A DNA stretch of 64,000 nucleotides from Geoalkalibacter sp. (GTDB taxonomy: Bacteria > Desulfobacterota > Desulfuromonadia > Desulfuromonadales > Geoalkalibacteraceae). Of this stretch, positions 1-64,000 are shown one piece after another. Below the pieces are notes generated by a model. The model was not told where the DNA came from, did no database searches, and was given only the letters and a program-made list of their open reading frames with translations. Numbering within the stretch: the stretch's first letter is position 1; every line of letters starts with the position of its first letter. Location: NCBI RefSeq assembly GCF_030605225.1, contig NZ_JAUWAV010000010.1, positions 1 to 64,000 of the forward strand. Reading direction: 5' to 3'. A program made the translations under genes and the position numbers.

Positions 1-35
1 GGTGTCCTGGGCCGGGCTAGACGATGGGGACTGAG

Positions 36-111
36 TGGTGAGCCGCGTAGGAGTCGAACCTACGACCATCTGATTAAAAGTCAGATGCTCTACCAACTGA
101 GCTAGCGGCTC
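36..111 (-). tRNA. tRNA-Lys (anticodon TTT)
   Basis: Read on the minus strand this folds into a full cloverleaf. The 7-bp acceptor stem GAGCCGC/GCGGCTC is followed by discriminator A and an encoded CCA. The anticodon loop CTTTTAA gives anticodon TTT for lysine, and the T-arm carries GGTTCGACTCC. It lies just downstream of purA on the same strand. A T-rich tract at about 160-192 separates the two and may end purA transcription. Confidence 0.97.
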
Positions 112-196
112 GCGCAACGGAAGCCTGTTATATATTAAGCCCAGGTGCGCGTCAACCTCTTTTTTTGACTTTTTTCTTTTTTTTGCTTTTTTCCGT

Positions 197-2808
<2,612 letters not shown>

Positions 2809-2861
2809 GAACAAGAGAAATCCTTTCCGAACCAATCCGCGGATCAGGCACAGGTTCGTCT

Positions 2862-4448
2862 CTAGAGCTCAACCTGAACGGCGGACAGAATGCTTTCGTG
2901 ACCGCGCAGCCGCGCCAGCACATCCTCGGGCACCGGACTGTCGACGGTGATCAGCGAAATGGCCTCGCCGCCGCGCTTGGTGCGCCGCGAGAGGTTCATC
3001 ATGGCGATGTTGACGTTGGCCTCGGCCAGGACCTGACCGATGAAGCCGATGACTCCCGGGCGATCGACATTGAGCAGCACCAGGACATGCCCCTCGGGAA
3101 TGGCTTCCAGTTGGTGATCGTCGATGCGCACGATGCGCATGTCGCGACCGTTGAAAAGGGCGCCGGCCACGGCCTTGCGCTCCCCCGCCGCTTCAACGCT
3201 CAGGCGGATGAGGTTGGAATAGCCCTCCGCCGCCTGATTCTTCACCTCGACCACGGCGATGCCCCGGTCGCGGGTCAGATGGGGCGCGTTGACGTAGTTG
3301 ACGGCATCGCCGAGCAGCGGCGCCATCAGCCCCTTGAGCAGCGCCATGGTCATGGGCGCCGTGGGAAAATCCGCCACGTCGCCGGCATATTCGATGGTCA
3401 CGCGCTGCAATCCCCGCGGATTCAGCTGCGCCTGAAAGGCGCCGAGTTTTTCCGCCAGCTGAAAATAGGGGCGGATCACCGGCAGCAGCTCCGCGCTCAC
3501 CGAGGGCACATTCAGCGCGTTGACGATCACCCCGCGGGTCAGAAAATCGACCACCTGATGCGCCACCTGCACGGAAATATTGATTTGGGCGTCGACGGAG
3601 GAGGTGCGGATATGCGGCGTGCAGATCACCTGATCGAGCTTGAGCAGGGGATTGTCGGGCTCGGGCGGCTCCTTGGCGAACACGTCGAGGGCCGCGCCGG
3701 CCACGTGCCCGGCCTCGATGGAGCGCGCCAGGGCCGCCTCGTCGATGAGTCCGCCCTGCGCGCAATTGACGATGCGGCAGCCGGCCTTGACCTTGGCCAG
3801 GGTCTGCTCGTCGAGCAACTGAAAGGTTTCCGAATTGAGCGGCACATGCAAAGTGATGAAGTCGCTGCGCGAGAGCAATTCGGGAAAATCGACCTGCTCG
3901 GCGCCCAGCTGACGCACCACGTCGCGGCTCAGGTAGGGATCATGAACCAGCACGCGCATCTTGAGACCCACGGCGCGCTCGACCACCAGACGGCCGATCT
4001 TGCCCGCGCCCACCACGCCCAGGGTCTTGCCGGAGATTTCCACCCCGGTGAACACGGCCTTGGACCAGCTGCCCTCCTTGACCGCGCGATCCGCCGCGGA
4101 GATGTTGCGCGCCAGGGCCAGGAGCATGGCCAGGGTGTGCTCGGCCGAGGTGATGGCGCTGCCGAAGGGAGTGTTCATCACGACGACGCCCTTGTGGTTG
4201 GCCGCCGCCAGGTCGACGTTCTCGACCCCGATACCGGCTCGACCGACCACCCGCAAGCGGCCGGCCGCCTCAAGGAGTTCGGCGTTAACCTGGGTTCCGG
4301 CCCTGACCACCAACGCATCGGCATCGACAATGCGGCTTAGCAGTTCCTCGCGTTCGGCACCGGGTCGATAATCCACCTCGATCCCCGGGGTTTCCTCGAA
4401 GATGCGCAATCCCTCGGCGGAAAGCTTGTCGGAAACCAGTACCTTCAT
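2862..4448 (-). CDS. serA: D-3-phosphoglycerate dehydrogenase
   Basis: The 528-aa long-form PGDH oxidises 3-phosphoglycerate to phosphohydroxypyruvate with NAD, the first step of serine synthesis. A substrate-binding domain (about 1-100 and 285-315) surrounds a Rossmann domain with GVVGAGKIGR near 145. The catalytic Arg lies in NCAQGGLIDE and the His in CTPHIRTSS. An ASB-like domain and a C-terminal ACT domain follow (about 455-528, starting VLVLLNVDRPGVIGFIG), and ACT is the serine-sensing module in this family. The ATG has GGAAGAGG upstream. It is the likely first gene of serA-hisZ-purA. Confidence 0.97.
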   Translation of the reverse strand: MKVLVSDKLSAEGLRIFEETPGIEVDYRPGAEREELLSRIVDADALVVRAGTQVNAELLEAAGRLRVVGRAGIGVENVDLAAANHKGVVVMNTPFGSAITSAEHTLAMLLALARNISAADRAVKEGSWSKAVFTGVEISGKTLGVVGAGKIGRLVVERAVGLKMRVLVHDPYLSRDVVRQLGAEQVDFPELLSRSDFITLHVPLNSETFQLLDEQTLAKVKAGCRIVNCAQGGLIDEAALARSIEAGHVAGAALDVFAKEPPEPDNPLLKLDQVICTPHIRTSSVDAQINISVQVAHQVVDFLTRGVIVNALNVPSVSAELLPVIRPYFQLAEKLGAFQAQLNPRGLQRVTIEYAGDVADFPTAPMTMALLKGLMAPLLGDAVNYVNAPHLTRDRGIAVVEVKNQAAEGYSNLIRLSVEAAGERKAVAGALFNGRDMRIVRIDDHQLEAIPEGHVLVLLNVDRPGVIGFIGQVLAEANVNIAMMNLSRRTKRGGEAISLITVDSPVPEDVLARLRGHESILSAVQVEL

Positions 4449-4557
4449 TGCCTCTTCCGTCCACCCGAAATCACCGTAAACACGCCTTATCCGGCGAGTT
4501 TACCAAAGCTCGTACACTAGCAACAGGCCGGGGGGATGTCAAGAACTAAGCCGGCGC

Positions 4558-4586
4558 AAAAAAGGCCCCGCCTTGCGGCGGAGCCG
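4558..4586 (-). terminator. intrinsic terminator of the cold-shock gene
   Basis: On the minus strand a perfect or near-perfect GC stem, GGCTCCGCC against GGCGGGGCC with a short GCAA-type loop, is followed by seven T residues. It sits about 40 bases past the stop of the cold-shock gene and upstream of the serA promoter region. Confidence 0.85.
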
Positions 4587-4626
4587 GGATCGAATCCGAG
4601 AGAATCCATCAAACGACAAGGCGGCC

Positions 4627-4827
4627 TCAGGCCCTCATCACATTTTGCGCCTGCAAGCCTTTGGGCCCCTGAACGACGCTGAATTTGACGGCATCGCCTT
4701 CGGCCAGGGTCTTGAACCCCTCCATCTGGATCGCGCTGTAATGCACGAACACATCCGGACCACCCGTCTGCTCGATAAACCCGAATCCCTTGGTTTCATT
4801 GAACCACTTCACCTTTCCCTGTTCCAT
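4627..4827 (-). CDS. cold-shock domain protein (CspA family)
   Basis: The 66-aa single cold-shock domain binds single-stranded RNA/DNA and acts as an RNA chaperone. RNP1 (KGFGFIEQ) and RNP2 (VFVHYSAI) are both intact. The ATG at 4827 gives the canonical [10 protein letters not shown] start and has GGGAGAGGG just upstream. An in-frame TTG at 4875, preceded by AAGGAGG, could give a 16-residue N-terminal extension but is not needed by the family. The leader is long, as is common in csp genes. A strong terminator follows. Confidence 0.95.
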
Positions 4828-5018
4828 TACACCCTCTCCCTGCGTGAGCGCTATGTTCCCGTCGGCGGCGATCAAACCAACGGGCGACCTCCTTCAACCA
4901 GGACATTCCAGGATCGCCGTCTTCATGAATTCTTCAATGAAAGATCAGGGGAAACAAGGCTCTGGCCCAGCGGCGAAACCGCGGGCAACTTGTCAGCCAA
5001 TCTCCGCCGAGAGGATCC

Positions 5019-5195
5019 TCAGGAGCGGGAATCGCGACTGCCTTCGACCTGGGACGCCATTTCCCAGGCCAACTTGGCAAAACAGGGCGAACAGATGGTC
5101 GCCGTGTCGATTTCGCTGCGATTCTCCCGCACCTGATGCCCTTTGCCGGCCTTGACGCCGAGAAAACTGCCGCACCAGGCACAATAACGAAGCAA
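5019..5195 (-). CDS. small Cys-pair protein, unknown function
   Basis: This 58-aa protein begins at a TTG five bases after a strong GGGGAGG ribosome site. It starts LLRYCAWCGSFLG and has a second pair in TICSPCFAKL. The two CxxC pairs, about 30 residues apart, look like a small zinc knuckle. From memory, short proteins with a CAWCG...GICPxC pattern recur in Desulfuromonadales genomes, but no function is known to me. It lies between the cold-shock gene and pepA on the same strand. The middle (KAGKGHQVRENRSEID) is polar. The call rests on the ribosome site and the Cys spacing. Confidence 0.6.
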   Translation of the reverse strand: MLRYCAWCGSFLGVKAGKGHQVRENRSEIDTATICSPCFAKLAWEMASQVEGSRDSRS

Positions 5196-5290
5196 CGATG
5201 CCTCCCCTGCCCGTGGTCCGGGGCGCCGCGGCAGGCAATTCGATTGCCCCCGACCACGCATTTGGATGCTCATTCTAACAGATGACAGAC

Positions 5291-6799
5291 CTACTTCAAT
5301 GCCGATTCCTTGCGCAAAAATGTCATCAACAAGCGCACCCCGAACCCGCTGGCACCCTTGGGCACCCACGGCTCGCCCTTCTCTTCCCAGGCGGTGCCGG
5401 CGATATCGAGGTGAGCCCAGGCGAGACCTTCGGCGAATTTCTGCAGAAAGGCCGCGGCGGTGATGGTGCCGGCGGGGCGGCCGCCGATGTTCTTGACATC
5501 GGCGATGTCGCTTTTGATCTGGCCGGAATATTCCTCCCAGAGCGGCAGTTGCCAGAGTTTTTCGCCACTGCGGCGACCTGCGTCGAGCAAACGGGCGACC
5601 AGGTCCTCGTCGTTGCCGAGCACCGCCGCGGCATGGTGGCCCAGGGCGATGATGCAGGCGCCGGTGAGAGTGGCCAGATCGATGACCTTACGGGGGTTGA
5701 ACCGCTTGACGTAGGTGAGGGCGTCGGCAAGAATCAGTCGGCCCTCCGCATCGGTATTGAGCACCTCGATGGTGCGCCCCGACAGAGAGGTCAGGATGTC
5801 GCCGGGGCGCATGGCGCTGCCCGAGGGCAGATTCTCCACCGCCGGGATGACCCCCACCAGATTGATGGGCAGCCGTGACCGGGCCGCGGCCAGAAAGGTG
5901 CCGAGCACCGCCGCGGCGCCGGCCATGTCCATTTTCATTTCATCCATTTTTTCGGCCGGCTTCAGGGAAATGCCGCCCGCATCAAACACCACGCCCTTGC
6001 CGACCAGCGCCAGGGGCGGATCCTGCGCCTTGCCGCCCTGGTAGTCGAGCACGATCAGGCAAGGTTCGCGCACGCTGCCGCGCGCCACGCCGAGAAGCGC
6101 GCCGAAACCCTGCACCTCAAGTTCGGCGCGATCGATGACGGTGCAGGAAAAGCCTGCCTCCCGCGCGAGGCCCTGCGCCTGCTGCGCCAGATAGCGCGGT
6201 GATTTGACATTACCCGGCTCGTTGACCAGATCCCGGGCCAGGTAAACTCCCGCGGATATCGCCTGGGCATGAGTGACGCCCGCCTCGACGGCCGCGATGT
6301 CGGCCCCTTCCGCGACCAGATAACAGACTTCGCCCATGGCCGGCGGCAACTTGTCGCGCTTTTCGGTGCGATAGCGGTCAAAGCGGTAAGCCGCCTGCAG
6401 CAGACCTTCACTCAAGGCTTGAGCGACCTCGGCGCGCGCCGCCCCCTTGACCCGGACCTGCGCCAGATCAGTCGTCATCTCGGCAATGCGGCGCTGCTGC
6501 AAAAAAGCGCAGGCGACGGCAGCGGCCTTGCGCAACCGATCCAGATCAGCATCGGCTTCGCGTCCCAGCCCGACGAGCAGAATCCGCTGCGCCGCCAATC
6601 GTCCGCCACTGACGAGCAGCAGGGTTTCCTTGAATTCGCCGCGAAATTCCCCGGCTTGCACCGCCTGGCGCACCAACCCGCCAAGCGCCTCGTCAAGCTC
6701 ACGCACCCTGCGGCCCTTGAGTTTGTCCTCAAAAACGCCGACCACCAGCGCCGCGCTTTTGCGCTTGAAGGGATCGGCTTTTTTTACTTTGAATTCCAT
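5291..6799 (-). CDS. pepA: leucyl aminopeptidase (M17)
   Basis: The 502-aa protein is a typical length for cytosolic leucine aminopeptidase, a hexameric two-metal enzyme that removes N-terminal residues from peptides. The variable N-terminal domain covers about 1-170. The catalytic domain has GKGVVFDAGGISLKP and MKMDMAGAAAV, then the family signature NTDAEGRLILADAL with the metal ligands Asp and Glu. The C-terminus WAHLDIAGTAW is standard. GGAAAGGG precedes the ATG. It is divergent from the lipoprotein gene at 7018. Confidence 0.96.
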   Translation of the reverse strand: MEFKVKKADPFKRKSAALVVGVFEDKLKGRRVRELDEALGGLVRQAVQAGEFRGEFKETLLLVSGGRLAAQRILLVGLGREADADLDRLRKAAAVACAFLQQRRIAEMTTDLAQVRVKGAARAEVAQALSEGLLQAAYRFDRYRTEKRDKLPPAMGEVCYLVAEGADIAAVEAGVTHAQAISAGVYLARDLVNEPGNVKSPRYLAQQAQGLAREAGFSCTVIDRAELEVQGFGALLGVARGSVREPCLIVLDYQGGKAQDPPLALVGKGVVFDAGGISLKPAEKMDEMKMDMAGAAAVLGTFLAAARSRLPINLVGVIPAVENLPSGSAMRPGDILTSLSGRTIEVLNTDAEGRLILADALTYVKRFNPRKVIDLATLTGACIIALGHHAAAVLGNDEDLVARLLDAGRRSGEKLWQLPLWEEYSGQIKSDIADVKNIGGRPAGTITAAAFLQKFAEGLAWAHLDIAGTAWEEKGEPWVPKGASGFGVRLLMTFLRKESALK

Positions 6800-7017
6800 G
6801 GTTCACCCTTTCCATGCCTCAGAAGGTAACCGCCGCCCATCCGCGGTTTTCGCTAATGACTTTAATCGAAACGACGCTCATTGCAAGAAAGATCCGGGGA
6901 CAGGCGCCGGCGCCGGTTCATCCGGATTTTTGACATTTTCCCCCTGCCGGGTAAAATCCACAAATATCGCATTCCATTAGTAATTCTTTCCATCGATTCC
7001 CTTTCAGGAGGCCCGCA

Positions 7018-7857
7018 ATGAAACCCTCATCCGTGCTGCAAACGCTCCTGGTCGTCCTGGCTCTCTTGCTGGTCGGCGCCTGCGCTCCCGCCACCCGGCC
7101 GACCGACACCCGCCACGTCACTCAGTATCGGGTACAGGACGGAAAAACCGGCATCACCGGGCAGGTGCTTTTCAAGGAAAGCGGCATGCCCTTGCGCGAT
7201 GCCTACGTCAATGTCTATCCCGACACCCTGTCCAACCTGCTCGGCCCCTCCCAGTTCATTTCCAGCCCGACGGATGCCGAAGGGCGCTATCTGATCACCG
7301 ACGTGCCTCCCGGCACCTATTATGTCGTCGCCCGCAAGCGCATCAGCGGCCAACCCACCGGCCCCCTGTCGCCGGGCGACTATTTCTCGGAGCACCAGCG
7401 CATTTCCACGGAAGTCGTCGCCGGCAAGCTGGCGGTGGTCGACCTGCCAGTGGTGCCCATCAAGGCACCGATGTTCTTCAAACGCTCCGTCGGCGAGCAG
7501 CGTACCGACACCGGCATCCGCGGCGTTCTCACCGACGAAAACGGCAAACCGGTCCCAGGCAGCTTCGCCATCGCCTATGTCAATGACGACATCAAGCGCG
7601 CCCCGGATTTCGCCTCGACCCTCACCGACCAGGAAGGACGCTTCGTGCTCTACCTGCCCAAAGGCGGCACCTACTATCTGGCGGCCCGCATCCATGCCTG
7701 GGACATGCCGCGCCCGGGCGAACCCTATGGCCTCTACGGCAATGGCGAACCCAAGCCCTTGGAGGTCGCCGAAGGCCAGTTCATCGAAGGTTTGCGCCTA
7801 GTGATGCGACCCTTTGAAGGGGAATACAAACCCGGCAAGAGCCGCCGGCCCTACTGA
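7018..7857 (+). CDS. lipoprotein with two carboxypeptidase-regulatory-like domains
   Basis: This 279-aa protein has a lipoprotein signal peptide: charged MKPSS, a hydrophobic run, then lipobox VGAC with Cys22. Two prealbumin-like beta domains of the carboxypeptidase regulatory-like type follow. One lies at about 43-140 (GITGQVLFKESGMPLRDAYV, then DVPPGTYYVVARK). The other lies at about 165-250 (GIRGVLTDENGKPVPGSF, then LPKGGTYYLAARI). No catalytic domain is visible. Such domains usually serve as structural or binding modules on envelope proteins. AGGAGG precedes the ATG. It is followed by its own terminator, so it is probably monocistronic. The function is unknown. Confidence 0.85.
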   Translation: MKPSSVLQTLLVVLALLLVGACAPATRPTDTRHVTQYRVQDGKTGITGQVLFKESGMPLRDAYVNVYPDTLSNLLGPSQFISSPTDAEGRYLITDVPPGTYYVVARKRISGQPTGPLSPGDYFSEHQRISTEVVAGKLAVVDLPVVPIKAPMFFKRSVGEQRTDTGIRGVLTDENGKPVPGSFAIAYVNDDIKRAPDFASTLTDQEGRFVLYLPKGGTYYLAARIHAWDMPRPGEPYGLYGNGEPKPLEVAEGQFIEGLRLVMRPFEGEYKPGKSRRPY

Positions 7858-7864
7858 TCCCGCC

Positions 7865-7908
7865 GACGGCGGCGGATACCGGGACCGGTGTCCGCCGCCG
7901 TCGTTTTT
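7865..7908 (+). terminator. intrinsic terminator after the lipoprotein gene
   Basis: A 16-bp stem (GACGGCGGCGGATACC with its complement) closes a six-base loop and is followed by G and five T residues, seven bases past the stop codon. Confidence 0.9.
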
Positions 7909-8028
7909 ACAACAGAAAATATTTTCATTGATATTTACACATAATCACGCTAAACTGCTCGCCTAGCCTTGCCATGATCCTGCCCCGAGCGGCAGATGCG
8001 ATTCCCCCAGCCCTTGACCAAGGCGCGC

Positions 8029-8889
8029 ATGTTCAACGATTACCAGACCATCGTCAAACATCTCGGCGATCTGCCCCCCATGCCGGCCGTCGCCATCAAG
8101 GTGCTTGAGCTGCTGCGCAACCCCTATTGCTCCGCCAAGTTACTGGCCAAGGCCATCTCCCACGACGCGGCCGTATCAGGGCGCATTCTGCGCATCGCCA
8201 ACTCACCCATGTACGGCCGACAAAAACGGGTGACCACCCTGGAAGGGGCCGTCGTGGTGCTGGGCGAAAACATTCTGCGCACCCTGGTTCTCGAAACCAG
8301 CCTGCGCGGCATCAACAAATCCTTCGGACGCCTGGAACGCATGCTCTGGGAAGACTCCATCGGTTGCGCCATCGGCGCGCGCATTCTTGCCCGCCGCCTG
8401 GGCCAGGTCGACCCAGAGGAAGCCTTCATCGCCGGTCTCTTCCGCCATATCGGCAAGGTGGTCATGAGCAATCATGACAAAGAGACCTATCAGCGCGTCA
8501 TGGAAACCGCCCGCACCGCCAACGAGGGCCTGATCGACGTGGAGCGGGCCTTTTTCGCCTTCTCCCACGAACTGGTCGGCGCCGCCGTCCTCGACAACTG
8601 GAATCTGTCTCCCGCCCTGGTGCAGAGCGCCTTGCATCATCACGATCTGCGGCTCGACGATCCATGCGACGCCCAGGTCCGGCACCAGGTGGCCATGGTC
8701 AATATCGCCGGCCAATTCTGCCGAAGACTGGGCATCGGCCAGGAGACCCCCATGCCGGATCTCAACCTGACCCTCGCGCCCGGCGCCGTCTATCTCGGAC
8801 TCAACAGCGAAGAGCTTGAGCAGTCCCTGGACGAACTCGCCTCCCTGTTTGAAAAAGAGCGGGATTTCTTCCTCGCGCCCGCCCGCTGA
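8029..8889 (+). CDS. HDOD domain protein
   Basis: The protein is 286 aa from the ATG at 8029, which has AAGG five bases upstream and gives the usual short lead into DLPPMPAVAIKVLELL. An earlier in-frame ATG at 7996 has no good ribosome site. HDOD is an HD-related output domain found in signalling proteins, usually without hydrolase activity. The stretch AKAISHDAAVSGRILRIANS is the family signature. The middle has HELVGAAVLDNWNLSP, and LHHHD falls where HD proteins keep metal residues. It is likely a cytosolic signal-transduction protein. No partner gene is adjacent. Confidence 0.85.
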   Translation: MFNDYQTIVKHLGDLPPMPAVAIKVLELLRNPYCSAKLLAKAISHDAAVSGRILRIANSPMYGRQKRVTTLEGAVVVLGENILRTLVLETSLRGINKSFGRLERMLWEDSIGCAIGARILARRLGQVDPEEAFIAGLFRHIGKVVMSNHDKETYQRVMETARTANEGLIDVERAFFAFSHELVGAAVLDNWNLSPALVQSALHHHDLRLDDPCDAQVRHQVAMVNIAGQFCRRLGIGQETPMPDLNLTLAPGAVYLGLNSEELEQSLDELASLFEKERDFFLAPAR

Positions 8890-9134
8890 TCCCATCCTCG
8901 CTTGGCAATTCCTGGGTCATTTTGACCATGCTTGTGTGGCAAAATGTCCAAGGACCCTCGTCAGCCCTTCGCCAAGCAGAAAATTCTTTACAGATTCGAT
9001 AACTTAAATATGCCGCCCGCGGGTTTTGCCCCTGGCATGGGCGATGCATTCGCCTTGCCTAGACAGCCGTCGCGCCCAGACCGCGACCCACCCTCGCCGT
9101 GTTCGCCCATCTCCTGCGCGGAGGATCCTGCTCC

Positions 9135-9341
9135 ATGAAAAAAATCCTTGAATTGTCGGCCATCCTCATATTTTTCCTGATCAGCAGCAGCGCGGCCTTC
9201 GCCGCCTCCGGCCAGGCCCAGGGGCCCGGCAGCCTGTTTTTCCTTTTACTCACCCTGTTTTTGGGGTATTGCGCGCTGCTCGTCGGCCGCCAGATCCTGG
9301 ATCACGCGGGCCGCCCCGCCCCGCAAAAACACCGACGCTAA
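9135..9341 (+). CDS. small membrane or secreted protein, unknown function
   Basis: The ORF of 68 aa starts at an ATG with GGAGGA nine bases upstream. A signal-peptide-like segment (KKILELSAILIFFLI to AFAASG) is followed by one hydrophobic helix (SLFFLLLTLFLGYCALLVG) and a basic tail ending in KHRR. The two hydrophobic runs suggest a small inner-membrane protein. It has its own terminator. I recognise no family. Confidence 0.6.
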   Translation: MKKILELSAILIFFLISSSAAFAASGQAQGPGSLFFLLLTLFLGYCALLVGRQILDHAGRPAPQKHRR

Positions 9342-9373
9342 GCGACCACTCGCCCCTGCCAACCCTCACAACG

Positions 9374-9405
9374 GAGCGGAGAGCCCTGCTTTCCGCTCTT
9401 TTTTT
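9374..9405 (+). terminator. intrinsic terminator
   Basis: A GAGCGGA/TCCGCTC stem with an eleven-base loop is followed by seven T residues, about 35 bases after the small membrane protein gene. Confidence 0.85.
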
Positions 9406-9528
9406 GTTCTCCGGCGCGGATTAACGTTTGACTTGACCGGATCGGCCCGCTAAAATTAAAAAATAATTTTCATAAAACATCCCTAAACATTTATCCGCCA
9501 TCACGCCTGATACGCGGGAGGTCGACCC

Positions 9529-11058
9529 ATGGGCGACGCAACGGCTGCCGTCAAATCAAGCGGGCAGACGGACATTCTGCTCGAAGAGGACAGCGAGCGC
9601 CACAGCCTGCGCCTCGAATTGCTCAAGGGCGCCCTGGAGTGCCGCTGCTCCGTGACGCCCAAGAGCAAGGAGGGCAACCTTACCAAGGAGGAGGTGCTGG
9701 CCCTGCTCGCCGCCCAGGGCATCACCCACGGCATCAACGAAAGCCAGGTTCAGGCCCTGTGCCGCACGCTGGCCAAGGGCAAGACGGCGAGCAATTTTCT
9801 GCTGGCCGAGGGCGTGCAGCCCGCGCCGGGTCCCGACGGCTTTCTGGAACTCTTCGTCAAGACCTCCTCCGACACTCCCGACTACGCCGAGGACGAGGAC
9901 GGCAACATCGATTTTCGCACCCTCAACTTTTTCTCCAATGTGCTTCCCGGCCAGGAGATCGGCGTGGTGCGCCCTCCGCAGTTGGGCAATGAAGGCTTCA
10001 CCGTGCGCGGAGAGGTCTTGCCCGCGCTCTTCGGCAAGCCGCTCAAGCTCAGCGTCGGGGCGGGTGCACGCCTGGACGGCGAGAAGGTGTTCGCGGAGAT
10101 CGAGGGGCGCGTGCTCTTCGACGGGAAAACCATTTCCGTCACCGAGGAATATCTCGTGCAGGGCGATGTGGATCTCTCGGTGGGCAACATCGATTTTCGC
10201 GGCTTCGTGCAGGTCAAGGGCGATGTGCTCGATGATTTCGACATTCACGCGATCAAGGGGATTCAGGTCAACGGCAACGTCGGCATCTGCCGGATCTCCT
10301 CGGAGAACGACATCGCCCTGGGCGGCATGGCCGGTCAGGGGCGGGGAACAATCAGCTGCGGCGGCAACCTGGTGGTGACCTACCTCAACGACGTGACCGT
10401 CGAGTGCGAAGGCGATGTCGTCGTCAAGAACGAAATCCGCAACTCCCGCGTCTACTGCCTGGGCACCCTGACCATCGCCAACGGCAACATCTTCGGCGGA
10501 GAAACCTATGCCCTGGGCGGCATCGAAGCAAAAAACGTCGGGGCGTTCAGCGGCATCAAGACCCGCCTCTACGCGGGCATCGACTATCTGCAGATCAAGC
10601 TGGGACGACAACTCGACGAACTGCAGATGGAGTACATCGAGATCAACGACGAACTGGCCATCCTCAGCCAGCAGCTCAAACTCACCAAGATCCTGAGCGC
10701 CGAGGACAAAAAGAAAGTGCTGGAACACACCAAACGCCTGGAGGAAATCACCCAGCTCAAGCAGCAGATCAACGAAAGGATGTGTGAGGCGCGCGAGTTC
10801 GCCGAACGCTATGCCAACGGCAAGATCAACATTCGTGGTCGGCTCGGGGAAGGCGTCGTGCTGCATATCGGCGAGAGCGCCGAGGAGATCAAGCTGGAAC
10901 GCAACGGTTCGCTCTCCATCATCGAAAACCGCAAGGAGGGCGGCTTTCACTACCTCTCCCTGACGCCGCTCTCCAAATCGGCGAGCGCCCTGGAGCAGGA
11001 ACTGGATGCCCAGGAAAAGAGCGAAGCGACGGGCGGCGAGGGCGCGTGGGGCGCGTGA
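9529..11058 (+). CDS. FapA family (DUF342) protein
   Basis: The 509-aa protein has the DUF342/FapA layout. An N-terminal region is followed by a right-handed parallel beta-helix-like stretch (about 120-360) with repeats such as GDVDLSVGNIDFRGFVQVKG and GDVVVKNEIRNSRVYCLG. A coiled coil (about 365-425, rich in Q, E, K and L) and a small C-terminal domain follow. Proteins of this family are described as flagellar-assembly or polymer-associated, and their exact role is unclear. GGGAGG lies before the ATG. No flagellar genes are near. It is convergent with the Hpt gene. Confidence 0.85.
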   Translation: MGDATAAVKSSGQTDILLEEDSERHSLRLELLKGALECRCSVTPKSKEGNLTKEEVLALLAAQGITHGINESQVQALCRTLAKGKTASNFLLAEGVQPAPGPDGFLELFVKTSSDTPDYAEDEDGNIDFRTLNFFSNVLPGQEIGVVRPPQLGNEGFTVRGEVLPALFGKPLKLSVGAGARLDGEKVFAEIEGRVLFDGKTISVTEEYLVQGDVDLSVGNIDFRGFVQVKGDVLDDFDIHAIKGIQVNGNVGICRISSENDIALGGMAGQGRGTISCGGNLVVTYLNDVTVECEGDVVVKNEIRNSRVYCLGTLTIANGNIFGGETYALGGIEAKNVGAFSGIKTRLYAGIDYLQIKLGRQLDELQMEYIEINDELAILSQQLKLTKILSAEDKKKVLEHTKRLEEITQLKQQINERMCEAREFAERYANGKINIRGRLGEGVVLHIGESAEEIKLERNGSLSIIENRKEGGFHYLSLTPLSKSASALEQELDAQEKSEATGGEGAWGA

Positions 11059-11100
11059 AGCGAGCCGCTCCTCCGCGGCGCTCGTCACCCCTGAGCATCT

Positions 11101-11448
11101 TTAAAGAAGCTTCTCCTTTTCGAGATAGAGGCACAATTCCCGCCACCGGCGGCAGAGTTCCGCATAGCAGGCATCGGCCTCCTGCAAACGGCCGCCGCGC
11201 CCGGCGACTTCCAGAGCCAGGGCGGTGTTTTTCAAGGCAACGGCTCCCACCACGGCCACCGATCCCTTGATGGTATGCGCGACGTTGCAGGCCCGCGCCA
11301 GATCACCGCTGTCCAGGGACCGGCGCAACTCCTCAAGCCGCAAGGGCAGATCCTCGGCCAGCAACGCCAGGCAATCCATCAACAATTCCCGATCACCCTC
11401 CAAGGCGGCCAAGGCCCCGTGAAGATCAATCAGCGGCTCCGACTCCAT
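11101..11448 (-). CDS. histidine phosphotransfer (Hpt) domain protein
   Basis: The 115-aa protein is a single Hpt domain. These domains carry phosphate between hybrid kinases and response regulators in multistep phosphorelays. The phospho-acceptor His58 lies in the signature VAHTIKGSV, and the helices around it match the four-helix bundle. It starts 28 bases after the stop of the GAF-GGDEF-EAL gene on the same strand, so the two are probably one transcript. Its kinase partner is not in the window. Confidence 0.85.
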   Translation of the reverse strand: MESEPLIDLHGALAALEGDRELLMDCLALLAEDLPLRLEELRRSLDSGDLARACNVAHTIKGSVAVVGAVALKNTALALEVAGRGGRLQEADACYAELCRRWRELCLYLEKEKLL

Positions 11449-11476
11449 TTCATTCGCCCCCTGAGGTCTTGGAGAA

Positions 11477-13513
11477 TCACGTTGGGACTTCCCCGGAAAA
11501 GATTCTTTTCACCTCGCGCGGCTCCCCCCGCAAGAAGGAGGGGATTTTTTCCGGCAGCAGCGGCCGGGCGAGAAAAAACCCTTGCGCCTCGTCGCAGTGG
11601 CGCACCCTGAGAAAATCAATGTGCGATTGTTCCTCCACGCCTTCGGCCACCACGCGCAGGCCAAGACTGTGGGCCATGGCGATCATCGCCTCGATGATCG
11701 CCGCCTGTCCATAAGGACGATCAAGATCGGCAAGAAAAGAACGATCGATCTTGATCTGATCCATGGGAAAGGATTTGAGATGATTGAGGCTGGAATAGCC
11801 CGTACCGAAATCATCCAGGGAAAGACGGATGCCGCGGATCTTCAAATCGGTGAGGGTCATGATGGCTTCCTCGGTCTTCTCCATGACGGTGCTCTCGGTC
11901 ATTTCCAGCACCAGGCACGAGGGATCCAGACCGCTTTCGGCAAGGATGTCATCCATCAGATCGATAAAATCGGGCTGGCGAAACTGGCGCGCCGAAATGT
12001 TCACCGCCAGCCGCAAACCGGCAAAGCCTGAATCGTGCCAGAGGCGCACCTGACGGCAGGCCTCGCGCAGCATCCATTCTCCCAGGGGCAGAATCATCCC
12101 GGTTTCCTCGGCCAAGGGGATGAACCGCTCGGGGTCGACCTGCCCCAGAACTGGATTGTCCCAGCGCAAAAGGGCCTCGACGCCGACGATCTCGGCGCTG
12201 CGCAGATCGATCTGCGGCTGGTAGTGGAGAAAAATTTCACCCCGCTGCCAGGCCAGTCGCAGATGCTGCTCCAGTAGTAGCTTGGCCTGGATGCGGCGGT
12301 TCATTTCGGCCGAGAAGAATCGGTAGGTCTGTCGCCCTTCGGCCTTGGCGGTGTACATGGCCGCGTCGGCATGACGAATCAGCGTGTCGACATCCTCGCC
12401 GTCGGCGGGACTCAGAGCGATGCCGATGCTGGTGCTGCTGTAGACTTCGCGGTTGCAGATCAGAAAAGGCTCGGCAAAGGCGGTCAGGATTTTCTTCGCC
12501 ACGACCTCGGCCTGCCCCTGACCGTGGATGGTATGCAGGATGATGACGAACTCATCGCCCCCGTGACGCGCCACCGTATCGGCCTGGCGCACGCAACCGC
12601 GCAGCCGCCCGGCCGCCGCCTTGAGCAACTGATCGCCGCCCTCATGGCCGAGGGTGTCGTTGATGTCCTTGAAGCGATCGAGATCCAGAAACAACAGGGC
12701 CAGATGCTGCGCTTCGCGGCGGGCCAAAGCCACGGTCTGGCCCAGGCGTTCCAGAAACATGCGGCGGTTGGGCAAACCGGTCAAGGGATCGAAATAGGCC
12801 AGTTTCTCCACCTGCTCCAGCGCCTCGCTGCGCTCGGTGCGCATGCGCAGCGCCAGCAAGCCGAAGGCCAGCTGATTGGCCAGCTCCAGCAGCAGCCGCT
12901 CTTCTTCCGCGTCAAAAATATCAACCTCGCGGGCATAGATGCCGAGCACCCCGAGACAGCGCCCTTCGGCCAACAAAGGCAGGGAGATGCAGGAGGCCAG
13001 CCCGCGGCGGGCCGCCTCTTCGCGGTAAGGCGCGAAGATCGGCTCGTCGGCGATGCGTGCGCAGACCACGGGCCGCCGAATACGCACCGCCTGGCCGCTG
13101 GGGCCCAGGCCGCTGCGCCGATTGCCCCAGGAGATGCTCAGCCCGCGCAAAAAATCGGCATGCTCGCCATGGATCGCCACCGGGCGAATGCGCTGGCGTT
13201 CATCCTCCTCGACCAGGCCCACCCACGCCAGGCAAAAATCGCCCTTTTCCACGATGATGCGACAGACCTCGGCGAACAGATCCCCCTCGCTGGTGGTCTG
13301 CAACAGGGCGTGATTGCAGCCGGCCTGGATCTGATAGGCCCGCGAGACGCGCCGCGAGGCCGCCAGTTCCTGCTGGGACTCAAGCAGTTGGCGGCACAGT
13401 TTTTCGCGGTGCAACTCCAAGTCATGGAGCAGCGCTTCCAGATGGGCTTCCTGATGCCGGCGCCGTGCCTTCTCGCCCTCGAAATCAACCACCTGCCACT
13501 CCTGCCGCGCCAT
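11477..13513 (-). CDS. GAF-GGDEF-EAL c-di-GMP signalling protein
   Basis: The 678-aa cytosolic protein has no membrane segment. An N-terminal coiled coil (about 15-60) is followed by a GAF domain (about 70-220), GGDEF (about 235-400) and EAL (about 410-665). The GGDEF motif is intact at 318-322 with an RQAD inhibitory site five residues before it. EAL at 446-448, the DDFGTGYSSL loop and KIDRSF are intact. Both diguanylate cyclase and phosphodiesterase activities are therefore possible. Which one dominates cannot be read from sequence. An Hpt gene follows directly. Confidence 0.93.
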   Translation of the reverse strand: MARQEWQVVDFEGEKARRRHQEAHLEALLHDLELHREKLCRQLLESQQELAASRRVSRAYQIQAGCNHALLQTTSEGDLFAEVCRIIVEKGDFCLAWVGLVEEDERQRIRPVAIHGEHADFLRGLSISWGNRRSGLGPSGQAVRIRRPVVCARIADEPIFAPYREEAARRGLASCISLPLLAEGRCLGVLGIYAREVDIFDAEEERLLLELANQLAFGLLALRMRTERSEALEQVEKLAYFDPLTGLPNRRMFLERLGQTVALARREAQHLALLFLDLDRFKDINDTLGHEGGDQLLKAAAGRLRGCVRQADTVARHGGDEFVIILHTIHGQGQAEVVAKKILTAFAEPFLICNREVYSSTSIGIALSPADGEDVDTLIRHADAAMYTAKAEGRQTYRFFSAEMNRRIQAKLLLEQHLRLAWQRGEIFLHYQPQIDLRSAEIVGVEALLRWDNPVLGQVDPERFIPLAEETGMILPLGEWMLREACRQVRLWHDSGFAGLRLAVNISARQFRQPDFIDLMDDILAESGLDPSCLVLEMTESTVMEKTEEAIMTLTDLKIRGIRLSLDDFGTGYSSLNHLKSFPMDQIKIDRSFLADLDRPYGQAAIIEAMIAMAHSLGLRVVAEGVEEQSHIDFLRVRHCDEAQGFFLARPLLPEKIPSFLRGEPREVKRIFSGEVPT

Positions 13514-13593
13514 GGAAATCCCTATGTCCCTTAAAGCAAGTATATTCTAACGTTTTTTTTGATTTTTTCAGCGGCGCGGGCCAAACGTCCGGC

Positions 13594-14898
13594 TCAGAGC
13601 CCGCTGGACTCCAGGGAGGCCAGGGTGGCCAGTTCCCCCAGACGCATCGCCATCCGGCGCCGCACCGCCGTGGGAATTTCGACGTGCAGGCAGACCGTGC
13701 CCGGGGATAAGCGGCGCGCCTCCATGCGCTGCAGGGCATTGCCGCCGGCCCCGGGCAGCCAGCGAATATTCTCCGCGGGCAAGTAGCTGCGTTCCTCGCC
13801 CGGCAGCAGACTGCGCACCTCGACCCTCGGATCAAGGGCACGGCCGATCAGTTGCAGACGCCCCAGCACGGCAAAGTGATAGCCGCGATGGGGCCCCTCG
13901 CAGAACTGCACGTAAATTTCATCCGACAGATCACGCAGCAAGGCCAATCCTGCGCGATAGGCCGCCCTGGGAAACAGATGCAGCACCGTGCCGCGCGCCT
14001 CGACCCGGCCGACATCGGCCGGTCGCAAAAAAGGCGGCAGGCCGCCCAGGCCGACGATCAGCCGCCGGTCATCGACTGCCGTGCCCACGCAACCGTGAAT
14101 ATCCAGAACCAGGCGCGGCGGCGCGCCCCCGAGCAAGGCGGCGAACCGGGCAAAGTCCTTTTCCAGCTTGTAGCACAGGGGATGGCCATCGGCATCCACA
14201 TAGGGATAAATGACGTCGATATTGCTTGGATTGAGCGGCACGCCCCACTGCTTGAGCTTTTCGAGATTCTCGTCCGTGAGGGGCTCGCGACCGGCAAAAC
14301 CGAGATTGATCAGCGCGGCGCGGGCCTTGCCGGCGCGCAGAAAATACAGGGCGACCTCGAGAGTGTGCGGATCATAGGGGCCGTGGGTCGCGGTGAGCAG
14401 GGGCAGCGCCGCCGGGGCGCGCCGCCGCCGCACCAGAACCACCCCGCCCGCACCATCGGCGAGATAGCGGCACTGAGCTTCGGGCAGCAATGACGGACAG
14501 CGTCTCCAGTCCGTGTCTTGGGTCGGCGGCTCGCCAAAAAAGCGCCGCAACAGAATTTCACGCCAGAGCGGTACAAAACGGATGGCGCGGTCCGCCAGGC
14601 GGTACCAGACATGATAGCGCGGCCCATCGAGATAGACCCGGATACCCTCACGCAGCAGCAGTTGCCGATTGTAGTTGTTCTGCGTGGTCTTGAGCAGCCG
14701 CTCGGTGATGTCTTCCATGGCGGCGAAGGCGACCTCGGGCGGCGCCGGCTCGACCAGTTCTACCCGCTTGAGGTGGCGATAATCCTCCCGCCCGACCTCG
14801 ACCTCGAGGCGGTTGAGGTAGCGGCGAAAAGGATCGCTCTCCTCCACGGTGAAGCGGTGGACGAACAGAGGTGGAATGCGTGCTTCGCGTTGATCCAT
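13594..14898 (-). CDS. conserved-looking protein of unknown function, possible metallohydrolase
   Basis: I do not recognise this 434-aa cytosolic protein. Its centre has a suggestive order: TATHGPYDPHTLEVALYF at about 190, NPSNIDVIYPYVD at about 240, and RLVLDIHGCVGT at about 285. The spacing of TATHG, N-x-D-V-x-x-P and D-x-H-G recalls the N-formylglutamate amidohydrolase / zinc-carboxypeptidase fold, but the match is only by eye. The N-terminal 180 residues are rich in Arg and aromatics and match nothing I know. It lies between selU and the GAF-GGDEF-EAL gene, all on the minus strand. Confidence 0.7.
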   Translation of the reverse strand: MDQREARIPPLFVHRFTVEESDPFRRYLNRLEVEVGREDYRHLKRVELVEPAPPEVAFAAMEDITERLLKTTQNNYNRQLLLREGIRVYLDGPRYHVWYRLADRAIRFVPLWREILLRRFFGEPPTQDTDWRRCPSLLPEAQCRYLADGAGGVVLVRRRRAPAALPLLTATHGPYDPHTLEVALYFLRAGKARAALINLGFAGREPLTDENLEKLKQWGVPLNPSNIDVIYPYVDADGHPLCYKLEKDFARFAALLGGAPPRLVLDIHGCVGTAVDDRRLIVGLGGLPPFLRPADVGRVEARGTVLHLFPRAAYRAGLALLRDLSDEIYVQFCEGPHRGYHFAVLGRLQLIGRALDPRVEVRSLLPGEERSYLPAENIRWLPGAGGNALQRMEARRLSPGTVCLHVEIPTAVRRRMAMRLGELATLASLESSGL

Positions 14899-14950
14899 GA
14901 CGGCCTGCCCCGCTGCTGTATTTCAAGTGTACCATCGGGGCGCCAAGGAC

Positions 14951-16021
14951 TCAGGCAAGCGGCGCCCAGACGCAGGCTTTTCGGGCGAGGCAGGCGGCAA
15001 GCGCCTCCTCGATGCGCGCCAAACCTCGCCCCTCGTCGTCGACATTGATCTCGACGCGCCGCGCCGGCAGGGTATGGCGGTAGAGGGGGTCGTAATAGAG
15101 CACCATCAGCTCGCGCGTCAACCCTGGCCAGTCCTCGCCGTCGAGCAGGCCCAACAGGCGCTGCACCGCTTCGTTGCCCAGGCGCCGCCGCAGACTGGCG
15201 ATGGGCGCGCGAAACAGGTCGCGATGCGTGGAGCTTGCGGGATAATCGCGCAAAATCCGCGCGACCCGGGTTTCCAGGGAAGCCTCGAGCCACAGGGAGG
15301 TTTCTTGTTGCAGGGATTGATAGACACTCGGCGGCAGCAGACACTTGCCGATGTGACGACTTTCACCCTCGGCCAGGGCCCAGCCGTCGGTGGGAATTTT
15401 CCGCAGTTCGTCCCAGAGCAGCGCTTCGAACTGCTTCTGCCCCGGTTGGGGGGCAAGGCCCAGGGCGCCGAAGGCACTGCCGCGATGACCGGCCAGGGCT
15501 TCCAGATCGATGACCGCATGGCCCCGATCGCGCAACAAGTGCAAAAAGCGCGTCTTGCCCACCCCGGTCAGCCCGCGCAGGACAAACAGTCGCCCCCAGC
15601 GCGGCGCGGTGAAAAAGTCCTGCACATGCCGGCGAAATGCCTTGTGACCGCCGCGCAGCTGCTGGGCGGTGATGCCCGCCAGGCGCAGGAACGTGGCCAG
15701 GGCGCGGCTGCGCTCGCCGCCGCGCCAGCAGAACACCACCACCGGACGGCGGCGTTCGCCCAGTTCGGCCAGGACCGCATGCACCATGCCCGGAATACGC
15801 GGCGCCACCAGTTCAACCGCCAGCAGACGCGCCGCGCTCGCCCCCTGCTGTTTGTACACCAGGCCGACGCGGGCGCGCTCCTCGTTGTCGAACAAAGGCA
15901 GGTTCAGAGCACCGGGAATGCTGGCCTCGGCGAATTCGGCCGGGCTGCGCACATCGACGAAAAGCGCGCCGCGCTCGCGCAGGGCCAGGGCCGCATCCAG
16001 ATCGATGAGCAAATCGTCCAT
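14951..16021 (-). CDS. mnmH: tRNA 2-selenouridine synthase
   Basis: The 356-aa enzyme (also called SelU or YbbB) replaces sulfur with selenium in 2-thiouridine at the wobble position of tRNAs for Lys, Glu and Gln. It uses selenophosphate, with a geranylated intermediate. The N-terminal rhodanese domain has FVDVRSPAEF and the active-site Cys in VVFCWRGGERS. A P-loop, LRGLTGVGKTRF, and LEALAGHRGSAFG follow. The ATG at 16021 gives the family start; an in-frame TTG at 16138 would overlap the fMet promoter side and lacks a ribosome site. The gene implies that the cell makes selenophosphate. Confidence 0.92.
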   Translation of the reverse strand: MDDLLIDLDAALALRERGALFVDVRSPAEFAEASIPGALNLPLFDNEERARVGLVYKQQGASAARLLAVELVAPRIPGMVHAVLAELGERRRPVVVFCWRGGERSRALATFLRLAGITAQQLRGGHKAFRRHVQDFFTAPRWGRLFVLRGLTGVGKTRFLHLLRDRGHAVIDLEALAGHRGSAFGALGLAPQPGQKQFEALLWDELRKIPTDGWALAEGESRHIGKCLLPPSVYQSLQQETSLWLEASLETRVARILRDYPASSTHRDLFRAPIASLRRRLGNEAVQRLLGLLDGEDWPGLTRELMVLYYDPLYRHTLPARRVEINVDDEGRGLARIEEALAACLARKACVWAPLA

Positions 16022-16147
16022 TTCGTCCCGCAGTCCGTCAGGGAGATAAAAACCTGCCGGTTTTCTATCACTTCCGCGCCCGGCTGACAACCCTTCTTTA
16101 CCGACTGCGCCGCCGGGAGAAGCAGCCTGGCCGGTCAAAATTAGTCA

Positions 16148-16176
16148 TTGACAGTCTCGGGGGATCGTTCTATAGT
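16148..16176 (+). promoter_or_regulatory. sigma-70 promoter of tRNA-fMet
   Basis: A consensus -35 TTGACA (16148-16153) and a TATAGT -10 (16171-16176) are separated by 17 bases and sit 12 bases before the tRNA. Confidence 0.85.
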
Positions 16177-16188
16177 TCGCTTCCTTGT

Positions 16189-16266
<78 letters not shown>

Positions 16267-16275
16267 AAAATGTCA

Positions 16276-16307
16276 GGCCAGGACGCCGCGCGCCCTGGCC
16301 TTTTTTT
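16276..16307 (+). terminator. terminator of tRNA-fMet
   Basis: A GGCCAGG/CCTGGCC stem with an eleven-base loop is followed by seven T residues, ten bases after the tRNA. Confidence 0.9.
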
Positions 16308-16333
16308 ATCCTGCCTGGAACACCAATTTTGCC

Positions 16334-17488
16334 TTACGCCACCTGTCCGTAACGCCTTGCCAGGGTAAGCAACTCGCCGTCGGTCAGGGGGCGCTTGTTG
16401 CGCTGGGAAATACTGCGCACCCGATCGAGCATTGCCACGGCCTCGACGCGATTGAGTTCGATGCCCAATTCCTTGAGCCGATGCACCAAGGCCTGGCTGC
16501 CCGAATGCTTGCCCAGCACCAGGTGGCGCCCCAGGCCCACTTCGGCCGGATCGAATCCTTCGTAATTCTTCGGATTTTTCAGCACGCCGTCGGCATGCAG
16601 GCCCGATTCGTGGGAAAACACCCGCTCGCCCACCACCGCCTTCCATTCGGGTACGGGGCGACGGCTGGCGCGACCGACGAAACGCGAAATCTCCACGAAG
16701 CGGCGCGTATCGATGCCCAGATCCAGACCACAGGCATATTTGAGGCCCATGACCACCTCTTCCAGGGCGGCGTTGCCGGCACGCTCGCCGAGGCCGTTGA
16801 CCGTGGTGTTGACGAAGCGCGCCCCCGCCTTGATCCCGGCGATGGCGTTGGCGGTGGCCATGCCCAGATCGTTGTGGGTGTGCACTTCCAGGTCCAGATC
16901 GACCCGCGTCCGCAGGTAGCGGATTTTCTCGTAGGTGGCGAAGGGATCGAGAATCCCCAGGGTGTCGCAGAAGCGAAAACGCTCGGCGCCCCGCTCCTTG
17001 GCAATCCGCATCAGTTCCACGAGAAAATCGAGATCGGCGCGGCTTGAATCCTCGCCGCCGACGCACACATCGAGATCGTGGCGGTTGCAGAAATCCAGCG
17101 CCCGCTTGAGCTGATCCTTCACCCAGTCGCGGCTCTTGCGCAGTTTGTTGGCGATATGGATATCCGAGACCGACAGGCTGATGTCCACCGCCCGCACCCC
17201 GCAATCCAGAGAGGCCTGAATATCACCGATCACCGCGCGGTTCCAGGTGATCAGGCGCGCTTTGAGCCCCAGATCGACCAGGGCGCGCACGCTGCGCCGC
17301 TCCTCCTCGCCCATGGCGGGAATGCCGCATTCGAGCTCTCCCACGCCGATGGCGTCGAGCATGCGGGCGATGGCGATCTTTTCGTCCAGGGAGAACACCA
17401 CCCCGGCGGTCTGCTCGCCGTCGCGCAGGGTGGTGTCGTCGATCACGATGGGCTGGTCGGCGAGTTGCTGCGAATCATGAAACGCCAT
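16334..17488 (-). CDS. nifV: homocitrate synthase
   Basis: The 384-aa enzyme condenses acetyl-CoA with 2-oxoglutarate to give homocitrate, the organic ligand of FeMo-cofactor. The DRE-TIM metallolyase signature is clear: DDTTLRDGEQTAGVVF near the start, and VHTHNDLGMATANAIAGI with metal-binding His residues. NTTVNGLGERAGNAALEEV and the late GKHSGSQAL are also present. The ATG at 17488 is chosen because GGAGGA lies five bases upstream; the open frame before it runs through the regulatory leader. 2-Isopropylmalate synthase is a related alternative, but the shorter length without a C-terminal allosteric domain and the nif-type leader favour NifV. Confidence 0.9.
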   Translation of the reverse strand: MAFHDSQQLADQPIVIDDTTLRDGEQTAGVVFSLDEKIAIARMLDAIGVGELECGIPAMGEEERRSVRALVDLGLKARLITWNRAVIGDIQASLDCGVRAVDISLSVSDIHIANKLRKSRDWVKDQLKRALDFCNRHDLDVCVGGEDSSRADLDFLVELMRIAKERGAERFRFCDTLGILDPFATYEKIRYLRTRVDLDLEVHTHNDLGMATANAIAGIKAGARFVNTTVNGLGERAGNAALEEVVMGLKYACGLDLGIDTRRFVEISRFVGRASRRPVPEWKAVVGERVFSHESGLHADGVLKNPKNYEGFDPAEVGLGRHLVLGKHSGSQALVHRLKELGIELNRVEAVAMLDRVRSISQRNKRPLTDGELLTLARRYGQVA

Positions 17489-17509
17489 GGGATCCTCCAC
17501 GCGAAATAG

Positions 17510-17571
17510 AAAAAGCCCCGAGGACGTCATCCCCGAGGCTTCGTTGCCATGGATTCCGGCGGCGCTGCCGG
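17510..17571 (-). promoter_or_regulatory. ANTAR-type antiterminator leader of nifV
   Basis: Read on the minus strand, hairpin P1 (17556-17571) is CCGGC-AGCGCC-GCCGG. After 7 bases comes P2 (17537-17548), GGC-AACGAA-GCC. Both have six-base loops with A at 1 and G at 4, the known signature of RNA bound by ANTAR domains. The 3' arm of P2 is also the start of an 11-bp terminator stem (17515-17541) followed by five T residues. Forming P2 would block the terminator. The nifV start is 22 bases further on. Confidence 0.75.
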
Positions 17572-17601
17572 CGCTTTCCGTTACTGTTGCAATCAACCCG
17601 A

Positions 17602-17617
17602 AGCACAACCCGTGCCA
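17602..17617 (-). promoter_or_regulatory. sigma-54 promoter of nifV
   Basis: TGGCACGGGTTGTGCT on the minus strand has GG-N10-GC spacing and TGGCAC at -24. Predicted transcription starts near 17591, about 20 bases before the first leader hairpin. Sigma-54 promoters need an enhancer-binding activator; I could not define its site. Confidence 0.8.
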
Positions 17618-17702
17618 GGACACAAACCCTTGATTTCGCATGTTGCGCGAATCCGGGACATCCGGCAGTGCGCGAAATTTGGGCAGGCCTGCCTATTTCA
17701 CC

Positions 17703-20015
17703 TCAACCCGCGCGGAGTTCCCCGCGAGCCTCCCGGCACTGATCGAGGAACGCCGCCACGTCCGCGACGGGCAGGGGCTTGCTGTAATAGTAGCCTTGGA
17801 CCTCATTGCAGCGGCGCTGCCGGAGAAATTCGAGATGGTTCTCGGTTTCGACGCCTTCGGCGATCACTTCCATGCCCAGGGAATGGGCCATGGCGATGAT
17901 GGCCGAAACGATGGCGGCATCGTCGGCATCGCTGTCGACATCGCGCACGAAGGAGCGATCGATCTTGATGCGATTGAGGGGGAAGAGCTTCAGGTAGCTC
18001 AGGGACGAATAGCCGGTGCCGAAATCGTCGACGGCGACATGCACGCCGAGGGTGCGCAGGCGATGCAGAATCTTGCGCACCTCCTGGGGGTTATCCACCA
18101 GGCAACTCTCCGTCAGCTCAAGCTCCAGGCACTGAGGCGCCAATCCCGTTTCTTGCAGGATCGCGGAAACCTGTTCCGCGAAATCGGGCCGGCGAAACTG
18201 ACGGCCGGACACATTCACCGCCATGCGCAGTTCGGGAAAGCCCGCCGCCTGCCACAGCCCGGCCTGCCGGCAGGCGGTGCGCAGGGCCCATTCGCCCAGG
18301 CGCAGGATCAGGTCGCTCTCCTCGGCCAGGGGAATGAATTTGTCGGGAGGTATCTTGCCCAGCGCCGGGCTCTCCCAGCGCATCAGAGCCTCCATGCCGA
18401 CCAGCCGTCCGCCTTCGAGGGACAGCTGCGGTTGATAGTGCAGTTCGAGCTCATCGCGCTCCAGGGCCTGCATCAGATAGGTTTCCAGCATCTGGCCGTA
18501 AACCGCCCGGGCATGGATTTCGATGGAATAGAACTGATACCCGTTGCGTCCGGATTCCTTGACCTGATACATGGCGATCTCGGCGCTTTTCAGCAGGCTC
18601 TCCACATCCGCCCCGTCCATGGGGGCCATGGCGATGCCGACGCTGGCGCTCAGCGCGTAGGGAACCCCCTCGAAATCATAGGGCTGAGTCAGTTCGCCAA
18701 GGACATCCTGGGCAAAGCGCCCGACCTCCTCGGGCTCGGTCAGCCCGTTCAGGAGCAGGGCGAACTTGTCGCCGCCCAGGCGCGCCGCCGTCTCCCCGCT
18801 TCTGAGCACCCCCAGCAAGCGCTGCGCGACCTGCTGCAAGATGGCGTCGCCGGCCCCGTAGCCCACCGTGTCGTTGATGCGCTTGAAGCGGTCGAGATCG
18901 ATGTACATGACGGCCAGGGCCCGGCCATCCTCCTCGACGGATTGCTCCAACTCCGCGCCCAGCCGCTGCTGGAACAGGCCCCGGTTGGGCAGGCCGGTGA
19001 GCGGATCGAAATTCGCCAGTTGCTCGGCGCGATCCTCGGCGGCGCGACGCGCCGTCAGGTCCTGGAGCAGGCCGATGCCGAATTCCGGCCGCCCCGCTCC
19101 ATCGGTCACCCAGGCCACCGAGGCATGGCCCCAGACAATGCCGCCGTCCTTGCGCACATAGCGTTTCTGGTAACTGAAATGCGCGCCCTTTTTCAGCCCT
19201 TGCTCGTAATGGCGGCGTGTCAGCTCCAGATCGTCCGGGTGGGTCAGATCCTGCACCCGCATGCCCCGCAGTTCGTCCTCGGCATAGCCGATGATGCGGC
19301 AGGCTTCGCGGTTGGCCTGGAGAATTTCGCCCTCGGGCGACAGGGTGCACATGCCGAGGGCCGCGTTCTCGAAAACCGAGCGAAACCGCTGCTCGCTTTG
19401 CCGCAAACGGTTTTCCGCGTCCTGGCGCTCGCGGATGTCGCGCACCAGGTAAAACACCAGCCGCCGCCCATTCTCCTCGATGCATCCGGCGTTGATCTCC
19501 ACCGGCAGATAGCGTCCGTCGGCCGCCAGCAATTGGCAGGAATGGACCGCGGCCAGGCCGGTGAAATCTCCCGCCATGCCCTGGCAGCCGCTCTCCCGGC
19601 AGGGGCTCGGCAGCAGCTCGGGCCAGCGTTTGCGGGCAAGCTCCCGGCGCTCATGACCCAGCAAGCCACAGGCACGTTCGTTGAAATCAAGCAGTCGGCC
19701 GTCGGGCGCCACCAGGAAATAGGCATCGTTCATCCGCTCCATCAGGGTGCGAAAACGCGCCTCGCCTTCTTCTTCCCGGCGCCGCGCCAGGGCCAGGCGA
19801 TCCATGGCGAGAAAAAAGAACAGCGTCGCCGGGACGCTGACGACCAGATTCCAGCCGAGAAAATAGTTGACGCCACGCCGATGCTGCTCGATCGCCTGCT
19901 CGACGGAAGGCTCCTCGACATCCAGCAGAAAGACCCGTGAGGTCGCGAACAAAAACAGATTAAGCCCGAGAACCGCGGCGACCAGAAGAAGCAAAAATTG
20001 AAGGCGATTTTTCAT
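17703..20015 (-). CDS. membrane PAS-PAS-GGDEF(degenerate)-EAL protein
   Basis: The 770-aa protein has two N-terminal membrane segments (about 5-26 and 52-70) around a short periplasmic loop. Two PAS domains follow (about 88-195 and 207-325), then GGDEF-like and EAL domains. The GGDEF motif reads GGDKF and the inhibitory site RSGE, so cyclase activity is doubtful. EAL (GMEALMRW), DDFGTGYSSL and KIDRSF are intact, favouring c-di-GMP phosphodiesterase activity. The ATG at 20015 is preferred over a TTG two codons earlier. The gene is inserted between nifV and a chemoreceptor and shows no nif-type leader. Confidence 0.9.
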   Translation of the reverse strand: MKNRLQFLLLLVAAVLGLNLFLFATSRVFLLDVEEPSVEQAIEQHRRGVNYFLGWNLVVSVPATLFFFLAMDRLALARRREEEGEARFRTLMERMNDAYFLVAPDGRLLDFNERACGLLGHERRELARKRWPELLPSPCRESGCQGMAGDFTGLAAVHSCQLLAADGRYLPVEINAGCIEENGRRLVFYLVRDIRERQDAENRLRQSEQRFRSVFENAALGMCTLSPEGEILQANREACRIIGYAEDELRGMRVQDLTHPDDLELTRRHYEQGLKKGAHFSYQKRYVRKDGGIVWGHASVAWVTDGAGRPEFGIGLLQDLTARRAAEDRAEQLANFDPLTGLPNRGLFQQRLGAELEQSVEEDGRALAVMYIDLDRFKRINDTVGYGAGDAILQQVAQRLLGVLRSGETAARLGGDKFALLLNGLTEPEEVGRFAQDVLGELTQPYDFEGVPYALSASVGIAMAPMDGADVESLLKSAEIAMYQVKESGRNGYQFYSIEIHARAVYGQMLETYLMQALERDELELHYQPQLSLEGGRLVGMEALMRWESPALGKIPPDKFIPLAEESDLILRLGEWALRTACRQAGLWQAAGFPELRMAVNVSGRQFRRPDFAEQVSAILQETGLAPQCLELELTESCLVDNPQEVRKILHRLRTLGVHVAVDDFGTGYSSLSYLKLFPLNRIKIDRSFVRDVDSDADDAAIVSAIIAMAHSLGMEVIAEGVETENHLEFLRQRRCNEVQGYYYSKPLPVADVAAFLDQCREARGELRAG

Positions 20016-20109
20016 GGTCAAGAATAATTATCCGAAGAAAATCTGCTCATTGTCTCTAGCTTGAGCCACAGTTAAATCAATTTTAATCATATTGGCGGGC
20101 AAGATCAAT

Positions 20110-20149
20110 AAAAAACGCCAATCTTCCGCGCAGGAGGATTGGCGTTTTT
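20110..20149 (-). terminator. terminator of the chemoreceptor gene, works on both strands
   Basis: An AACGCCAATC/GATTGGCGTT stem is flanked by six A residues on one side and five T on the other, so it reads as a terminator in both directions. It lies 27 bases after the chemoreceptor stop codon. Confidence 0.88.
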
Positions 20150-20175
20150 CCCGGGGCGCCCGAGGGTCGTCGCGA

Positions 20176-22719
20176 TCAGTACACCCCGCGCTGATTGAGG
20201 AAGGGACCGTAGTTCTTGTCCGTGCCCTGAATGTGGTTGATCAGCCAACCCTTGAGGAAGTTGAACAAATCGCTCGAGACCGAAACCTTGCCGGCCTTGA
20301 ATTTCTGCTGGAAATCCGCGACCTGCCCGACCAGATGGGCATGCGCCGCCTTGTGCTCCTCGAAGTCGGGGAACTGATGGGATTTCATCAGCCGCTCTTC
20401 CTCGAAGAAGTGCTTCTGGGTGTAGTCGACCAGTTGCGCCAGGATATCGCCCAGCATCGCATCGCCCTGGCCGCTTTTCATCGCCGCGAACATCTGGTTG
20501 ACCATCTCCACCAGTTTCTGATGCTGACGGTCGATGTGCGCGATGCCCACGCTCAGATCATCGCTCCAGCGCATGAGCACCGCGCCGCCGGAGCCGGCGG
20601 GCGCCGCGGGAGGCAGCGCGGCCTGACGCGCGGGAGGTGCCGACGAACGCGGCGGAGTCATATTCATCGGGCGCGCGACCGGCGACCCGCCGCTCAGGCG
20701 AAAGCGCCCGAGCATCTGCTTGAGCTGCAGGGCCTGGGAGGAAAGCTCCTCGGCGGCCGCCGCGCTCTCTTCGGCATTGGCGGTGTTCTGCTGGGTCACC
20801 TGATCGATCTGGGAGAGCCCCATGTTGACCTGGCCGATGCCCTCGGCCTGTTCGTTGACCGCCGCCGCGATCTCGCCCACCAGATCGGAGACTTTTCGCA
20901 CCCCCTCGACGATGGTGTCGAAGGCCTTGGCGGTTTCCTGGGCGATCTGCGTGCCGCGCGCGGTCTTCTCCACCGTACCGTCGATGAGTTCGGCGGTTTC
21001 CTGGGCCGCCTTGGCGCTGCGCGCCGCCAGATTGCGCACCTCCTCGGCGACCACCGCGAACCCCTTGCCGTGCTGCCCGGCGCGCGCCGCCTCGACGGCC
21101 GCGTTCAATGCCAAGAGGTTGGTCTGGAAGGCGATTTCCTCGATGGTCTTGATGATCTTGGAGATGCTCTCACCGGCCAAGGAAATCTCCGCCATGGCCT
21201 GAGTCATGCTCTGCATCTTGTGCGCGCCCTCCTCGGCGGCGCTCTGCGCGGCGCTGGAGAGCCGGTCGGCCTGCCCGGCGTTCTCGGCGCTCTGCCGGGT
21301 CTGCGCCACTATCTGATGCATGGAGGCGGAAATTTCCTCCAGAGAACTGGCCTGCTCCGTCGCCCCCTGGGAGAGGGACTGGCTGGCATCGGCGACCTCG
21401 GAGCCCGCGCCGGCGATCTGGTTGGCGACCTGCTGCAGTTCGCCGACCAGCGCGTTGAGGCTGCGGTTGGTCTGCGCCAGGGGCTCGCGGATCAGCCCCT
21501 TGGCCTCGAAGGTGAAATCGCCGTCGGCCAGGCGCTGGAACGCTTCGAGAACTTCGGATTCCAGATTCTCGGCGAAGCCGTCCATGGCCTGGGCCATGCG
21601 GCCCACTTCGTCCCGACGCCGCATGTTCAGGCGACGACCAAGACGCCCCGCGGCGAGATCCTCGATCATGGACAGGGCCTGACCCAGGGGCTTGGTGATG
21701 CTTCGGGTGAGCAGCAGTCCCAGACCCAGAGCCAGGATCAAGCCCGTGGCCATGCCGCCGAGGACCAGAAGGGTCGCGCGGCGGACTTGCGCCTCGGCGG
21801 CGACAACGGCCGTCCGGGCTTGCGCCGAGGTCAAGTCGATCAGTTCGTCGAGCAACGCATAGGTGCGCGCGCTATGTTCCTGCACCGGCCCGAGAAGCTG
21901 CGCGTTCATTTGCTGCTGGATGGCGACGGACGCATTGGCCACTTTGAGCATTTCGTCAAACACCGCCAGGGTTTTCTCGACCGCCGGCATCATCGCCTCG
22001 CGATAGACGGACTGGGCCTGGGCCTGGTTGCCGGAGCCGGCAAACATCTTGATCCGGCCCACGGCCTGATGAAAACCGTCATGCACCCCGCGCACCTGCT
22101 GCAGCAGTTCCTGCAGCCGAGGATTGGCCGTATGGAAATCGGGCAGCCAGCGGCCAAAAGCACACAGGGTCGGGTCATGCCCGCCCTCGAAATTCGCGCC
22201 GGCATGGATCAGATCCTGGGCCAACACCGCGGCTCGATAGTGATCGCCGCGAAACTTCTCCAGATCCGCCCGCAAGGCCACGGGATCGAGGATGCCCGTG
22301 GCATCCAGGCTGCGGGAAAGATCCACGTACTGATCCACCGCCTCGGCGCGCTGCTTCCAGGCGGCTTGCAGCCGCTCGTAAAGATCACGCTCCGCGGCGC
22401 CGCGCGGCAATTGCTCATAGGCTTCGCGCGCGGCGCGGATCACCCCGCGGGTGCGCTGGTTTTCTTCGTAAAGCGCCTCGCGTTCGGCCAAGGTCAAGCC
22501 GGCATTGAGCAGGGAACGATGCACGATGGTCGAACCTTGCGCCGTTTCCTTGATGGTATAGAGATGCTGCACGGCGGGTAACTTTACCTCGCCGATCTCA
22601 TGCACATTGTCGCCCAGCCCGGTGAGGCCCCTGACCCCCACCCAGCCCACGGCCAAGACAATCAACCCGACCAAGACAAATCCGCCCACCAACTTGACGC
22701 CCAAACGCATATCCTTCAT
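20176..22719 (-). CDS. methyl-accepting chemotaxis protein with zinc-binding-like sensor and C-terminal hemerythrin
   Basis: The protein is 847 aa from an ATG with GGAGGA five bases upstream. TM1 (about 8-30) and TM2 (about 315-338) bracket a helical periplasmic region. That region holds His160, CAFGRWL (Cys186) and VHDGFH (His213, His217), resembling the chemoreceptor zinc-binding (CZB) pattern. HAMP (about 338-395) and the signalling hairpin ([19 protein letters not shown]) follow. The last 135 residues are a bacteriohemerythrin with [29 protein letters not shown] and HIQGTD, holding the di-iron ligands. It likely signals oxygen or redox to a CheA pathway encoded elsewhere. Confidence 0.93.
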
Positions 22720-22986
22720 GAAATCCTCCGAGGCCATGACGTGAAAATGCCGCGCATGATTAACAAAAATAAATTTAGCAAATTACACGCCACCAATGCC
22801 GTAGACATGACGAAAAAACCTCCTTGATTACCGACTCGGTCATGATTCGACAAAAAGCCAAGCCAAATCAACACCTTCTGAATAAAATTTTTTTATTAGT
22901 TTTTTGTTAGGCCTGGCGGCGCAGACAAGGCCCCGGGGCAACTCGGACTGAGCGCCCCCGAAAGAGACGACGTTCGGCGTTTTGAC

Positions 22987-23670
22987 TCAGGGAATTGACG
23001 GAGCCGATCCGGTGATTTGCAGAAAATTGCGCAGCAACCGCGTGCCGACCCTGCGCAGTTGCATCTCTTGGCGACGAAAGGCGAGCAGCGGCGCGTCGTC
23101 GGCCTGGGCCTGCCGCAGCCAGTCCGCGACGATGGCGGCGTCGACCTCGGGGTGAAACTGCACGCCCCAGGCCCTGCCCCAGCGAAAGGCCTGCCCCGCG
23201 CAGACTTCGGTAAAGGCCAGATGCTGTGCACCGGCGGGAATCGCGAAGCTGTCGTTGTGCCAGTGATAGGTGAGAAAGGGATCGCCGAGGCCGCTGAACA
23301 AGGGATCCCTGCGCCCGGCCTGCGTCAGTTGAATCAGGTTGCAGCCCTGCTCGCCGCAGCGTCGGGAATAAACCGGCGCGCCCAGCACCTCGGCGAGCAG
23401 CTGCCCGCCGAGGCAGATGCCGAAACAAGGAATGTCCCGACGCAGAAGATCGCGGAGAAAGTCTTTTTCGGTGCGCAGGAAGGGATGCTCCCCCTCGTCG
23501 TGCACCCCCATAGGCCCGCCGAGAACCAGCACCCCGCGCACCGCCTCCAAGGGCGGCGCCGCTTCCTCGGCATGGGGACGCCAGAGGGCGTGGGGCATCC
23601 CCCAGGTCTCCAGCAATTCGCCATAAAGCCCGCTCGGGCACTCGGCGGCATTTTCGACGACGAGAATCAT
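22987..23670 (-). CDS. class I glutamine amidotransferase
   Basis: The 227-aa protein is a stand-alone GATase1 domain like the GMP-synthase amidotransferase family. The nucleophile Cys86 lies in CFGICLGGQLLAE, and the His-Glu of the triad in WGVQFHPEVD. No synthetase domain is attached, so its acceptor is unknown. It starts 54 bases after nifB on the same strand, so nif-controlled transcription could reach it; whether it is functionally linked to nitrogen metabolism is an inference. GMP synthase subunit A and gamma-glutamyl peptide hydrolases are alternative assignments. Confidence 0.85.
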   Translation of the reverse strand: MILVVENAAECPSGLYGELLETWGMPHALWRPHAEEAAPPLEAVRGVLVLGGPMGVHDEGEHPFLRTEKDFLRDLLRRDIPCFGICLGGQLLAEVLGAPVYSRRCGEQGCNLIQLTQAGRRDPLFSGLGDPFLTYHWHNDSFAIPAGAQHLAFTEVCAGQAFRWGRAWGVQFHPEVDAAIVADWLRQAQADDAPLLAFRRQEMQLRRVGTRLLRNFLQITGSAPSIP

Positions 23671-23724
23671 GTGCGCTCCTGCGTTTTTTGGCCTGAAGGC
23701 TCAACCATCCCTTCTCATTCTCCC

Positions 23725-24594
23725 CTAGCCCGCCTGGGCATGCAACTCGGCCAGATCGATGTCCTGCCCCACCAGCCCGGCGGCATCCGCCCGGCACTGG
23801 CGGCAGTGGCGCGCCTGGGACAAGATGAGTTCGGCCTGGTTGCGCACCATCTCCATGACGGCGTCGGAGGGCGGCACGACATCCTTGAACAGGCCGATGG
23901 GAATGACCGGGATGATATTCATCATGGTCGCGCCGAGATTGCGCACCTTGACAGCCAGATCAAGGGTTTCGTGGTCGTTGACGCCGGGAATGTAGACGTG
24001 ATTGACCTTGACCAGCAGACCGCGCGCGGCGGCCGCCTCGACCCCCGCGAGCTGCTTTTCCAGCAACAGCGCGGCGCCCTCTTCCCCACGCAGCACCGCG
24101 CCCTGATGGCGCACCCATTCATAAACCTTGGCGCCGGTCTCGGGGGTCAGGGCGTTGATGGTGACGGTGAGGCTGTGGACGTCGAGAGCGGCGATGTCCT
24201 CCATGCGCTCTGGCAGCAGCAGCCCGTTGGTGGACAGGCACAGCATCATGTCGGGATAGGCCTGTTTCACCAGGCGAAAGGTCTCGAAGGTGCGCTCGTT
24301 GGCCAGGGGGTCGCCGGGTCCGGCGATGCCCACCACGCGCAACTTGTCGCCGACCCGGGGGTGGCGTAGCAGCAGGCGCACCCGCTCCAGGGCCTCGGCG
24401 GGCTTGAGCACGCGGCTGGTCACGCCCGGGCGGCTTTCGTTGGCGCAGTCGAACTTGCGCTCGCAGAAGCCGCACTTGATGTTGCATCCCGGCGCCACGG
24501 GCAGATGCACGCGCCCGGCCTTGCCATGGTCGCCGCCGAAGCAGGGGTGCTCACTTTGTTTTTTCATGGCCATCATCGGGCAGGCTTTGCTCAT
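23725..24594 (-). CDS. nifB: FeMo-cofactor maturase NifB (radical SAM, short form)
   Basis: The 289-aa NifB fuses two 4Fe-4S clusters with a SAM-derived carbide to make NifB-co, the core of FeMo-co. The radical SAM motif is CNIKCGFCERKFDC. GGDHGKAGRVHLPVAPGC, VGIAGPGDPLAN and the C-terminal CRQCRADA agree with the family. It ends there, without the C-terminal NifX-like domain of longer NifB proteins; separate NifX-like genes lie just upstream. The ATG at 24594 has AGGAGA six bases before it. It has its own sigma-54 promoter and leader. Confidence 0.95.
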   Translation of the reverse strand: MSKACPMMAMKKQSEHPCFGGDHGKAGRVHLPVAPGCNIKCGFCERKFDCANESRPGVTSRVLKPAEALERVRLLLRHPRVGDKLRVVGIAGPGDPLANERTFETFRLVKQAYPDMMLCLSTNGLLLPERMEDIAALDVHSLTVTINALTPETGAKVYEWVRHQGAVLRGEEGAALLLEKQLAGVEAAAARGLLVKVNHVYIPGVNDHETLDLAVKVRNLGATMMNIIPVIPIGLFKDVVPPSDAVMEMVRNQAELILSQARHCRQCRADAAGLVGQDIDLAELHAQAG

Positions 24595-24612
24595 GATCGG
24601 TCTCCTGTGGTT

Positions 24613-24743
24613 AAAAAACGCGCAAGGGCGCTCCCCGTCCTGCGGAAAGCGCCCTTGCCTGGTCCGAAACGATAAAGCCCCGCCACTCAATTCATGAGGT
24701 GCGGGGCTTCGTTGCCTGATTCAGCGTGACACAGCCTTGTGTC
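24613..24743 (-). promoter_or_regulatory. ANTAR-type antiterminator leader of nifB with two terminators
   Basis: On the minus strand P1 (24728-24743) is GACAC-AAGGCT-GTGTC. P2 (24705-24716) is GGC-AACGAA-GCC, which opens terminator 1 (24674-24709, stem AGCCCCGC..GCGGGGCT, then TTTAT). A second P2-like hairpin (24647-24660), AGGC-AAGGGC-GCTT, opens terminator 2 (24613-24656, stem about GGGCGCT/AGCGCCC, then GCGCG and six T). All three loops have six bases with A at 1 and G at 4. NifB translation starts 19 bases after terminator 2. Confidence 0.78.
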
Positions 24744-24755
24744 GATCCTGGATAC

Positions 24756-24771
24756 TGCATGAGATGTGCCA
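24756..24771 (-). promoter_or_regulatory. sigma-54 promoter of nifB
   Basis: TGGCACATCTCATGCA on the minus strand has GG-N10-GC spacing and a canonical TGGCAC. The predicted start near 24745 is only 2 bases before leader hairpin P1. Confidence 0.82.
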
Positions 24772-24805
24772 GCATTGACAAAGGGCACAAAGCGCCGTTT
24801 TGCTG

Positions 24806-24849
24806 AAAAAAATCGGGCAGGCGGGGGTCCCTCAACGCCCGGCCTGCCC
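24806..24849 (-). terminator. terminator after the second NifX-like gene
   Basis: A GGGCAGGC/GCCTGCCC stem on the minus strand with a 19-base GC-rich loop is followed by GA and seven T residues. It separates the nifHDK-fdx transcript from the nifB promoter. Confidence 0.8.
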
Positions 24850-24897
24850 ATGCGCTAGGCAATTGCAGCTCTGGTCTGGATCTATTTTGTGCAGGGC

Positions 24898-25263
24898 TCA
24901 GCAGCTCTTCTTGCCGCAGTTGAACCCGCAGCCGCACAGGGTGCCGTGGGCGGCAAGCAGGGCTTGCTCGATGGGGCCGACGGCGTTGATGGCGGCGATG
25001 CCGCGCTTTTCCAGCTCCTGGCGCGGCAGTTCGCCGATCTGCACCATGACCACCGCGCGGCAGCCCTCAAGCGCAGCGAGGATGGCGCTGAACTTGTCCT
25101 CGCGAAAGGGGTGGTCGGGATCGAAGGAGCAGTACTTCTCCACCGGCTTTTCCTCCACCAGGCGCGGCTGGCCGGCGGCGCAATCATAGATGAGAAAGCG
25201 TTCGGCGTGGCCGAAGTGCTGGTCGACCTGGGTGCCGGATTTGGACGCGACGGCGATGCGCAT
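24898..25263 (-). CDS. NifX-family cofactor-binding protein with Cys-rich tail
   Basis: The 121-aa protein has the dinitrogenase iron-molybdenum cofactor fold (MRIAVASKSGTQVDQHFGHAERFLIYD), which binds FeMo-co or NifB-co and passes it between maturation proteins. It corresponds to the NifX-like domain often fused to NifB. The C-terminus is unusual, with five Cys in about 16 residues (CGCGFNCGKKSC and one nearby), which may hold a metal cluster. It lies 16 bases downstream of the nif ferredoxin gene and ends the nifH transcript before a terminator. Confidence 0.88.
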   Translation of the reverse strand: MRIAVASKSGTQVDQHFGHAERFLIYDCAAGQPRLVEEKPVEKYCSFDPDHPFREDKFSAILAALEGCRAVVMVQIGELPRQELEKRGIAAINAVGPIEQALLAAHGTLCGCGFNCGKKSC

Positions 25264-25279
25264 GGCAACCTCCTTCGGC

Positions 25280-25549
25280 CTAGGCGGCCATGGGCTTGAA
25301 GCTGAAGGCTTTTTTCGAGCAGGTCACGCCGCAGGCCACGCAGCCGATGCAATTGGCGTCGTTGACGATGCTCATGACCATGCGCACCGATTCGCTTTCC
25401 TCGTCCTCCAGGTCAAGGGGGCCGAAGACGCTGCGCGAACACACCTTGTAGCAGCGCCCGCAGCCGATGCACTTTTCATGGTCGATGGCTTCGATGAAGG
25501 CGGGAGTCCAGTCCTTGCCTCCCTTGGTCTTGCCGGTCAGAAATGCCAT
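25280..25549 (-). CDS. nif-specific ferredoxin (type III, 2[4Fe-4S])
   Basis: The 89-aa protein carries two Cys clusters, CIGCGRCYKVC near residue 31 and CIGCVACGVTC near 70, separated by an acidic stretch (LEDEESES). This spacing is typical of FdxB/ferredoxin III found in nif clusters, thought to supply electrons or clusters for nitrogenase or NifB. The start at 25549 has GGAGAA upstream; an earlier in-frame ATG would add seven residues. It is co-transcribed with the NifX-family genes on both sides. Confidence 0.92.
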   Translation of the reverse strand: MAFLTGKTKGGKDWTPAFIEAIDHEKCIGCGRCYKVCSRSVFGPLDLEDEESESVRMVMSIVNDANCIGCVACGVTCSKKAFSFKPMAA

Positions 25550-25697
25550 GAGTGATTCTCCTTTTTTCAATCGCGGATAGCGGATGAACCCTTATTCACC
25601 GCCTGAGTGCGCAGAGACAATCCCTGAAAACTCAATCCTCAAAGATGTTCTCGGCGTCCTTCGCGCTCTCGGCGGTGAAAAATACTTCGGGGGGATT

Positions 25698-26078
25698 CTA
25701 GGGCGCGGGCCGCTCGCCCTTGAGCATGGCCTTGCGCAGCCAGGGCGGCGGACTGCCGCGCAGGACGTCCTGGAGTTTTTCGACCACGGCGACAATCGCC
25801 TCCTGGTCCTTGCTCTTGATGGGGTGAATCTTTTTCGCCACCAAGCGCGCCGCAGCCGGTCCGCCGATCTCGGCGACATACACCAGGGCGCAGTCGGCCA
25901 GCGCCGCGGCGCGCGCCTCGATCTTGTCGTCGGAATGCCCCGGACCATCGGCGCGCACCTGCACCACCCCGGAGAATTCAGCCTGCTCGGGCCCCACGTC
26001 CCATATGTAGAAGTGCTCGGCCTGGCCGAAGTGCTCGTCGATGTGGGTCTTGTCGGTACTGGCGAAGGCGACTTTCAT
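25698..26078 (-). CDS. NifX-family protein (dinitrogenase iron-molybdenum cofactor biosynthesis)
   Basis: The 126-aa protein starts at an ATG with GGGAGGA before it. The first 105 residues form the NifX/NafY-like domain (MKVAFASTDKTHIDEHFGQA, with the conserved His). The C-terminal tail is PPPWLRKAMLKGERPAP. It probably binds a cofactor precursor during FeMo-co assembly. It is the first gene after nifK, from which it is separated by a terminator-like hairpin. It is a paralogue of the gene at 24898 but lacks the Cys tail. Confidence 0.85.
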   Translation of the reverse strand: MKVAFASTDKTHIDEHFGQAEHFYIWDVGPEQAEFSGVVQVRADGPGHSDDKIEARAAALADCALVYVAEIGGPAAARLVAKKIHPIKSKDQEAIVAVVEKLQDVLRGSPPPWLRKAMLKGERPAP

Positions 26079-26161
26079 GCTCAATCCTCCCTTGGGGGGG
26101 CCGGTCATCAGGCTCAGGCGGCGGGTCCGATACATTCACAATCCTGCCTGTTCTGCGGAAG

Positions 26162-26201
26162 AAAAAGGCGTGCGGGACGCGGGCATCGCCTCCCGCACGC
26201 C
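26162..26201 (-). terminator. terminator-like hairpin between nifK and the NifX-family gene
   Basis: An 11-bp stem, GGCGTGCGGGA/TCCCGCACGCC, is followed by TTTTTCTT on the minus strand, 13 bases past the nifK stop. It would reduce read-through into the maturation genes, or mark the 3' end of a stable nifHDK message. Confidence 0.85.
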
Positions 26202-26213
26202 TCATCCCGGCGT

Positions 26214-27671
26214 CTAGCGCATCATCTCGAACCACTGCGACTCGCAGGTGTCGTCCTTGATGTCGAGGAACTTGTTGGCGATCCAGGTGAGCAGGTTGAG
26301 GGCGCCCTGGTAGCCGATGATGGGATAGCGGTGGATGTTGACCCGGTCGATGATGGGAAAGCCGACGCGGATCAGCGGCGTGTTGGTGTCGCGCGCGGCG
26401 AACTTGCCATGGGTGTCGCCGAGCATCATATCCACCGGATCGTCGAAGAGAATGCTGCGCAGGTGCCAGAGGTCCTTGTTGACCCATACATGGCAGCCCT
26501 TGCCGTAGGGCGAGGAATCGAGCAGCGCCTTCATCTCCTTCTCGAATTTCTTGGTGGCGCGGCTGCACAGCACATGATAGGGCTTGGCGCCCATTTCCAG
26601 CAGAAAGCCGGCCAGGGCGAGGAGCTGATCGGGATCGCCGAACAGGGCGAACTTCTTGTTGTGCAGGTACTGGTGAGCATCGGTCATGGCATCCACCACC
26701 CGGCCGCGCTCGGCTTTAAGAGATTCTGGCACGGGCTTGCCGAACAATTCCGACACCTTGAGCAAAAAGGCATCGGTGGCCTGCACGCCGACGGGCATGG
26801 GCAGCACCTCGTGCTTGCCCGCGTACTCCTGCTGGATGAACTTCATGGTGTTGGCGGTAGCGTACTTCTGCAGCGAGATGGTCGCCTTGCCGTTGATGGA
26901 TGCGGCGGCCTCGGCGAGCGGCGTGCCGCCGGGATAGATGCGGTACTCGCCGTCGAGGGGCGAATCGAAGGTCTCGGAAATGTCGGCGAGCAGCGTGTGG
27001 GGCACCTCCATGGCGTCGAGCAGCCGCTTGTATTCGCGATAGTTGCCGGTGCAGGCGTCAAACCCGGCGATCAGGTTGAGCTTGCCCGTGCAGGCGCCCT
27101 CCACGCGCTTGCCGGCGGTGAGATCCTCGAGGATCGCCTTGAGCATGGCGTCGTAGCCATGGATATGCGTGCCGTTGAAGCTCGGCGTGTTGGCGTAGGG
27201 CAGCGGAAAATCCTCGGGGATATGGCCCTTGAGCCGCGCGTTCTTGATGAAGGCGGTCAGGTCGTCGCCGATGATTTCGGGCATGCACGAGGTAAAAATC
27301 GGCATGATCTTGGGATGATAGAGCTTGTAGGCGTTCTCCAGGCCCTCGAACAGGTTGTTCTGGCCGCCGAACACCGCGCCGTCCTCGGTCATGGCGTCGG
27401 ACACCGCCGGCGCCGGCTCGCGGAAATGACGGTTGAGGGTCGAGCGGTAGTAGGAGGCGCAGCCCTGGGAGCCGTGCACGAAGGGCAGGCTGCCTTCAAA
27501 GCCGTGGGCGGCCAGCTGCGCGCCCACGGGCTGGCAGCCATGCGCCGGGTTGATGACGGTGGCTTCGCGCTTGAGGTTTTTTTCCAGATAGTCCTTGGAC
27601 TTGGTCCATTCGAGCACCCGCGCTTCTTCCTCGGGGGTGATTTCGGTGACGATTTTTGCGGCTTCGCTCAT
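26214..27671 (-). CDS. nifK: nitrogenase molybdenum-iron protein beta chain
   Basis: The 485-aa beta subunit of MoFe protein holds half of each P-cluster. P-cluster Cys residues are in HGCQPVGA, HGSQGCASYY and FTSCMPEIIGDD. NTPSFNGTHIHGYD and the C-terminal segment around GYQGALNLL also fit. It is somewhat shorter than the Azotobacter protein (about 520), as in other anaerobes. AAAGGAG lies before the ATG. The gap from nifD (103 bases) holds a hairpin repeat. Confidence 0.98.
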   Translation of the reverse strand: MSEAAKIVTEITPEEEARVLEWTKSKDYLEKNLKREATVINPAHGCQPVGAQLAAHGFEGSLPFVHGSQGCASYYRSTLNRHFREPAPAVSDAMTEDGAVFGGQNNLFEGLENAYKLYHPKIMPIFTSCMPEIIGDDLTAFIKNARLKGHIPEDFPLPYANTPSFNGTHIHGYDAMLKAILEDLTAGKRVEGACTGKLNLIAGFDACTGNYREYKRLLDAMEVPHTLLADISETFDSPLDGEYRIYPGGTPLAEAAASINGKATISLQKYATANTMKFIQQEYAGKHEVLPMPVGVQATDAFLLKVSELFGKPVPESLKAERGRVVDAMTDAHQYLHNKKFALFGDPDQLLALAGFLLEMGAKPYHVLCSRATKKFEKEMKALLDSSPYGKGCHVWVNKDLWHLRSILFDDPVDMMLGDTHGKFAARDTNTPLIRVGFPIIDRVNIHRYPIIGYQGALNLLTWIANKFLDIKDDTCESQWFEMMR

Positions 27672-27701
27672 GGCGATAACTCCTTTGGTTGCTTCCCGTC
27701 C

Positions 27702-27770
27702 AGGGCGACCCAGCGGGTCGCCCCTACAATGGCGGCGTGTTTCCGTAGGGGCGACCCGTTGGGTCGCCCG
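27702..27770. repeat. dispersed GTAGGGGCGACCC-type hairpin repeat, inverted pair
   Basis: Two arms in inverted orientation, each built on GGGCGACCC-N-GGGTCGCCC and bounded by GTAGGGG or CCCCTAC, fill most of the nifD-nifK gap. Related copies lie at 29282, 37145 and 37226. On RNA each arm would form a stable hairpin. Confidence 0.85.
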
Positions 27771-27774
27771 CCGG

Positions 27775-29244
27775 TCAGAAGGGGCTCTTCACCAGTTTCC
27801 AGGTCGGGCTGTTGATGGCCATGTCGATGTCGCGGGCGAAGATGGCGAACCCGTCGTAACCGTGATAGGGCCCGGAGTAGTCCCAGCTGTGCATCTGGCG
27901 AAAGGGCAGCCCCATCTTCTGGAACACATATTTTTCCTTGATGCCCGATGCGACCAGGTCGGGCTTGACGGCTTCGGCGAATTTCTCCAGCTCGATCTCC
28001 GAGGCGTCGTCGAACACCAGCGAGCCCTTGGGCATTTCCGGATAGGTGCGGTCGTAGTCGTCCGAGTGGGCGAACTCGTAGCCCGAGCCCACGCACTCCA
28101 TGCCCAGATCCTCGTAGGCGCCGATGGTGTGGCGCGGGCGCAGGCCGCCGACGAAGATCATCACCTTCTTGCCCTCCAGGCGCGGCCGGTACTCGTCGAT
28201 GATCGCCTGCATGATGGGGTCGTACTTGGCGATGACGCGCTCGACGTTCTCCTTGATATGGTCATCGAAGCGCTCGGCGATGGCGCGCAGGCTCTCCTTG
28301 ATCTTGGTCGGGCCGAAGAAGTTGAATTCGAGCCAGGGAATGCCGTATTTCTCCTCCATGACCTTGCACATGTAGTTCATGGAGCGGTAGCAATGGATCA
28401 GGTTGAGCTTGACCTTGTGCGTTGCGGCAATGTGTTCGATCTGCCCGTCGCCCGTCCACTGCGCCTTGACCTTGAGACCGATTTCCTCCAGCACCTTGAC
28501 CGCCGACCAGATGTCGCCGCCGATGTTGTAGTCGCCGATCAGGGCGATGTCGTAGGGCCCCGGCTCCTCGGCGAACTCGCGGGTGCCGATGATGTGGTCG
28601 CGGATGGTGTCGTTGGAGATGTGGTGCCCCAGGGACTGGGACACGCCGCGAAAACCCTCGCAGTTGCAAGGCACCACGGGCAGTTCGAGTTCATTGGCCA
28701 TTTTCTTGGCGGTGGCGTTGATGTCGTCGCCGATGAGTCCCACCGGGCACTCGGAGAGCACCGACACGCCCTTAGCCAGGGGAAAGAGTTCCGTCACCTC
28801 GCGGCAGATGATTTCAAGCTTCTTGTCGCCGCCGTAGACGATGTCCTTCTCCTGGAAATCGGACGTGAACTGCATGCCGGAGAAGGAGGAGACCCCCGGC
28901 ACGCCGGTGGTCAGGTTGCGCCGCGTGCCCCAGGAATACCAGCCGCAGCCCACCGGGCCGTGGGAAATGTGCACCATGTCGCGGATCGGCCCCCAGACCA
29001 CGCCCTTGGCGCCGGCGTAGGCGCAACCGCGCGCGCTCATCACGCCGGGCAGGGTCTTTTTGTTGGAGCGCACCGCGCAGCCCTTGTCCTCGGGGTCGTT
29101 GGGCGCCAGATGGGGGGCGCGCTTCTTCTTGGCCTTGGCCGGGTAGAGCTCGAGGGTTTCCTCGATGAGCTTGGCGGCCCTTTCCTTGCTCAAGCCCTCG
29201 ACTTCGGGCTTGGTCTTAACGTCTTTATCACCAGGCTGATACAT
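27775..29244 (-). CDS. nifD: nitrogenase molybdenum-iron protein alpha chain
   Basis: The 489-aa alpha subunit carries FeMo-co and the other half of the P-cluster. P-cluster Cys residues are in [18 protein letters not shown] and [11 protein letters not shown]. The FeMo-co ligand Cys lies in [11 protein letters not shown] and the ligand His in [19 protein letters not shown], matching molybdenum nitrogenase and not Anf/Vnf proteins. AGGAG precedes the ATG. The 101-base gap from nifH holds a hairpin repeat. Confidence 0.98.
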
Positions 29245-29281
29245 GAGCAGCTCCTGTTCGTGGTCGTTGTTCGATGTGGGC

Positions 29282-29332
29282 GTAGGGGCGAGGCGCTGCC
29301 TCGCCCTGGGCGACCCGGCGGGTCGCCCCTAC
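29282..29332. repeat. dispersed hairpin repeat in the nifH-nifD gap
   Basis: This 51-base unit starts GTAGGGGCGAGGCGCTGCC and ends GGGTCGCCCCTAC. It contains two adjacent inverted repeats (GGCGAGGC..GCCTCGCC and GGGCGACCC..GGGTCGCCC). The copy at 37226-37276 in the nuo operon is identical over all 51 bases. Confidence 0.9.
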
Positions 29333-29345
29333 GGGGACGGCCCCA

Positions 29346-30507
<1,162 letters not shown>

Positions 30508-30527
30508 CGTCCGACGCTTTCTCTTCT

Positions 30528-30544
30528 AGCAGGGGCCGTGCCAA
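30528..30544 (-). promoter_or_regulatory. sigma-54 promoter of nifHDK
   Basis: TTGGCACGGCCCCTGCT on the minus strand has GG-N10-GC spacing. The predicted start near 30517 puts leader hairpin P1 ten bases into the RNA and gives a leader of about 290 bases. Confidence 0.85.
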
Positions 30545-30623
30545 AAAACCTCAACGTCCGAAACAGTCCTGAATAACTCTATTTTTTAGGCAAAGCGGCT
30601 CTGTCCGCGAAACCGGCGCAGGG

Positions 30624-30647
30624 AAAAAACTGCTCATAACTTGAGCA
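30624..30647 (-). terminator. terminator of the radical SAM gene
   Basis: TGCTCA/TGAGCA stem on the minus strand followed by G and six T residues, nested inside a longer imperfect CCTGCGCAGG..CCCTGCGCCGG pairing. It lies 32 bases after the radical SAM stop codon and upstream of the nifH promoter. Confidence 0.75.
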
Positions 30648-30678
30648 AACCCTGCGCAGGAAACAAACAATTCCCCCT

Positions 30679-32058
30679 TCAAAAATACTCCTGCAAACCC
30701 GTCTTGAGCGCTTCAAAGGGCGCAAGGTGCGCGAACCCGTCCAGCGCGCCGCCCTCGCGCAAGGCACGCAGAGCCGCCCGGCCGTCCGCGGCGGACAGCA
30801 GGATTTCGCCGCACGAGGGGCGCCGCTCGATGACGATCTTGCGCGTTGCGTTGATGGGCACCTCGACAAAGGGAAAGCGGTAGCTGATCGCCGGCCGCTG
30901 CACGGCCTCGGCATAATTCACCCGCAGTTCCAGATCGTCCAGCGCCAGCAACGGACTTAGGGCCGGATGAAAGCTCAGGCGATCCTTGGCGCGGCTGAGC
31001 TGCCACTGCTCAGACTCCGCTCCCGCCAGCCGAAGAGCATCGACCTGGCGCAGGATGGTCTCGGCCGCACCGGTCAGCGCCAACCCGCGAAGGTATCCCG
31101 CGGGCGTCAGTGCCTCATGGCCTTTTGCGGCGAAGCGGCCGTTGCGCGTCCGTGCCGCCTGCGCCTGATAGAGGTTCTTGTAGACGAAGGAACAGTAGTT
31201 GATGGGCAGATCGATGCCGCGCTCCAGACTGTCGCGGATCAGTTCCAGGGCGCAGAGCTCCGATTCGAGCACAGTGACCTTCTCGCCGTGCAGAAAAGTG
31301 TAGCCGCGCCCCTGGAAGCGCTCGAAATTGTAAGGAGTCAGCCGCAACTGATGCAGATTGAGGTGGGCGATGCCAAGGTCGGCCATCTCGGCGATCCTGG
31401 CGCGCAGCAGCTCCTGCTCCTCGGGCACGGCGGGAATTTCCACGGTGACGGTGGGAATCACCCCCACCGCCGCGGCGGCCTTTTTGAGTTGATAGTCCGT
31501 GGCGCCGATGTCGAAACGGATCTCGTCCAGTCCGGCATCGCGCAGTGCCCCGAGAATCTCCGGGGTGACCAGGGTGCCGTTGGTGTAGAGCCAGACGTGC
31601 AGATCCGCGCCGAAGCGCTCCTTGACCGCCTTGAGATAGCTCAGGGTGCGCTCGGGCGTGAGCAGCGGCTCGCCCCCGCTGAAACTTACGCCGGTAAAGC
31701 CGAAGGTCGCGATGTAATCGACATAGTCCTGGGGATGGGGAAATTCAAGACTGTTGGTGGTCGGCCGGCCGACCTCGTCCTGGGGGGAAGGGCAATAAAA
31801 GCAGGTGCGGTTGCACGTGCCGTTGATGAACAGGCACGACCAGCGCCCCGCCACGCAGACGGCGCAACCCGGCGAGAGACGGTTGCAGTCGAGCTTGGTG
31901 CCGCCGCAGCCGATGGCGACCTTGGCGGCGAGACATTCGAGCAAGGCATCGCGCCGGGACAAGGCCGCGGCAGCCTGCCCGGAGCCGGGAAATTTCAGCA
32001 GGCCGTAGCGTTCACCATATTCCTCGCGATTGCGGGCGATCAACTCTTCACGCGCCAT
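30679..32058 (-). CDS. radical SAM protein of unknown function upstream of nifH
   Basis: The 459-aa protein starts at an ATG with GGAGG four bases upstream. The radical SAM cluster motif is CNRTCFYC (Cys82, 86, 89), followed by VSFSGGEPLLTPERTL and LYTNGTLV. Before it lies an extra Cys set, CGGTKLDCNRLSPGCAVC (51, 58, 65, 68) and Cys75, which could hold a second cluster. The C-terminal 150 residues match nothing I know. It has its own terminator before the nifH promoter, so it is not transcribed with nifHDK. A role in nitrogen fixation is suggested only by position. Confidence 0.85.
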   Translation of the reverse strand: MAREELIARNREEYGERYGLLKFPGSGQAAAALSRRDALLECLAAKVAIGCGGTKLDCNRLSPGCAVCVAGRWSCLFINGTCNRTCFYCPSPQDEVGRPTTNSLEFPHPQDYVDYIATFGFTGVSFSGGEPLLTPERTLSYLKAVKERFGADLHVWLYTNGTLVTPEILGALRDAGLDEIRFDIGATDYQLKKAAAAVGVIPTVTVEIPAVPEEQELLRARIAEMADLGIAHLNLHQLRLTPYNFERFQGRGYTFLHGEKVTVLESELCALELIRDSLERGIDLPINYCSFVYKNLYQAQAARTRNGRFAAKGHEALTPAGYLRGLALTGAAETILRQVDALRLAGAESEQWQLSRAKDRLSFHPALSPLLALDDLELRVNYAEAVQRPAISYRFPFVEVPINATRKIVIERRPSCGEILLSAADGRAALRALREGGALDGFAHLAPFEALKTGLQEYF

Positions 32059-32108
32059 AAACCTCCACAAGCTGCTCACATCGAAGGCCCGGAGGGCGCG
32101 CGAATTAT

Positions 32109-32143
32109 AAAAAATCCCGCGCACCTTGTCGCGGGATTTTTTT
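32109..32143 (-). terminator. terminator of the DUF4332 gene
   Basis: ATCCCGC/GCGGGAT stem flanked by A residues on one side and seven T on the other, so it can act on either strand. It lies three bases past the DUF4332 stop on the minus strand. Confidence 0.88.
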
Positions 32144-32145
32144 CA

Positions 32146-32550
32146 TCAATAGTGAATCATGCGCGGCAGTTCCTTCGCCTGGGTGATCCAGGCACGCACC
32201 TGATCCGCGGTGGGAAGCTTGCGCACCAGTTTCTTCTGCTCGTTGACCTCGCTCATCTTCTGATGCAGATTCTCGGCGTTGCGCTGGGCCAGTTCGGGAA
32301 CCGTGTCAACACCGGAGGATTCGAGCAGATCCGCGTATTCCTGCCCGACGCCCTTGATGCGAAACAAATCGGCGTTGTTGATCCATTTCAGCAGCAACTT
32401 GTCGCTGACGCCGGCCTTCTCCGCCAGTTCCTTGCGGCCCTTGGGCGTGGATCCGGCCTCCAGAAGCTGGTCCGTGGACGCGATGCCCGCCGCTTCAAGC
32501 TTTTGCCGATAGACATCCCCAATGCCCTCGATCTCGTTCAGACGCTTCAT
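32146..32550 (-). CDS. DUF4332 helix-hairpin-helix-like protein
   Basis: The 134-aa protein begins at an ATG with AAGGAGG five bases upstream. It contains two helix-hairpin-helix-like units, IEGIGDVYRQKLEAAGI and IKGVGQEYADLLESSGV, typical of DUF4332 proteins. Such folds often contact DNA, but no activity is established for this family to my knowledge. It is probably monocistronic, with a strong terminator. Confidence 0.82.
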   Translation of the reverse strand: MKRLNEIEGIGDVYRQKLEAAGIASTDQLLEAGSTPKGRKELAEKAGVSDKLLLKWINNADLFRIKGVGQEYADLLESSGVDTVPELAQRNAENLHQKMSEVNEQKKLVRKLPTADQVRAWITQAKELPRMIHY

Positions 32551-32620
32551 GAACTCCTCCTTGGTCAATGACCCCTGTGAATCCAGCTTAAGCCGAACTA
32601 AACCACAGCTTTGCGGATTT

Positions 32621-33148
<528 letters not shown>

Positions 33149-33182
33149 GACGCACCTCCTGAGTTTTTACCTCAAGCCTACC

Positions 33183-34007
33183 TCAACGCAGGGAGCGGTC
33201 AAAGCGCACCGGCAATTCGATGGGCAGGCTCGCGTCGGGAAGCTCGGCGGGAAACGCGGGAAAACGCGGCACCCGCGCGATGGCCGAAGCGGCGGCCTGA
33301 TCGAGCAGGGCATCCCCGGAACTTTGCAGAATGGCGGTTTCGCGCAGCCGCCCGTCACGCTCCAGCACAAAGCGCACGATGACCGTGCCCTCGCGCCCGG
33401 CGCGCAGGGCCGGCAGGGGGTAGCGCTGATAGGGGCGGATCAAGGGCGGCAAGGCGTCGAGATAGGCCCGGCGCAGGGCGCTGATGCGTGGATCCTCGAC
33501 AAGGGGCGAAGCCGGCGACGGCAGACTCGCCACGGTGAGCGCCGGGTTCTCCTGCGCGAGGAGTACGGGTTCAGCGGTGGAATCCCGCGCATCGCCCGGG
33601 GATGAACCCTGGGTTTCAGGCACGACCGGCCGCGTAAGGGGGGTAAGTTCGTCGGATGCGGCGGGAGGGGCTTCGACGCGGGCGGGGGCAACGGCGACGT
33701 CAGAGCGGGTTTTCCCGGCAGTAGGCTTCCTGGGCGTGGCTTGGATCGGCGCGGCGGGGGGTGGGGCTGACGCGGGCACTTGCCGCGCAAGCGGCGGCGC
33801 TTCGGAAACCACCGGAGGAATTGGAACGGATTGCGCGGACTCGACAGCCTGCGCGGGCACAGTCATGACCTCAATGCGCAGCGCCTTGCCGGAGGAACGA
33901 TCCGAGGCCGGCGCGCTGGGCTGACGCGCCGGAGCCAGCATGAGCAGCCCGTGCAGCAGCAGGGAAAAGACCAGGAAAAGCAGAAAGCGCTGGAGGTTTG
34001 CATTCAC
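33183..34007 (-). CDS. energy transducer TonB
   Basis: The 274-aa protein has one N-terminal membrane anchor (FLLFLVFSLLLHGLLML) and a long Pro/Ala-rich periplasmic stalk (about 30-180). The C-terminal TonB domain (about 190-270) has YPLPALRAGREGTVIVRFVL, then GDALLDQAAASAIA. It links proton-motive force from ExbB/ExbD to outer-membrane receptors, but exbBD are not nearby. The start is GTG. It is a separate unit downstream of nuoN. Confidence 0.88.
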   Translation of the reverse strand: MNANLQRFLLFLVFSLLLHGLLMLAPARQPSAPASDRSSGKALRIEVMTVPAQAVESAQSVPIPPVVSEAPPLARQVPASAPPPAAPIQATPRKPTAGKTRSDVAVAPARVEAPPAASDELTPLTRPVVPETQGSSPGDARDSTAEPVLLAQENPALTVASLPSPASPLVEDPRISALRRAYLDALPPLIRPYQRYPLPALRAGREGTVIVRFVLERDGRLRETAILQSSGDALLDQAAASAIARVPRFPAFPAELPDASLPIELPVRFDRSLR

Positions 34008-34092
34008 GAGGGCATCTGCCTTGAATCACGAAAGTATTTTCGCAGTCTACGGCAGAACCTAAGCCCGGAGCAACTCTTACCCTCTCCCGATC

Positions 34093-35511
34093 CTACAACT
34101 GCGCCACCGCCGCCTTGGCCAGGGCCAGAAAGCCTTGGGGCAGCACGCCGAGCAGCACGATGGCCAGAATCAGGCCATAGCCGAGCAGGCGCGTGCCGAA
34201 ACCCAGGGGCAGCGATTCGTTGTTTTCGTCCGTGCTCAGATAGGCGGCGCGTACCATCTTCAAGTAGAAGAACACGGAAATGGCGGCATTGACCAGGGCG
34301 AGCACCACCAGCCCGTAGAGGCCTTTCTGGAAGGCGGCGGTGAAGAGTACGAACTTTCCGGTAAAGCCGATGGTCGGCGGGATGCCGGCGAGGCTGAAGG
34401 CGCCGGCCGCCAGGGTGAAGGCGAGCAGCGGCGAGCGGCGATAGAGCCCCTTGAGGTCATCGAGGGACAGATTGCGGCTGTCTCCGCTCAGGTGATAGAG
34501 CACGAAGAAACAGGCCAGGTTCATGAGCAGATAGCCCGCCGCATAATAGATGGCCCCCGCCTGCCCCAGAGGATTGCCGGCGAGGATGCCGAGCAGCAGA
34601 TAGCCGGCATGGGCGATGCTCGAATAGGCGAGCAGGCGCTTGATGTCGTTTTGCACCAGGGCGGCCAGGTTACCCACGGTCATGGACAGCACGGCGAGGA
34701 TGCCCAGCGCCCAGGTCAGCTGCGTCATGTCGACGCCGGCCAGACTCACCAGACGCAGCAGCAGAATCACCGCGCCGAGTTTGGGCAGGGTGGCGACGAA
34801 CCCAGCGGTTTCATTGGCCGCCCCCTGGTAGACGTCGGGCGTCCAGAAGTGCATGGGAAACAGGGCGAGCTTGTAGAAAAAGCCGCACAGCAGCAGCACC
34901 ATCCCCGGCACCACCAGGGGCTGGGCGCCGATCATGCCGGGCAGCAGCGCCGCCAGCTCCGCGAGGTAGGTGGTGCCGCTCAGGCCGAAAATGTAGCTCA
35001 TGCCGAACAGGCTCAACCCCGAGGCGGCGGCGCCGAACAACACGTATTTGATGCCCGCTTCGTACTGCTCGCGGCTGCGCTGCGGCTGGCGGAAGGGAAT
35101 GGCGACGAACAGGGCGTAGGAGGAAATCTCCAGGGCGAGGAAGATGGTCACCAGCTCCACGGCGCTGGCCAGCATCACCAGGCCCAGGGTGCTGATCGCC
35201 AGAAACATATAGTATTCGGGGCGCAGGCGTTGCTCGATGCCGCGCAGGCCCGGCCCGGCCCAGGCCACCAGGACGAGCCCGGCGCAGAGAATCACCTTGA
35301 ACAGCTGGGAGAGCGCGTCGATGCGGTAGGCCTCGAAAAACAGCAGCCCCGACTGGTTGAAGGTCGCGGCCGAGGCAAGCATCGCCAGGGTCGCGAGCAG
35401 CATTACCGCGCCCTGCAGCAGGCCGGTGCGCGGCGCGCCCAGGGAGGCGAAGAAGCACAGCAGGACGAGCAGGATCAGCAGCAGTTCGGGCAGAAAAAGC
35501 ATGGTTTCCAT
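34093..35511 (-). CDS. nuoN: NADH-quinone oxidoreductase subunit N
   Basis: The 472-aa antiporter-like membrane subunit has about 14 predicted helices. The conserved Glu region (LVTIFLALEISSYALFV), Lys in YKLALFPMHFWTPDVYQGA and the Lys in NDIKRLLAYSSIAHAGYLL form the proton channel. It is the last gene of the nuo operon, 13 bases after nuoM. It is typical in length, and an ATG three codons later is an alternative start. Confidence 0.95.
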   Translation of the reverse strand: METMLFLPELLLILLVLLCFFASLGAPRTGLLQGAVMLLATLAMLASAATFNQSGLLFFEAYRIDALSQLFKVILCAGLVLVAWAGPGLRGIEQRLRPEYYMFLAISTLGLVMLASAVELVTIFLALEISSYALFVAIPFRQPQRSREQYEAGIKYVLFGAAASGLSLFGMSYIFGLSGTTYLAELAALLPGMIGAQPLVVPGMVLLLCGFFYKLALFPMHFWTPDVYQGAANETAGFVATLPKLGAVILLLRLVSLAGVDMTQLTWALGILAVLSMTVGNLAALVQNDIKRLLAYSSIAHAGYLLLGILAGNPLGQAGAIYYAAGYLLMNLACFFVLYHLSGDSRNLSLDDLKGLYRRSPLLAFTLAAGAFSLAGIPPTIGFTGKFVLFTAAFQKGLYGLVVLALVNAAISVFFYLKMVRAAYLSTDENNESLPLGFGTRLLGYGLILAIVLLGVLPQGFLALAKAAVAQL

Positions 35512-35524
35512 AAGCCGTCCGAAA

Positions 35525-37129
35525 TCAGAAGTTGGTTGCGGAAGAAATGAACTCCTCCACCTTGTCGCTTAAGCCGCTCAGGGCATGCAGGGTCTCACCG
35601 GCATCGCCGCCCATGCCGGCCTCCACCTGGTGGATCAGATGGGCGACGCTGGCATCCATGATGTTGAGCAGGGGTGCGGGGTAAAAACCGATCCAGAACA
35701 CGAAAATCACCAGAAAGCTCAGGGTGCCGATCTCGCGCAGGTTGAGATCATGCAGGGCATGGTGGCCGCCCTCCCCTTCCTCCTCGTGATGATGGCCGTG
35801 TCCGTCGGAATCGGCCCACACCATGACCTGCAACAGCCGCAGCATGTAGGCCGCGGCCAGAATCGCGCCGACCACGGCCAGAGCGCCGACCAGGGGATAC
35901 TTGGAAAAGGCGGCGAGCAGCACCAGGAATTCGCTCACAAAGCTGTTGGTGCCGGGAAAACCAAAGGAGGAGAGACTGAAAATGCCGAGAAACAGCACGA
36001 ACAGCGGCATCATCGCGCCGAGCGCCGCATTGACGTGCATCTCGCGGCTGTGGGTGCGCTCATAGATAATGCCGATGAGGATAAACAGGGCGCCGGTGGT
36101 GATGCCGTGATTGATCATCTGCAGCATGGCGCCCTTGATGCCCTGGTCGTTGAGCAGAAAAATCCCCAGGGTGACAAAGCCCATATGCCCGACGCTGGAA
36201 TAGGCGATGAGTTTTTTGATGTCGGTCTGGCCCAGGGCCAGATAGCCGCCGACCACGATGGACACCAGGGACAACCCGATGAGCCAGGGCATGAAGTAGA
36301 AGGTGGCTTCCGGCGCGATGGGCAGGCAAAAGCGCAGGAAACCGTAGCCGCCCATCTTGAGCATGATGCTCGCCAGGATCACGCTGCCCGCGGTGGGCGC
36401 CTCGACGTGGGCGGCGGGCAACCAGGTGTGCAGGGGGAACATGGGCACCTTGACGGCGAAGGCCAGGGTGCAGCCCAAAAAGATCCACGTCTGGAAGGCA
36501 AAACTGTAGGGTTGCCCCATCAGCTCAGGGATGAAAAAGGTGCCGGTCTTGACGTAGAGGGCGATGATCGCGGCAAGAAAGAAGATGCTGCCGGCGAAGG
36601 TGTAGAGAAAGTACTTGATGGACGCATAATCCTTGCGCGGCCCGCCCCAGATGGCGATCACCAGGTACATGGGGATCAGCATCGCTTCCCAGAAAAGAAA
36701 GAACAGCAGGGTGTTGAGGCTGACGAACACGCCGATCATGGCGGTTTCAATGACCAGCAGCACGAAGATGAATTCCTTCATGCGCTCCTTGATGTAGCTC
36801 CAGGAGCAGAGCACGCACAGGGGCATGACGAAAGTGGTGAGCAGCACCAGCAACACGCTGATGCCGTCGACTCCGACCACGTAGTCCAGGCCCAGGGCGG
36901 GCAGCCAGTGGCGCAGCTCGACGAACTGGTACTGGGCGGTCGTGGCGTCGAATTGCGTATAGAGCGGCAAGGAGGCCAGCGCGGTCAGCAGCGTCACCGC
37001 CAGACCCCAGAGCAGCAGCGCCCGGTCGCTGGAGAAGAAAAGGGTCAGCAACGCCCCGATCAGCGGCAGCAACAGCAGCACCGAAATGATGGGATAGCCC
37101 AGGTCGTTGAAGATCAGATACTGTTCCAC
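35525..37129 (-). CDS. nuoM: NADH-quinone oxidoreductase subunit M
   Basis: The protein is 534 aa from a GTG at 37129, with AAGGAA six bases upstream; the open frame before it lies inside a repeat and is not coding. The antiporter-like subunit has LFFLFWEAMLIPMYLVIAIWGG (Glu), KVPMFPLHTWLPAAHVEAPT (Lys) and TDIKKLIAYSSVGHMGFVT. A His-rich loop (DSDGHGHHHEEEGEGGHHALHD) interrupts the last helices. It is preceded by a gap with two hairpin repeats. Confidence 0.94.
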   Translation of the reverse strand: MEQYLIFNDLGYPIISVLLLLPLIGALLTLFFSSDRALLLWGLAVTLLTALASLPLYTQFDATTAQYQFVELRHWLPALGLDYVVGVDGISVLLVLLTTFVMPLCVLCSWSYIKERMKEFIFVLLVIETAMIGVFVSLNTLLFFLFWEAMLIPMYLVIAIWGGPRKDYASIKYFLYTFAGSIFFLAAIIALYVKTGTFFIPELMGQPYSFAFQTWIFLGCTLAFAVKVPMFPLHTWLPAAHVEAPTAGSVILASIMLKMGGYGFLRFCLPIAPEATFYFMPWLIGLSLVSIVVGGYLALGQTDIKKLIAYSSVGHMGFVTLGIFLLNDQGIKGAMLQMINHGITTGALFILIGIIYERTHSREMHVNAALGAMMPLFVLFLGIFSLSSFGFPGTNSFVSEFLVLLAAFSKYPLVGALAVVGAILAAAYMLRLLQVMVWADSDGHGHHHEEEGEGGHHALHDLNLREIGTLSFLVIFVFWIGFYPAPLLNIMDASVAHLIHQVEAGMGGDAGETLHALSGLSDKVEEFISSATNF

Positions 37130-37144
37130 GTTGGTTCCTTGGGT

Positions 37145-37193
37145 GTAGGGGCAAGGCATGCCTTGCCCAGGGCGACGCATGCGTCGCCCCTAC
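37145..37193. repeat. dispersed hairpin repeat before nuoM (variant)
   Basis: This 49-base unit runs from GTAGGGGCAAGGC to GTCGCCCCTAC and has two inverted repeats, GGCAAGGCATGCCTTGCC and GGCGACGCATGCGTCGCC. It is a diverged member of the family at 29282 and 37226. Confidence 0.85.
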
Positions 37194-37225
37194 GGTTTGT
37201 TTCTTCTATCTTTGGCGTGCCACCT

Positions 37226-37276
37226 GTAGGGGCGAGGCGCTGCCTCGCCCTGGGCGACCCGGCGGGTCGCCCCTAC
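37226..37276. repeat. dispersed hairpin repeat, identical to the copy at 29282
   Basis: The 51-base unit matches 29282-29332 at every position. Together with the adjacent copy at 37145 it fills most of the 157-base gap between the NuoL-like gene and nuoM. Confidence 0.9.
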
Positions 37277-37286
37277 GAATGGTCGC

Positions 37287-39050
37287 CTAGATCAAAATCA
37301 CCACCACCAGCACGGCGAGCAAAGCCAGCACCGCGCCGCCGATGTAGTGCTGGATGCGCCCGGTCTGCAGGCGGCGCAGGCGATCGCCGCCGTCCACCAC
37401 GCCGCGCGCGGCGCCGTCGATGGTCCAGTCGATGCCTTCCTTGTCGAACCAGGAGAAGGCGCGCGCCGCCGCCATGGTGAAGCGCGTGCCGATGCTGCGA
37501 TAGACGTTGCTCACCCATTCGTTGGCCGCCACCACCGGTCCCGCGGCAAAGGCGAGGAAGCGCAGCGAACCCTTGCGGTAGAACCAGTCGAGATCCAGGT
37601 TGGACACATCATGGGGTTTGAGATACTTGACCATCAGATAGAAACCCAGGCCGGTGAAACCAAAGATCTGAAAGGTTTCCGACAGGTGATAGGCGGTGTA
37701 GGGGTGATATTCCACCGGATAGGGCAGCATGCTGTAGAGCGCCCCGGGAAACACGCCGAGGAAAATACAGACAAAGGCCGCCATGGCCATGGCGAGCTGC
37801 ATGTTCCAGGGGGCTTCCTTGGCCTGAACGCCTGAATCGCGGCCAAACCAGATGAAATAGGGCAGCTTGATGCCGACGGAGAGAAAGGTTCCGACGCCCG
37901 CCAGGGTGAGCATCACCAGCAGGATGATCTGATGGTTCTCGCCCGCCGCCGCGACGATCATCGACTTGCTGATGAAGCCGCTGGTCAGGGGAAAACCGGA
38001 AATGGCGATGCCGCCGATCACGGTGAAAAACATGGTCCAGGGCATGTATTTGTAGAGACCGCCGAGTTCGCTCAGCTTGGAGCGCCCGGTCATCTCCAGC
38101 ACCGCGCCCGCGCCCATGAACAGCAGCGCCTTGTAGACGATGTGCGCGTAGGCGTGGGCCGCCGTGCCGTTGATGGCCATGGCCGTGCCGATGCCGATGC
38201 CGCACACCATGTAGCCGACCTGACTGACCACGTGATAGGCGAGAATGCGCCGCGCGTCGTTCTCAATCACCGCGTAGGCGACGCCGTAAAGAGCCATGAT
38301 CGCACCGAGAATGGCCAGCACCTCGAAACCGGGAAAGGCGCGCGCCAGCACATAGACGGCCGTCTTGGTGGTGAAGGCGCACATGAACACCGCGCCGGTC
38401 ACGGTGGCCTCGGGATAGGCATCGGGCAGCCAGGCGTGAATGGGCGGCACCGCGGCGTTGAGCATGAAGCCGATCATCACCAGATACTCGGCCCAGCCCG
38501 CGCCTTCCTGGCTGAATAGACCGAAGGACAGGTCATGGCCATTGTGATAGAGCAGGAAGATCCCCGCGAGCAGCGCCAGCCCGCCCGCGGTATGCACCAG
38601 CAGATAGCGGTAGCCGGCCTCGATGGAGCGCTTCTTCTTGCGGTACCAGATGAGAAAGGTCGAGGCGAAGGCCATCAGCTCCCAGAAGATGAACAGGGTC
38701 AGATAATCCCCCGCCAGGGTCACGCCGAAGGAGCCCGCCACATAGAGAAAGGCGGCGATGTGCTGGCCGCTTTCCTTGACCTGCAGGGCGAAAATGCTGC
38801 CCATCAGCGCCATCAAAGCGAAAACGTGAAGAAACACGAAGGTCAGCCGATCGACCCGCCCGAACTGCAGATCGAAGCCCAGGTACTCGACGAGGCCGAA
38901 GCTCTCGGGCAGAAAGTGGATGCGCGCCAGGGCGATGAGCGGAATCAGCACCAGCCACACCTTCATCACCCCCAGGCGCCGTGCCACGGGCATCAGCGCC
39001 GCGCCGAGGATGAACCAGCTCGCCGGATGAACGAACAGGCTAGCGGTCAT
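37287..39050 (-). CDS. NuoL-like proton-pumping subunit of complex I
   Basis: This 587-aa antiporter-like protein has the conserved FIFWELMAFASTFLIWYR and a Lys helix around FTTKTAVYVLARAFPG. The C-terminus ends DRLRRLQTGRIQHYIGG before a final helix, as in NuoL with its lateral arm. The core (PPIHAWLPDAYPEATVTGAV) also resembles MrpD-type subunits. GAGGAGG lies before the ATG. It fills the NuoL position before nuoM, but the operon has one more antiporter-like subunit than usual. Confidence 0.88.
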   Translation of the reverse strand: MTASLFVHPASWFILGAALMPVARRLGVMKVWLVLIPLIALARIHFLPESFGLVEYLGFDLQFGRVDRLTFVFLHVFALMALMGSIFALQVKESGQHIAAFLYVAGSFGVTLAGDYLTLFIFWELMAFASTFLIWYRKKKRSIEAGYRYLLVHTAGGLALLAGIFLLYHNGHDLSFGLFSQEGAGWAEYLVMIGFMLNAAVPPIHAWLPDAYPEATVTGAVFMCAFTTKTAVYVLARAFPGFEVLAILGAIMALYGVAYAVIENDARRILAYHVVSQVGYMVCGIGIGTAMAINGTAAHAYAHIVYKALLFMGAGAVLEMTGRSKLSELGGLYKYMPWTMFFTVIGGIAISGFPLTSGFISKSMIVAAAGENHQIILLVMLTLAGVGTFLSVGIKLPYFIWFGRDSGVQAKEAPWNMQLAMAMAAFVCIFLGVFPGALYSMLPYPVEYHPYTAYHLSETFQIFGFTGLGFYLMVKYLKPHDVSNLDLDWFYRKGSLRFLAFAAGPVVAANEWVSNVYRSIGTRFTMAAARAFSWFDKEGIDWTIDGAARGVVDGGDRLRRLQTGRIQHYIGGAVLALLAVLVVVILI

Positions 39051-39288
39051 AGTAATCCTCCTCGCGCTCCAGCCACACGTGGGAGAGCCCCTTGCAGACG
39101 ATGATCATGCCCAGGCAACCGAGCAGCCCGAACAAAGACCAGAAACCGATGATCTGGTCGCCGAAGAAATGGGGTTCGTGGCGATGAATGAGAAAATCGA
39201 ACGCCACCGCAAACACCAGAAAGGCGAAGAACACCCCTTTGACAATGTGCGCGCGTTCGCGCAGGTATCCGATCCAGCGTGCCATCAT
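39040..39288 (-). CDS. small membrane protein within the nuo operon
   Basis: The 82-aa protein has two predicted membrane helices (GVFFAFLVFAVAFDFLI and GFWSLFGLLGCLGMIIV) and charged ends (YLRERAH; LEREEDYYDR). It overlaps the preceding antiporter-like gene by 4 bases and the NuoL-like gene by 11, so translation is coupled. It is not one of the 14 standard Nuo subunits, and I do not recognise it. It could be an accessory subunit linking the extra pump module. Confidence 0.75.
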   Translation of the reverse strand: MMARWIGYLRERAHIVKGVFFAFLVFAVAFDFLIHRHEPHFFGDQIIGFWSLFGLLGCLGMIIVCKGLSHVWLEREEDYYDR

Positions 39289-40775
39289 GAGCCCACCATC
39301 AACTTGATCGTATTGAGGAAGAGATCGGGCCAGATGCCGATCAGCACCGAAATCAGGCCGGTAATCAGCAGCGGCACCACCATGAGCAACACCAGCGGCC
39401 GGCCTTCGAGACTGCCCGTGGCTTCGTCGCCGGGCAGGGGTTTACCGAAAAAGGCCTTGAGAAACACCGGCGCGAAGTAGCCGGCATTGAGCAGGCTGCT
39501 CGCCAGCAGCACGCCGAGCAGCACCATGCTGTTGACGTCCATGGCGCCCAGGGCCAGGTACCACTTGCTCACAAAGCCGCTCACCGGGGGCGCGCCGATC
39601 ATGCTCAGGGACGCCAGGCCGAAGGCGATCATGGTCAGGGGCATGCGCCAGCCCAGCCCGCCGAGTTCGGCGATATCCTTCTTGCCAGACGCGACGAAAA
39701 TCGCCCCCGCCGCGAAGAACAGGGTGATCTTGGAGAAGGCGTGGTTGGCGATGTGCAAAAGCCCGCCGGTAATCGCGTGGGGCGTGAGCATGGCCACGCC
39801 GAGCACGATGTAGGAGAGCTGGCTGACCGTCGAGTAGGCCAGCCGCGCCTTGAGATTGGTCTGGGTCAGGGCGATCACCGAGGCGGCAAGAATCGTGAAG
39901 GACACGAAATAGGCGGTGAACATGCCCAGGCCCGTGACATCGAGCAGATCGACGCCGAACACCGAGAGCATCACGCGGCAGATGGAGAACACCCCGACCT
40001 TGACCACGACCACCGCATGCAGCAGGGCGCTGACCGGGGTGGGGGCGACCATGGCGTCGGGCAGCCAGTTGTGAAAAGGCATGATGCCGGCCTTGGCGAA
40101 ACCGAACAGGCAGAGCAGATAGGCGACGATCACCAGCAACCGGTCGGCGTCGGCGGGGAAGATGCCGCCCGCGATCTCGGCCATGTTGAAATCCAGGGTG
40201 CCGGTGAGCACATAGACCAGGGCCATGGCCGGCAGCAAAAAGGCCTTGGAGGTGAACATCAGGTAGATGATGTACTTGCGCGCCCCGGCGTAGCCCTCCT
40301 CGTCCTGGTGGTGCATGACCAGGGGATAGGTGAAGATGGAGACGATCTCGTAGAACAGGTAGAGGGTGAAGAGGTTGCCGGCGAAGGCCGCACCCATGGC
40401 CGCGCCCACCGACACCGCGTAGCACACGTAGAAGCGCGTCTGGGCGTGCTCGTTGAGGCCGCGCATGTAGCCGATGCAGTAGACCGAGGCGAGAATCCAC
40501 AAAAAGGACGCTGTCCCCGCGAAGATCAGCCCGAGGGGATCGAGATGGAAGCTGACGCTGATGCCCGGATAGAGAGTGATCAGGTTGTAGGCGTAGCTGC
40601 CTCCGTGCAGAATGCGCGGCGCCAGGTTGATGACGGTGAGAAAGGTCAGCACCGCGCCGGCGAACGAGCAGGTCTCGCGCAGATTGGGGCGGCGCCCCGT
40701 GGCCATGACCAGCGCCCCGGTCACCATGGGGATGAGGGTTGCCAGCAGGACGTTGGAGGTGATGATAGGTTCCAT
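39285..40775 (-). CDS. MrpD/NuoM-like antiporter subunit of complex I
   Basis: The 496-aa membrane protein resembles monovalent cation/H+ antiporter subunit D. It has LYLFYEIVSIFTYPLVMHHQ (Glu), AKAGIMPFHNWLPDAMVAPT (Lys), KVGVFSICRVML, and TNLKARLAYSTVSQLSYIV. It sits directly after nuoK where NuoL normally lies, followed by the small protein and a second NuoL-like protein. This gives four antiporter-like subunits in the operon. Confidence 0.87.
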   Translation of the reverse strand: MEPIITSNVLLATLIPMVTGALVMATGRRPNLRETCSFAGAVLTFLTVINLAPRILHGGSYAYNLITLYPGISVSFHLDPLGLIFAGTASFLWILASVYCIGYMRGLNEHAQTRFYVCYAVSVGAAMGAAFAGNLFTLYLFYEIVSIFTYPLVMHHQDEEGYAGARKYIIYLMFTSKAFLLPAMALVYVLTGTLDFNMAEIAGGIFPADADRLLVIVAYLLCLFGFAKAGIMPFHNWLPDAMVAPTPVSALLHAVVVVKVGVFSICRVMLSVFGVDLLDVTGLGMFTAYFVSFTILAASVIALTQTNLKARLAYSTVSQLSYIVLGVAMLTPHAITGGLLHIANHAFSKITLFFAAGAIFVASGKKDIAELGGLGWRMPLTMIAFGLASLSMIGAPPVSGFVSKWYLALGAMDVNSMVLLGVLLASSLLNAGYFAPVFLKAFFGKPLPGDEATGSLEGRPLVLLMVVPLLITGLISVLIGIWPDLFLNTIKLMVGS

Positions 40776-40795
40776 GGTTCGCCTGGTCCTCGCTA

Positions 40796-41113
40796 TTAGC
40801 CGCGCAAATCGTCGATGGCCTGGGGATCGACGCTGCGGAAGCGGCGATGCACGGCGATGACGAGACTGATGACGATGGCCGCCTCGGCGGCGGCAATCCC
40901 CATGATGAACAGGGTGAAGGCCTGACCGACGGCCGGATCCGGCGCCGTGAAGTGATTGAACGCCATGAAATTGACCCCGGCGCCGGCCAGCATCAGCTCG
41001 ACGCTGATCAGCATGCCGATCAGCGTGCGGTGACGGATCATGCCGTACAGGCCGACGAACAACAGAAAGGCGCCGATGACCAGATAGGTGGTGAGATGGT
41101 CGCTGGGCATCAT
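40796..41113 (-). CDS. nuoK: NADH-quinone oxidoreductase subunit K
   Basis: The 105-aa protein has three membrane helices and the conserved Glu residues of NuoK (LISVELMLAGAGVNFM and GIAAAEAAIVISLV), which couple quinone chemistry to pumping. It overlaps nuoJ by 4 bases. Confidence 0.96.
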   Translation of the reverse strand: MMPSDHLTTYLVIGAFLLFVGLYGMIRHRTLIGMLISVELMLAGAGVNFMAFNHFTAPDPAVGQAFTLFIMGIAAAEAAIVISLVIAVHRRFRSVDPQAIDDLRG

Positions 41114-41631
41114 GACTGACGACCCTCCTCGGGGTGGCGCGCGATGATGATGGCGCCGAGAATGGCGATGAGCAGAATCACCGAGATGAGCTCGAAGGCC
41201 AGCACGAACTGGTGCAGAAAGCTCATGCCGAGGTGCTGCAGGGAATAATCACCGATCTGCTCGGCGGCGGCCGTCCAGCGGGTGCGCGCCAAGGTGGCGC
41301 TCAGCAGCACGAAGCCCGCCCCGCAAGTGCCGAGACCAAGCCAGCGGTTGTGGCCGCCGCGTGTCTGAGCACTCTGGGTCGGCGCCTGGCCGACCATCAC
41401 GCCGAAGACCAGCATGACGCACACCGCGCCGACGTAGATCAGCACCTGCATCATCGCCATGAAGGGCGAGCCGAGGTGAAAGAACAGCCCGGCGACGCCG
41501 ATGAACGCCACCGCGAGGCCAAGGACCGCGTGCATCAGCAGGCGCGCGCGCACCGTGAGCAGGCTGCCGAAGAAAATCAGCACGATGAAGGCGAAAAAGA
41601 TCCCTTCGGCAAGGTAGCGGTAAAGAATCAT
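41110..41631 (-). CDS. nuoJ: NADH-quinone oxidoreductase subunit J
   Basis: The 173-aa membrane subunit has five predicted helices and the NuoJ signature QVLIYVGAVCVMLVFGVM in helix 3. The last helix (LISVILLIAILGAIIIA) is typical. Four-base overlaps with nuoI and nuoK indicate translational coupling. Confidence 0.95.
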   Translation of the reverse strand: MILYRYLAEGIFFAFIVLIFFGSLLTVRARLLMHAVLGLAVAFIGVAGLFFHLGSPFMAMMQVLIYVGAVCVMLVFGVMVGQAPTQSAQTRGGHNRWLGLGTCGAGFVLLSATLARTRWTAAAEQIGDYSLQHLGMSFLHQFVLAFELISVILLIAILGAIIIARHPEEGRQS

Positions 41632-42071
41632 TGGCCCTTCTCCACCCTGGCAAGCAGATCGTAAAGGAAGTCGTCGCGACGAAAGCCCACGTGGCGGTAT
41701 TCGTCGGAAAAATCAAGGGCGTCCGTCGGGCAGACCTCGACGCAGGTGCCGCACAGGCTGCACTTGGTGAAATCGAGCTGGTAGCGCACCAGGGTCAGGC
41801 CCTTGACCCCTTCGCGTTTCTCGCCGTGCAGGCTGATGCAGTTGGAGGGGCATTCGCGCTCGCACATTTTGCAGGAAATGCAGCGGTGCTTCTCCGGCTT
41901 CTCCTCGTCGCGCACCAGAATCGTGTGGCCCCGGTAGTTGGGGGTGATGGGCAGTGCCTCGCGGGGATACTGCACGGTCACCACGGGACGAAAGAATTCG
42001 CGCAGGGTGATCAGCATTCCGACGAGCAGACTCTTGCCCCCGGTGAATATCTCGGCGAAATAGTCTTTCAT
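41628..42071 (-). CDS. nuoI: NADH-quinone oxidoreductase subunit I
   Basis: The 147-aa peripheral-arm subunit carries clusters N6a and N6b. Two ferredoxin motifs are intact, CISCKMCERECP and CSLCGTCVEVCP. It starts at an ATG overlapping the nuoH stop by 4 bases; an upstream in-frame start would lie inside nuoH. In complexes without NuoEFG it is the likely site where an external donor such as ferredoxin docks, though this is an inference here. Confidence 0.96.
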   Translation of the reverse strand: MKDYFAEIFTGGKSLLVGMLITLREFFRPVVTVQYPREALPITPNYRGHTILVRDEEKPEKHRCISCKMCERECPSNCISLHGEKREGVKGLTLVRYQLDFTKCSLCGTCVEVCPTDALDFSDEYRHVGFRRDDFLYDLLARVEKGQ

Positions 42072-43060
42072 ATCTTGAGCACCACGGCGGTCACCAGCAG
42101 GTGGACCAGGGAAAAGGGAACCAGATATTTCCAGCACAGATTGAGCAACTGATCAAAGCGCACGCGCGGGAAGGTCCAGCGGATCCAGATCATGAGGATG
42201 AGCAGCGCGTAGACCTTGAAGAAGAACCACAGGGCGGCGGTGTACTCGGCGTAAGGCAGCGGCGGGCCGTGCCAGCCGCCGAGGAACAGGATCACGGTGA
42301 GCGAGCAGGCGATGAACATGTAGGTGTATTCGGCCATGAAAAACAAGCTGAAGCCCATGCCGCTGAATTCGGTCATGAAGCCCGCGGTCAGCTCGCTCTC
42401 GGCCTCGGGCAAATCGAAGGGCGCGCGGTTGGTCTCGGCGACGGTGGCGATGAAAAAGATGAGAAACGCCACCGGCATGACGAGGATGAACCACAAGCCC
42501 TCCTGCGCCGCGACGATCCCCTTGAGGCTGAAGGTGTTGGTCACCAGGATGACGGACAAGAGCGTCAGCAGCATGGGGATTTCGTAGGCGACGTTCTGCG
42601 CCACCGAACGCATGGCGCCGAGCAGGGAATACTTGTTGTTGGAGCCCCAGCCGGCAATGAGAATCGCCAGGACGTTGATCGCCACCACCGCCAGGATGAA
42701 GATCAGGCCGATGTCGAGATCGCGCCCCTGCAGCTTGGGGCTGAAGGGAATGACCAGCAGCGGCAGCACCGCCGGAGCAAAGGAGACGATGGGCGCGATG
42801 CGATAGAGCACCGGGTCCGCGTGACGCGGGATCACCAACTGCTTGCCGACCAGCTTGACGCCGTCCACCGCCAGCTGTAGCAGGCCCTGCCAGCCCACTT
42901 CCATGGGGCCGGGTCGGCGCTGAAAGCGCCCGGCGAGCTTGCGCTCCAGATAGCCCATGACCAGGGCATTGCCGAAGACGATGACGATGGCGCAGATCGC
43001 CGTGAACAGGATGCGCAGCAGCTCGGGGGGAAGAAAGGACTCTGTCATCATGCCGCTCAC
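42068..43060 (-). CDS. nuoH: NADH-quinone oxidoreductase subunit H
   Basis: The 330-aa membrane subunit forms much of the quinone cavity. YLERKLAGRFQRRPGP is the standard NuoH signature, and NRAPFDLPEAESELTAGFMTE lies on the quinone-side loop. It overlaps nuoD and nuoI by 4 bases each. There are alternative starts four or five codons inside. Confidence 0.97.
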   Translation of the reverse strand: MSGMMTESFLPPELLRILFTAICAIVIVFGNALVMGYLERKLAGRFQRRPGPMEVGWQGLLQLAVDGVKLVGKQLVIPRHADPVLYRIAPIVSFAPAVLPLLVIPFSPKLQGRDLDIGLIFILAVVAINVLAILIAGWGSNNKYSLLGAMRSVAQNVAYEIPMLLTLLSVILVTNTFSLKGIVAAQEGLWFILVMPVAFLIFFIATVAETNRAPFDLPEAESELTAGFMTEFSGMGFSLFFMAEYTYMFIACSLTVILFLGGWHGPPLPYAEYTAALWFFFKVYALLILMIWIRWTFPRVRFDQLLNLCWKYLVPFSLVHLLVTAVVLKI

Positions 43061-44169
43061 CTGTCAATCTCCGGAATCACCAGGTCCAGGCTGCCCATGC
43101 AGGCGCACAGATCCGAGAGGAGCATCCCGCTGCATACTTCAGAGAGGATGCTCAGGTTGGAAAAGGAGGGCACCCGGATCTTCATGCGATAGGGCACGTC
43201 GCTGCCGTCGGCCGTCATGTGGTAGACCAGCTCGCCGCGGGGCGACTCGACGGCATAGCTGGCATCGCCCGCGGGCAGCTTGAGCTTCTTGGGCACCTTG
43301 GCTTGATGAGCTCCGTCGGGCAGCTGGTCGAGGGCTTGCTCGAGAATGCGCAGGCTCTGCTCGATCTCGCGCACCCGCACCCGATAGGCGGCCATGCAGT
43401 CGCCGCTCGTTTCCGTGGGGATTTCGAAGTCCAGCGCGGGATAGACCGAATAGGGCTCGGCGCGCCGGATGTCGTAAGCCACGCCCGTGCCGCGCAGCAC
43501 CGGGCCGGTGAGGCCGTAGCGCCGCGCCAGATCCGGGGTGAATTCGCCGATGCCCTCGACGCGCTTGCGAAAGATGATGTTGCCGGTCACCAGATTCTCG
43601 TACATGGGCATGCGCGAGCGCTGCCACCGGATGTATTCGCGGGTGCGCTCGATGAACTTGTCGTCGATGTCGCGCACCACCCCGCCGACGCGCATGTAGC
43701 AGTAGGTCAGGCGCGAGCCGGTGACATCCTCGAGGATGTCGAGGATTTTTTCGCGATCCTCGAAGGTGTACATGATGGGGGTGAAGGCGCCGAGATCGAG
43801 CACCAGCACGCCCAGCCACAGCAGATGGCTCTGCAGACGATTGAGCTCGGAGGTGATGACGCGGATGTATTCGGCGCGCGGTGTCGCCTCGATGCCCGCC
43901 AGGCGCTCCACCACGCCGACATAGCCGTGGTTGTAGATGAGGGCGGCGAGATAGTCCATGCGCGCCGCGTTGGGCAGAAAACCGGGCCAGGAGCGCGACT
44001 CGGCCATCTTCTCGTGCATGCGGTGGCCGTAGCCGAGCACCGGCTGCGGATCCATGACGTACTCGCCCTCCATCTCGAGGATGACGCGCAACACCCCGTG
44101 AGTGCTCGGGTGCTGCGGCCCCATGTTGAGAACGAAGCGCTGTTCGCCGACTTGCTGCGTCAGGTTCAT
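43057..44169 (-). CDS. nuoD: NADH-quinone oxidoreductase subunit D
   Basis: The 370-aa 49-kDa-type subunit builds the quinone site with NuoB and NuoH. It starts near FVLNMGPQHPSTHGVLRVIL, with the His that contacts quinone, and ends GSLDLVIPEIDR. The NiFe-hydrogenase Cys residues are absent, as expected. It is a separate gene, not fused to nuoC. It overlaps nuoC and nuoH by 4 bases each. Confidence 0.97.
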   Translation of the reverse strand: MNLTQQVGEQRFVLNMGPQHPSTHGVLRVILEMEGEYVMDPQPVLGYGHRMHEKMAESRSWPGFLPNAARMDYLAALIYNHGYVGVVERLAGIEATPRAEYIRVITSELNRLQSHLLWLGVLVLDLGAFTPIMYTFEDREKILDILEDVTGSRLTYCYMRVGGVVRDIDDKFIERTREYIRWQRSRMPMYENLVTGNIIFRKRVEGIGEFTPDLARRYGLTGPVLRGTGVAYDIRRAEPYSVYPALDFEIPTETSGDCMAAYRVRVREIEQSLRILEQALDQLPDGAHQAKVPKKLKLPAGDASYAVESPRGELVYHMTADGSDVPYRMKIRVPSFSNLSILSEVCSGMLLSDLCACMGSLDLVIPEIDR

Positions 44170-44684
44170 GCGCCCTCCTCCCCGCCGGCGGGGGCCGGGG
44201 CTTTTTCGGTGCCGCTCGCCTGGGCGCGGGTGACCGCCGCGCGGCCCTTGAGCCTGTCCTCTTTCTTGAGCAGCGGCTTGAGATCTTCCATGTCCTCGGC
44301 AAGCAGCAGCGGCTTGAGGTTGGGGTGGTCGCGAAAGATCACGCCGAAGAAATCCTTGGTTTCGCGCTCATGCCAGTTGGCGCCCTGAAAGAGATCCGAG
44401 ATGGTCGGCAGACTGTTGTCGGCCTCGACTTCGACGCGCGCCAGCAGACGGCAGGGAAAACTGAAATTGGCGAACTGGTAGCTCACCTCGATGGCGGGCT
44501 TGAGGTGCAGGCCGGAGACGAAGCTCAGGTAGAAATCGCCGGCGCGCAGCAGCTCGGCCAGGGCGCGCAGGCGCGCCGCCTCCACGAACACCTCCAGGTG
44601 GTAGCCGCGCTGCTTGAAATCAACCTCCTGCACCCTGGCGGGCAGCCGCTCAAGGGCGGCGATGACGGAGTCACGGGATTCCAT
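44166..44684 (-). CDS. nuoC: NADH-quinone oxidoreductase subunit C
   Basis: The 172-aa 30-kDa-type subunit has the conserved ERETKDFFGVIFRDHPNLKP block near the C-terminus. An acidic/Ala-rich tail of about 35 residues (TRAQASGTEKAPAPAGGEEG) follows. It begins 4 bases after nuoB and overlaps nuoD by 4. Confidence 0.95.
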   Translation of the reverse strand: MESRDSVIAALERLPARVQEVDFKQRGYHLEVFVEAARLRALAELLRAGDFYLSFVSGLHLKPAIEVSYQFANFSFPCRLLARVEVEADNSLPTISDLFQGANWHERETKDFFGVIFRDHPNLKPLLLAEDMEDLKPLLKKEDRLKGRAAVTRAQASGTEKAPAPAGGEEGA

Positions 44685-44688
44685 GGGG

Positions 44689-45270
44689 TCAGACTCCTTC
44701 GGGCATCTTGTTCATGGGCGCCGGGAAACGGGTGCCGGCGATTTTTTCCTGCAGCTTGAAAATCGCCTCGAACAGCGTCTCGGGACGCGGCGGGCAGCCC
44801 GGCACGTAGACATCGACGGGAATCAGGCGATCAACCCCCTCGACGACGTTGTAGTTTTCCTCCACCGCGAAGGGCCCGCCCGAAATGGCGCAGTTGCCGA
44901 GAGCAATCACATAGCGCGGCGCGGCCATCTGCTCGTAGAGGGTCAGCACGGCGGGCGCCATCTTCTTGTTCACCGTGCCGGCGACGATCATCAGATCACA
45001 CTGGCGCGGCGAGGGGCGAAACACCTCGGCGCCGAAACGCGCCAGGTCGAAGCGCGCCATGCCGGCGCTCATCATCTCGATGGCGCAGCAGGCCAGACCG
45101 AAGGTCATGGGCCACAACGAGTTGGCCCGGCAGTAATTGAGGACCTTCTCCACCACGGCCAGCTGCACCACGGAGCCAAGCTCCTCGGGCGGGTGCCCGT
45201 CGAGCTCGCGGCGACGCGCCTCCTCGGTCTGGGTGTGGACCCTCAGGAGATCCTTTTTCTCTTCGGCCAT
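44689..45270 (-). CDS. nuoB: NADH-quinone oxidoreductase subunit B
   Basis: The 193-aa subunit binds cluster N2. The Cys ligands are in [27 protein letters not shown] and [12 protein letters not shown]. The start at 45270 has AAAGGAG seven bases upstream and overlaps the end of nuoA by 28 bases. About 40 extra residues precede the conserved core ([20 protein letters not shown]). Confidence 0.97.
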
Positions 45271-45635
45271 GTAAAAACTCCTTTGGCCCAGGGATAGACA
45301 ACGGTCAGGGACAGGACGAAGACAAAGACAAACAGCACGAGAATGCCGTGCGCGCCGGACACCAGGCGATAGGCCGTGGCCACGGGGAACAGAAACAGGA
45401 TGTCGACGGCGAAGGCGACGAAGATCAGGGCGTAGAGATAATAGGCGACGTGAAAGCGGACATCCCGGGCATCGCCGAAGATATCCATGCCGCACTCATA
45501 GGGATCGAGGGTGGTCTTGAGAATCGAGCGCGGATTGACCAGGTTGGACAGGATGAGGGGCCCCAGGGCGGTACAGATGCCGACCAGGAGAAAGACGAAC
45601 ACGTAGATATAGTCGAGCAGCTGACTTTCGGGCAT
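45243..45635 (-). CDS. nuoA: NADH-quinone oxidoreductase subunit A
   Basis: The 130-aa membrane subunit has three helices with the family block [16 protein letters not shown] and [26 protein letters not shown]. It is the first gene of the operon; GGAT precedes the ATG. No nuoE, nuoF or nuoG genes accompany the operon. Confidence 0.96.
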
Positions 45636-45736
45636 AGGGCAGATCCTTTGCCGGCGACGCTTGCCCTGTGTTCAACAGTTGCAGGGGCAAGTGAATTTTA
45701 GTATGGCTAAATTTTATGCGTATACAAGCTTCTGGT

Positions 45737-45794
45737 TTCTATCTTAACTGAAATAAAAATGTCAAGCCTTTATTTTAAAATTGGTCAGACCATT
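45737..45794 (-). promoter_or_regulatory. candidate nuo promoter with FadR/GntR-type operator
   Basis: On the minus strand a -35 TTGACA (45760-45765) is followed after 17 bases by ATAGAA as a weak -10. Just upstream lies TGGTCAGACCA (45782-45792), a perfect palindrome around one base. It fits the TNGTNNNACNA consensus of FadR-subfamily GntR regulators. A second half-like CCAGACCAG lies at 45808-45816. The regulator is not in the window. Confidence 0.5.
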
Positions 45795-46068
45795 TTCTGC
45801 ATAAAAAACCAGACCAGATATGCATCTCCTTCGGCCGGCGCCGGCCTTGCGGCAGCCAAGTGTTTTTGCAACAGGGGTGCCAGCTGAATTCGCCAGCATT
45901 CCACCCTCCGCAAAAACCTCCAAGCACCTGTTTTTCCATGAACTTTTCTTGTTCAACAAAGAAAGGCCCCCGGGCGCCTGGCCCTTGGCGACCCAAATGC
46001 CCACAAAAAACCTGGCGAGAAAATACCCCCTGTGGCCATCCTCCACACCTTGCGCAAAAAAACACAGC
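45795..46068. other. non-coding gap between nuoA promoter and draG 3' end
   Basis: I see no supported gene here. The minus strand holds a weak terminator-like GC hairpin (45965-45984) followed by TTTCTTT that may end draG transcription. An open frame across the gap reads Cys/Trp/Phe-rich residues with no ribosome site and is not credible. Confidence 0.5.
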
Positions 46069-46959
46069 TTATGCCGCGCCCCGCGCCCAGGGTGAAAGTC
46101 CCACCAATTCCTCGGCACGCTGCCCGGCCTCGGCGCGCACCGCGCCGTCCAGTCGGCGCAGCCAGGCGGCAGGCAGCTCGGCCAGGCCGTAAAACGCCCC
46201 GGCGAGCATCCCGGCGATGGCCCCGGTGGTATCGGCGTCACCGCCCTGATTGACCACGCCGATCAGGCATTCCTCGAAGGTGGCGGTGGAGAAGAAATAA
46301 TGAAAGACGGTCTGAAGGGTCTCGACCACGTAGCCGCCGGCCCGGCCGCGATAGTCATTGAAGCGGAAGGTGGGATAAGCCGCCACCAGGGTGCGCGCCA
46401 CCTGGTGCAGCTGGTGGCGGTCGGCGCCGAGCAGGGCCTGCTGCACCAGACGCCCGACGCAAAGGCAGGCGGCATCGGAGAGGGGGTGATTGTGAGTGAG
46501 GCGGGCCTGCTCCAGGGCGCAGCGCTCGAGCAGGGAATCGTCGCCAAGGGTGAACAGCGCCACGGGCAGCATGCGCATGACGCCGCCGTTGCCGGCATCC
46601 CAGTCGTTGGGCGGTGCTTGCAACTGGCCCTTGAGCATGTAATCGCGAATGCCGCGCCGGCAGGTGGCGCCGATGTCGATGGGCTTGGCGCGCATCCAGG
46701 CGACGAACTGCTCGGCGATGCCCGCGAGATCCCAGCCGCGGGCGGCCACCAGGGCGCGGGCGATGCACAGGGACATTTCCGTGTCGTCGGTGACCTGCCC
46801 CGGCTTGAGATGCAGCCAGCCGCCGCCTGTGATCTTGCGATGCACGCCATGGGCGGCGCGAATCTCCGCCGGCGTCATGAACTCGGTGGTCGCCCCCAGG
46901 GCATCGCCCAGGGCCAGACCGAGAAACGCCGCCTGGGCGCGGGACACGACTGCGCTCAT
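46069..46959 (-). CDS. draG: ADP-ribosyl-[dinitrogenase reductase] hydrolase
   Basis: The 296-aa enzyme removes ADP-ribose from the NifH arginine and reactivates nitrogenase. Metal-binding motifs of ADP-ribosylglycohydrolases are present: TDDTEMSLCIARALVA near 55 and GDADTTGAIAGMLAG near 240, plus the N-terminal GLALGDALGATTEF. It overlaps draT by 4 bases (ATGA), so translation is coupled. It is the last gene of the ANTAR-draT-draG set. Confidence 0.94.
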   Translation of the reverse strand: MSAVVSRAQAAFLGLALGDALGATTEFMTPAEIRAAHGVHRKITGGGWLHLKPGQVTDDTEMSLCIARALVAARGWDLAGIAEQFVAWMRAKPIDIGATCRRGIRDYMLKGQLQAPPNDWDAGNGGVMRMLPVALFTLGDDSLLERCALEQARLTHNHPLSDAACLCVGRLVQQALLGADRHQLHQVARTLVAAYPTFRFNDYRGRAGGYVVETLQTVFHYFFSTATFEECLIGVVNQGGDADTTGAIAGMLAGAFYGLAELPAAWLRRLDGAVRAEAGQRAEELVGLSPWARGAA

Positions 46960-47756
46960 CCGAAGCCGCCCGTCAGCACCTCGACTTCAAATTCCCCACC
47001 CAGCACCAGCACCTCTTCTTCTCCCTTGAGCAGGCTCGACGGCAGGATGCCGCACAGGTAGACAACCTTGCACAAGGGCACATCGGCCTTCATGACCTTG
47101 CTGCCGAATTCCCAGGCGCGCTCGAAATCGCTGGTGAAGGAGTTGAGATTGTTGAGGCGCACGACGAAGCGATTCTTGCCCAGTTCCTCAAGAATCGGAT
47201 ACTCGCTGAAATCATGGACCCCGCGATACAGAGGCAGATGGGTCCGGCCGGGGAAGCGTCGCGCCAGTTCGTACTGCACGAAGGCGAAGAGCACGTCGAA
47301 CTGGGCATTGACGGCGTTGGTGCGCGCCGCCCCCTTCATGCGCTCGACCAGGTAGCGATAGTAGGCCTCGCCGTGCGGATCAGCAATCCTGCTGCCGTGA
47401 TAGGTGGGCGGCAGGCCGAAGCGGCTTTCCACCCAGCCCTTGAGCACCGCCCCTTCGGGGGAATTGGAATCGAACATCCAGCCGCGCAGAAAACGCAGAT
47501 AGCTGTTCTTGAGGCTCTTGCGCCCCTTGACCGAAGTCTCCTGTCGCCATTGATGAAGCTGAAAGCTCACATCCATGTAGTCGTGAAACTGCAGGCCGCG
47601 CGCCTGGGCATCCTCCAGGGCATCGAGGCGCGCGAAGAGCAGACGATTGGCCTGGCGCACCCCCTGGATCTCCAGGGGCTGGGGATGGGCGTTGAAATGA
47701 CGCGAGGCGATGGCCCAGGGCGGCAGCCCGCAAAGATTCAGGGGAACCGAGCGCAT
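46956..47756 (-). CDS. draT: NAD(+)-dinitrogenase-reductase ADP-ribosyltransferase
   Basis: The 266-aa DraT transfers ADP-ribose from NAD to the NifH arginine when ammonium rises or energy falls, switching nitrogenase off. LPLYRGVHDF is the Arg motif, NNLNSFTSDFERAWEFGSKV follows, and EEEVLVLGGEFEVEVL near the C-terminus supplies the catalytic Glu region. It starts 12 bases after the ANTAR regulator gene. Confidence 0.93.
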   Translation of the reverse strand: MRSVPLNLCGLPPWAIASRHFNAHPQPLEIQGVRQANRLLFARLDALEDAQARGLQFHDYMDVSFQLHQWRQETSVKGRKSLKNSYLRFLRGWMFDSNSPEGAVLKGWVESRFGLPPTYHGSRIADPHGEAYYRYLVERMKGAARTNAVNAQFDVLFAFVQYELARRFPGRTHLPLYRGVHDFSEYPILEELGKNRFVVRLNNLNSFTSDFERAWEFGSKVMKADVPLCKVVYLCGILPSSLLKGEEEVLVLGGEFEVEVLTGGFG

Positions 47757-47768
47757 GAAAGCCCTCCC

Positions 47769-48332
47769 TTATTCCTCCATGAGCAAAATCGCCTCGGCCA
47801 CCTCCTTGAGGGATTTACGCTTGTCCATGGCCAGCTTCTGCATGCGCCGGTAGGCCTCGGGCTCGCTCAGACCCTTTTTCATCAGCAGACCCTTGGCCTT
47901 CTCGATGGTTTTGCGCGCCTCAAGCGTTTCGCGCAGGGCCGAAACCTCGTCGCGCAGGGTGGTGATTTCCATGAAATGATGGATGGCGAGATCCACCGCC
48001 GGCAGCAGCTGCACATCGCGGAAGGGCTTGACCACATAGCTCATGACCCCGGCCAGGCGGGCGCGTTCGATGGTCGCGGCATCGGCATTGCCGGTGAGCA
48101 GCACGATAGGAGCCGGTGCCTGCTTGCCTATTTTTTCGGCAGCGCTGATGCCATCCAGCACAGGCATGGTGACATCCATGACGATGAGCAGCGGCCGCTT
48201 GGCCAGGGCGAGATTGAGCGCCTCCTGGCCGTTTCCGGCCTCGACGATTTCGTCAAAGCCATAGTTTTTCAGGGTTTCCGCCACCTGACGGCGGATCAGG
48301 GGTTCATCGTCAACCACGAGAGCGGTCTTCAT
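47769..48332 (-). CDS. receiver-ANTAR response regulator (antiterminator)
   Basis: The 187-aa protein has a receiver domain (about 1-118) with DD at 8-9, phospho-acceptor Asp53 in VMDVTMPVLDG, Thr80 and Lys102. An ANTAR RNA-binding domain follows (about 128-187), with RKTIEKAKGLLMKKGLSEPE and LKEVAEAILL. Phosphorylated ANTAR proteins dimerise and bind paired six-base-loop hairpins to prevent termination. Matching hairpins precede nifH, nifB and nifV here, so this is the candidate reader. It resembles GnfR of Geobacter sulfurreducens in architecture. Its kinase is not in the window. The start at 48332 has GAGG upstream. Confidence 0.92.
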   Translation of the reverse strand: MKTALVVDDEPLIRRQVAETLKNYGFDEIVEAGNGQEALNLALAKRPLLIVMDVTMPVLDGISAAEKIGKQAPAPIVLLTGNADAATIERARLAGVMSYVVKPFRDVQLLPAVDLAIHHFMEITTLRDEVSALRETLEARKTIEKAKGLLMKKGLSEPEAYRRMQKLAMDKRKSLKEVAEAILLMEE

Positions 48333-48365
48333 CGGGACACCTCGCAAGAAAGGAGAATGAGGGAC

Positions 48366-48379
48366 GGCCGTCGTTGGCC
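48366..48379 (-). promoter_or_regulatory. possible ANTAR hexaloop hairpin in the leader of the ANTAR gene
   Basis: GGCC-AACGAC-GGCC on the minus strand has a four-base stem and a six-base loop with A at 1 and G at 4, 34 bases before the ANTAR gene start. The flanks GAGGG and CCCTC could extend pairing. There is no clear partner hairpin and only a weak T-rich stretch, so chance is possible. Confidence 0.35.
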
Positions 48380-48423
48380 CTCGCCGCTGCCCGGATGTCT
48401 TGCACAAGCGATGCCGCCGAGAA

Positions 48424-49812
48424 TTAGCCGAGGGAGCGATCCCGATCGGGCCCGCCCTGATGGCGGAAGGCGCCGTAAAAAACCCCGGCCGCGGCCACGG
48501 TGGTCAAGGCCGAAACCATGAAGACGCCGGAAAAGTGGAGGGGCGCGGGCTCAAGGGAGCCCGGGGGGGCGAAATGGATCAACACCTCGATGAGCCGCCC
48601 GGTCAGGGCCGCGCCGAACGCCCCGGCGGTGAAAAACACCAGGTTGTACAACCCCATGCCCACGCCGCTGTGCTCCGGCGCCAGGGTGGTGGATACGGCC
48701 TTGGCCAGCGCCGACTGGATAAAAGCGAAGCCCGTGTAGCAAACGATCAGCACCAGGGAAAGGAGACGGGCATCGGCTCCGGCCGCCGCGGCCAGGGCAA
48801 GAAAACTGACGAGCAGCAGGGCCAGACCGAGCCGAACCACGAAGACGCTGCCGCGCCGATCCGCCAGGCGCCCGCCGAGAAAACCGAAGATCGCGGCGCT
48901 CAGGGCGCCGGGAAAAATCACCAGGCCGATGTGCAGGGTGGACAGATCATAGAGGGCGCGCAGCATCAGGGGCACGGCGAAGAACATGCCGAACACCGGC
49001 CCCAGGGCGAGAAACACCGTGAGCAGGCCGTGGCGATAGAGGTGATTGGCAAACCGCCGGGGCGGCGCGAATGGACTCGGGGCGCGAAGAATGTGGCGCC
49101 AGAACCACCCCAGCAGAACCAGGCCCAGGGGCAGCAGCCAGAGATGGCCGTCGGTGATGAATACCAGCAACACCGCCACGGCTGCCGCCAGCAGCAAGGC
49201 CCCGGCCAGATCGAAACTCTTGTCGCGCCGCGGCTCGGCGGGCAGCAGGCGCCGAAACAGCAGCAAGGCCGCCAGGGTGGCCAAGGATAGCAGAAACAGA
49301 TAGCGCCAATGCCAGCGCCCGGCGATCAATCCGCCGACGATGGGTCCGATGCCCGCGGCGAAGGCCACGGTCGAGGCCATGGCCCCCAACACCCGGCCGC
49401 GCAGCTCGGGGCCGAAAAAGCGCGTCGCCACCAGCATGGACAGAGCCGGGATCGCCCCCCCGCCCGAGGCTTGGAGCAGACGCGCCGCCACCACCACCGG
49501 ATAACTCGACCAGGACGAAAGAAAACCAAGGATCGCTCCGGCGTTGAACAGCAGCAGACCGATGGTGATCAGGCGGCGCAGGGCATAGATGTCCGCCAGC
49601 TTGCCGTAGCTCACCGCCGCCAGGGCAAAAACGACGATGAACCCGGTCACCACCCAGCTCACCTGGGTGGGCGACAGAGCATACTGCTGCTGGATATCGG
49701 GCACCGCGACGTTGAACATGGTGCCGTTGAGCACCGAGAAAAAGACGGTGAACACCATCAGGGCGACGATGCGACGCTGGAAATGCGGCGGGGTTTGCGG
49801 TGAATTCGACAT
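48424..49812 (-). CDS. MFS transporter, DHA2-like drug exporter
   Basis: The 462-aa protein has about 14 predicted membrane helices. Motifs include the loop 2-3 signature YGKLADIYALRRLITIGL and the antiporter motif in helix 5 around GIGPIVGGLIAGRWHWRYLF. It most likely exports drugs or toxic compounds by proton antiport. It is divergent from the tetR-RND operon and shares the 231-base intergenic region with it, so the TetR protein may also control it. Confidence 0.88.
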   Translation of the reverse strand: MSNSPQTPPHFQRRIVALMVFTVFFSVLNGTMFNVAVPDIQQQYALSPTQVSWVVTGFIVVFALAAVSYGKLADIYALRRLITIGLLLFNAGAILGFLSSWSSYPVVVAARLLQASGGGAIPALSMLVATRFFGPELRGRVLGAMASTVAFAAGIGPIVGGLIAGRWHWRYLFLLSLATLAALLLFRRLLPAEPRRDKSFDLAGALLLAAAVAVLLVFITDGHLWLLPLGLVLLGWFWRHILRAPSPFAPPRRFANHLYRHGLLTVFLALGPVFGMFFAVPLMLRALYDLSTLHIGLVIFPGALSAAIFGFLGGRLADRRGSVFVVRLGLALLLVSFLALAAAAGADARLLSLVLIVCYTGFAFIQSALAKAVSTTLAPEHSGVGMGLYNLVFFTAGAFGAALTGRLIEVLIHFAPPGSLEPAPLHFSGVFMVSALTTVAAAGVFYGAFRHQGGPDRDRSLG

Positions 49813-49981
49813 CGTCGGGCAACAAGGTCCAGGGGTTGGGGATCGACATCAAACGGGCATCATCCTCCCGGGCGGCGCTTCTGTCAATTGCGGAAACGGG
49901 GAAACAGGACCAGCCTCGGTCGGGTTTTTGTCGCAAGCGATGCCTTCGCAGGCGCTGCGCGGCAAACAGCGACAAAGACCC

Positions 49982-50019
49982 TTGACAAGCGAATCAAACA
50001 TTCGTTTAAATCAAACGAT
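49982..50019 (+). promoter_or_regulatory. promoter and palindromic operator of the tetR efflux operon
   Basis: -35 TTGACA (49982-49987) and -10 TTAAAT (50006-50011) are 18 bases apart. The inverted repeat TCGTTT-AAATC-AAACGA (50002-50018) covers the -10. Its position suits autorepression by the TetR protein encoded 25 bases downstream. Confidence 0.65.
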
Positions 50020-50043
50020 CGAATCAATCCCGTCCGAGGTCCA

Positions 50044-50679
50044 ATGAGCCAACCCGATACCAAACAGCGCATCCTCGACGCCGCCGAGCGTCTCTTTGCC
50101 GAGGGCGGCTTCCACCACACGTCCCTGCGCGCCATCACCACCAAGGCGGGAGTCAATCTGGCGGCGGTCAATTATCATTTCGGCGGCAAGGAAGCCCTGG
50201 TGGAAGCCATTTTCGAGCGGCGTCTCAGCCCGCTCAACGCGGCGCGCCGCCAACAGCTTGACGCGGTGCGCGACCGGGCGCGCGCCGAGGGGCGCGCCCC
50301 CGACATCGAGGAAGTCCTGCGCGCCTTCATCGAACCGACCCTGGCCTTTCGCGACGCGGGACCCGGGGCCAGGGCCTTCATCTCCCTGGTCGGTCGCGCC
50401 CTGAGCGAACCCGACGGGGTGGTGCGCGGCGCCTTTCTCCACCACATGCAGCCGCTCTTCGCCTACCTGCTGGAACTGACCCGCTCGGCCCTGCCCCACC
50501 TCGACCCACAACGAACCTTCTGGCGGCTGTTTTTTGCCCTGTCCGCCATCGGCCACACCATCTGCCTGCTCGACAAACCCCTGCCCTGGCCCCCCGGCGT
50601 CACGCCCTTGCAGGACAGCCAAGCCCTGCTGGCCGAAATCCTTCCCTTTCTCACCGCGGGCATGGAGGTCAAAGGATGA
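50044..50679 (+). CDS. TetR family repressor of the RND operon
   Basis: The 211-aa protein starts at an ATG with GAGG upstream. The N-terminal helix-turn-helix is clear (TSLRAITTKAGVNLAAVNYH, then FGGKEALVEAIF). The C-terminal part resembles the CerR/YbiH-like ligand domain (DUF1956-type). It is the first gene of a four-gene efflux operon and overlaps the next start by 4 bases, so it probably represses its own operon until an effector binds. Confidence 0.92.
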   Translation: MSQPDTKQRILDAAERLFAEGGFHHTSLRAITTKAGVNLAAVNYHFGGKEALVEAIFERRLSPLNAARRQQLDAVRDRARAEGRAPDIEEVLRAFIEPTLAFRDAGPGARAFISLVGRALSEPDGVVRGAFLHHMQPLFAYLLELTRSALPHLDPQRTFWRLFFALSAIGHTICLLDKPLPWPPGVTPLQDSQALLAEILPFLTAGMEVKG

Positions 50680-52109
50680 ACCTGCGCCGCTGCCTTCTTT
50701 TCCTCCTGCTGGTCTTGAGCGGCGGCTGCGCCCTGCATCAACCGCAGCCCATCGCGCCGCCCCTTGAAGAGGTGCCGCCCAGCTATGGCGGCATGCCCGA
50801 TCAGGAACAGATCGAGCCTGCCCTCGCCCCCTGGTGGCGGGCCTTTGCCGATCCGACCCTCGATGCGTTGCTGAGCCAGGCCCTGGTCGCCAATACCGAC
50901 TGGCGCCAGGCCCTGGCCCGACTGGAACAAGCCGAGGCGGTGGCCCGCGCGGCCCGCGCCCCCCTGCTGCCGACCCTCGACCTCCAGGGCCAGGGACGCC
51001 GCGAGAAGAGTCCCGGCATTTTCGGCGAGCACACCGGCACCAGTTCCAACCTGTCCCTGGCCGCCGGATATGAGATCGACCTCTGGCAAAAAATCGCCGG
51101 GCGGGCGCGAGCGGCCGACCTCGACCGGCAAGCGGCCGGCGGCGACGCCCAGGCCCTGCTGTTGACGCTTTCGGCGCGCGTCGCCGATTTCTACTACCTG
51201 GCCGCCGAGCAGCGCAGCCAGCTGGAACTGATCGACGCCGGCATCGCCACCTTCGCCGACACCCTGGAACTTGTCGAAAACCGCTATCGCGAGGGCCTGG
51301 TGCCCGCCCTCGATGTCCACCAGGCGCGGCTGGCCCTCGACGCCGCCCGCGCCCGCCGCCCCCAGCACGAGGCCGGACTGGCCCAGGCCGAGCATGCCTT
51401 GGCGGTACTGCTGGGGCGCTATCCCGGCGACCTGCCGGCGGGCCCCCTGATCCTGCTGCCCGAGGTGCCCCGCGCGTTTCCCGCCGGCCTGCCCTCCACC
51501 CTGCTGACCCGCCGCCCCGATGTCCAAGCGGCGCTGCTGCGCGTCCAAGCCGCCGACGCGCGCCTCGGCGCCGCGATCGCCGAGCGCTTTCCCGCCCTCA
51601 ATCTGCTCGCCGGCTACGGGTACGCGGAAAACTCCTTCGCCATCGGCGACATCTCCGGCACCTTCTGGAATCTGATTCTCAACGCAGCCCAGCCGCTATT
51701 CGACGGCGGACGACGCCGGGCGGAGGTCGAGCGCCACGAAGCCCTGTTCCGTGAGCGGCTCGCTGCCTATCACGGCACGGTGCTCGGTGCCTTCCAGGAG
51801 GTGGAGGATGCCCTCGCCGCCAATCGTGCCGACGAGGAGCGCATCGTCCGCCTCGAAACCCAGACCGCAACGACCGCCGCCACCTTGCGCCTGTCCCTGG
51901 AGCGGTACCTCGCCGGGCTCTCCGATTATCTGCCGGTGCTCTCCGCCCAGGGCAACCACTTCAACAGCCAGAGCCAACTGGTCAGCGCCCGTCGCCAGCT
52001 CATCAGCGACCGCATCACCCTGGCGCGCGCCCTGGGCGGCCAGTGGATGGCCGGCGAGCTCGATGCGCAGCTCAGCGCAACCGACCACCGGGGGAGCCAA
52101 CTGCCATGA
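50676..52109 (+). CDS. outer-membrane efflux lipoprotein (NodT/OprM family)
   Basis: The 477-aa TolC-like outer-membrane factor has a signal peptide with lipobox LSGGC. Two outer-membrane-efflux repeats are visible, each with the long helical hairpin pattern (ARLEQAEAVARAARAPLLPT; ERHEALFRERLAAYHGTVLG). APWWRAFADPTLDALLSQAL is a family signature near the N-terminus, and GYEIDLWQKIAGRARAA another. It forms the exit duct for the pump encoded next. It overlaps both neighbours by 4 bases. Confidence 0.93.
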   Translation: MNLRRCLLFLLLVLSGGCALHQPQPIAPPLEEVPPSYGGMPDQEQIEPALAPWWRAFADPTLDALLSQALVANTDWRQALARLEQAEAVARAARAPLLPTLDLQGQGRREKSPGIFGEHTGTSSNLSLAAGYEIDLWQKIAGRARAADLDRQAAGGDAQALLLTLSARVADFYYLAAEQRSQLELIDAGIATFADTLELVENRYREGLVPALDVHQARLALDAARARRPQHEAGLAQAEHALAVLLGRYPGDLPAGPLILLPEVPRAFPAGLPSTLLTRRPDVQAALLRVQAADARLGAAIAERFPALNLLAGYGYAENSFAIGDISGTFWNLILNAAQPLFDGGRRRAEVERHEALFRERLAAYHGTVLGAFQEVEDALAANRADEERIVRLETQTATTAATLRLSLERYLAGLSDYLPVLSAQGNHFNSQSQLVSARRQLISDRITLARALGGQWMAGELDAQLSATDHRGSQLP

Positions 52110-53296
52110 ATCGTACCGCCCTGCACCTGAAGATCCTTCTGCCGCTGCTGATCCTCGCCCTCGGCGCAGCGGGCATGGCCGCGCTGATCAAGTCCCGCCA
52201 GCCGCCGACGCGGGAAGCTCCGGAAACCCTCGGTGCCCTGGTCGAGGTCCTGGAGGTGCGTCGCGCCGACCATCCGCTGCGCATTCAGGCCACGGGCACC
52301 GTGCAGCCGCGCCACGAGCTGAGCATCACGCCTCAGGTCAGCGGGCTGGTGGTGGAGATCGCCCCGGAGATGCTGGCGGGGGGGCGCGTGGCCAAGGGCG
52401 AGCAGCTCTTCGCCGTGGAGGACGTCGATTATCGCCTCGCCGTGGAGCGCGCCCAGGCGGCCCTCGCCCGCGCCGAACTGGATCTGGCGACGGTCGAGGG
52501 CCAGGCGCGGGTGGCGCGCGCCGAGTGGGAGCGTCTCAACCTCGATGGCCGGCAGGAACCCAATCCCCTGGTGCTCTTCGAGCCTCAACTGGCCAACGCC
52601 AGGGCCGGGGTCGGCGCGGCGCGCGCCCAACTCGAACAGGCGCGCCTCGATCTGGCGCGCACCCGCCTGAGCGCCCCTTTCCCTGCCCTGGTGCGCAGCG
52701 CCCAGGTGGAACGGGGCCAGTATCTGCGCGCCGGCAGCCCGGTGGCGACGCTCATCGGCACCGAGCGCGCCGAGGTCGTCGTTCCCCTGCCCCTGGAAGA
52801 TCTCGCGCTGGTGCGCGTGCCGCGTTCCGGCGGCACCCCGTCGGGCTCGCCCGCCGAGATTCGCCTGACCCTGGGCGAGCGCGGCTTCGTCTGGCGAGGC
52901 CAGGTGGTCCGCTCCCTGGGCGAGGTCGACGAGCGCGGACGCATGACGCGCATCGTCGTCGCCGTCGAGGATCCCTACAACTTGCGCGGCACCTGGCCGG
53001 CCACCCACCCCGCCCTGGAGATGGGCAGCTTCGTGCAGGTCGAGATCCTCGGCGAGACCCTGCCGCGGGTGATGAGCATCCCGCGCACCGCCCTGCGCGA
53101 GGGCGATCAGGTGTGGATCGCGGATGCGGACGACCGCCTGCGCATCCGCGCCGTGGACGTCCTGCGCCGCGAGCCGCAGTCCCTGCTCATCGGCGAGGGA
53201 CTGCAGGAGGGCGAGCGGCTGGTGCTCACCCATCTCATGGGCGCCGCCGAGGGCATGAAGCTCAGGCCGCGCGCCGCGGAGACACAAACCCCATGA
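52106..53296 (+). CDS. RND efflux periplasmic adaptor (membrane fusion protein)
   Basis: The 396-aa protein has an N-terminal membrane anchor (LKILLPLLILALGAAGMAA). Lipoyl half-motifs flank a helical hairpin (about 85-200), and beta-barrel and membrane-proximal domains follow. SAPFPALVRSAQVERGQYLR is the second lipoyl half. It bridges the RND pump to the outer-membrane duct. It starts at the ATGA overlap with the preceding gene. Confidence 0.93.
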   Translation: MNRTALHLKILLPLLILALGAAGMAALIKSRQPPTREAPETLGALVEVLEVRRADHPLRIQATGTVQPRHELSITPQVSGLVVEIAPEMLAGGRVAKGEQLFAVEDVDYRLAVERAQAALARAELDLATVEGQARVARAEWERLNLDGRQEPNPLVLFEPQLANARAGVGAARAQLEQARLDLARTRLSAPFPALVRSAQVERGQYLRAGSPVATLIGTERAEVVVPLPLEDLALVRVPRSGGTPSGSPAEIRLTLGERGFVWRGQVVRSLGEVDERGRMTRIVVAVEDPYNLRGTWPATHPALEMGSFVQVEILGETLPRVMSIPRTALREGDQVWIADADDRLRIRAVDVLRREPQSLLIGEGLQEGERLVLTHLMGAAEGMKLRPRAAETQTP

Positions 53297-56200
53297 ACGG
53301 TCCGATTCGCTGGATGGCCCGCAATCACGTGGCCGCCAACCTGCTGATGCTGGTGTTCGTGGTCGGCGGCCTGATCATGGCCAAATCCATCAAGCAGGAA
53401 ATCTTCCCCGAGGTGTCCCTCGACACCATTCAGGTTTCCGTCGCCTATCCCGGCGCGGGACCCGAGGAAATCGAGGACGGCATCCTGCTGCAGATCGAGG
53501 ATGTGCTCACCGAGGTCGACGGCATCCGCGAACTGCGCGCCACCGCCGTGGAGGGCATGGGCATGGTCAACGCGGTGCTGCGCGCCGGCGAGAATGCCGA
53601 TGTGATCCTGCAGGACATCAAGAGCGCGGTGGACCGCATCATCACCTTTCCCGAGGATGCCGAGCGGCCCGTCATCGCCAAGCTGCTCAACCGCCGCGAG
53701 GTGGTGTCGGTGGTGGTTTACGGCGAACTCTCCAGCCACGCCCTGCGCGAGCGCGCCGAGCTGATCCGCGATGAACTGCTCGAATTCGCGCAGATCACCC
53801 AGGTGGACCTGGGCGGCGTGCGGCCCTACGAGATCTCCATCGAGATCGGCGAGGAGAACCTGCGCCGCTACGGCCTGTCCCTCGACCAGGTGGCGCAGCG
53901 CATCCGGCGCGCGTCCCTCGATCTGCCCGCCGGCGCGGTCAAGACCCAGGGCGGTGAAATTTTGCTGCGCACCAAGGAGCGCCGCTATCTCGGGCCCGAA
54001 TATGCCGACATCAGCCTCATCACCCTCGCCGACGGCACGCGGGTGCGCCTCGGGGATATCGCCGTCATCAAGGATGACTTCCGAGAAACCGATGAGTTCG
54101 CGCGCTTCGATGACCAGCCGGCGGCCATGGTCAAGGTCTACCGGGTCGGCGATCAGAAACCGACGGAAATTTCCGAGATCGTCAAGCGCTACGTCGCCGA
54201 GAAAAGCCGCGACCTGCCGCCCTCGGTGCGCCTGGGTATCTGGAACGACACCTCGGAGCTCTTGCAAAGCCGCATGGACCTGCTGATCAAGAACGCCATG
54301 ATCGGTCTGGTGCTGGTGTTTCTCATCCTCGGGCTGTTCCTCGAAATCCGGCTGGCCCTGTGGGTCATGCTCGGCATTCCCATCTCCTTTCTCGGCGCCA
54401 TGTTCCTCATGCCGGGCATGGATGTCTCCATCAACATGATCTCCCTGTTCGCCTTCATCATGGCCCTGGGCATCGTGGTGGACGACGCCATCGTCATCGG
54501 CGAGAACATCTTCGACCACCGGCAGATGGGCAAGCCCTACCTGCAGGCGGCCATGGACGGCGCGGTGGAGGTGGGCCGGCCGGTGATCTTTTCCGTGCTG
54601 ACCACGATTGCCGCCTTCCTGCCCCTGGTCTACGTCAGCGGCATGATGGGCAAGTTCATCGGCGTCATCCCCCTGGTGGTCATCTCGATTCTCACCGTCT
54701 CCCTCATCGAGGTGCTGTTCGTGTTGCCCGCCCATCTGTCCCTGGGTGGTCCGCGCCAGGCCCCCGGCGGCCTGCTCGGCGCCATCGACCGGGTGCGGCG
54801 GCGCTTCGGCCGGGCGCTGGACGCCTTCATCGCCGGCCCCTACCGCCGCACGCTGGAAATCTGTCTCCAATTTCGCTACGCCACCCTGGCCGCCGCCGTC
54901 GCGGTGCTGCTGCTCAGCGTCGGCCTGGTGGGTGGCGGGTTCATCCGTTTTCTGTTCATGCCCGCGGTGGACGGCGACGTGGTGCTGGTGAGCCTGGAAA
55001 TGCCGCCGGGCACGCCGGTGGAGCTCACCCGAGCGGCGCAGGAGCACATCGTCGAGCAGGCCTACGCGACGGTCGCCGAATTCGACGCCCAGCGCCCCGA
55101 GGGGGCATCCATCCTGCGCAACATCTACGCCCTGGTCGGCGCCACCCTCGACCAGGGCGGCCCCAATCCCGGCGACACCAGCAGCGGCGCCCACCTCGCC
55201 AATATCGCCCTGTTCCTGCAGCCCAGCGAGGAGCGCGGCCTGCCCGCCACGCACATCGCCCAACGCTGGCGGCAGTTGGTGGGAGAAATTCCCGGGGCGC
55301 GCAATCTCAGCTTCAAATCCAACCTGGTGATGCTCGGCGCCAACATCGACGTGCAGCTCGCCCATCAGGATTTCGCGGTGCTGCAAACCGCCGCCGCCCG
55401 GCTCAAGGAAGCGTTGGCCGCCTACCCGGGAGTGGGCGACATCGCCGACAATTACGCCCCGGGCAAGCGCGAGCTCAAGCTGCGCCTCACCCCCGAAGCC
55501 CTGAGCCTTGGTCTTACCGAGGAGGACCTGGGACGCCAGGTGCGCGCCGCCTTCCATGGCGCCGAGGCGCTGCGCCTGCAACGCGGCCGCAACGAGGTGC
55601 GCGTCATGGTGCGCTATCCCGAGGAGGACCGCCGCAGTCTCTGGGACTTCGAGCAGATGCGCATCCGCACACCGCGGGGCGGCGAACTGCCCCTGGCGCG
55701 CGCGGCCTTCATCAGCGAGGGACGCGGCTACAGCCAGATCAACCGCAGCGACCGCAAGCGGGTGATCAACGTCACCGCCGATGTCGACGAAAAGCGCGCC
55801 AACGCCAACCAGATCCTTGAGGACCTGCAGGCCGGCATGCTGCCGCAGCTGCGCGCCGACTTTCCCGGCCTGAGCTTTGATCTGGAAGGCGAGGAAAAGG
55901 AGCGCCGCGACTCGGTGGGCAGCATGCGCCAGGGCTTCATGCTGGCGCTCTTCGGCATCTACGCCCTGCTCGCCATTCCCTTTCGCAGCTACAGTCAGCC
56001 CCTGCTGATCATGACCGCCATTCCCTTCGGCGTGGTCGGAGCGATTCTCGGGCATCTGCTCATGGGTTTTGATCTGACCATCCTCAGCCTGTTCGGCATC
56101 GTCGCCCTCTCGGGCGTGGTGGTCAACGCCTCGCTGCTGCTCGTCGATCGCATCAACAGCGGACGGCGCGAGGGCAGCGAACTGCTCCCGGCGGTCATCG

Positions 56201-56469
56201 AGGGCAGCATGCGGCGCTTTCGCCCCATTTTGCTCACTTCCCTGACCACCTTTTTCGGCCTGGCGCCCATGATCCTCGAAACCAGCGTCCAGGCCCAGTT
56301 CCTTATCCCCATGGCCCTGTCCCTGGGCTTCGGGGTGCTCTTTTCGACGGGCATCACCCTGGTGCTGCTGCCCTGCCTGTACATCGCCCTCGAGGATCTG
56401 CGCGGCCTGTTCGGCCTGCGCCCCGCCCATGGCGACCACCGCGCCGAACTGGAACCCCCGCCCGCCTGA
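53293..56469 (+). CDS. RND efflux pump, AcrB/HAE1-like
   Basis: The 1058-aa pump starts MNGPIRWMARNHVAANLLML at an ATGA overlap with the adaptor gene. The frame stays open far upstream, but that part is antiparallel noise of GC-rich DNA. Twelve helices and two large periplasmic loops fit the RND fold. The proton-relay Asp pair lies in LGIVVDDAIVIGENIF, and the second half has VALSGVVVNASLLLVDRIN. It probably expels hydrophobic compounds; the substrate is unknown. Confidence 0.95.
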   Translation: MNGPIRWMARNHVAANLLMLVFVVGGLIMAKSIKQEIFPEVSLDTIQVSVAYPGAGPEEIEDGILLQIEDVLTEVDGIRELRATAVEGMGMVNAVLRAGENADVILQDIKSAVDRIITFPEDAERPVIAKLLNRREVVSVVVYGELSSHALRERAELIRDELLEFAQITQVDLGGVRPYEISIEIGEENLRRYGLSLDQVAQRIRRASLDLPAGAVKTQGGEILLRTKERRYLGPEYADISLITLADGTRVRLGDIAVIKDDFRETDEFARFDDQPAAMVKVYRVGDQKPTEISEIVKRYVAEKSRDLPPSVRLGIWNDTSELLQSRMDLLIKNAMIGLVLVFLILGLFLEIRLALWVMLGIPISFLGAMFLMPGMDVSINMISLFAFIMALGIVVDDAIVIGENIFDHRQMGKPYLQAAMDGAVEVGRPVIFSVLTTIAAFLPLVYVSGMMGKFIGVIPLVVISILTVSLIEVLFVLPAHLSLGGPRQAPGGLLGAIDRVRRRFGRALDAFIAGPYRRTLEICLQFRYATLAAAVAVLLLSVGLVGGGFIRFLFMPAVDGDVVLVSLEMPPGTPVELTRAAQEHIVEQAYATVAEFDAQRPEGASILRNIYALVGATLDQGGPNPGDTSSGAHLANIALFLQPSEERGLPATHIAQRWRQLVGEIPGARNLSFKSNLVMLGANIDVQLAHQDFAVLQTAAARLKEALAAYPGVGDIADNYAPGKRELKLRLTPEALSLGLTEEDLGRQVRAAFHGAEALRLQRGRNEVRVMVRYPEEDRRSLWDFEQMRIRTPRGGELPLARAAFISEGRGYSQINRSDRKRVINVTADVDEKRANANQILEDLQAGMLPQLRADFPGLSFDLEGEEKERRDSVGSMRQGFMLALFGIYALLAIPFRSYSQPLLIMTAIPFGVVGAILGHLLMGFDLTILSLFGIVALSGVVVNASLLLVDRINSGRREGSELLPAVIEGSMRRFRPILLTSLTTFFGLAPMILETSVQAQFLIPMALSLGFGVLFSTGITLVLLPCLYIALEDLRGLFGLRPAHGDHRAELEPPPA

Positions 56470-56476
56470 TCGAACC

Positions 56477-56502
56477 CGGCCCTGCCCACCACGGCAGGGC
56501 CG
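56477..56502 (+). terminator. stable hairpin after the RND operon
   Basis: A perfect 10-bp stem, CGGCCCTGCC/GGCAGGGCCG, closes a CACCAC loop eight bases after the RND stop. No T run follows, so it may protect the 3' end or be a weak terminator. Confidence 0.55.
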
Positions 56503-56725
56503 AGGATTAATGAAATTCTCACGCAATCCCCCCTTGCTTTCCGCGCCGACTCCGGCTAGCGTTTTTTGCATCGGGCCGTCCCCAGCGCCACGAGCGCATC
56601 CGCGCCGCGGCAGGTCAAGAAAGGAGGTCGCCACGCCCCTTGCGGGGCCGCAACGGGCGACGGCCAACCGCCGGCCACGCCAATTCGTCGCATTGATTTT
56701 GTTTTCGGGAGGACTCTTTCGCCTT

Positions 56726-58273
56726 ATGCGCGCCAAATCGCTGACCTGCGTCAAGGTCCTGGTTTTTCTGGCCGTAATCACCAACAACCTCTGGGCGGCC
56801 GTGCCCCCGCCTCCGGTCAACCAGTTCCTGGGCGTCCCCGACAGCACCTTCGCCAACCTCGTCGAGGCCGACTGCCGCTTCTGCCACAATCAGACCCCGC
56901 CCATCGCGGCCGTCGACCCGACCTACCTGCCCGACCGGCATCACAACCTGCTCGGCCAGAGCGTACCGCCGAGCAGCGCGGCGCCCTACGCGACCGCCGG
57001 ACAGACCTACCAATGCCTGAGCTGCCACAGCCTGGGTCCGGATCCGGCCACGGGCCGGTTTGTCTTTCAGATGTTTCGCGACTGCGCCCTCTGCCACCGC
57101 CAGTTGCAGGGGCGTCCCACCGTGCACCACGCCACGACGGAGGCGCAGGCGGGACAATGCGTCATCTGCCATGGACATCTGGTCAACGACATGGGCGACG
57201 GCCATTACATCCCCAGCTATCGCCCAAGCCTGGTCACGCCCTGGCCGAGCAACAAGCCCAACGGCGGCCCCAGGGGCGAGGGCAACTGCAATTTCTGTCA
57301 CAACACCGTCGCCCTGCCCTTCTTCAACCCGGCGCCCGTCGTCGATCCGGCGAGCGGCGTGCTGGTCTTTCGCAACGCCGACACCCATCACGCCACGGGT
57401 TTCGTCCTTGACGCGGCCAAATGCGTCTGGTGTCACAACATCACCCCGGGCATCAACAATGCCTTCTCCATCCGCACCTGCCAGAACTGCCACGGCGTCG
57501 AATCCCTGCACAACATCCAATACGACGACGCGGGCGACGGCATCATTCCCGGCCGAGAGAACCCTGGCTATGGCCACATCGGCGCCAACAGCGACTGCGT
57601 GGGCTGCCACGGCTTCAGCGGACAAACCATGAGCGCCCCCGGCGCCGGACCGGTGACCCCCTTCCTGAGCGGTCTGAGCCGGGCCGTTGTCGCCGCCGGG
57701 CAAACGCCTCTGCTCAGTCTGCACGGCAACGCCTTCGTCAGCCGCGCCTCGGCCAGCGACGCCGACCCCATCGCCTGCCGGGTGCAACTCACCGACCGCG
57801 ACGGACGCGACATCCTGATCGAACCCGTCGCGGTCGCTCCGGACGAAATTCGTTTCCAGTTGCCGGGGGACCTGGCGCCGGGCAACTACCACCTGCGCGC
57901 GCTCAAGGGCGATCGCCTCAGCAATCCCCAGGTGCTGGTCGTGCGCCCCGGCGTCGCCATCGACGCGGCGAGCTGTCGCGATGGGCTGGTCAGCATCAAC
58001 GGCAGCGGCTTCGGCGGCCATGATCCCTCCCCCCTGGCGGGAACAGGGGTCAGCGCCGAATTCTCGGTCGAGGCCGGCAAAGGGAAAAAAGCCCTGCCCA
58101 GCGTAACCAGCCATAGCGGCAAAGTTCTCACCTGGCATGACACACAGATCCAGGCACGCTTTGCCGACTGCGGCGAACGGGTCAGCGTTCATTCCGTGTT
58201 CGGCTCCGCCTCCGCGCCTCTGGTGGTTGAATCGGCATCCTCGCCGAAAAACAAGGCCAAACCCCGAAAGTAA
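56726..58273 (+). CDS. octaheme c-type cytochrome with C-terminal beta domains
   Basis: The 515-aa secreted protein has a signal peptide (VKVLVFLAVITNNLWAAVP). Eight CxxCH heme sites lie in the first 300 residues: CRFCH, CLSCH, CALCH, CVICH, CNFCH, CVWCH, CQNCH and CVGCH. Distal His residues are plentiful. The remaining 200 residues lack heme motifs and look like two IPT/TIG-like immunoglobulin folds (GQTPLLSLHGNAFVSR; VSINGSGFGGHDPSP). A periplasmic or surface electron-transfer role suits a metal reducer. GGAGGA lies 12 bases before the ATG. It is monocistronic. Confidence 0.88.
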   Translation: MRAKSLTCVKVLVFLAVITNNLWAAVPPPPVNQFLGVPDSTFANLVEADCRFCHNQTPPIAAVDPTYLPDRHHNLLGQSVPPSSAAPYATAGQTYQCLSCHSLGPDPATGRFVFQMFRDCALCHRQLQGRPTVHHATTEAQAGQCVICHGHLVNDMGDGHYIPSYRPSLVTPWPSNKPNGGPRGEGNCNFCHNTVALPFFNPAPVVDPASGVLVFRNADTHHATGFVLDAAKCVWCHNITPGINNAFSIRTCQNCHGVESLHNIQYDDAGDGIIPGRENPGYGHIGANSDCVGCHGFSGQTMSAPGAGPVTPFLSGLSRAVVAAGQTPLLSLHGNAFVSRASASDADPIACRVQLTDRDGRDILIEPVAVAPDEIRFQLPGDLAPGNYHLRALKGDRLSNPQVLVVRPGVAIDAASCRDGLVSINGSGFGGHDPSPLAGTGVSAEFSVEAGKGKKALPSVTSHSGKVLTWHDTQIQARFADCGERVSVHSVFGSASAPLVVESASSPKNKAKPRK

Positions 58274-58294
58274 CAGGGCCTTGGCTCCACACGC

Positions 58295-58330
58295 AAAAAG
58301 GGCGGCATCTTCACCGATGCCGCCCTTTTT
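58295..58330. terminator. bidirectional terminator between cytochrome and glucan synthase genes
   Basis: A perfect 10-bp stem, GGGCGGCATC/GATGCCGCCC, with six-base loop is flanked by five A and five T residues. It serves both convergent genes. Confidence 0.95.
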
Positions 58331-58354
58331 GCGTTCGTATATTACCTTTGAAAA

Positions 58355-61006
58355 CTAACCGGCGCTGGGACGCCGCGCTCCCAACCAACGCAAGCGCAAC
58401 AAACCCAGGCTGCTGCGCCGCGCCAGGGTCAGCCAGCGCGCCACGCGCAGATGGGCGGTGGGCATGCAGTTGGCCATGGAGGTCAGCAGCGCCGCGCCAT
58501 AAGGCAGCGACTGCACCAGCAGCAGCACACCCCAGAGCAGCGCCTCGGGAGAACCCAGGCCGAAGCGCCACCAGGTGGCGCCCGCGCTCAGCCACAGCAG
58601 GGCGCAGATCTGCCACTCCTCCCAGGCCATGAGAAAACCCTTGAACAGCGCCGGCTGATTCTCGCCCTTGGGGGTACGCAGAAAGGGCTCGTTCTTGTAG
58701 AAGAGTCCCTTGAACACGGCGCGCGCGATGACATGGGTCAGACCCATGCCGGCGATGGCCGCGCCGACGCTCTGCCAGAAAGTGCAGTTGACCCGCGCCC
58801 GGTAGAGAACCAGGGCATGGCTGACCTTGAACAGGAAGAGGCCAAGGGTCGGCACGATGAAGGGCGCCAGGGGAAATTCAAAATACTTGGGCGCGGCCAA
58901 AAGACCGATGGTCCAGAAAATGCCGGCAAAGGTGAAGAGCAGGTGAAAGGCATCGGCGAACCAGGGGAACCAGCCCGTGGCGAAGTGAAACTTCTGACCG
59001 GCGCTCAGCCCCGAGGGATTGCCGGGCAACAGCCAGCGCCAGTGGCGGCGCAGGATCTGAATGGCGCCGTAGGTCCAGCGGAACCGCTGGCCCTTGTAGC
59101 CGGCGAAGGTGAAGGGGGTGATGCCGTCGCCGAAATTGAAATTGACGTACACCGCCTCGTAGCCCTTGGCGAACAGACGCATGCCCAGTTCGGCGTCCTC
59201 GCAGATGCACCACTCGCTCCAGCCGCCCTGGCCTTGCAGCGCCTCGCGCCGCACCAGGGTCATGGTGCCGTGCTGGATGATGGCGTTGCGCTCGTTGCGA
59301 TGCACCATGCCGATCTCGAAAAAGCCGTTGTACTCCCAGTTGATCATGGTCTTGAACAGATCGCCGCTCCATTCGCGATTGTCCTGGGGCGCCTGCACGA
59401 AGCCGACCTCGGGTTTTTCAAAATAGGGCACCAGGGAGCGCAGCCAGCTCGAATGCACCACGTAGTCGGCATCAATGACGCCGATCACCTGGGCCTCGGG
59501 ATCGGTCTGGGTCAGGCCGAAATTCAGCGCCCCGGCCTTGAAACCGGGCCAGTTGGCGAGATGGAAGAAGCGAAAGCGCGGCCCGAGCTTCCGGCAGTAT
59601 TCCTCCACAGGCTGCCAGACCTCGTCCTTGACGGTATTGTTGTCGAGCACCAGCACTTCAAAGTCGGGATAATCAAGGCGCGCCAGCCCGTCGAGGGTCT
59701 GCTTGACCAGCTCGGGCGGCTCGTTGTGGATGGCCAGATGAATGGACACCTTGGGCAGCTTCTGATAGCGACTCGGGGGCAGCGGGCGGAAATGACGCTT
59801 CCATTTGTCCACCCAGAGCACCTCGGTCATCTCCAGGCCACTGGTGAGCACCACCAGCAGCAGGGCGGCCTGGGCGGGCAGCAGCAGTCCCCAGACGATG
59901 AGCCCGGCGAGGGTCATATCGGAGACCAACGGCAGCGCCGCGCTCCAGATGAGCAGGGACGCGGCCCCTTGCAGCAGTGCCGCGTAGAAGAGCCGGCCGC
60001 GCCGGCGCAGATTGTTCCACTGACGCAGGAAGATGGCCATGGGGCCCAGGGCGAGCAGGGTGGCCAGCAGCGGCTGCAGCACCCAGTAACGCACTTCGAG
60101 AACTTCGCCGGTCATGGAAAATTTGGGGCGACGGTCGACATCGAACAGGCCCCAGTGGACCCCCGCCAGGCCCTCCGCCTTTCTCTTCCACGACTGGTCG
60201 AAGGCTTCCATGATGAAGTAGTCGAGTCCCTGCGCCGCAGCGACATTGAGAAATTCACGGATGAAGCGCGCTTGGCCGGTGAGCGACGGATTGGCCTTTT
60301 CCTGACGGATGCCGCCGCTCGGCCAGCCGATCTCGCCGATGAGGATCGGCTTGTGGGGAAAGGCGAGCTGCACGCGGCGATAGGACTCCATCGCCCACTT
60401 CAGCGCGTCCTTTTCCGCGATGCCCTCCCAGTAGGGCAGCAGGTGAATGGTGATGAAATCGACCTCCTCGGCCAGCTCCGGATACTTGAGCCAGACGTGC
60501 CAGGGCTCGGCGGTGCTGACCGGCACGCCGACCGAGGCGCGCACCTCGCGCAGGTATTCGGCCATCTGGCGCGTGCTCAGATCGCCGCGCAGCACCGCCT
60601 CGTTGCCGACGATGACGCGCCCGACGTTGTCGTAGCGGTTGGCGTTGGCGATGAGATTGGCGATTTCACGCTGGTTGTTTTCCGGACGCCGGTCGAGCCA
60701 GGCGCCCGCCGTGACCTTGAGCCCTCGGGCACGCGCCAAGGAGGGAATGACTTCCAGGCCGTCGGCCGAGGAATAGGTACGCACCTCCCCCGCCCAGCCT
60801 TCGAGCAGGGCCAGATCCTGGTCGATCTGCTCCGCCTTGGGATAAATCTTTTTGTAGGGATCCTGCCCCTTCTGATAGGGGCTGAAGGAGACGCCGTTGA
60901 TCAGGCCGGTATAGGTGACGGGTCGCGCCGGCCGGTTGAAGGCGGCCCAGACCAGCAGATTGGCGAGAATGACAAGGAGCACGATGGCGAGGGTGGATTT
61001 GCGCAT
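58355..61006 (-). CDS. NdvB-like GH17-GT2 membrane glucan synthase
   Basis: The 883-aa membrane protein has one N-terminal helix, then a GH17 glucanase-like domain (about 35-290). That domain has VGNEAVLRGDLS, ILIGEIGWPSGG and FDQSWKRKAEG. After more helices a family 2 glycosyltransferase domain (about 430-680) has IGVIDADYVVH, EDAELGMRLFAKGYEAV and the QRFRW motif, followed by about four helices. The layout matches NdvB of Pseudomonas, which makes cyclic beta-1,3-glucans linked to biofilm tolerance. Substrate and product here are inferred. It has a promoter and a possible attenuator. Confidence 0.88.
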   Translation of the reverse strand: MRKSTLAIVLLVILANLLVWAAFNRPARPVTYTGLINGVSFSPYQKGQDPYKKIYPKAEQIDQDLALLEGWAGEVRTYSSADGLEVIPSLARARGLKVTAGAWLDRRPENNQREIANLIANANRYDNVGRVIVGNEAVLRGDLSTRQMAEYLREVRASVGVPVSTAEPWHVWLKYPELAEEVDFITIHLLPYWEGIAEKDALKWAMESYRRVQLAFPHKPILIGEIGWPSGGIRQEKANPSLTGQARFIREFLNVAAAQGLDYFIMEAFDQSWKRKAEGLAGVHWGLFDVDRRPKFSMTGEVLEVRYWVLQPLLATLLALGPMAIFLRQWNNLRRRGRLFYAALLQGAASLLIWSAALPLVSDMTLAGLIVWGLLLPAQAALLLVVLTSGLEMTEVLWVDKWKRHFRPLPPSRYQKLPKVSIHLAIHNEPPELVKQTLDGLARLDYPDFEVLVLDNNTVKDEVWQPVEEYCRKLGPRFRFFHLANWPGFKAGALNFGLTQTDPEAQVIGVIDADYVVHSSWLRSLVPYFEKPEVGFVQAPQDNREWSGDLFKTMINWEYNGFFEIGMVHRNERNAIIQHGTMTLVRREALQGQGGWSEWCICEDAELGMRLFAKGYEAVYVNFNFGDGITPFTFAGYKGQRFRWTYGAIQILRRHWRWLLPGNPSGLSAGQKFHFATGWFPWFADAFHLLFTFAGIFWTIGLLAAPKYFEFPLAPFIVPTLGLFLFKVSHALVLYRARVNCTFWQSVGAAIAGMGLTHVIARAVFKGLFYKNEPFLRTPKGENQPALFKGFLMAWEEWQICALLWLSAGATWWRFGLGSPEALLWGVLLLVQSLPYGAALLTSMANCMPTAHLRVARWLTLARRSSLGLLRLRWLGARRPSAG

Positions 61007-61071
61007 AGGTCGTCTTCTGACTTCCTCCGGAAAGGAGAGTGAACGTCGTCCGGAAAAATTTCCCCCTACAC

Positions 61072-61138
61072 AACAAAAGCCCTTCACCGGACGCGAAGGG
61101 CATTGCCAAGATCGATTCAGATTTTCAAAGCCCTTCGC
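61072..61138 (-). promoter_or_regulatory. candidate attenuator in the leader of the glucan synthase gene
   Basis: On the minus strand GCGAAGGGC (61130-61138) can pair over nine bases with GCCCTTCGC (61093-61101). The same GCCCTTC can instead pair with GAAGGGC (61079-61085) to make a terminator followed by TTTTGTT. The two pairings exclude each other, as in attenuation. No ligand or leader peptide is evident. Confidence 0.45.
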
Positions 61139-61171
61139 CCCTCTCGGGCATGCGGGCAACTTCGAGAGCGG

Positions 61172-61201
61172 ATTCTACGGCCATTGCCCAATCCCTGTCA
61201 A
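61172..61201 (-). promoter_or_regulatory. sigma-70 promoter of the glucan synthase gene
   Basis: TTGACA (61196-61201) and TAGAAT (61172-61177) on the minus strand are 18 bases apart. The predicted start near 61165 gives a leader of about 160 bases. Confidence 0.7.
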
Positions 61202-61219
61202 TCGGGAAAATCGCACGGC

Positions 61220-61675
61220 TCAAAAACCGGGCAGCTCCGCCTTGACTTTTTCCACGCCGAGCAACTCGATGTCGAACACCAGCTCGCGTCCGGCCAGGGG
61301 ATGGTTGGCGTCCAGGGTGACGCTGTCCTCACCCAGCGCCGTGACCAGAACCACGAAGCGATTGCCCTCGGCCGAGGTCACTTCCAACTGGCGACCCACC
61401 TCCAGGGGCAGGTTGTCGGGCAACAGACTGCGCTTGACCTCCTCGACCAGATCGGCGCGGTGGGCGCCATAGGCCTGCTCGGGAGCAATCGTTACAGTCT
61501 TGCGGCCGCCCTGGTACATGCCGACGATCGCCTGGTCGAAGCCGGAGATCACTTCGCCGCGCCCGATGATGAATTGCAGGGGGCGCTCGGGCGGCGAGGC
61601 ATCGAACACCGTCCCGTCGCCGAGGCGTCCTGTGTATTGTACCTTGACGATATCTCCCTGGTCCGCTCGAATCAT
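61220..61675 (-). CDS. FKBP-type peptidyl-prolyl isomerase (SlyD-like)
   Basis: The 151-aa cytosolic isomerase and chaperone has the FKBP core VKVQYTGRLGDGTVFDAS and the inserted-flap region (EQAYGAHRADLVEEVKRSLL), ending DANHPLAGRELVFDIELLGV, all typical of SlyD. The His-rich metal-binding tail of E. coli SlyD is missing. The ATG at 61675 is preferred since AAGGAG lies seven bases before it; another ATG two codons earlier is too close. Confidence 0.92.
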   Translation of the reverse strand: MIRADQGDIVKVQYTGRLGDGTVFDASPPERPLQFIIGRGEVISGFDQAIVGMYQGGRKTVTIAPEQAYGAHRADLVEEVKRSLLPDNLPLEVGRQLEVTSAEGNRFVVLVTALGEDSVTLDANHPLAGRELVFDIELLGVEKVKAELPGF

Positions 61676-61845
61676 CGGCATGCTCCTTTTCAGCAAAAAT
61701 CAGCCTGCCCTTCATACTCCGTTCCCCCCCGCGCTGTCAACCTCGACCGGCCTTGGCCACAGCCTTTCGCGTCGGCGAAAAGACTTGCCATCAGGCGTTT
61801 TTTCCCTTAAAAACCACGCCATCATCCCGCTTACGGAGAATTGCC

Positions 61846-62607
61846 GTGCCTGAATCCGATGACAACCTGTTTCGCCGCATCCGCAAACTCACCGGCCGCG
61901 CCATCGGCGACTTCAACCTCATCGAGGAGGGCGACCGCATCGCCGTGGGCGTCTCCGGCGGCAAGGATTCCTACACCCTGCTGCACGTCCTTGAAGCCCT
62001 GCGGCGCAAGGCACCGGTGCGCTACGAACTGGTGGCGGTCAACATCGACGCCGGCTATCCCGGCTACCGCAAGGAGGTGGTCGAAGAGCATCTGCGCGAA
62101 CATGGCTTCAGCTATCGCATGCAGAGCACCAACAGCTATCAGGTCATCGAGGAAAAGCGCCGTCCCGGCTCGTCCTACTGCTCCTTCTGCGCCCGTTTGC
62201 GCCGCGGCGTGCTCTACAGCCTGGCCGATGAGCTGGGCTGCAACAAGATCGCCCTCGGTCATCACCTCGACGACTTCATCGAGACGCTGCTGCTCAACCA
62301 GTTCTATGTCGGCACCCTGGCCGCCATGAGCCCCAAGCTGCAGGCCGACAACGGCCGCCACACCGTCATTCGCCCGCTGGTCTACGTGGAAGAACAGGAC
62401 ATCATCGCCTTCAGTCGCGATCGGCGCTTGCCCGTCATCTGCTGCGCCTGCCCGGTGTGCGGGGTGATCGACCAGAAACGCAAGCGCATGAAGCGGCTGA
62501 TCCGCGAACTCAAGGAGGAAATCCCCCAGATCCGCCAGTCCCTGCTGGGGGCCCTGGGCAATGTCCATCCACGGCATCTGCTCGACAAGGAACTGCGGGA
62601 GTTCTGA
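61846..62607 (+). CDS. ttcA: tRNA 2-thiocytidine(32) synthetase
   Basis: The protein is 253 aa from a GTG with GGAGAA eight bases upstream. The PP-loop ATPase motif is VGVSGGKDSYTLL. Cys pairs CSFC and CACPVC hold the 4Fe-4S cluster, and GHHLDDFIETLLLN completes the active site. It thiolates cytidine 32 of several tRNAs. It is divergent from the FKBP gene and 118 bases upstream of the phosphatase gene. Confidence 0.9.
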   Translation: MPESDDNLFRRIRKLTGRAIGDFNLIEEGDRIAVGVSGGKDSYTLLHVLEALRRKAPVRYELVAVNIDAGYPGYRKEVVEEHLREHGFSYRMQSTNSYQVIEEKRRPGSSYCSFCARLRRGVLYSLADELGCNKIALGHHLDDFIETLLLNQFYVGTLAAMSPKLQADNGRHTVIRPLVYVEEQDIIAFSRDRRLPVICCACPVCGVIDQKRKRMKRLIRELKEEIPQIRQSLLGALGNVHPRHLLDKELREF

Positions 62608-62725
62608 GGCGTTCGCGGAACATTTCTTGCTGCGCAATCCAAACCGGCGACGGGGCTTGGTTCGCCGCTGGCGGCCAGGAGGATTTCCGTTACACTTTGC
62701 ACATTGCCACCCCGGGAGATCGCGC

Positions 62726-63520
62726 ATGAAATGCCAATGCGGGGGCGAATTCGAACTGGCCCTGGCGCGCAACGTCCAACAGCTGCTCCTGCCCAAGAGC
62801 TCGCCGAGCTGCCATTGGTGCTGTTTCGGCGTGAAAAATCTCATGGCCAACGGCCTGGGCGGCGATTTTTTCGACTTCATCACCATGCCCGACGGCTGCC
62901 AGGCCGTGTTTCTCGGCGACGTCACCGGCCACGGCCTGCATGCCTCGGTGGTCATGAGCCTGCTCTACGGCTTCATTCACCGCGCCTGCCTGAAAAGCTG
63001 CTCACCGCTGGAAACCGTGCTCGAAACCAATCAGTTTCTGCAATCCTTCGCCGAGCGCTCGGTGAAATACGATCATTTCTTTTCCTCGACGCTGTTTTTC
63101 GGCGTCATCAATCCCGACACCCTGGAGATGCAGTTCGTCAACTGCGGGCATCTGCCCCCCATGGTGCGCCGCGACAAACACCTCTTCACCCTCAACTCCA
63201 CGGGCCCGCCCATCGGCTTCTTCGAGCGCCCCGACATCGAAATGCGCAGCTTTCGCTTCGAGAAAAACGACCGGCTGCTGCTCTACACCGACGGCATCTC
63301 CGAGGCGACCAACGCCGACAACCACATGTTTGGTCTGCGCCGCCTCAGCCAGCTGCTCATGCACAGCGATGACAACTATCTGGAATTCCTCGACAAAATC
63401 TTCGCGGAACTGAAAAACTTCGGCGCGCCCAATCCCCCCCAGGACGACTGCACCGCCATCATCATGGATTTTCATCCCTTCCTGCCGCCGGTTCCCAAGG
63501 GTCAGAGCCTGCCTCCTTGA
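62726..63520 (+). CDS. SpoIIE-type PP2C serine phosphatase
   Basis: The 264-aa protein is an isolated PPM/SpoIIE (RsbU-like) phosphatase domain. Metal-binding Asp residues lie in GLGGDFFDFI, VFLGDVTGHGLHASVVM and PPQDDCTAIIMDF, with LLLYTDGISEATNADN between. It has no sensor domain, so it is probably regulated by a partner. Such enzymes usually dephosphorylate anti-sigma-factor antagonists. CGGGAG precedes the ATG. Three Cys near the N-terminus (CQCGGEF, then CHWCC) are unusual. Confidence 0.9.
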   Translation: MKCQCGGEFELALARNVQQLLLPKSSPSCHWCCFGVKNLMANGLGGDFFDFITMPDGCQAVFLGDVTGHGLHASVVMSLLYGFIHRACLKSCSPLETVLETNQFLQSFAERSVKYDHFFSSTLFFGVINPDTLEMQFVNCGHLPPMVRRDKHLFTLNSTGPPIGFFERPDIEMRSFRFEKNDRLLLYTDGISEATNADNHMFGLRRLSQLLMHSDDNYLEFLDKIFAELKNFGAPNPPQDDCTAIIMDFHPFLPPVPKGQSLPP

Positions 63521-63549
63521 CAGGTCGTTGAAAAACTCTCAACGACCTG
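63521..63549. repeat. inverted repeat after the phosphatase gene
   Basis: CAGGTCGTTGA and TCAACGACCTG form an 11-bp hairpin with a seven-base loop immediately after the stop codon. No T run follows. Confidence 0.65.
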
Positions 63550-63600
63550 GTGATGCACCCCAGCCCCAATTCTCAAGAAAATGACCAATGAGCTCAGCCC

Positions 63601-63643
63601 CGCAAAAAAAAAACGGCCGAAGAAATCCGGCCGTTTTTTTGCG
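63601..63643. terminator. bidirectional terminator
   Basis: AACGGCCG/CGGCCGTT-type stem flanked by ten A residues on the left and seven T on the right. It serves the phosphatase gene on the plus strand and the truncated gene on the minus strand. Confidence 0.92.
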
Positions 63644-63662
63644 GGCTGACATTTGTCCTTGG

Positions 63663-64000
63663 CTAATTACGATCACGCCTCTCGCGTAAAAAGTTGCTGC
63701 GGCCATCGTCCCCCAGGGCATCGAGCAGGGCACGGTCCTCACGGCCGTCGCGCGCCGCCACCAGCGCGGGGAAGGAGAACGCGTCGAGGGCTTCGCCGAC
63801 CGCGAGGGTGCCCACCGCCGAATCCTTGCGTCCGGTGAAGGGCAGGCAATCGGGGCCGCGCTGGCACTTGCAGTTGAGATTGACCCGCGCCACGCGATTG
63901 ACCAGGCCGTCGATGAGCGGCGCCAGCTCGCCTTCGTCGCGGCCGAACAGGCTGATCTGCTGAGCATAGTCCGAATCGCGCAGAAAGTCGTCGATGGCGG
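63663..64000 (-). CDS. partial CDS, unknown function (5' part beyond the window)
   Basis: The minus-strand frame stays open to the window edge and ends at 63663, 20 bases before a terminator. About 112 C-terminal residues are visible. They include DDFLRDSDYAQQISLFGRDE, VNLNCKCQRGPDCLPFTGRK and a tail NFLRERRDRN. The Cys trio (CKC...C) could bind metal. I do not recognise the family. An internal GTG at 63893 would give a much shorter protein and is less likely. Confidence 0.55.
   Translation of the reverse strand, partial: AIDDFLRDSDYAQQISLFGRDEGELAPLIDGLVNRVARVNLNCKCQRGPDCLPFTGRKDSAVGTLAVGEALDAFSFPALVAARDGREDRALLDALGDDGRSNFLRERRDRN

Follow-up and report, generated by a model that had tools for sequence, protein, structure and literature searches.

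The ANTAR-draT-draG unit and the nif genes of the window

In the window, by which we mean the whole stretch of 64,000 nucleotides analysed here, three genes on the minus strand follow one another in the transcription order ANTAR regulator, draT, draG. The first (47769-48332) encodes an ANTAR response regulator of 187 aa, a candidate GnfR-like nif antiterminator, in which the Pfam domains Response_reg (85.1 bits, cut-off 30.2) and ANTAR (70.8 bits, cut-off 27.3) were both found; it is the only ANTAR protein genome-wide and shares 98% identity with its counterpart in a MAG of Geoalkalibacter sp., which makes this genus, in the order Desulfuromonadales, the very probable source of the window. Downstream of it, draT (46956-47756) specifies a dinitrogenase reductase ADP-ribosyltransferase of 266 aa (PF07357 (DRAT), E 2.4e-109) and draG (46069-46959) an ADP-ribosyl-dinitrogenase reductase hydrolase of 296 aa (TIGR02662, 444 bits, cut-off 337). 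All three are intact members of their families; a DRAT domain protein and a DraG equivalog, both full-length and far above the family thresholds, are encoded together, and genes for a PII protein and an ammonium transporter are present in the genome. DraG could be aligned over its full length with the solved DraG structures 2woc and 3g9d, and for DraT no similar sequence was found among PDB structures, even at E = 1. A gap of 12 bases separates the ANTAR gene from draT, and draT and draG overlap by 4 bases; strand, order and spacing are exactly those claimed in the original prediction, an earlier note on this DNA, which had also correctly placed the DraT target arginine in NifH. This residue is arginine 104, in the motif GCAGRGV, and belongs to the only true nifH gene of the genome (29346-30224, minus strand; TIGR01287, 471 bits). 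On the same strand we identified nifD (27775-29244; TIGR01282, 788 bits), nifK (26214-27671), assigned from its position after nifD and from matches downstream of nifD in relatives, a short form of nifB encoding 289 aa (23725-24594; TIGR01290 matched at positions 6-280 with 305 bits, short of the 344 required for full length) and the homocitrate synthase gene nifV (16334-17488; HMGL-like and HCS_D2 domains).

Upstream of the ANTAR gene, in the 91-base gap that follows an MFS transporter gene, lies a sigma-54 type promoter, GGCATCGCTTGTGCA (48401-48415, minus strand), which is conserved in units of the same kind. Searching the 200 nt before the ANTAR start with the pattern GG[CT]A[CT]-N6-TGC, we found such a site in 39 of 52 units in which ANTAR and draT are linked, as compared to 1.0% of shuffled sequences, and 38 of the 39 sites were located 48-94 nt from the ANTAR start. 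Most of the 13 units lacking the site belong to family f8, and in three of the site-less units a histidine kinase gene stands immediately before the unit. Between 45600 and 48600, we detected neither a sigma-70-like promoter nor an intrinsic terminator. Because the genes are tightly spaced, are preceded by one conserved sigma-54 site and have no internal signal of these kinds, ANTAR, draT and draG look like one transcription unit. The original prediction had the two controls of nitrogenase, RNA antitermination and ADP-ribosylation, share one transcript; spacing, the single promoter site, the absence of internal signals and the restriction of strong ANTAR targets to nif leaders (see below) all speak for this claim, and from these features we infer the one transcript itself. 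An Rfam search over the window returned two tRNAs only, and the leader of the operon had no match even at a relaxed threshold. In five f8 genomes (G085, G086, G088, G071 and G048), a strong hairpin without a clear T-run is found just before the ANTAR gene and could serve in RNA processing or attenuation; in named relatives, amtB is upstream of ANTAR.

The minus strand also carries a perfect match to the sigma-54 consensus, TGGCACCCCTGTTGCA, at 45867-45882, in the interval that separates draG from the nuo genes for complex I; nuoA follows after about 230 nt, and two relatives (L255 and L076) retain the site in altered form. It may tie expression of complex I to nitrogen limitation, and nuoAB was reported to be up-regulated under nitrogen fixation in Geomonas (PMC10746287). 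Behind this site, the stretch 45741-45825 (minus strand) contains the inverted repeat TGGTCTG...CAGACCA, what may be a short ORF (MHIWSGFLCRKWSDQF) and, ahead of nuoA, a TTGACA/TAAGAT pair of sigma-70-like type.

Conservation of the ANTAR-draT linkage

The link between an ANTAR regulator and draT had been considered unusual, and a gene-neighbourhood survey had been proposed for it. Our survey of the order Desulfuromonadales covered 136 genomes, with DraT in 81 and ANTAR in 106, and counted the two genes as linked when ANTAR immediately preceded draT, with both on one strand and less than 300 nt apart. Linkage was detected in 54 of the 81 DraT genomes, representing 15 families and 27 genera, and this number is a lower bound since many genomes are fragmented; in five further genomes ANTAR and draT lie within about 2.6 kb of each other. 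The association in relatives is hence non-random, and the linked arrangement, rather than being unusual, is the commonest one for draT in Desulfuromonadales. Elsewhere in the phylum, we checked 22 DraT genomes and saw no case of ANTAR immediately preceding draT: 13 of these have no ANTAR gene at all, and the remaining nine, which belong to the same class, have one each, which in several cases adjoins draG in convergent orientation. The ANTAR-draT link is typical of the order and not peculiar to the genome of the window. G359, a genome of the same class outside the order, has a draT fragment (C20 83248-83636, L198) that adjoins an ANTAR gene in opposite orientation, possibly a decayed version of the link.

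In an ANTAR tree, the proteins of every linked locus fall into a single clade (support 99/96), which also takes in unlinked proteins from family f3 and one from f7; on this tree, a minimum of about three changes accounts for the linked state. Because of this single clade and the small number of changes, the sequences indicate that the linkage is old and inherited and has sometimes been lost. Within f3 the linked state has been lost in part, and the joint transcript is therefore not indispensable. The tree places the linked ANTAR gene of the f3 genome G015 (L232) within the f8 branch, suggesting that the unit has moved from one family to another.

Since the state is inherited, genome counts are not independent events, and with only about three tree changes needed one could argue that the genes became neighbours by chance, or were carried along passively, and that their neighbourhood is functionally meaningless. 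We consider this very improbable, given that the arrangement has been retained across the order, that the promoter site is conserved at a similar distance and that the genes co-occur tightly with nifH: among 74 nifH genomes, DraT is present in 69, ANTAR in 71 and the linked unit in 47. For randomly placed genes, a rough estimate of our own puts the expected number of linked genomes well under 0.01. Asp53 of the regulator is kept in at least 95% of the 52 linked relatives.

Predicted ANTAR target RNAs in the nif leaders

The leaders of nifH, nifB and nifV share one architecture, in which a sigma-54 site is followed by a hairpin with a six-base loop (P1) and then by a second hairpin, P2, of the form GGC-AACGAA-GCC. 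On the minus strand, the sigma-54 sites are located at 30528-30543 (nifH), 24756-24771 (nifB) and 17602-17617 (nifV), and the predicted ANTAR target motifs at 30462-30507, 24703-24743 and 17535-17571, respectively. In minimum-energy folds of the nifH and nifV leaders, the 3' strand of P2 is also part of a terminator stem that is followed by a T-run; in the nifB leader the T tail after the terminator is only TTT. These RNAs thus have two short stems with six-base loops, with P2 overlapping the 5' side of an intrinsic terminator, as in dual-hexaloop ANTAR targets. A possible second attenuator module, GGCAAGGAGGCC before a terminator (30362-30395, minus strand), was recognised from sequence and fold in the nifH leader and scores weakly, at only 7.5 bits, with the covariance model described below.

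We aligned 14 leaders from eight genomes. Since AACGAA was the search pattern, the constancy of P2 in this alignment is not evidence; the stem of P1 is informative and showed 17 doubly changed cells versus 3.7 in shuffles, a signal that collapsed in slid controls. Of the loop bases that mark dual-hexaloop targets, A in position 1 and G in position 4, the P1 loop has the G of position 4 in all 14 leaders, whilst its position 1 is A in nine and G in five. Searching for the 14-base motif is noisy on its own, and chance matches inside genes were removed by requiring a T-run and a downstream nif gene. A covariance model of dual-hexaloop ANTAR target RNAs (R1), the seeds of which include the three sites of the window, gave three strong sites genome-wide, before nifB (53 bits), nifH (42 bits) and nifV (34 bits), over a background of about 16 bits or less. 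High scores of these sites are expected from seeding; the information lies in the lack of any other prominent site and in the recurrence of the same places in relatives. The weak matches in the same genome (16 bits or less) have no leader features and were dropped. Across the order, R1 matched in 69 of 134 genomes, and a site was present within 700 nt upstream of nifH in 40 of the 74 nifH genomes; the other best matches mostly precede nifB or nifV, and one precedes a gene read as amtB. The sequences therefore support the view that the strong RNA targets of the single ANTAR protein are nif leaders only and, since this is so, one transcript would carry both controls of nitrogenase, the RNA antiterminator and the ADP-ribosylation pair.

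Is the ANTAR-draT-draG operon itself subject to this control? Upstream of ANTAR, none of the 27 named linked loci gave a convincing R1 match. Between draG and nifH, a site was detected in eight linked loci (L277, L278, L280, L281, L285, L287, L289 and L299), two of the eight matches being weak and that of L281 standing at E 0.2. We conclude that draT and draG themselves are predicted not to lie behind an ANTAR attenuator; with no site before ANTAR and an attenuator between draG and nifH, ANTAR, DraT and DraG would therefore be encoded ahead of the attenuator and nitrogenase behind it. Autoregulation would require that the leader of the ANTAR gene itself offer the protein a binding site, the hexaloop hairpin GGCCAACGACGGCC (48366-48379), through which draT and draG would come under RNA control. 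This hexaloop does have A in its first and G in its fourth position and recurs in changed form in one close relative, and EutV is able to bind a single hexaloop (PMC8934654). However, it is not followed by a terminator, the 27 loci lack an R1 match at this place, and the hexaloop could not be recognised in a second genome of the genus or in other families, for which reason we rejected a single hexaloop before ANTAR as a general feature and regard autoregulation as improbable.

A candidate ammonium switch and its known relatives

In some f8 genomes, the ANTAR gene is preceded by a gene for a GAF-PAS-HisKA-HATPase kinase. The best match to this kinase in the genome of the window scores 569 bits, with the next at 165 bits; downstream of its gene, on a separate contig (C9, locus L077), come glnB and amtB, which we recognised from their sequences and from matches in relatives. 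In several named genomes kinase, glnB and amtB are directly upstream of ANTAR, and in Desulfuromusa kysingii, Pelovirga terrestris and three MAGs the order kinase-glnB-amtB-ANTAR-draT-draG-nifH is found on one strand. In L285, L289, L299, L280 and L288, the whole chain from kinase to nifH spans about 8 kb on one strand. From this gene context, the kinase encoded with glnB and amtB is likely the partner of the ANTAR protein, and the cluster from kinase to nifH is a candidate for a complete ammonium switch. In other bacteria, DraT/DraG are known to receive the ammonium signal through PII and AmtB and, because both are encoded here with the kinase, one signal could serve both arms; PII may also gate the kinase directly.

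Gene order and its conservation, the promoter site, the covarying target RNAs, the unattenuated operon and the kinase-glnB-amtB linkage, all read from the sequence, lead us to the following model. When fixed nitrogen is scarce, sigma-54 and an activator, probably NtrC-like, would start transcription of ANTAR-draT-draG, nifHDK, nifB and nifV. The nif transcripts would stop at their leader terminators unless phosphorylated ANTAR protein binds the hexaloop hairpins and thereby blocks the terminators, with the GAF-PAS histidine kinase encoded with glnB and amtB as the presumed source of the phosphoryl group. DraT and DraG would be made without this checkpoint. Once ammonium is back, PII and AmtB would activate DraT and inhibit DraG, leading to quick ADP-ribosylation of NifH, and loss of ANTAR phosphorylation would put an end to new nif transcripts.

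We consider it probable that ANTAR-draT-draG is a sigma-54-driven nitrogen-limitation operon that makes a nif antiterminator together with the reversible nitrogenase-inactivating pair. Against this reading count the 13 of 52 units without a sigma-54 site, the partial loss of linkage in f3 and two replaced EutV contact residues (see below). How far the two activities are coupled is a separate matter. A shared promoter may simply reflect that all of these genes are wanted under nitrogen limitation, with no further coupling between antitermination and ADP-ribosylation; the sigma-54 promoter suffices to explain the operon, and in family f3 and in Geobacteraceae the genes are apart or in other orders. 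Such plain co-regulation comes close to an even chance in our judgement, although the kinase-glnB-amtB-ANTAR-draT-draG-nifH cluster suggests, without proving it, a shared ammonium signal. Going beyond the operon as such, we tentatively propose, as a possibility in which we place limited confidence, that a single sensor of ammonium (kinase-PII-AmtB) operates, within one gene cluster, two off-switches that differ in speed, namely nif transcript termination via ANTAR and NifH ADP-ribosylation via DraT/DraG, and that the nifH attenuator at the border lets the switch enzymes precede nitrogenase. Nitrogenase is costly, and its several levels of control are usually studied apart. The conserved unit would tie control of transcript elongation to post-translational inactivation, with genes for the probable sensor co-clustered in some species; in so compact a system the coordination of slow and fast switch-off could be addressed genetically, and the unit predicts the kinase and RNA leaders of ANTAR in many Desulfuromonadales.

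ANTAR control of nif, in Geobacter and as predicted for Pelobacter, and DraT/DraG are each already known separately, and the novelty appears to lie in their joining in one operon, in the conservation of this operon across the order, in its promoter and in where the attenuator sits. A literature search, outside which most subscription papers lay, found no paper with both ANTAR and draT and none on draG with an antiterminator. As in Rhodospirillum rubrum and Azospirillum brasilense, draT and draG of the window are adjacent and NifH has the target arginine; the operon of the window is headed by an ANTAR regulator, an arrangement that is not known from these two species. For GnfK/GnfR, Ueki and Lovley 2010 is reportedly the primary paper.

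In Geobacter, gnfK/gnfR exert ANTAR-type control of nif, and the proteins of Geobacter sulfurreducens are GSU0941/GSU2822 (PMC7962754); the system resembles that of the window in combining an ANTAR response regulator with an unlinked histidine kinase and having nif as its target. ANTAR proteins of Geobacteraceae are about 47-53% identical to that of the window and are encoded directly upstream of nifHDK in several genomes; orthology of the window's regulator with GnfR is putative and was considered from these relatives beside nifH and from the single ANTAR protein of the genome. In the Geobacteraceae loci examined, ANTAR is found beside nifH or convergent with draG and, unlike in the window, never in a draT operon. 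Both draG and draT were reported in nif clusters of Geomonas (PMC10746287). In Pelobacter carbinolicus, a member of the same order, ANTAR target RNAs were predicted at three nif units (Ramesh et al. 2012, PMC3369931), and the dual-hexaloop RNAs at several nif transcription units are a feature that it shares with the window; unlike the unit described here, draT is absent from the text of that paper. EutV/EutW of Enterococcus faecalis likewise combine a receiver with ANTAR and act on a target hairpin that competes with a terminator (PMC3369931, PMC8934654). The regulator of the window has D53, Y161, M169 and R172, with Tyr161 and Met169 corresponding to the Tyr and Met of the EutV RNA site, and Gln165 and Ser174 in place of the EutV contact residues Arg168 and Arg177. 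It differs from EutV/EutW in that its predicted targets concern nitrogenase, that position 1 of the P1 loop is A or G, and that it is encoded together with an ADP-ribosylation pair.
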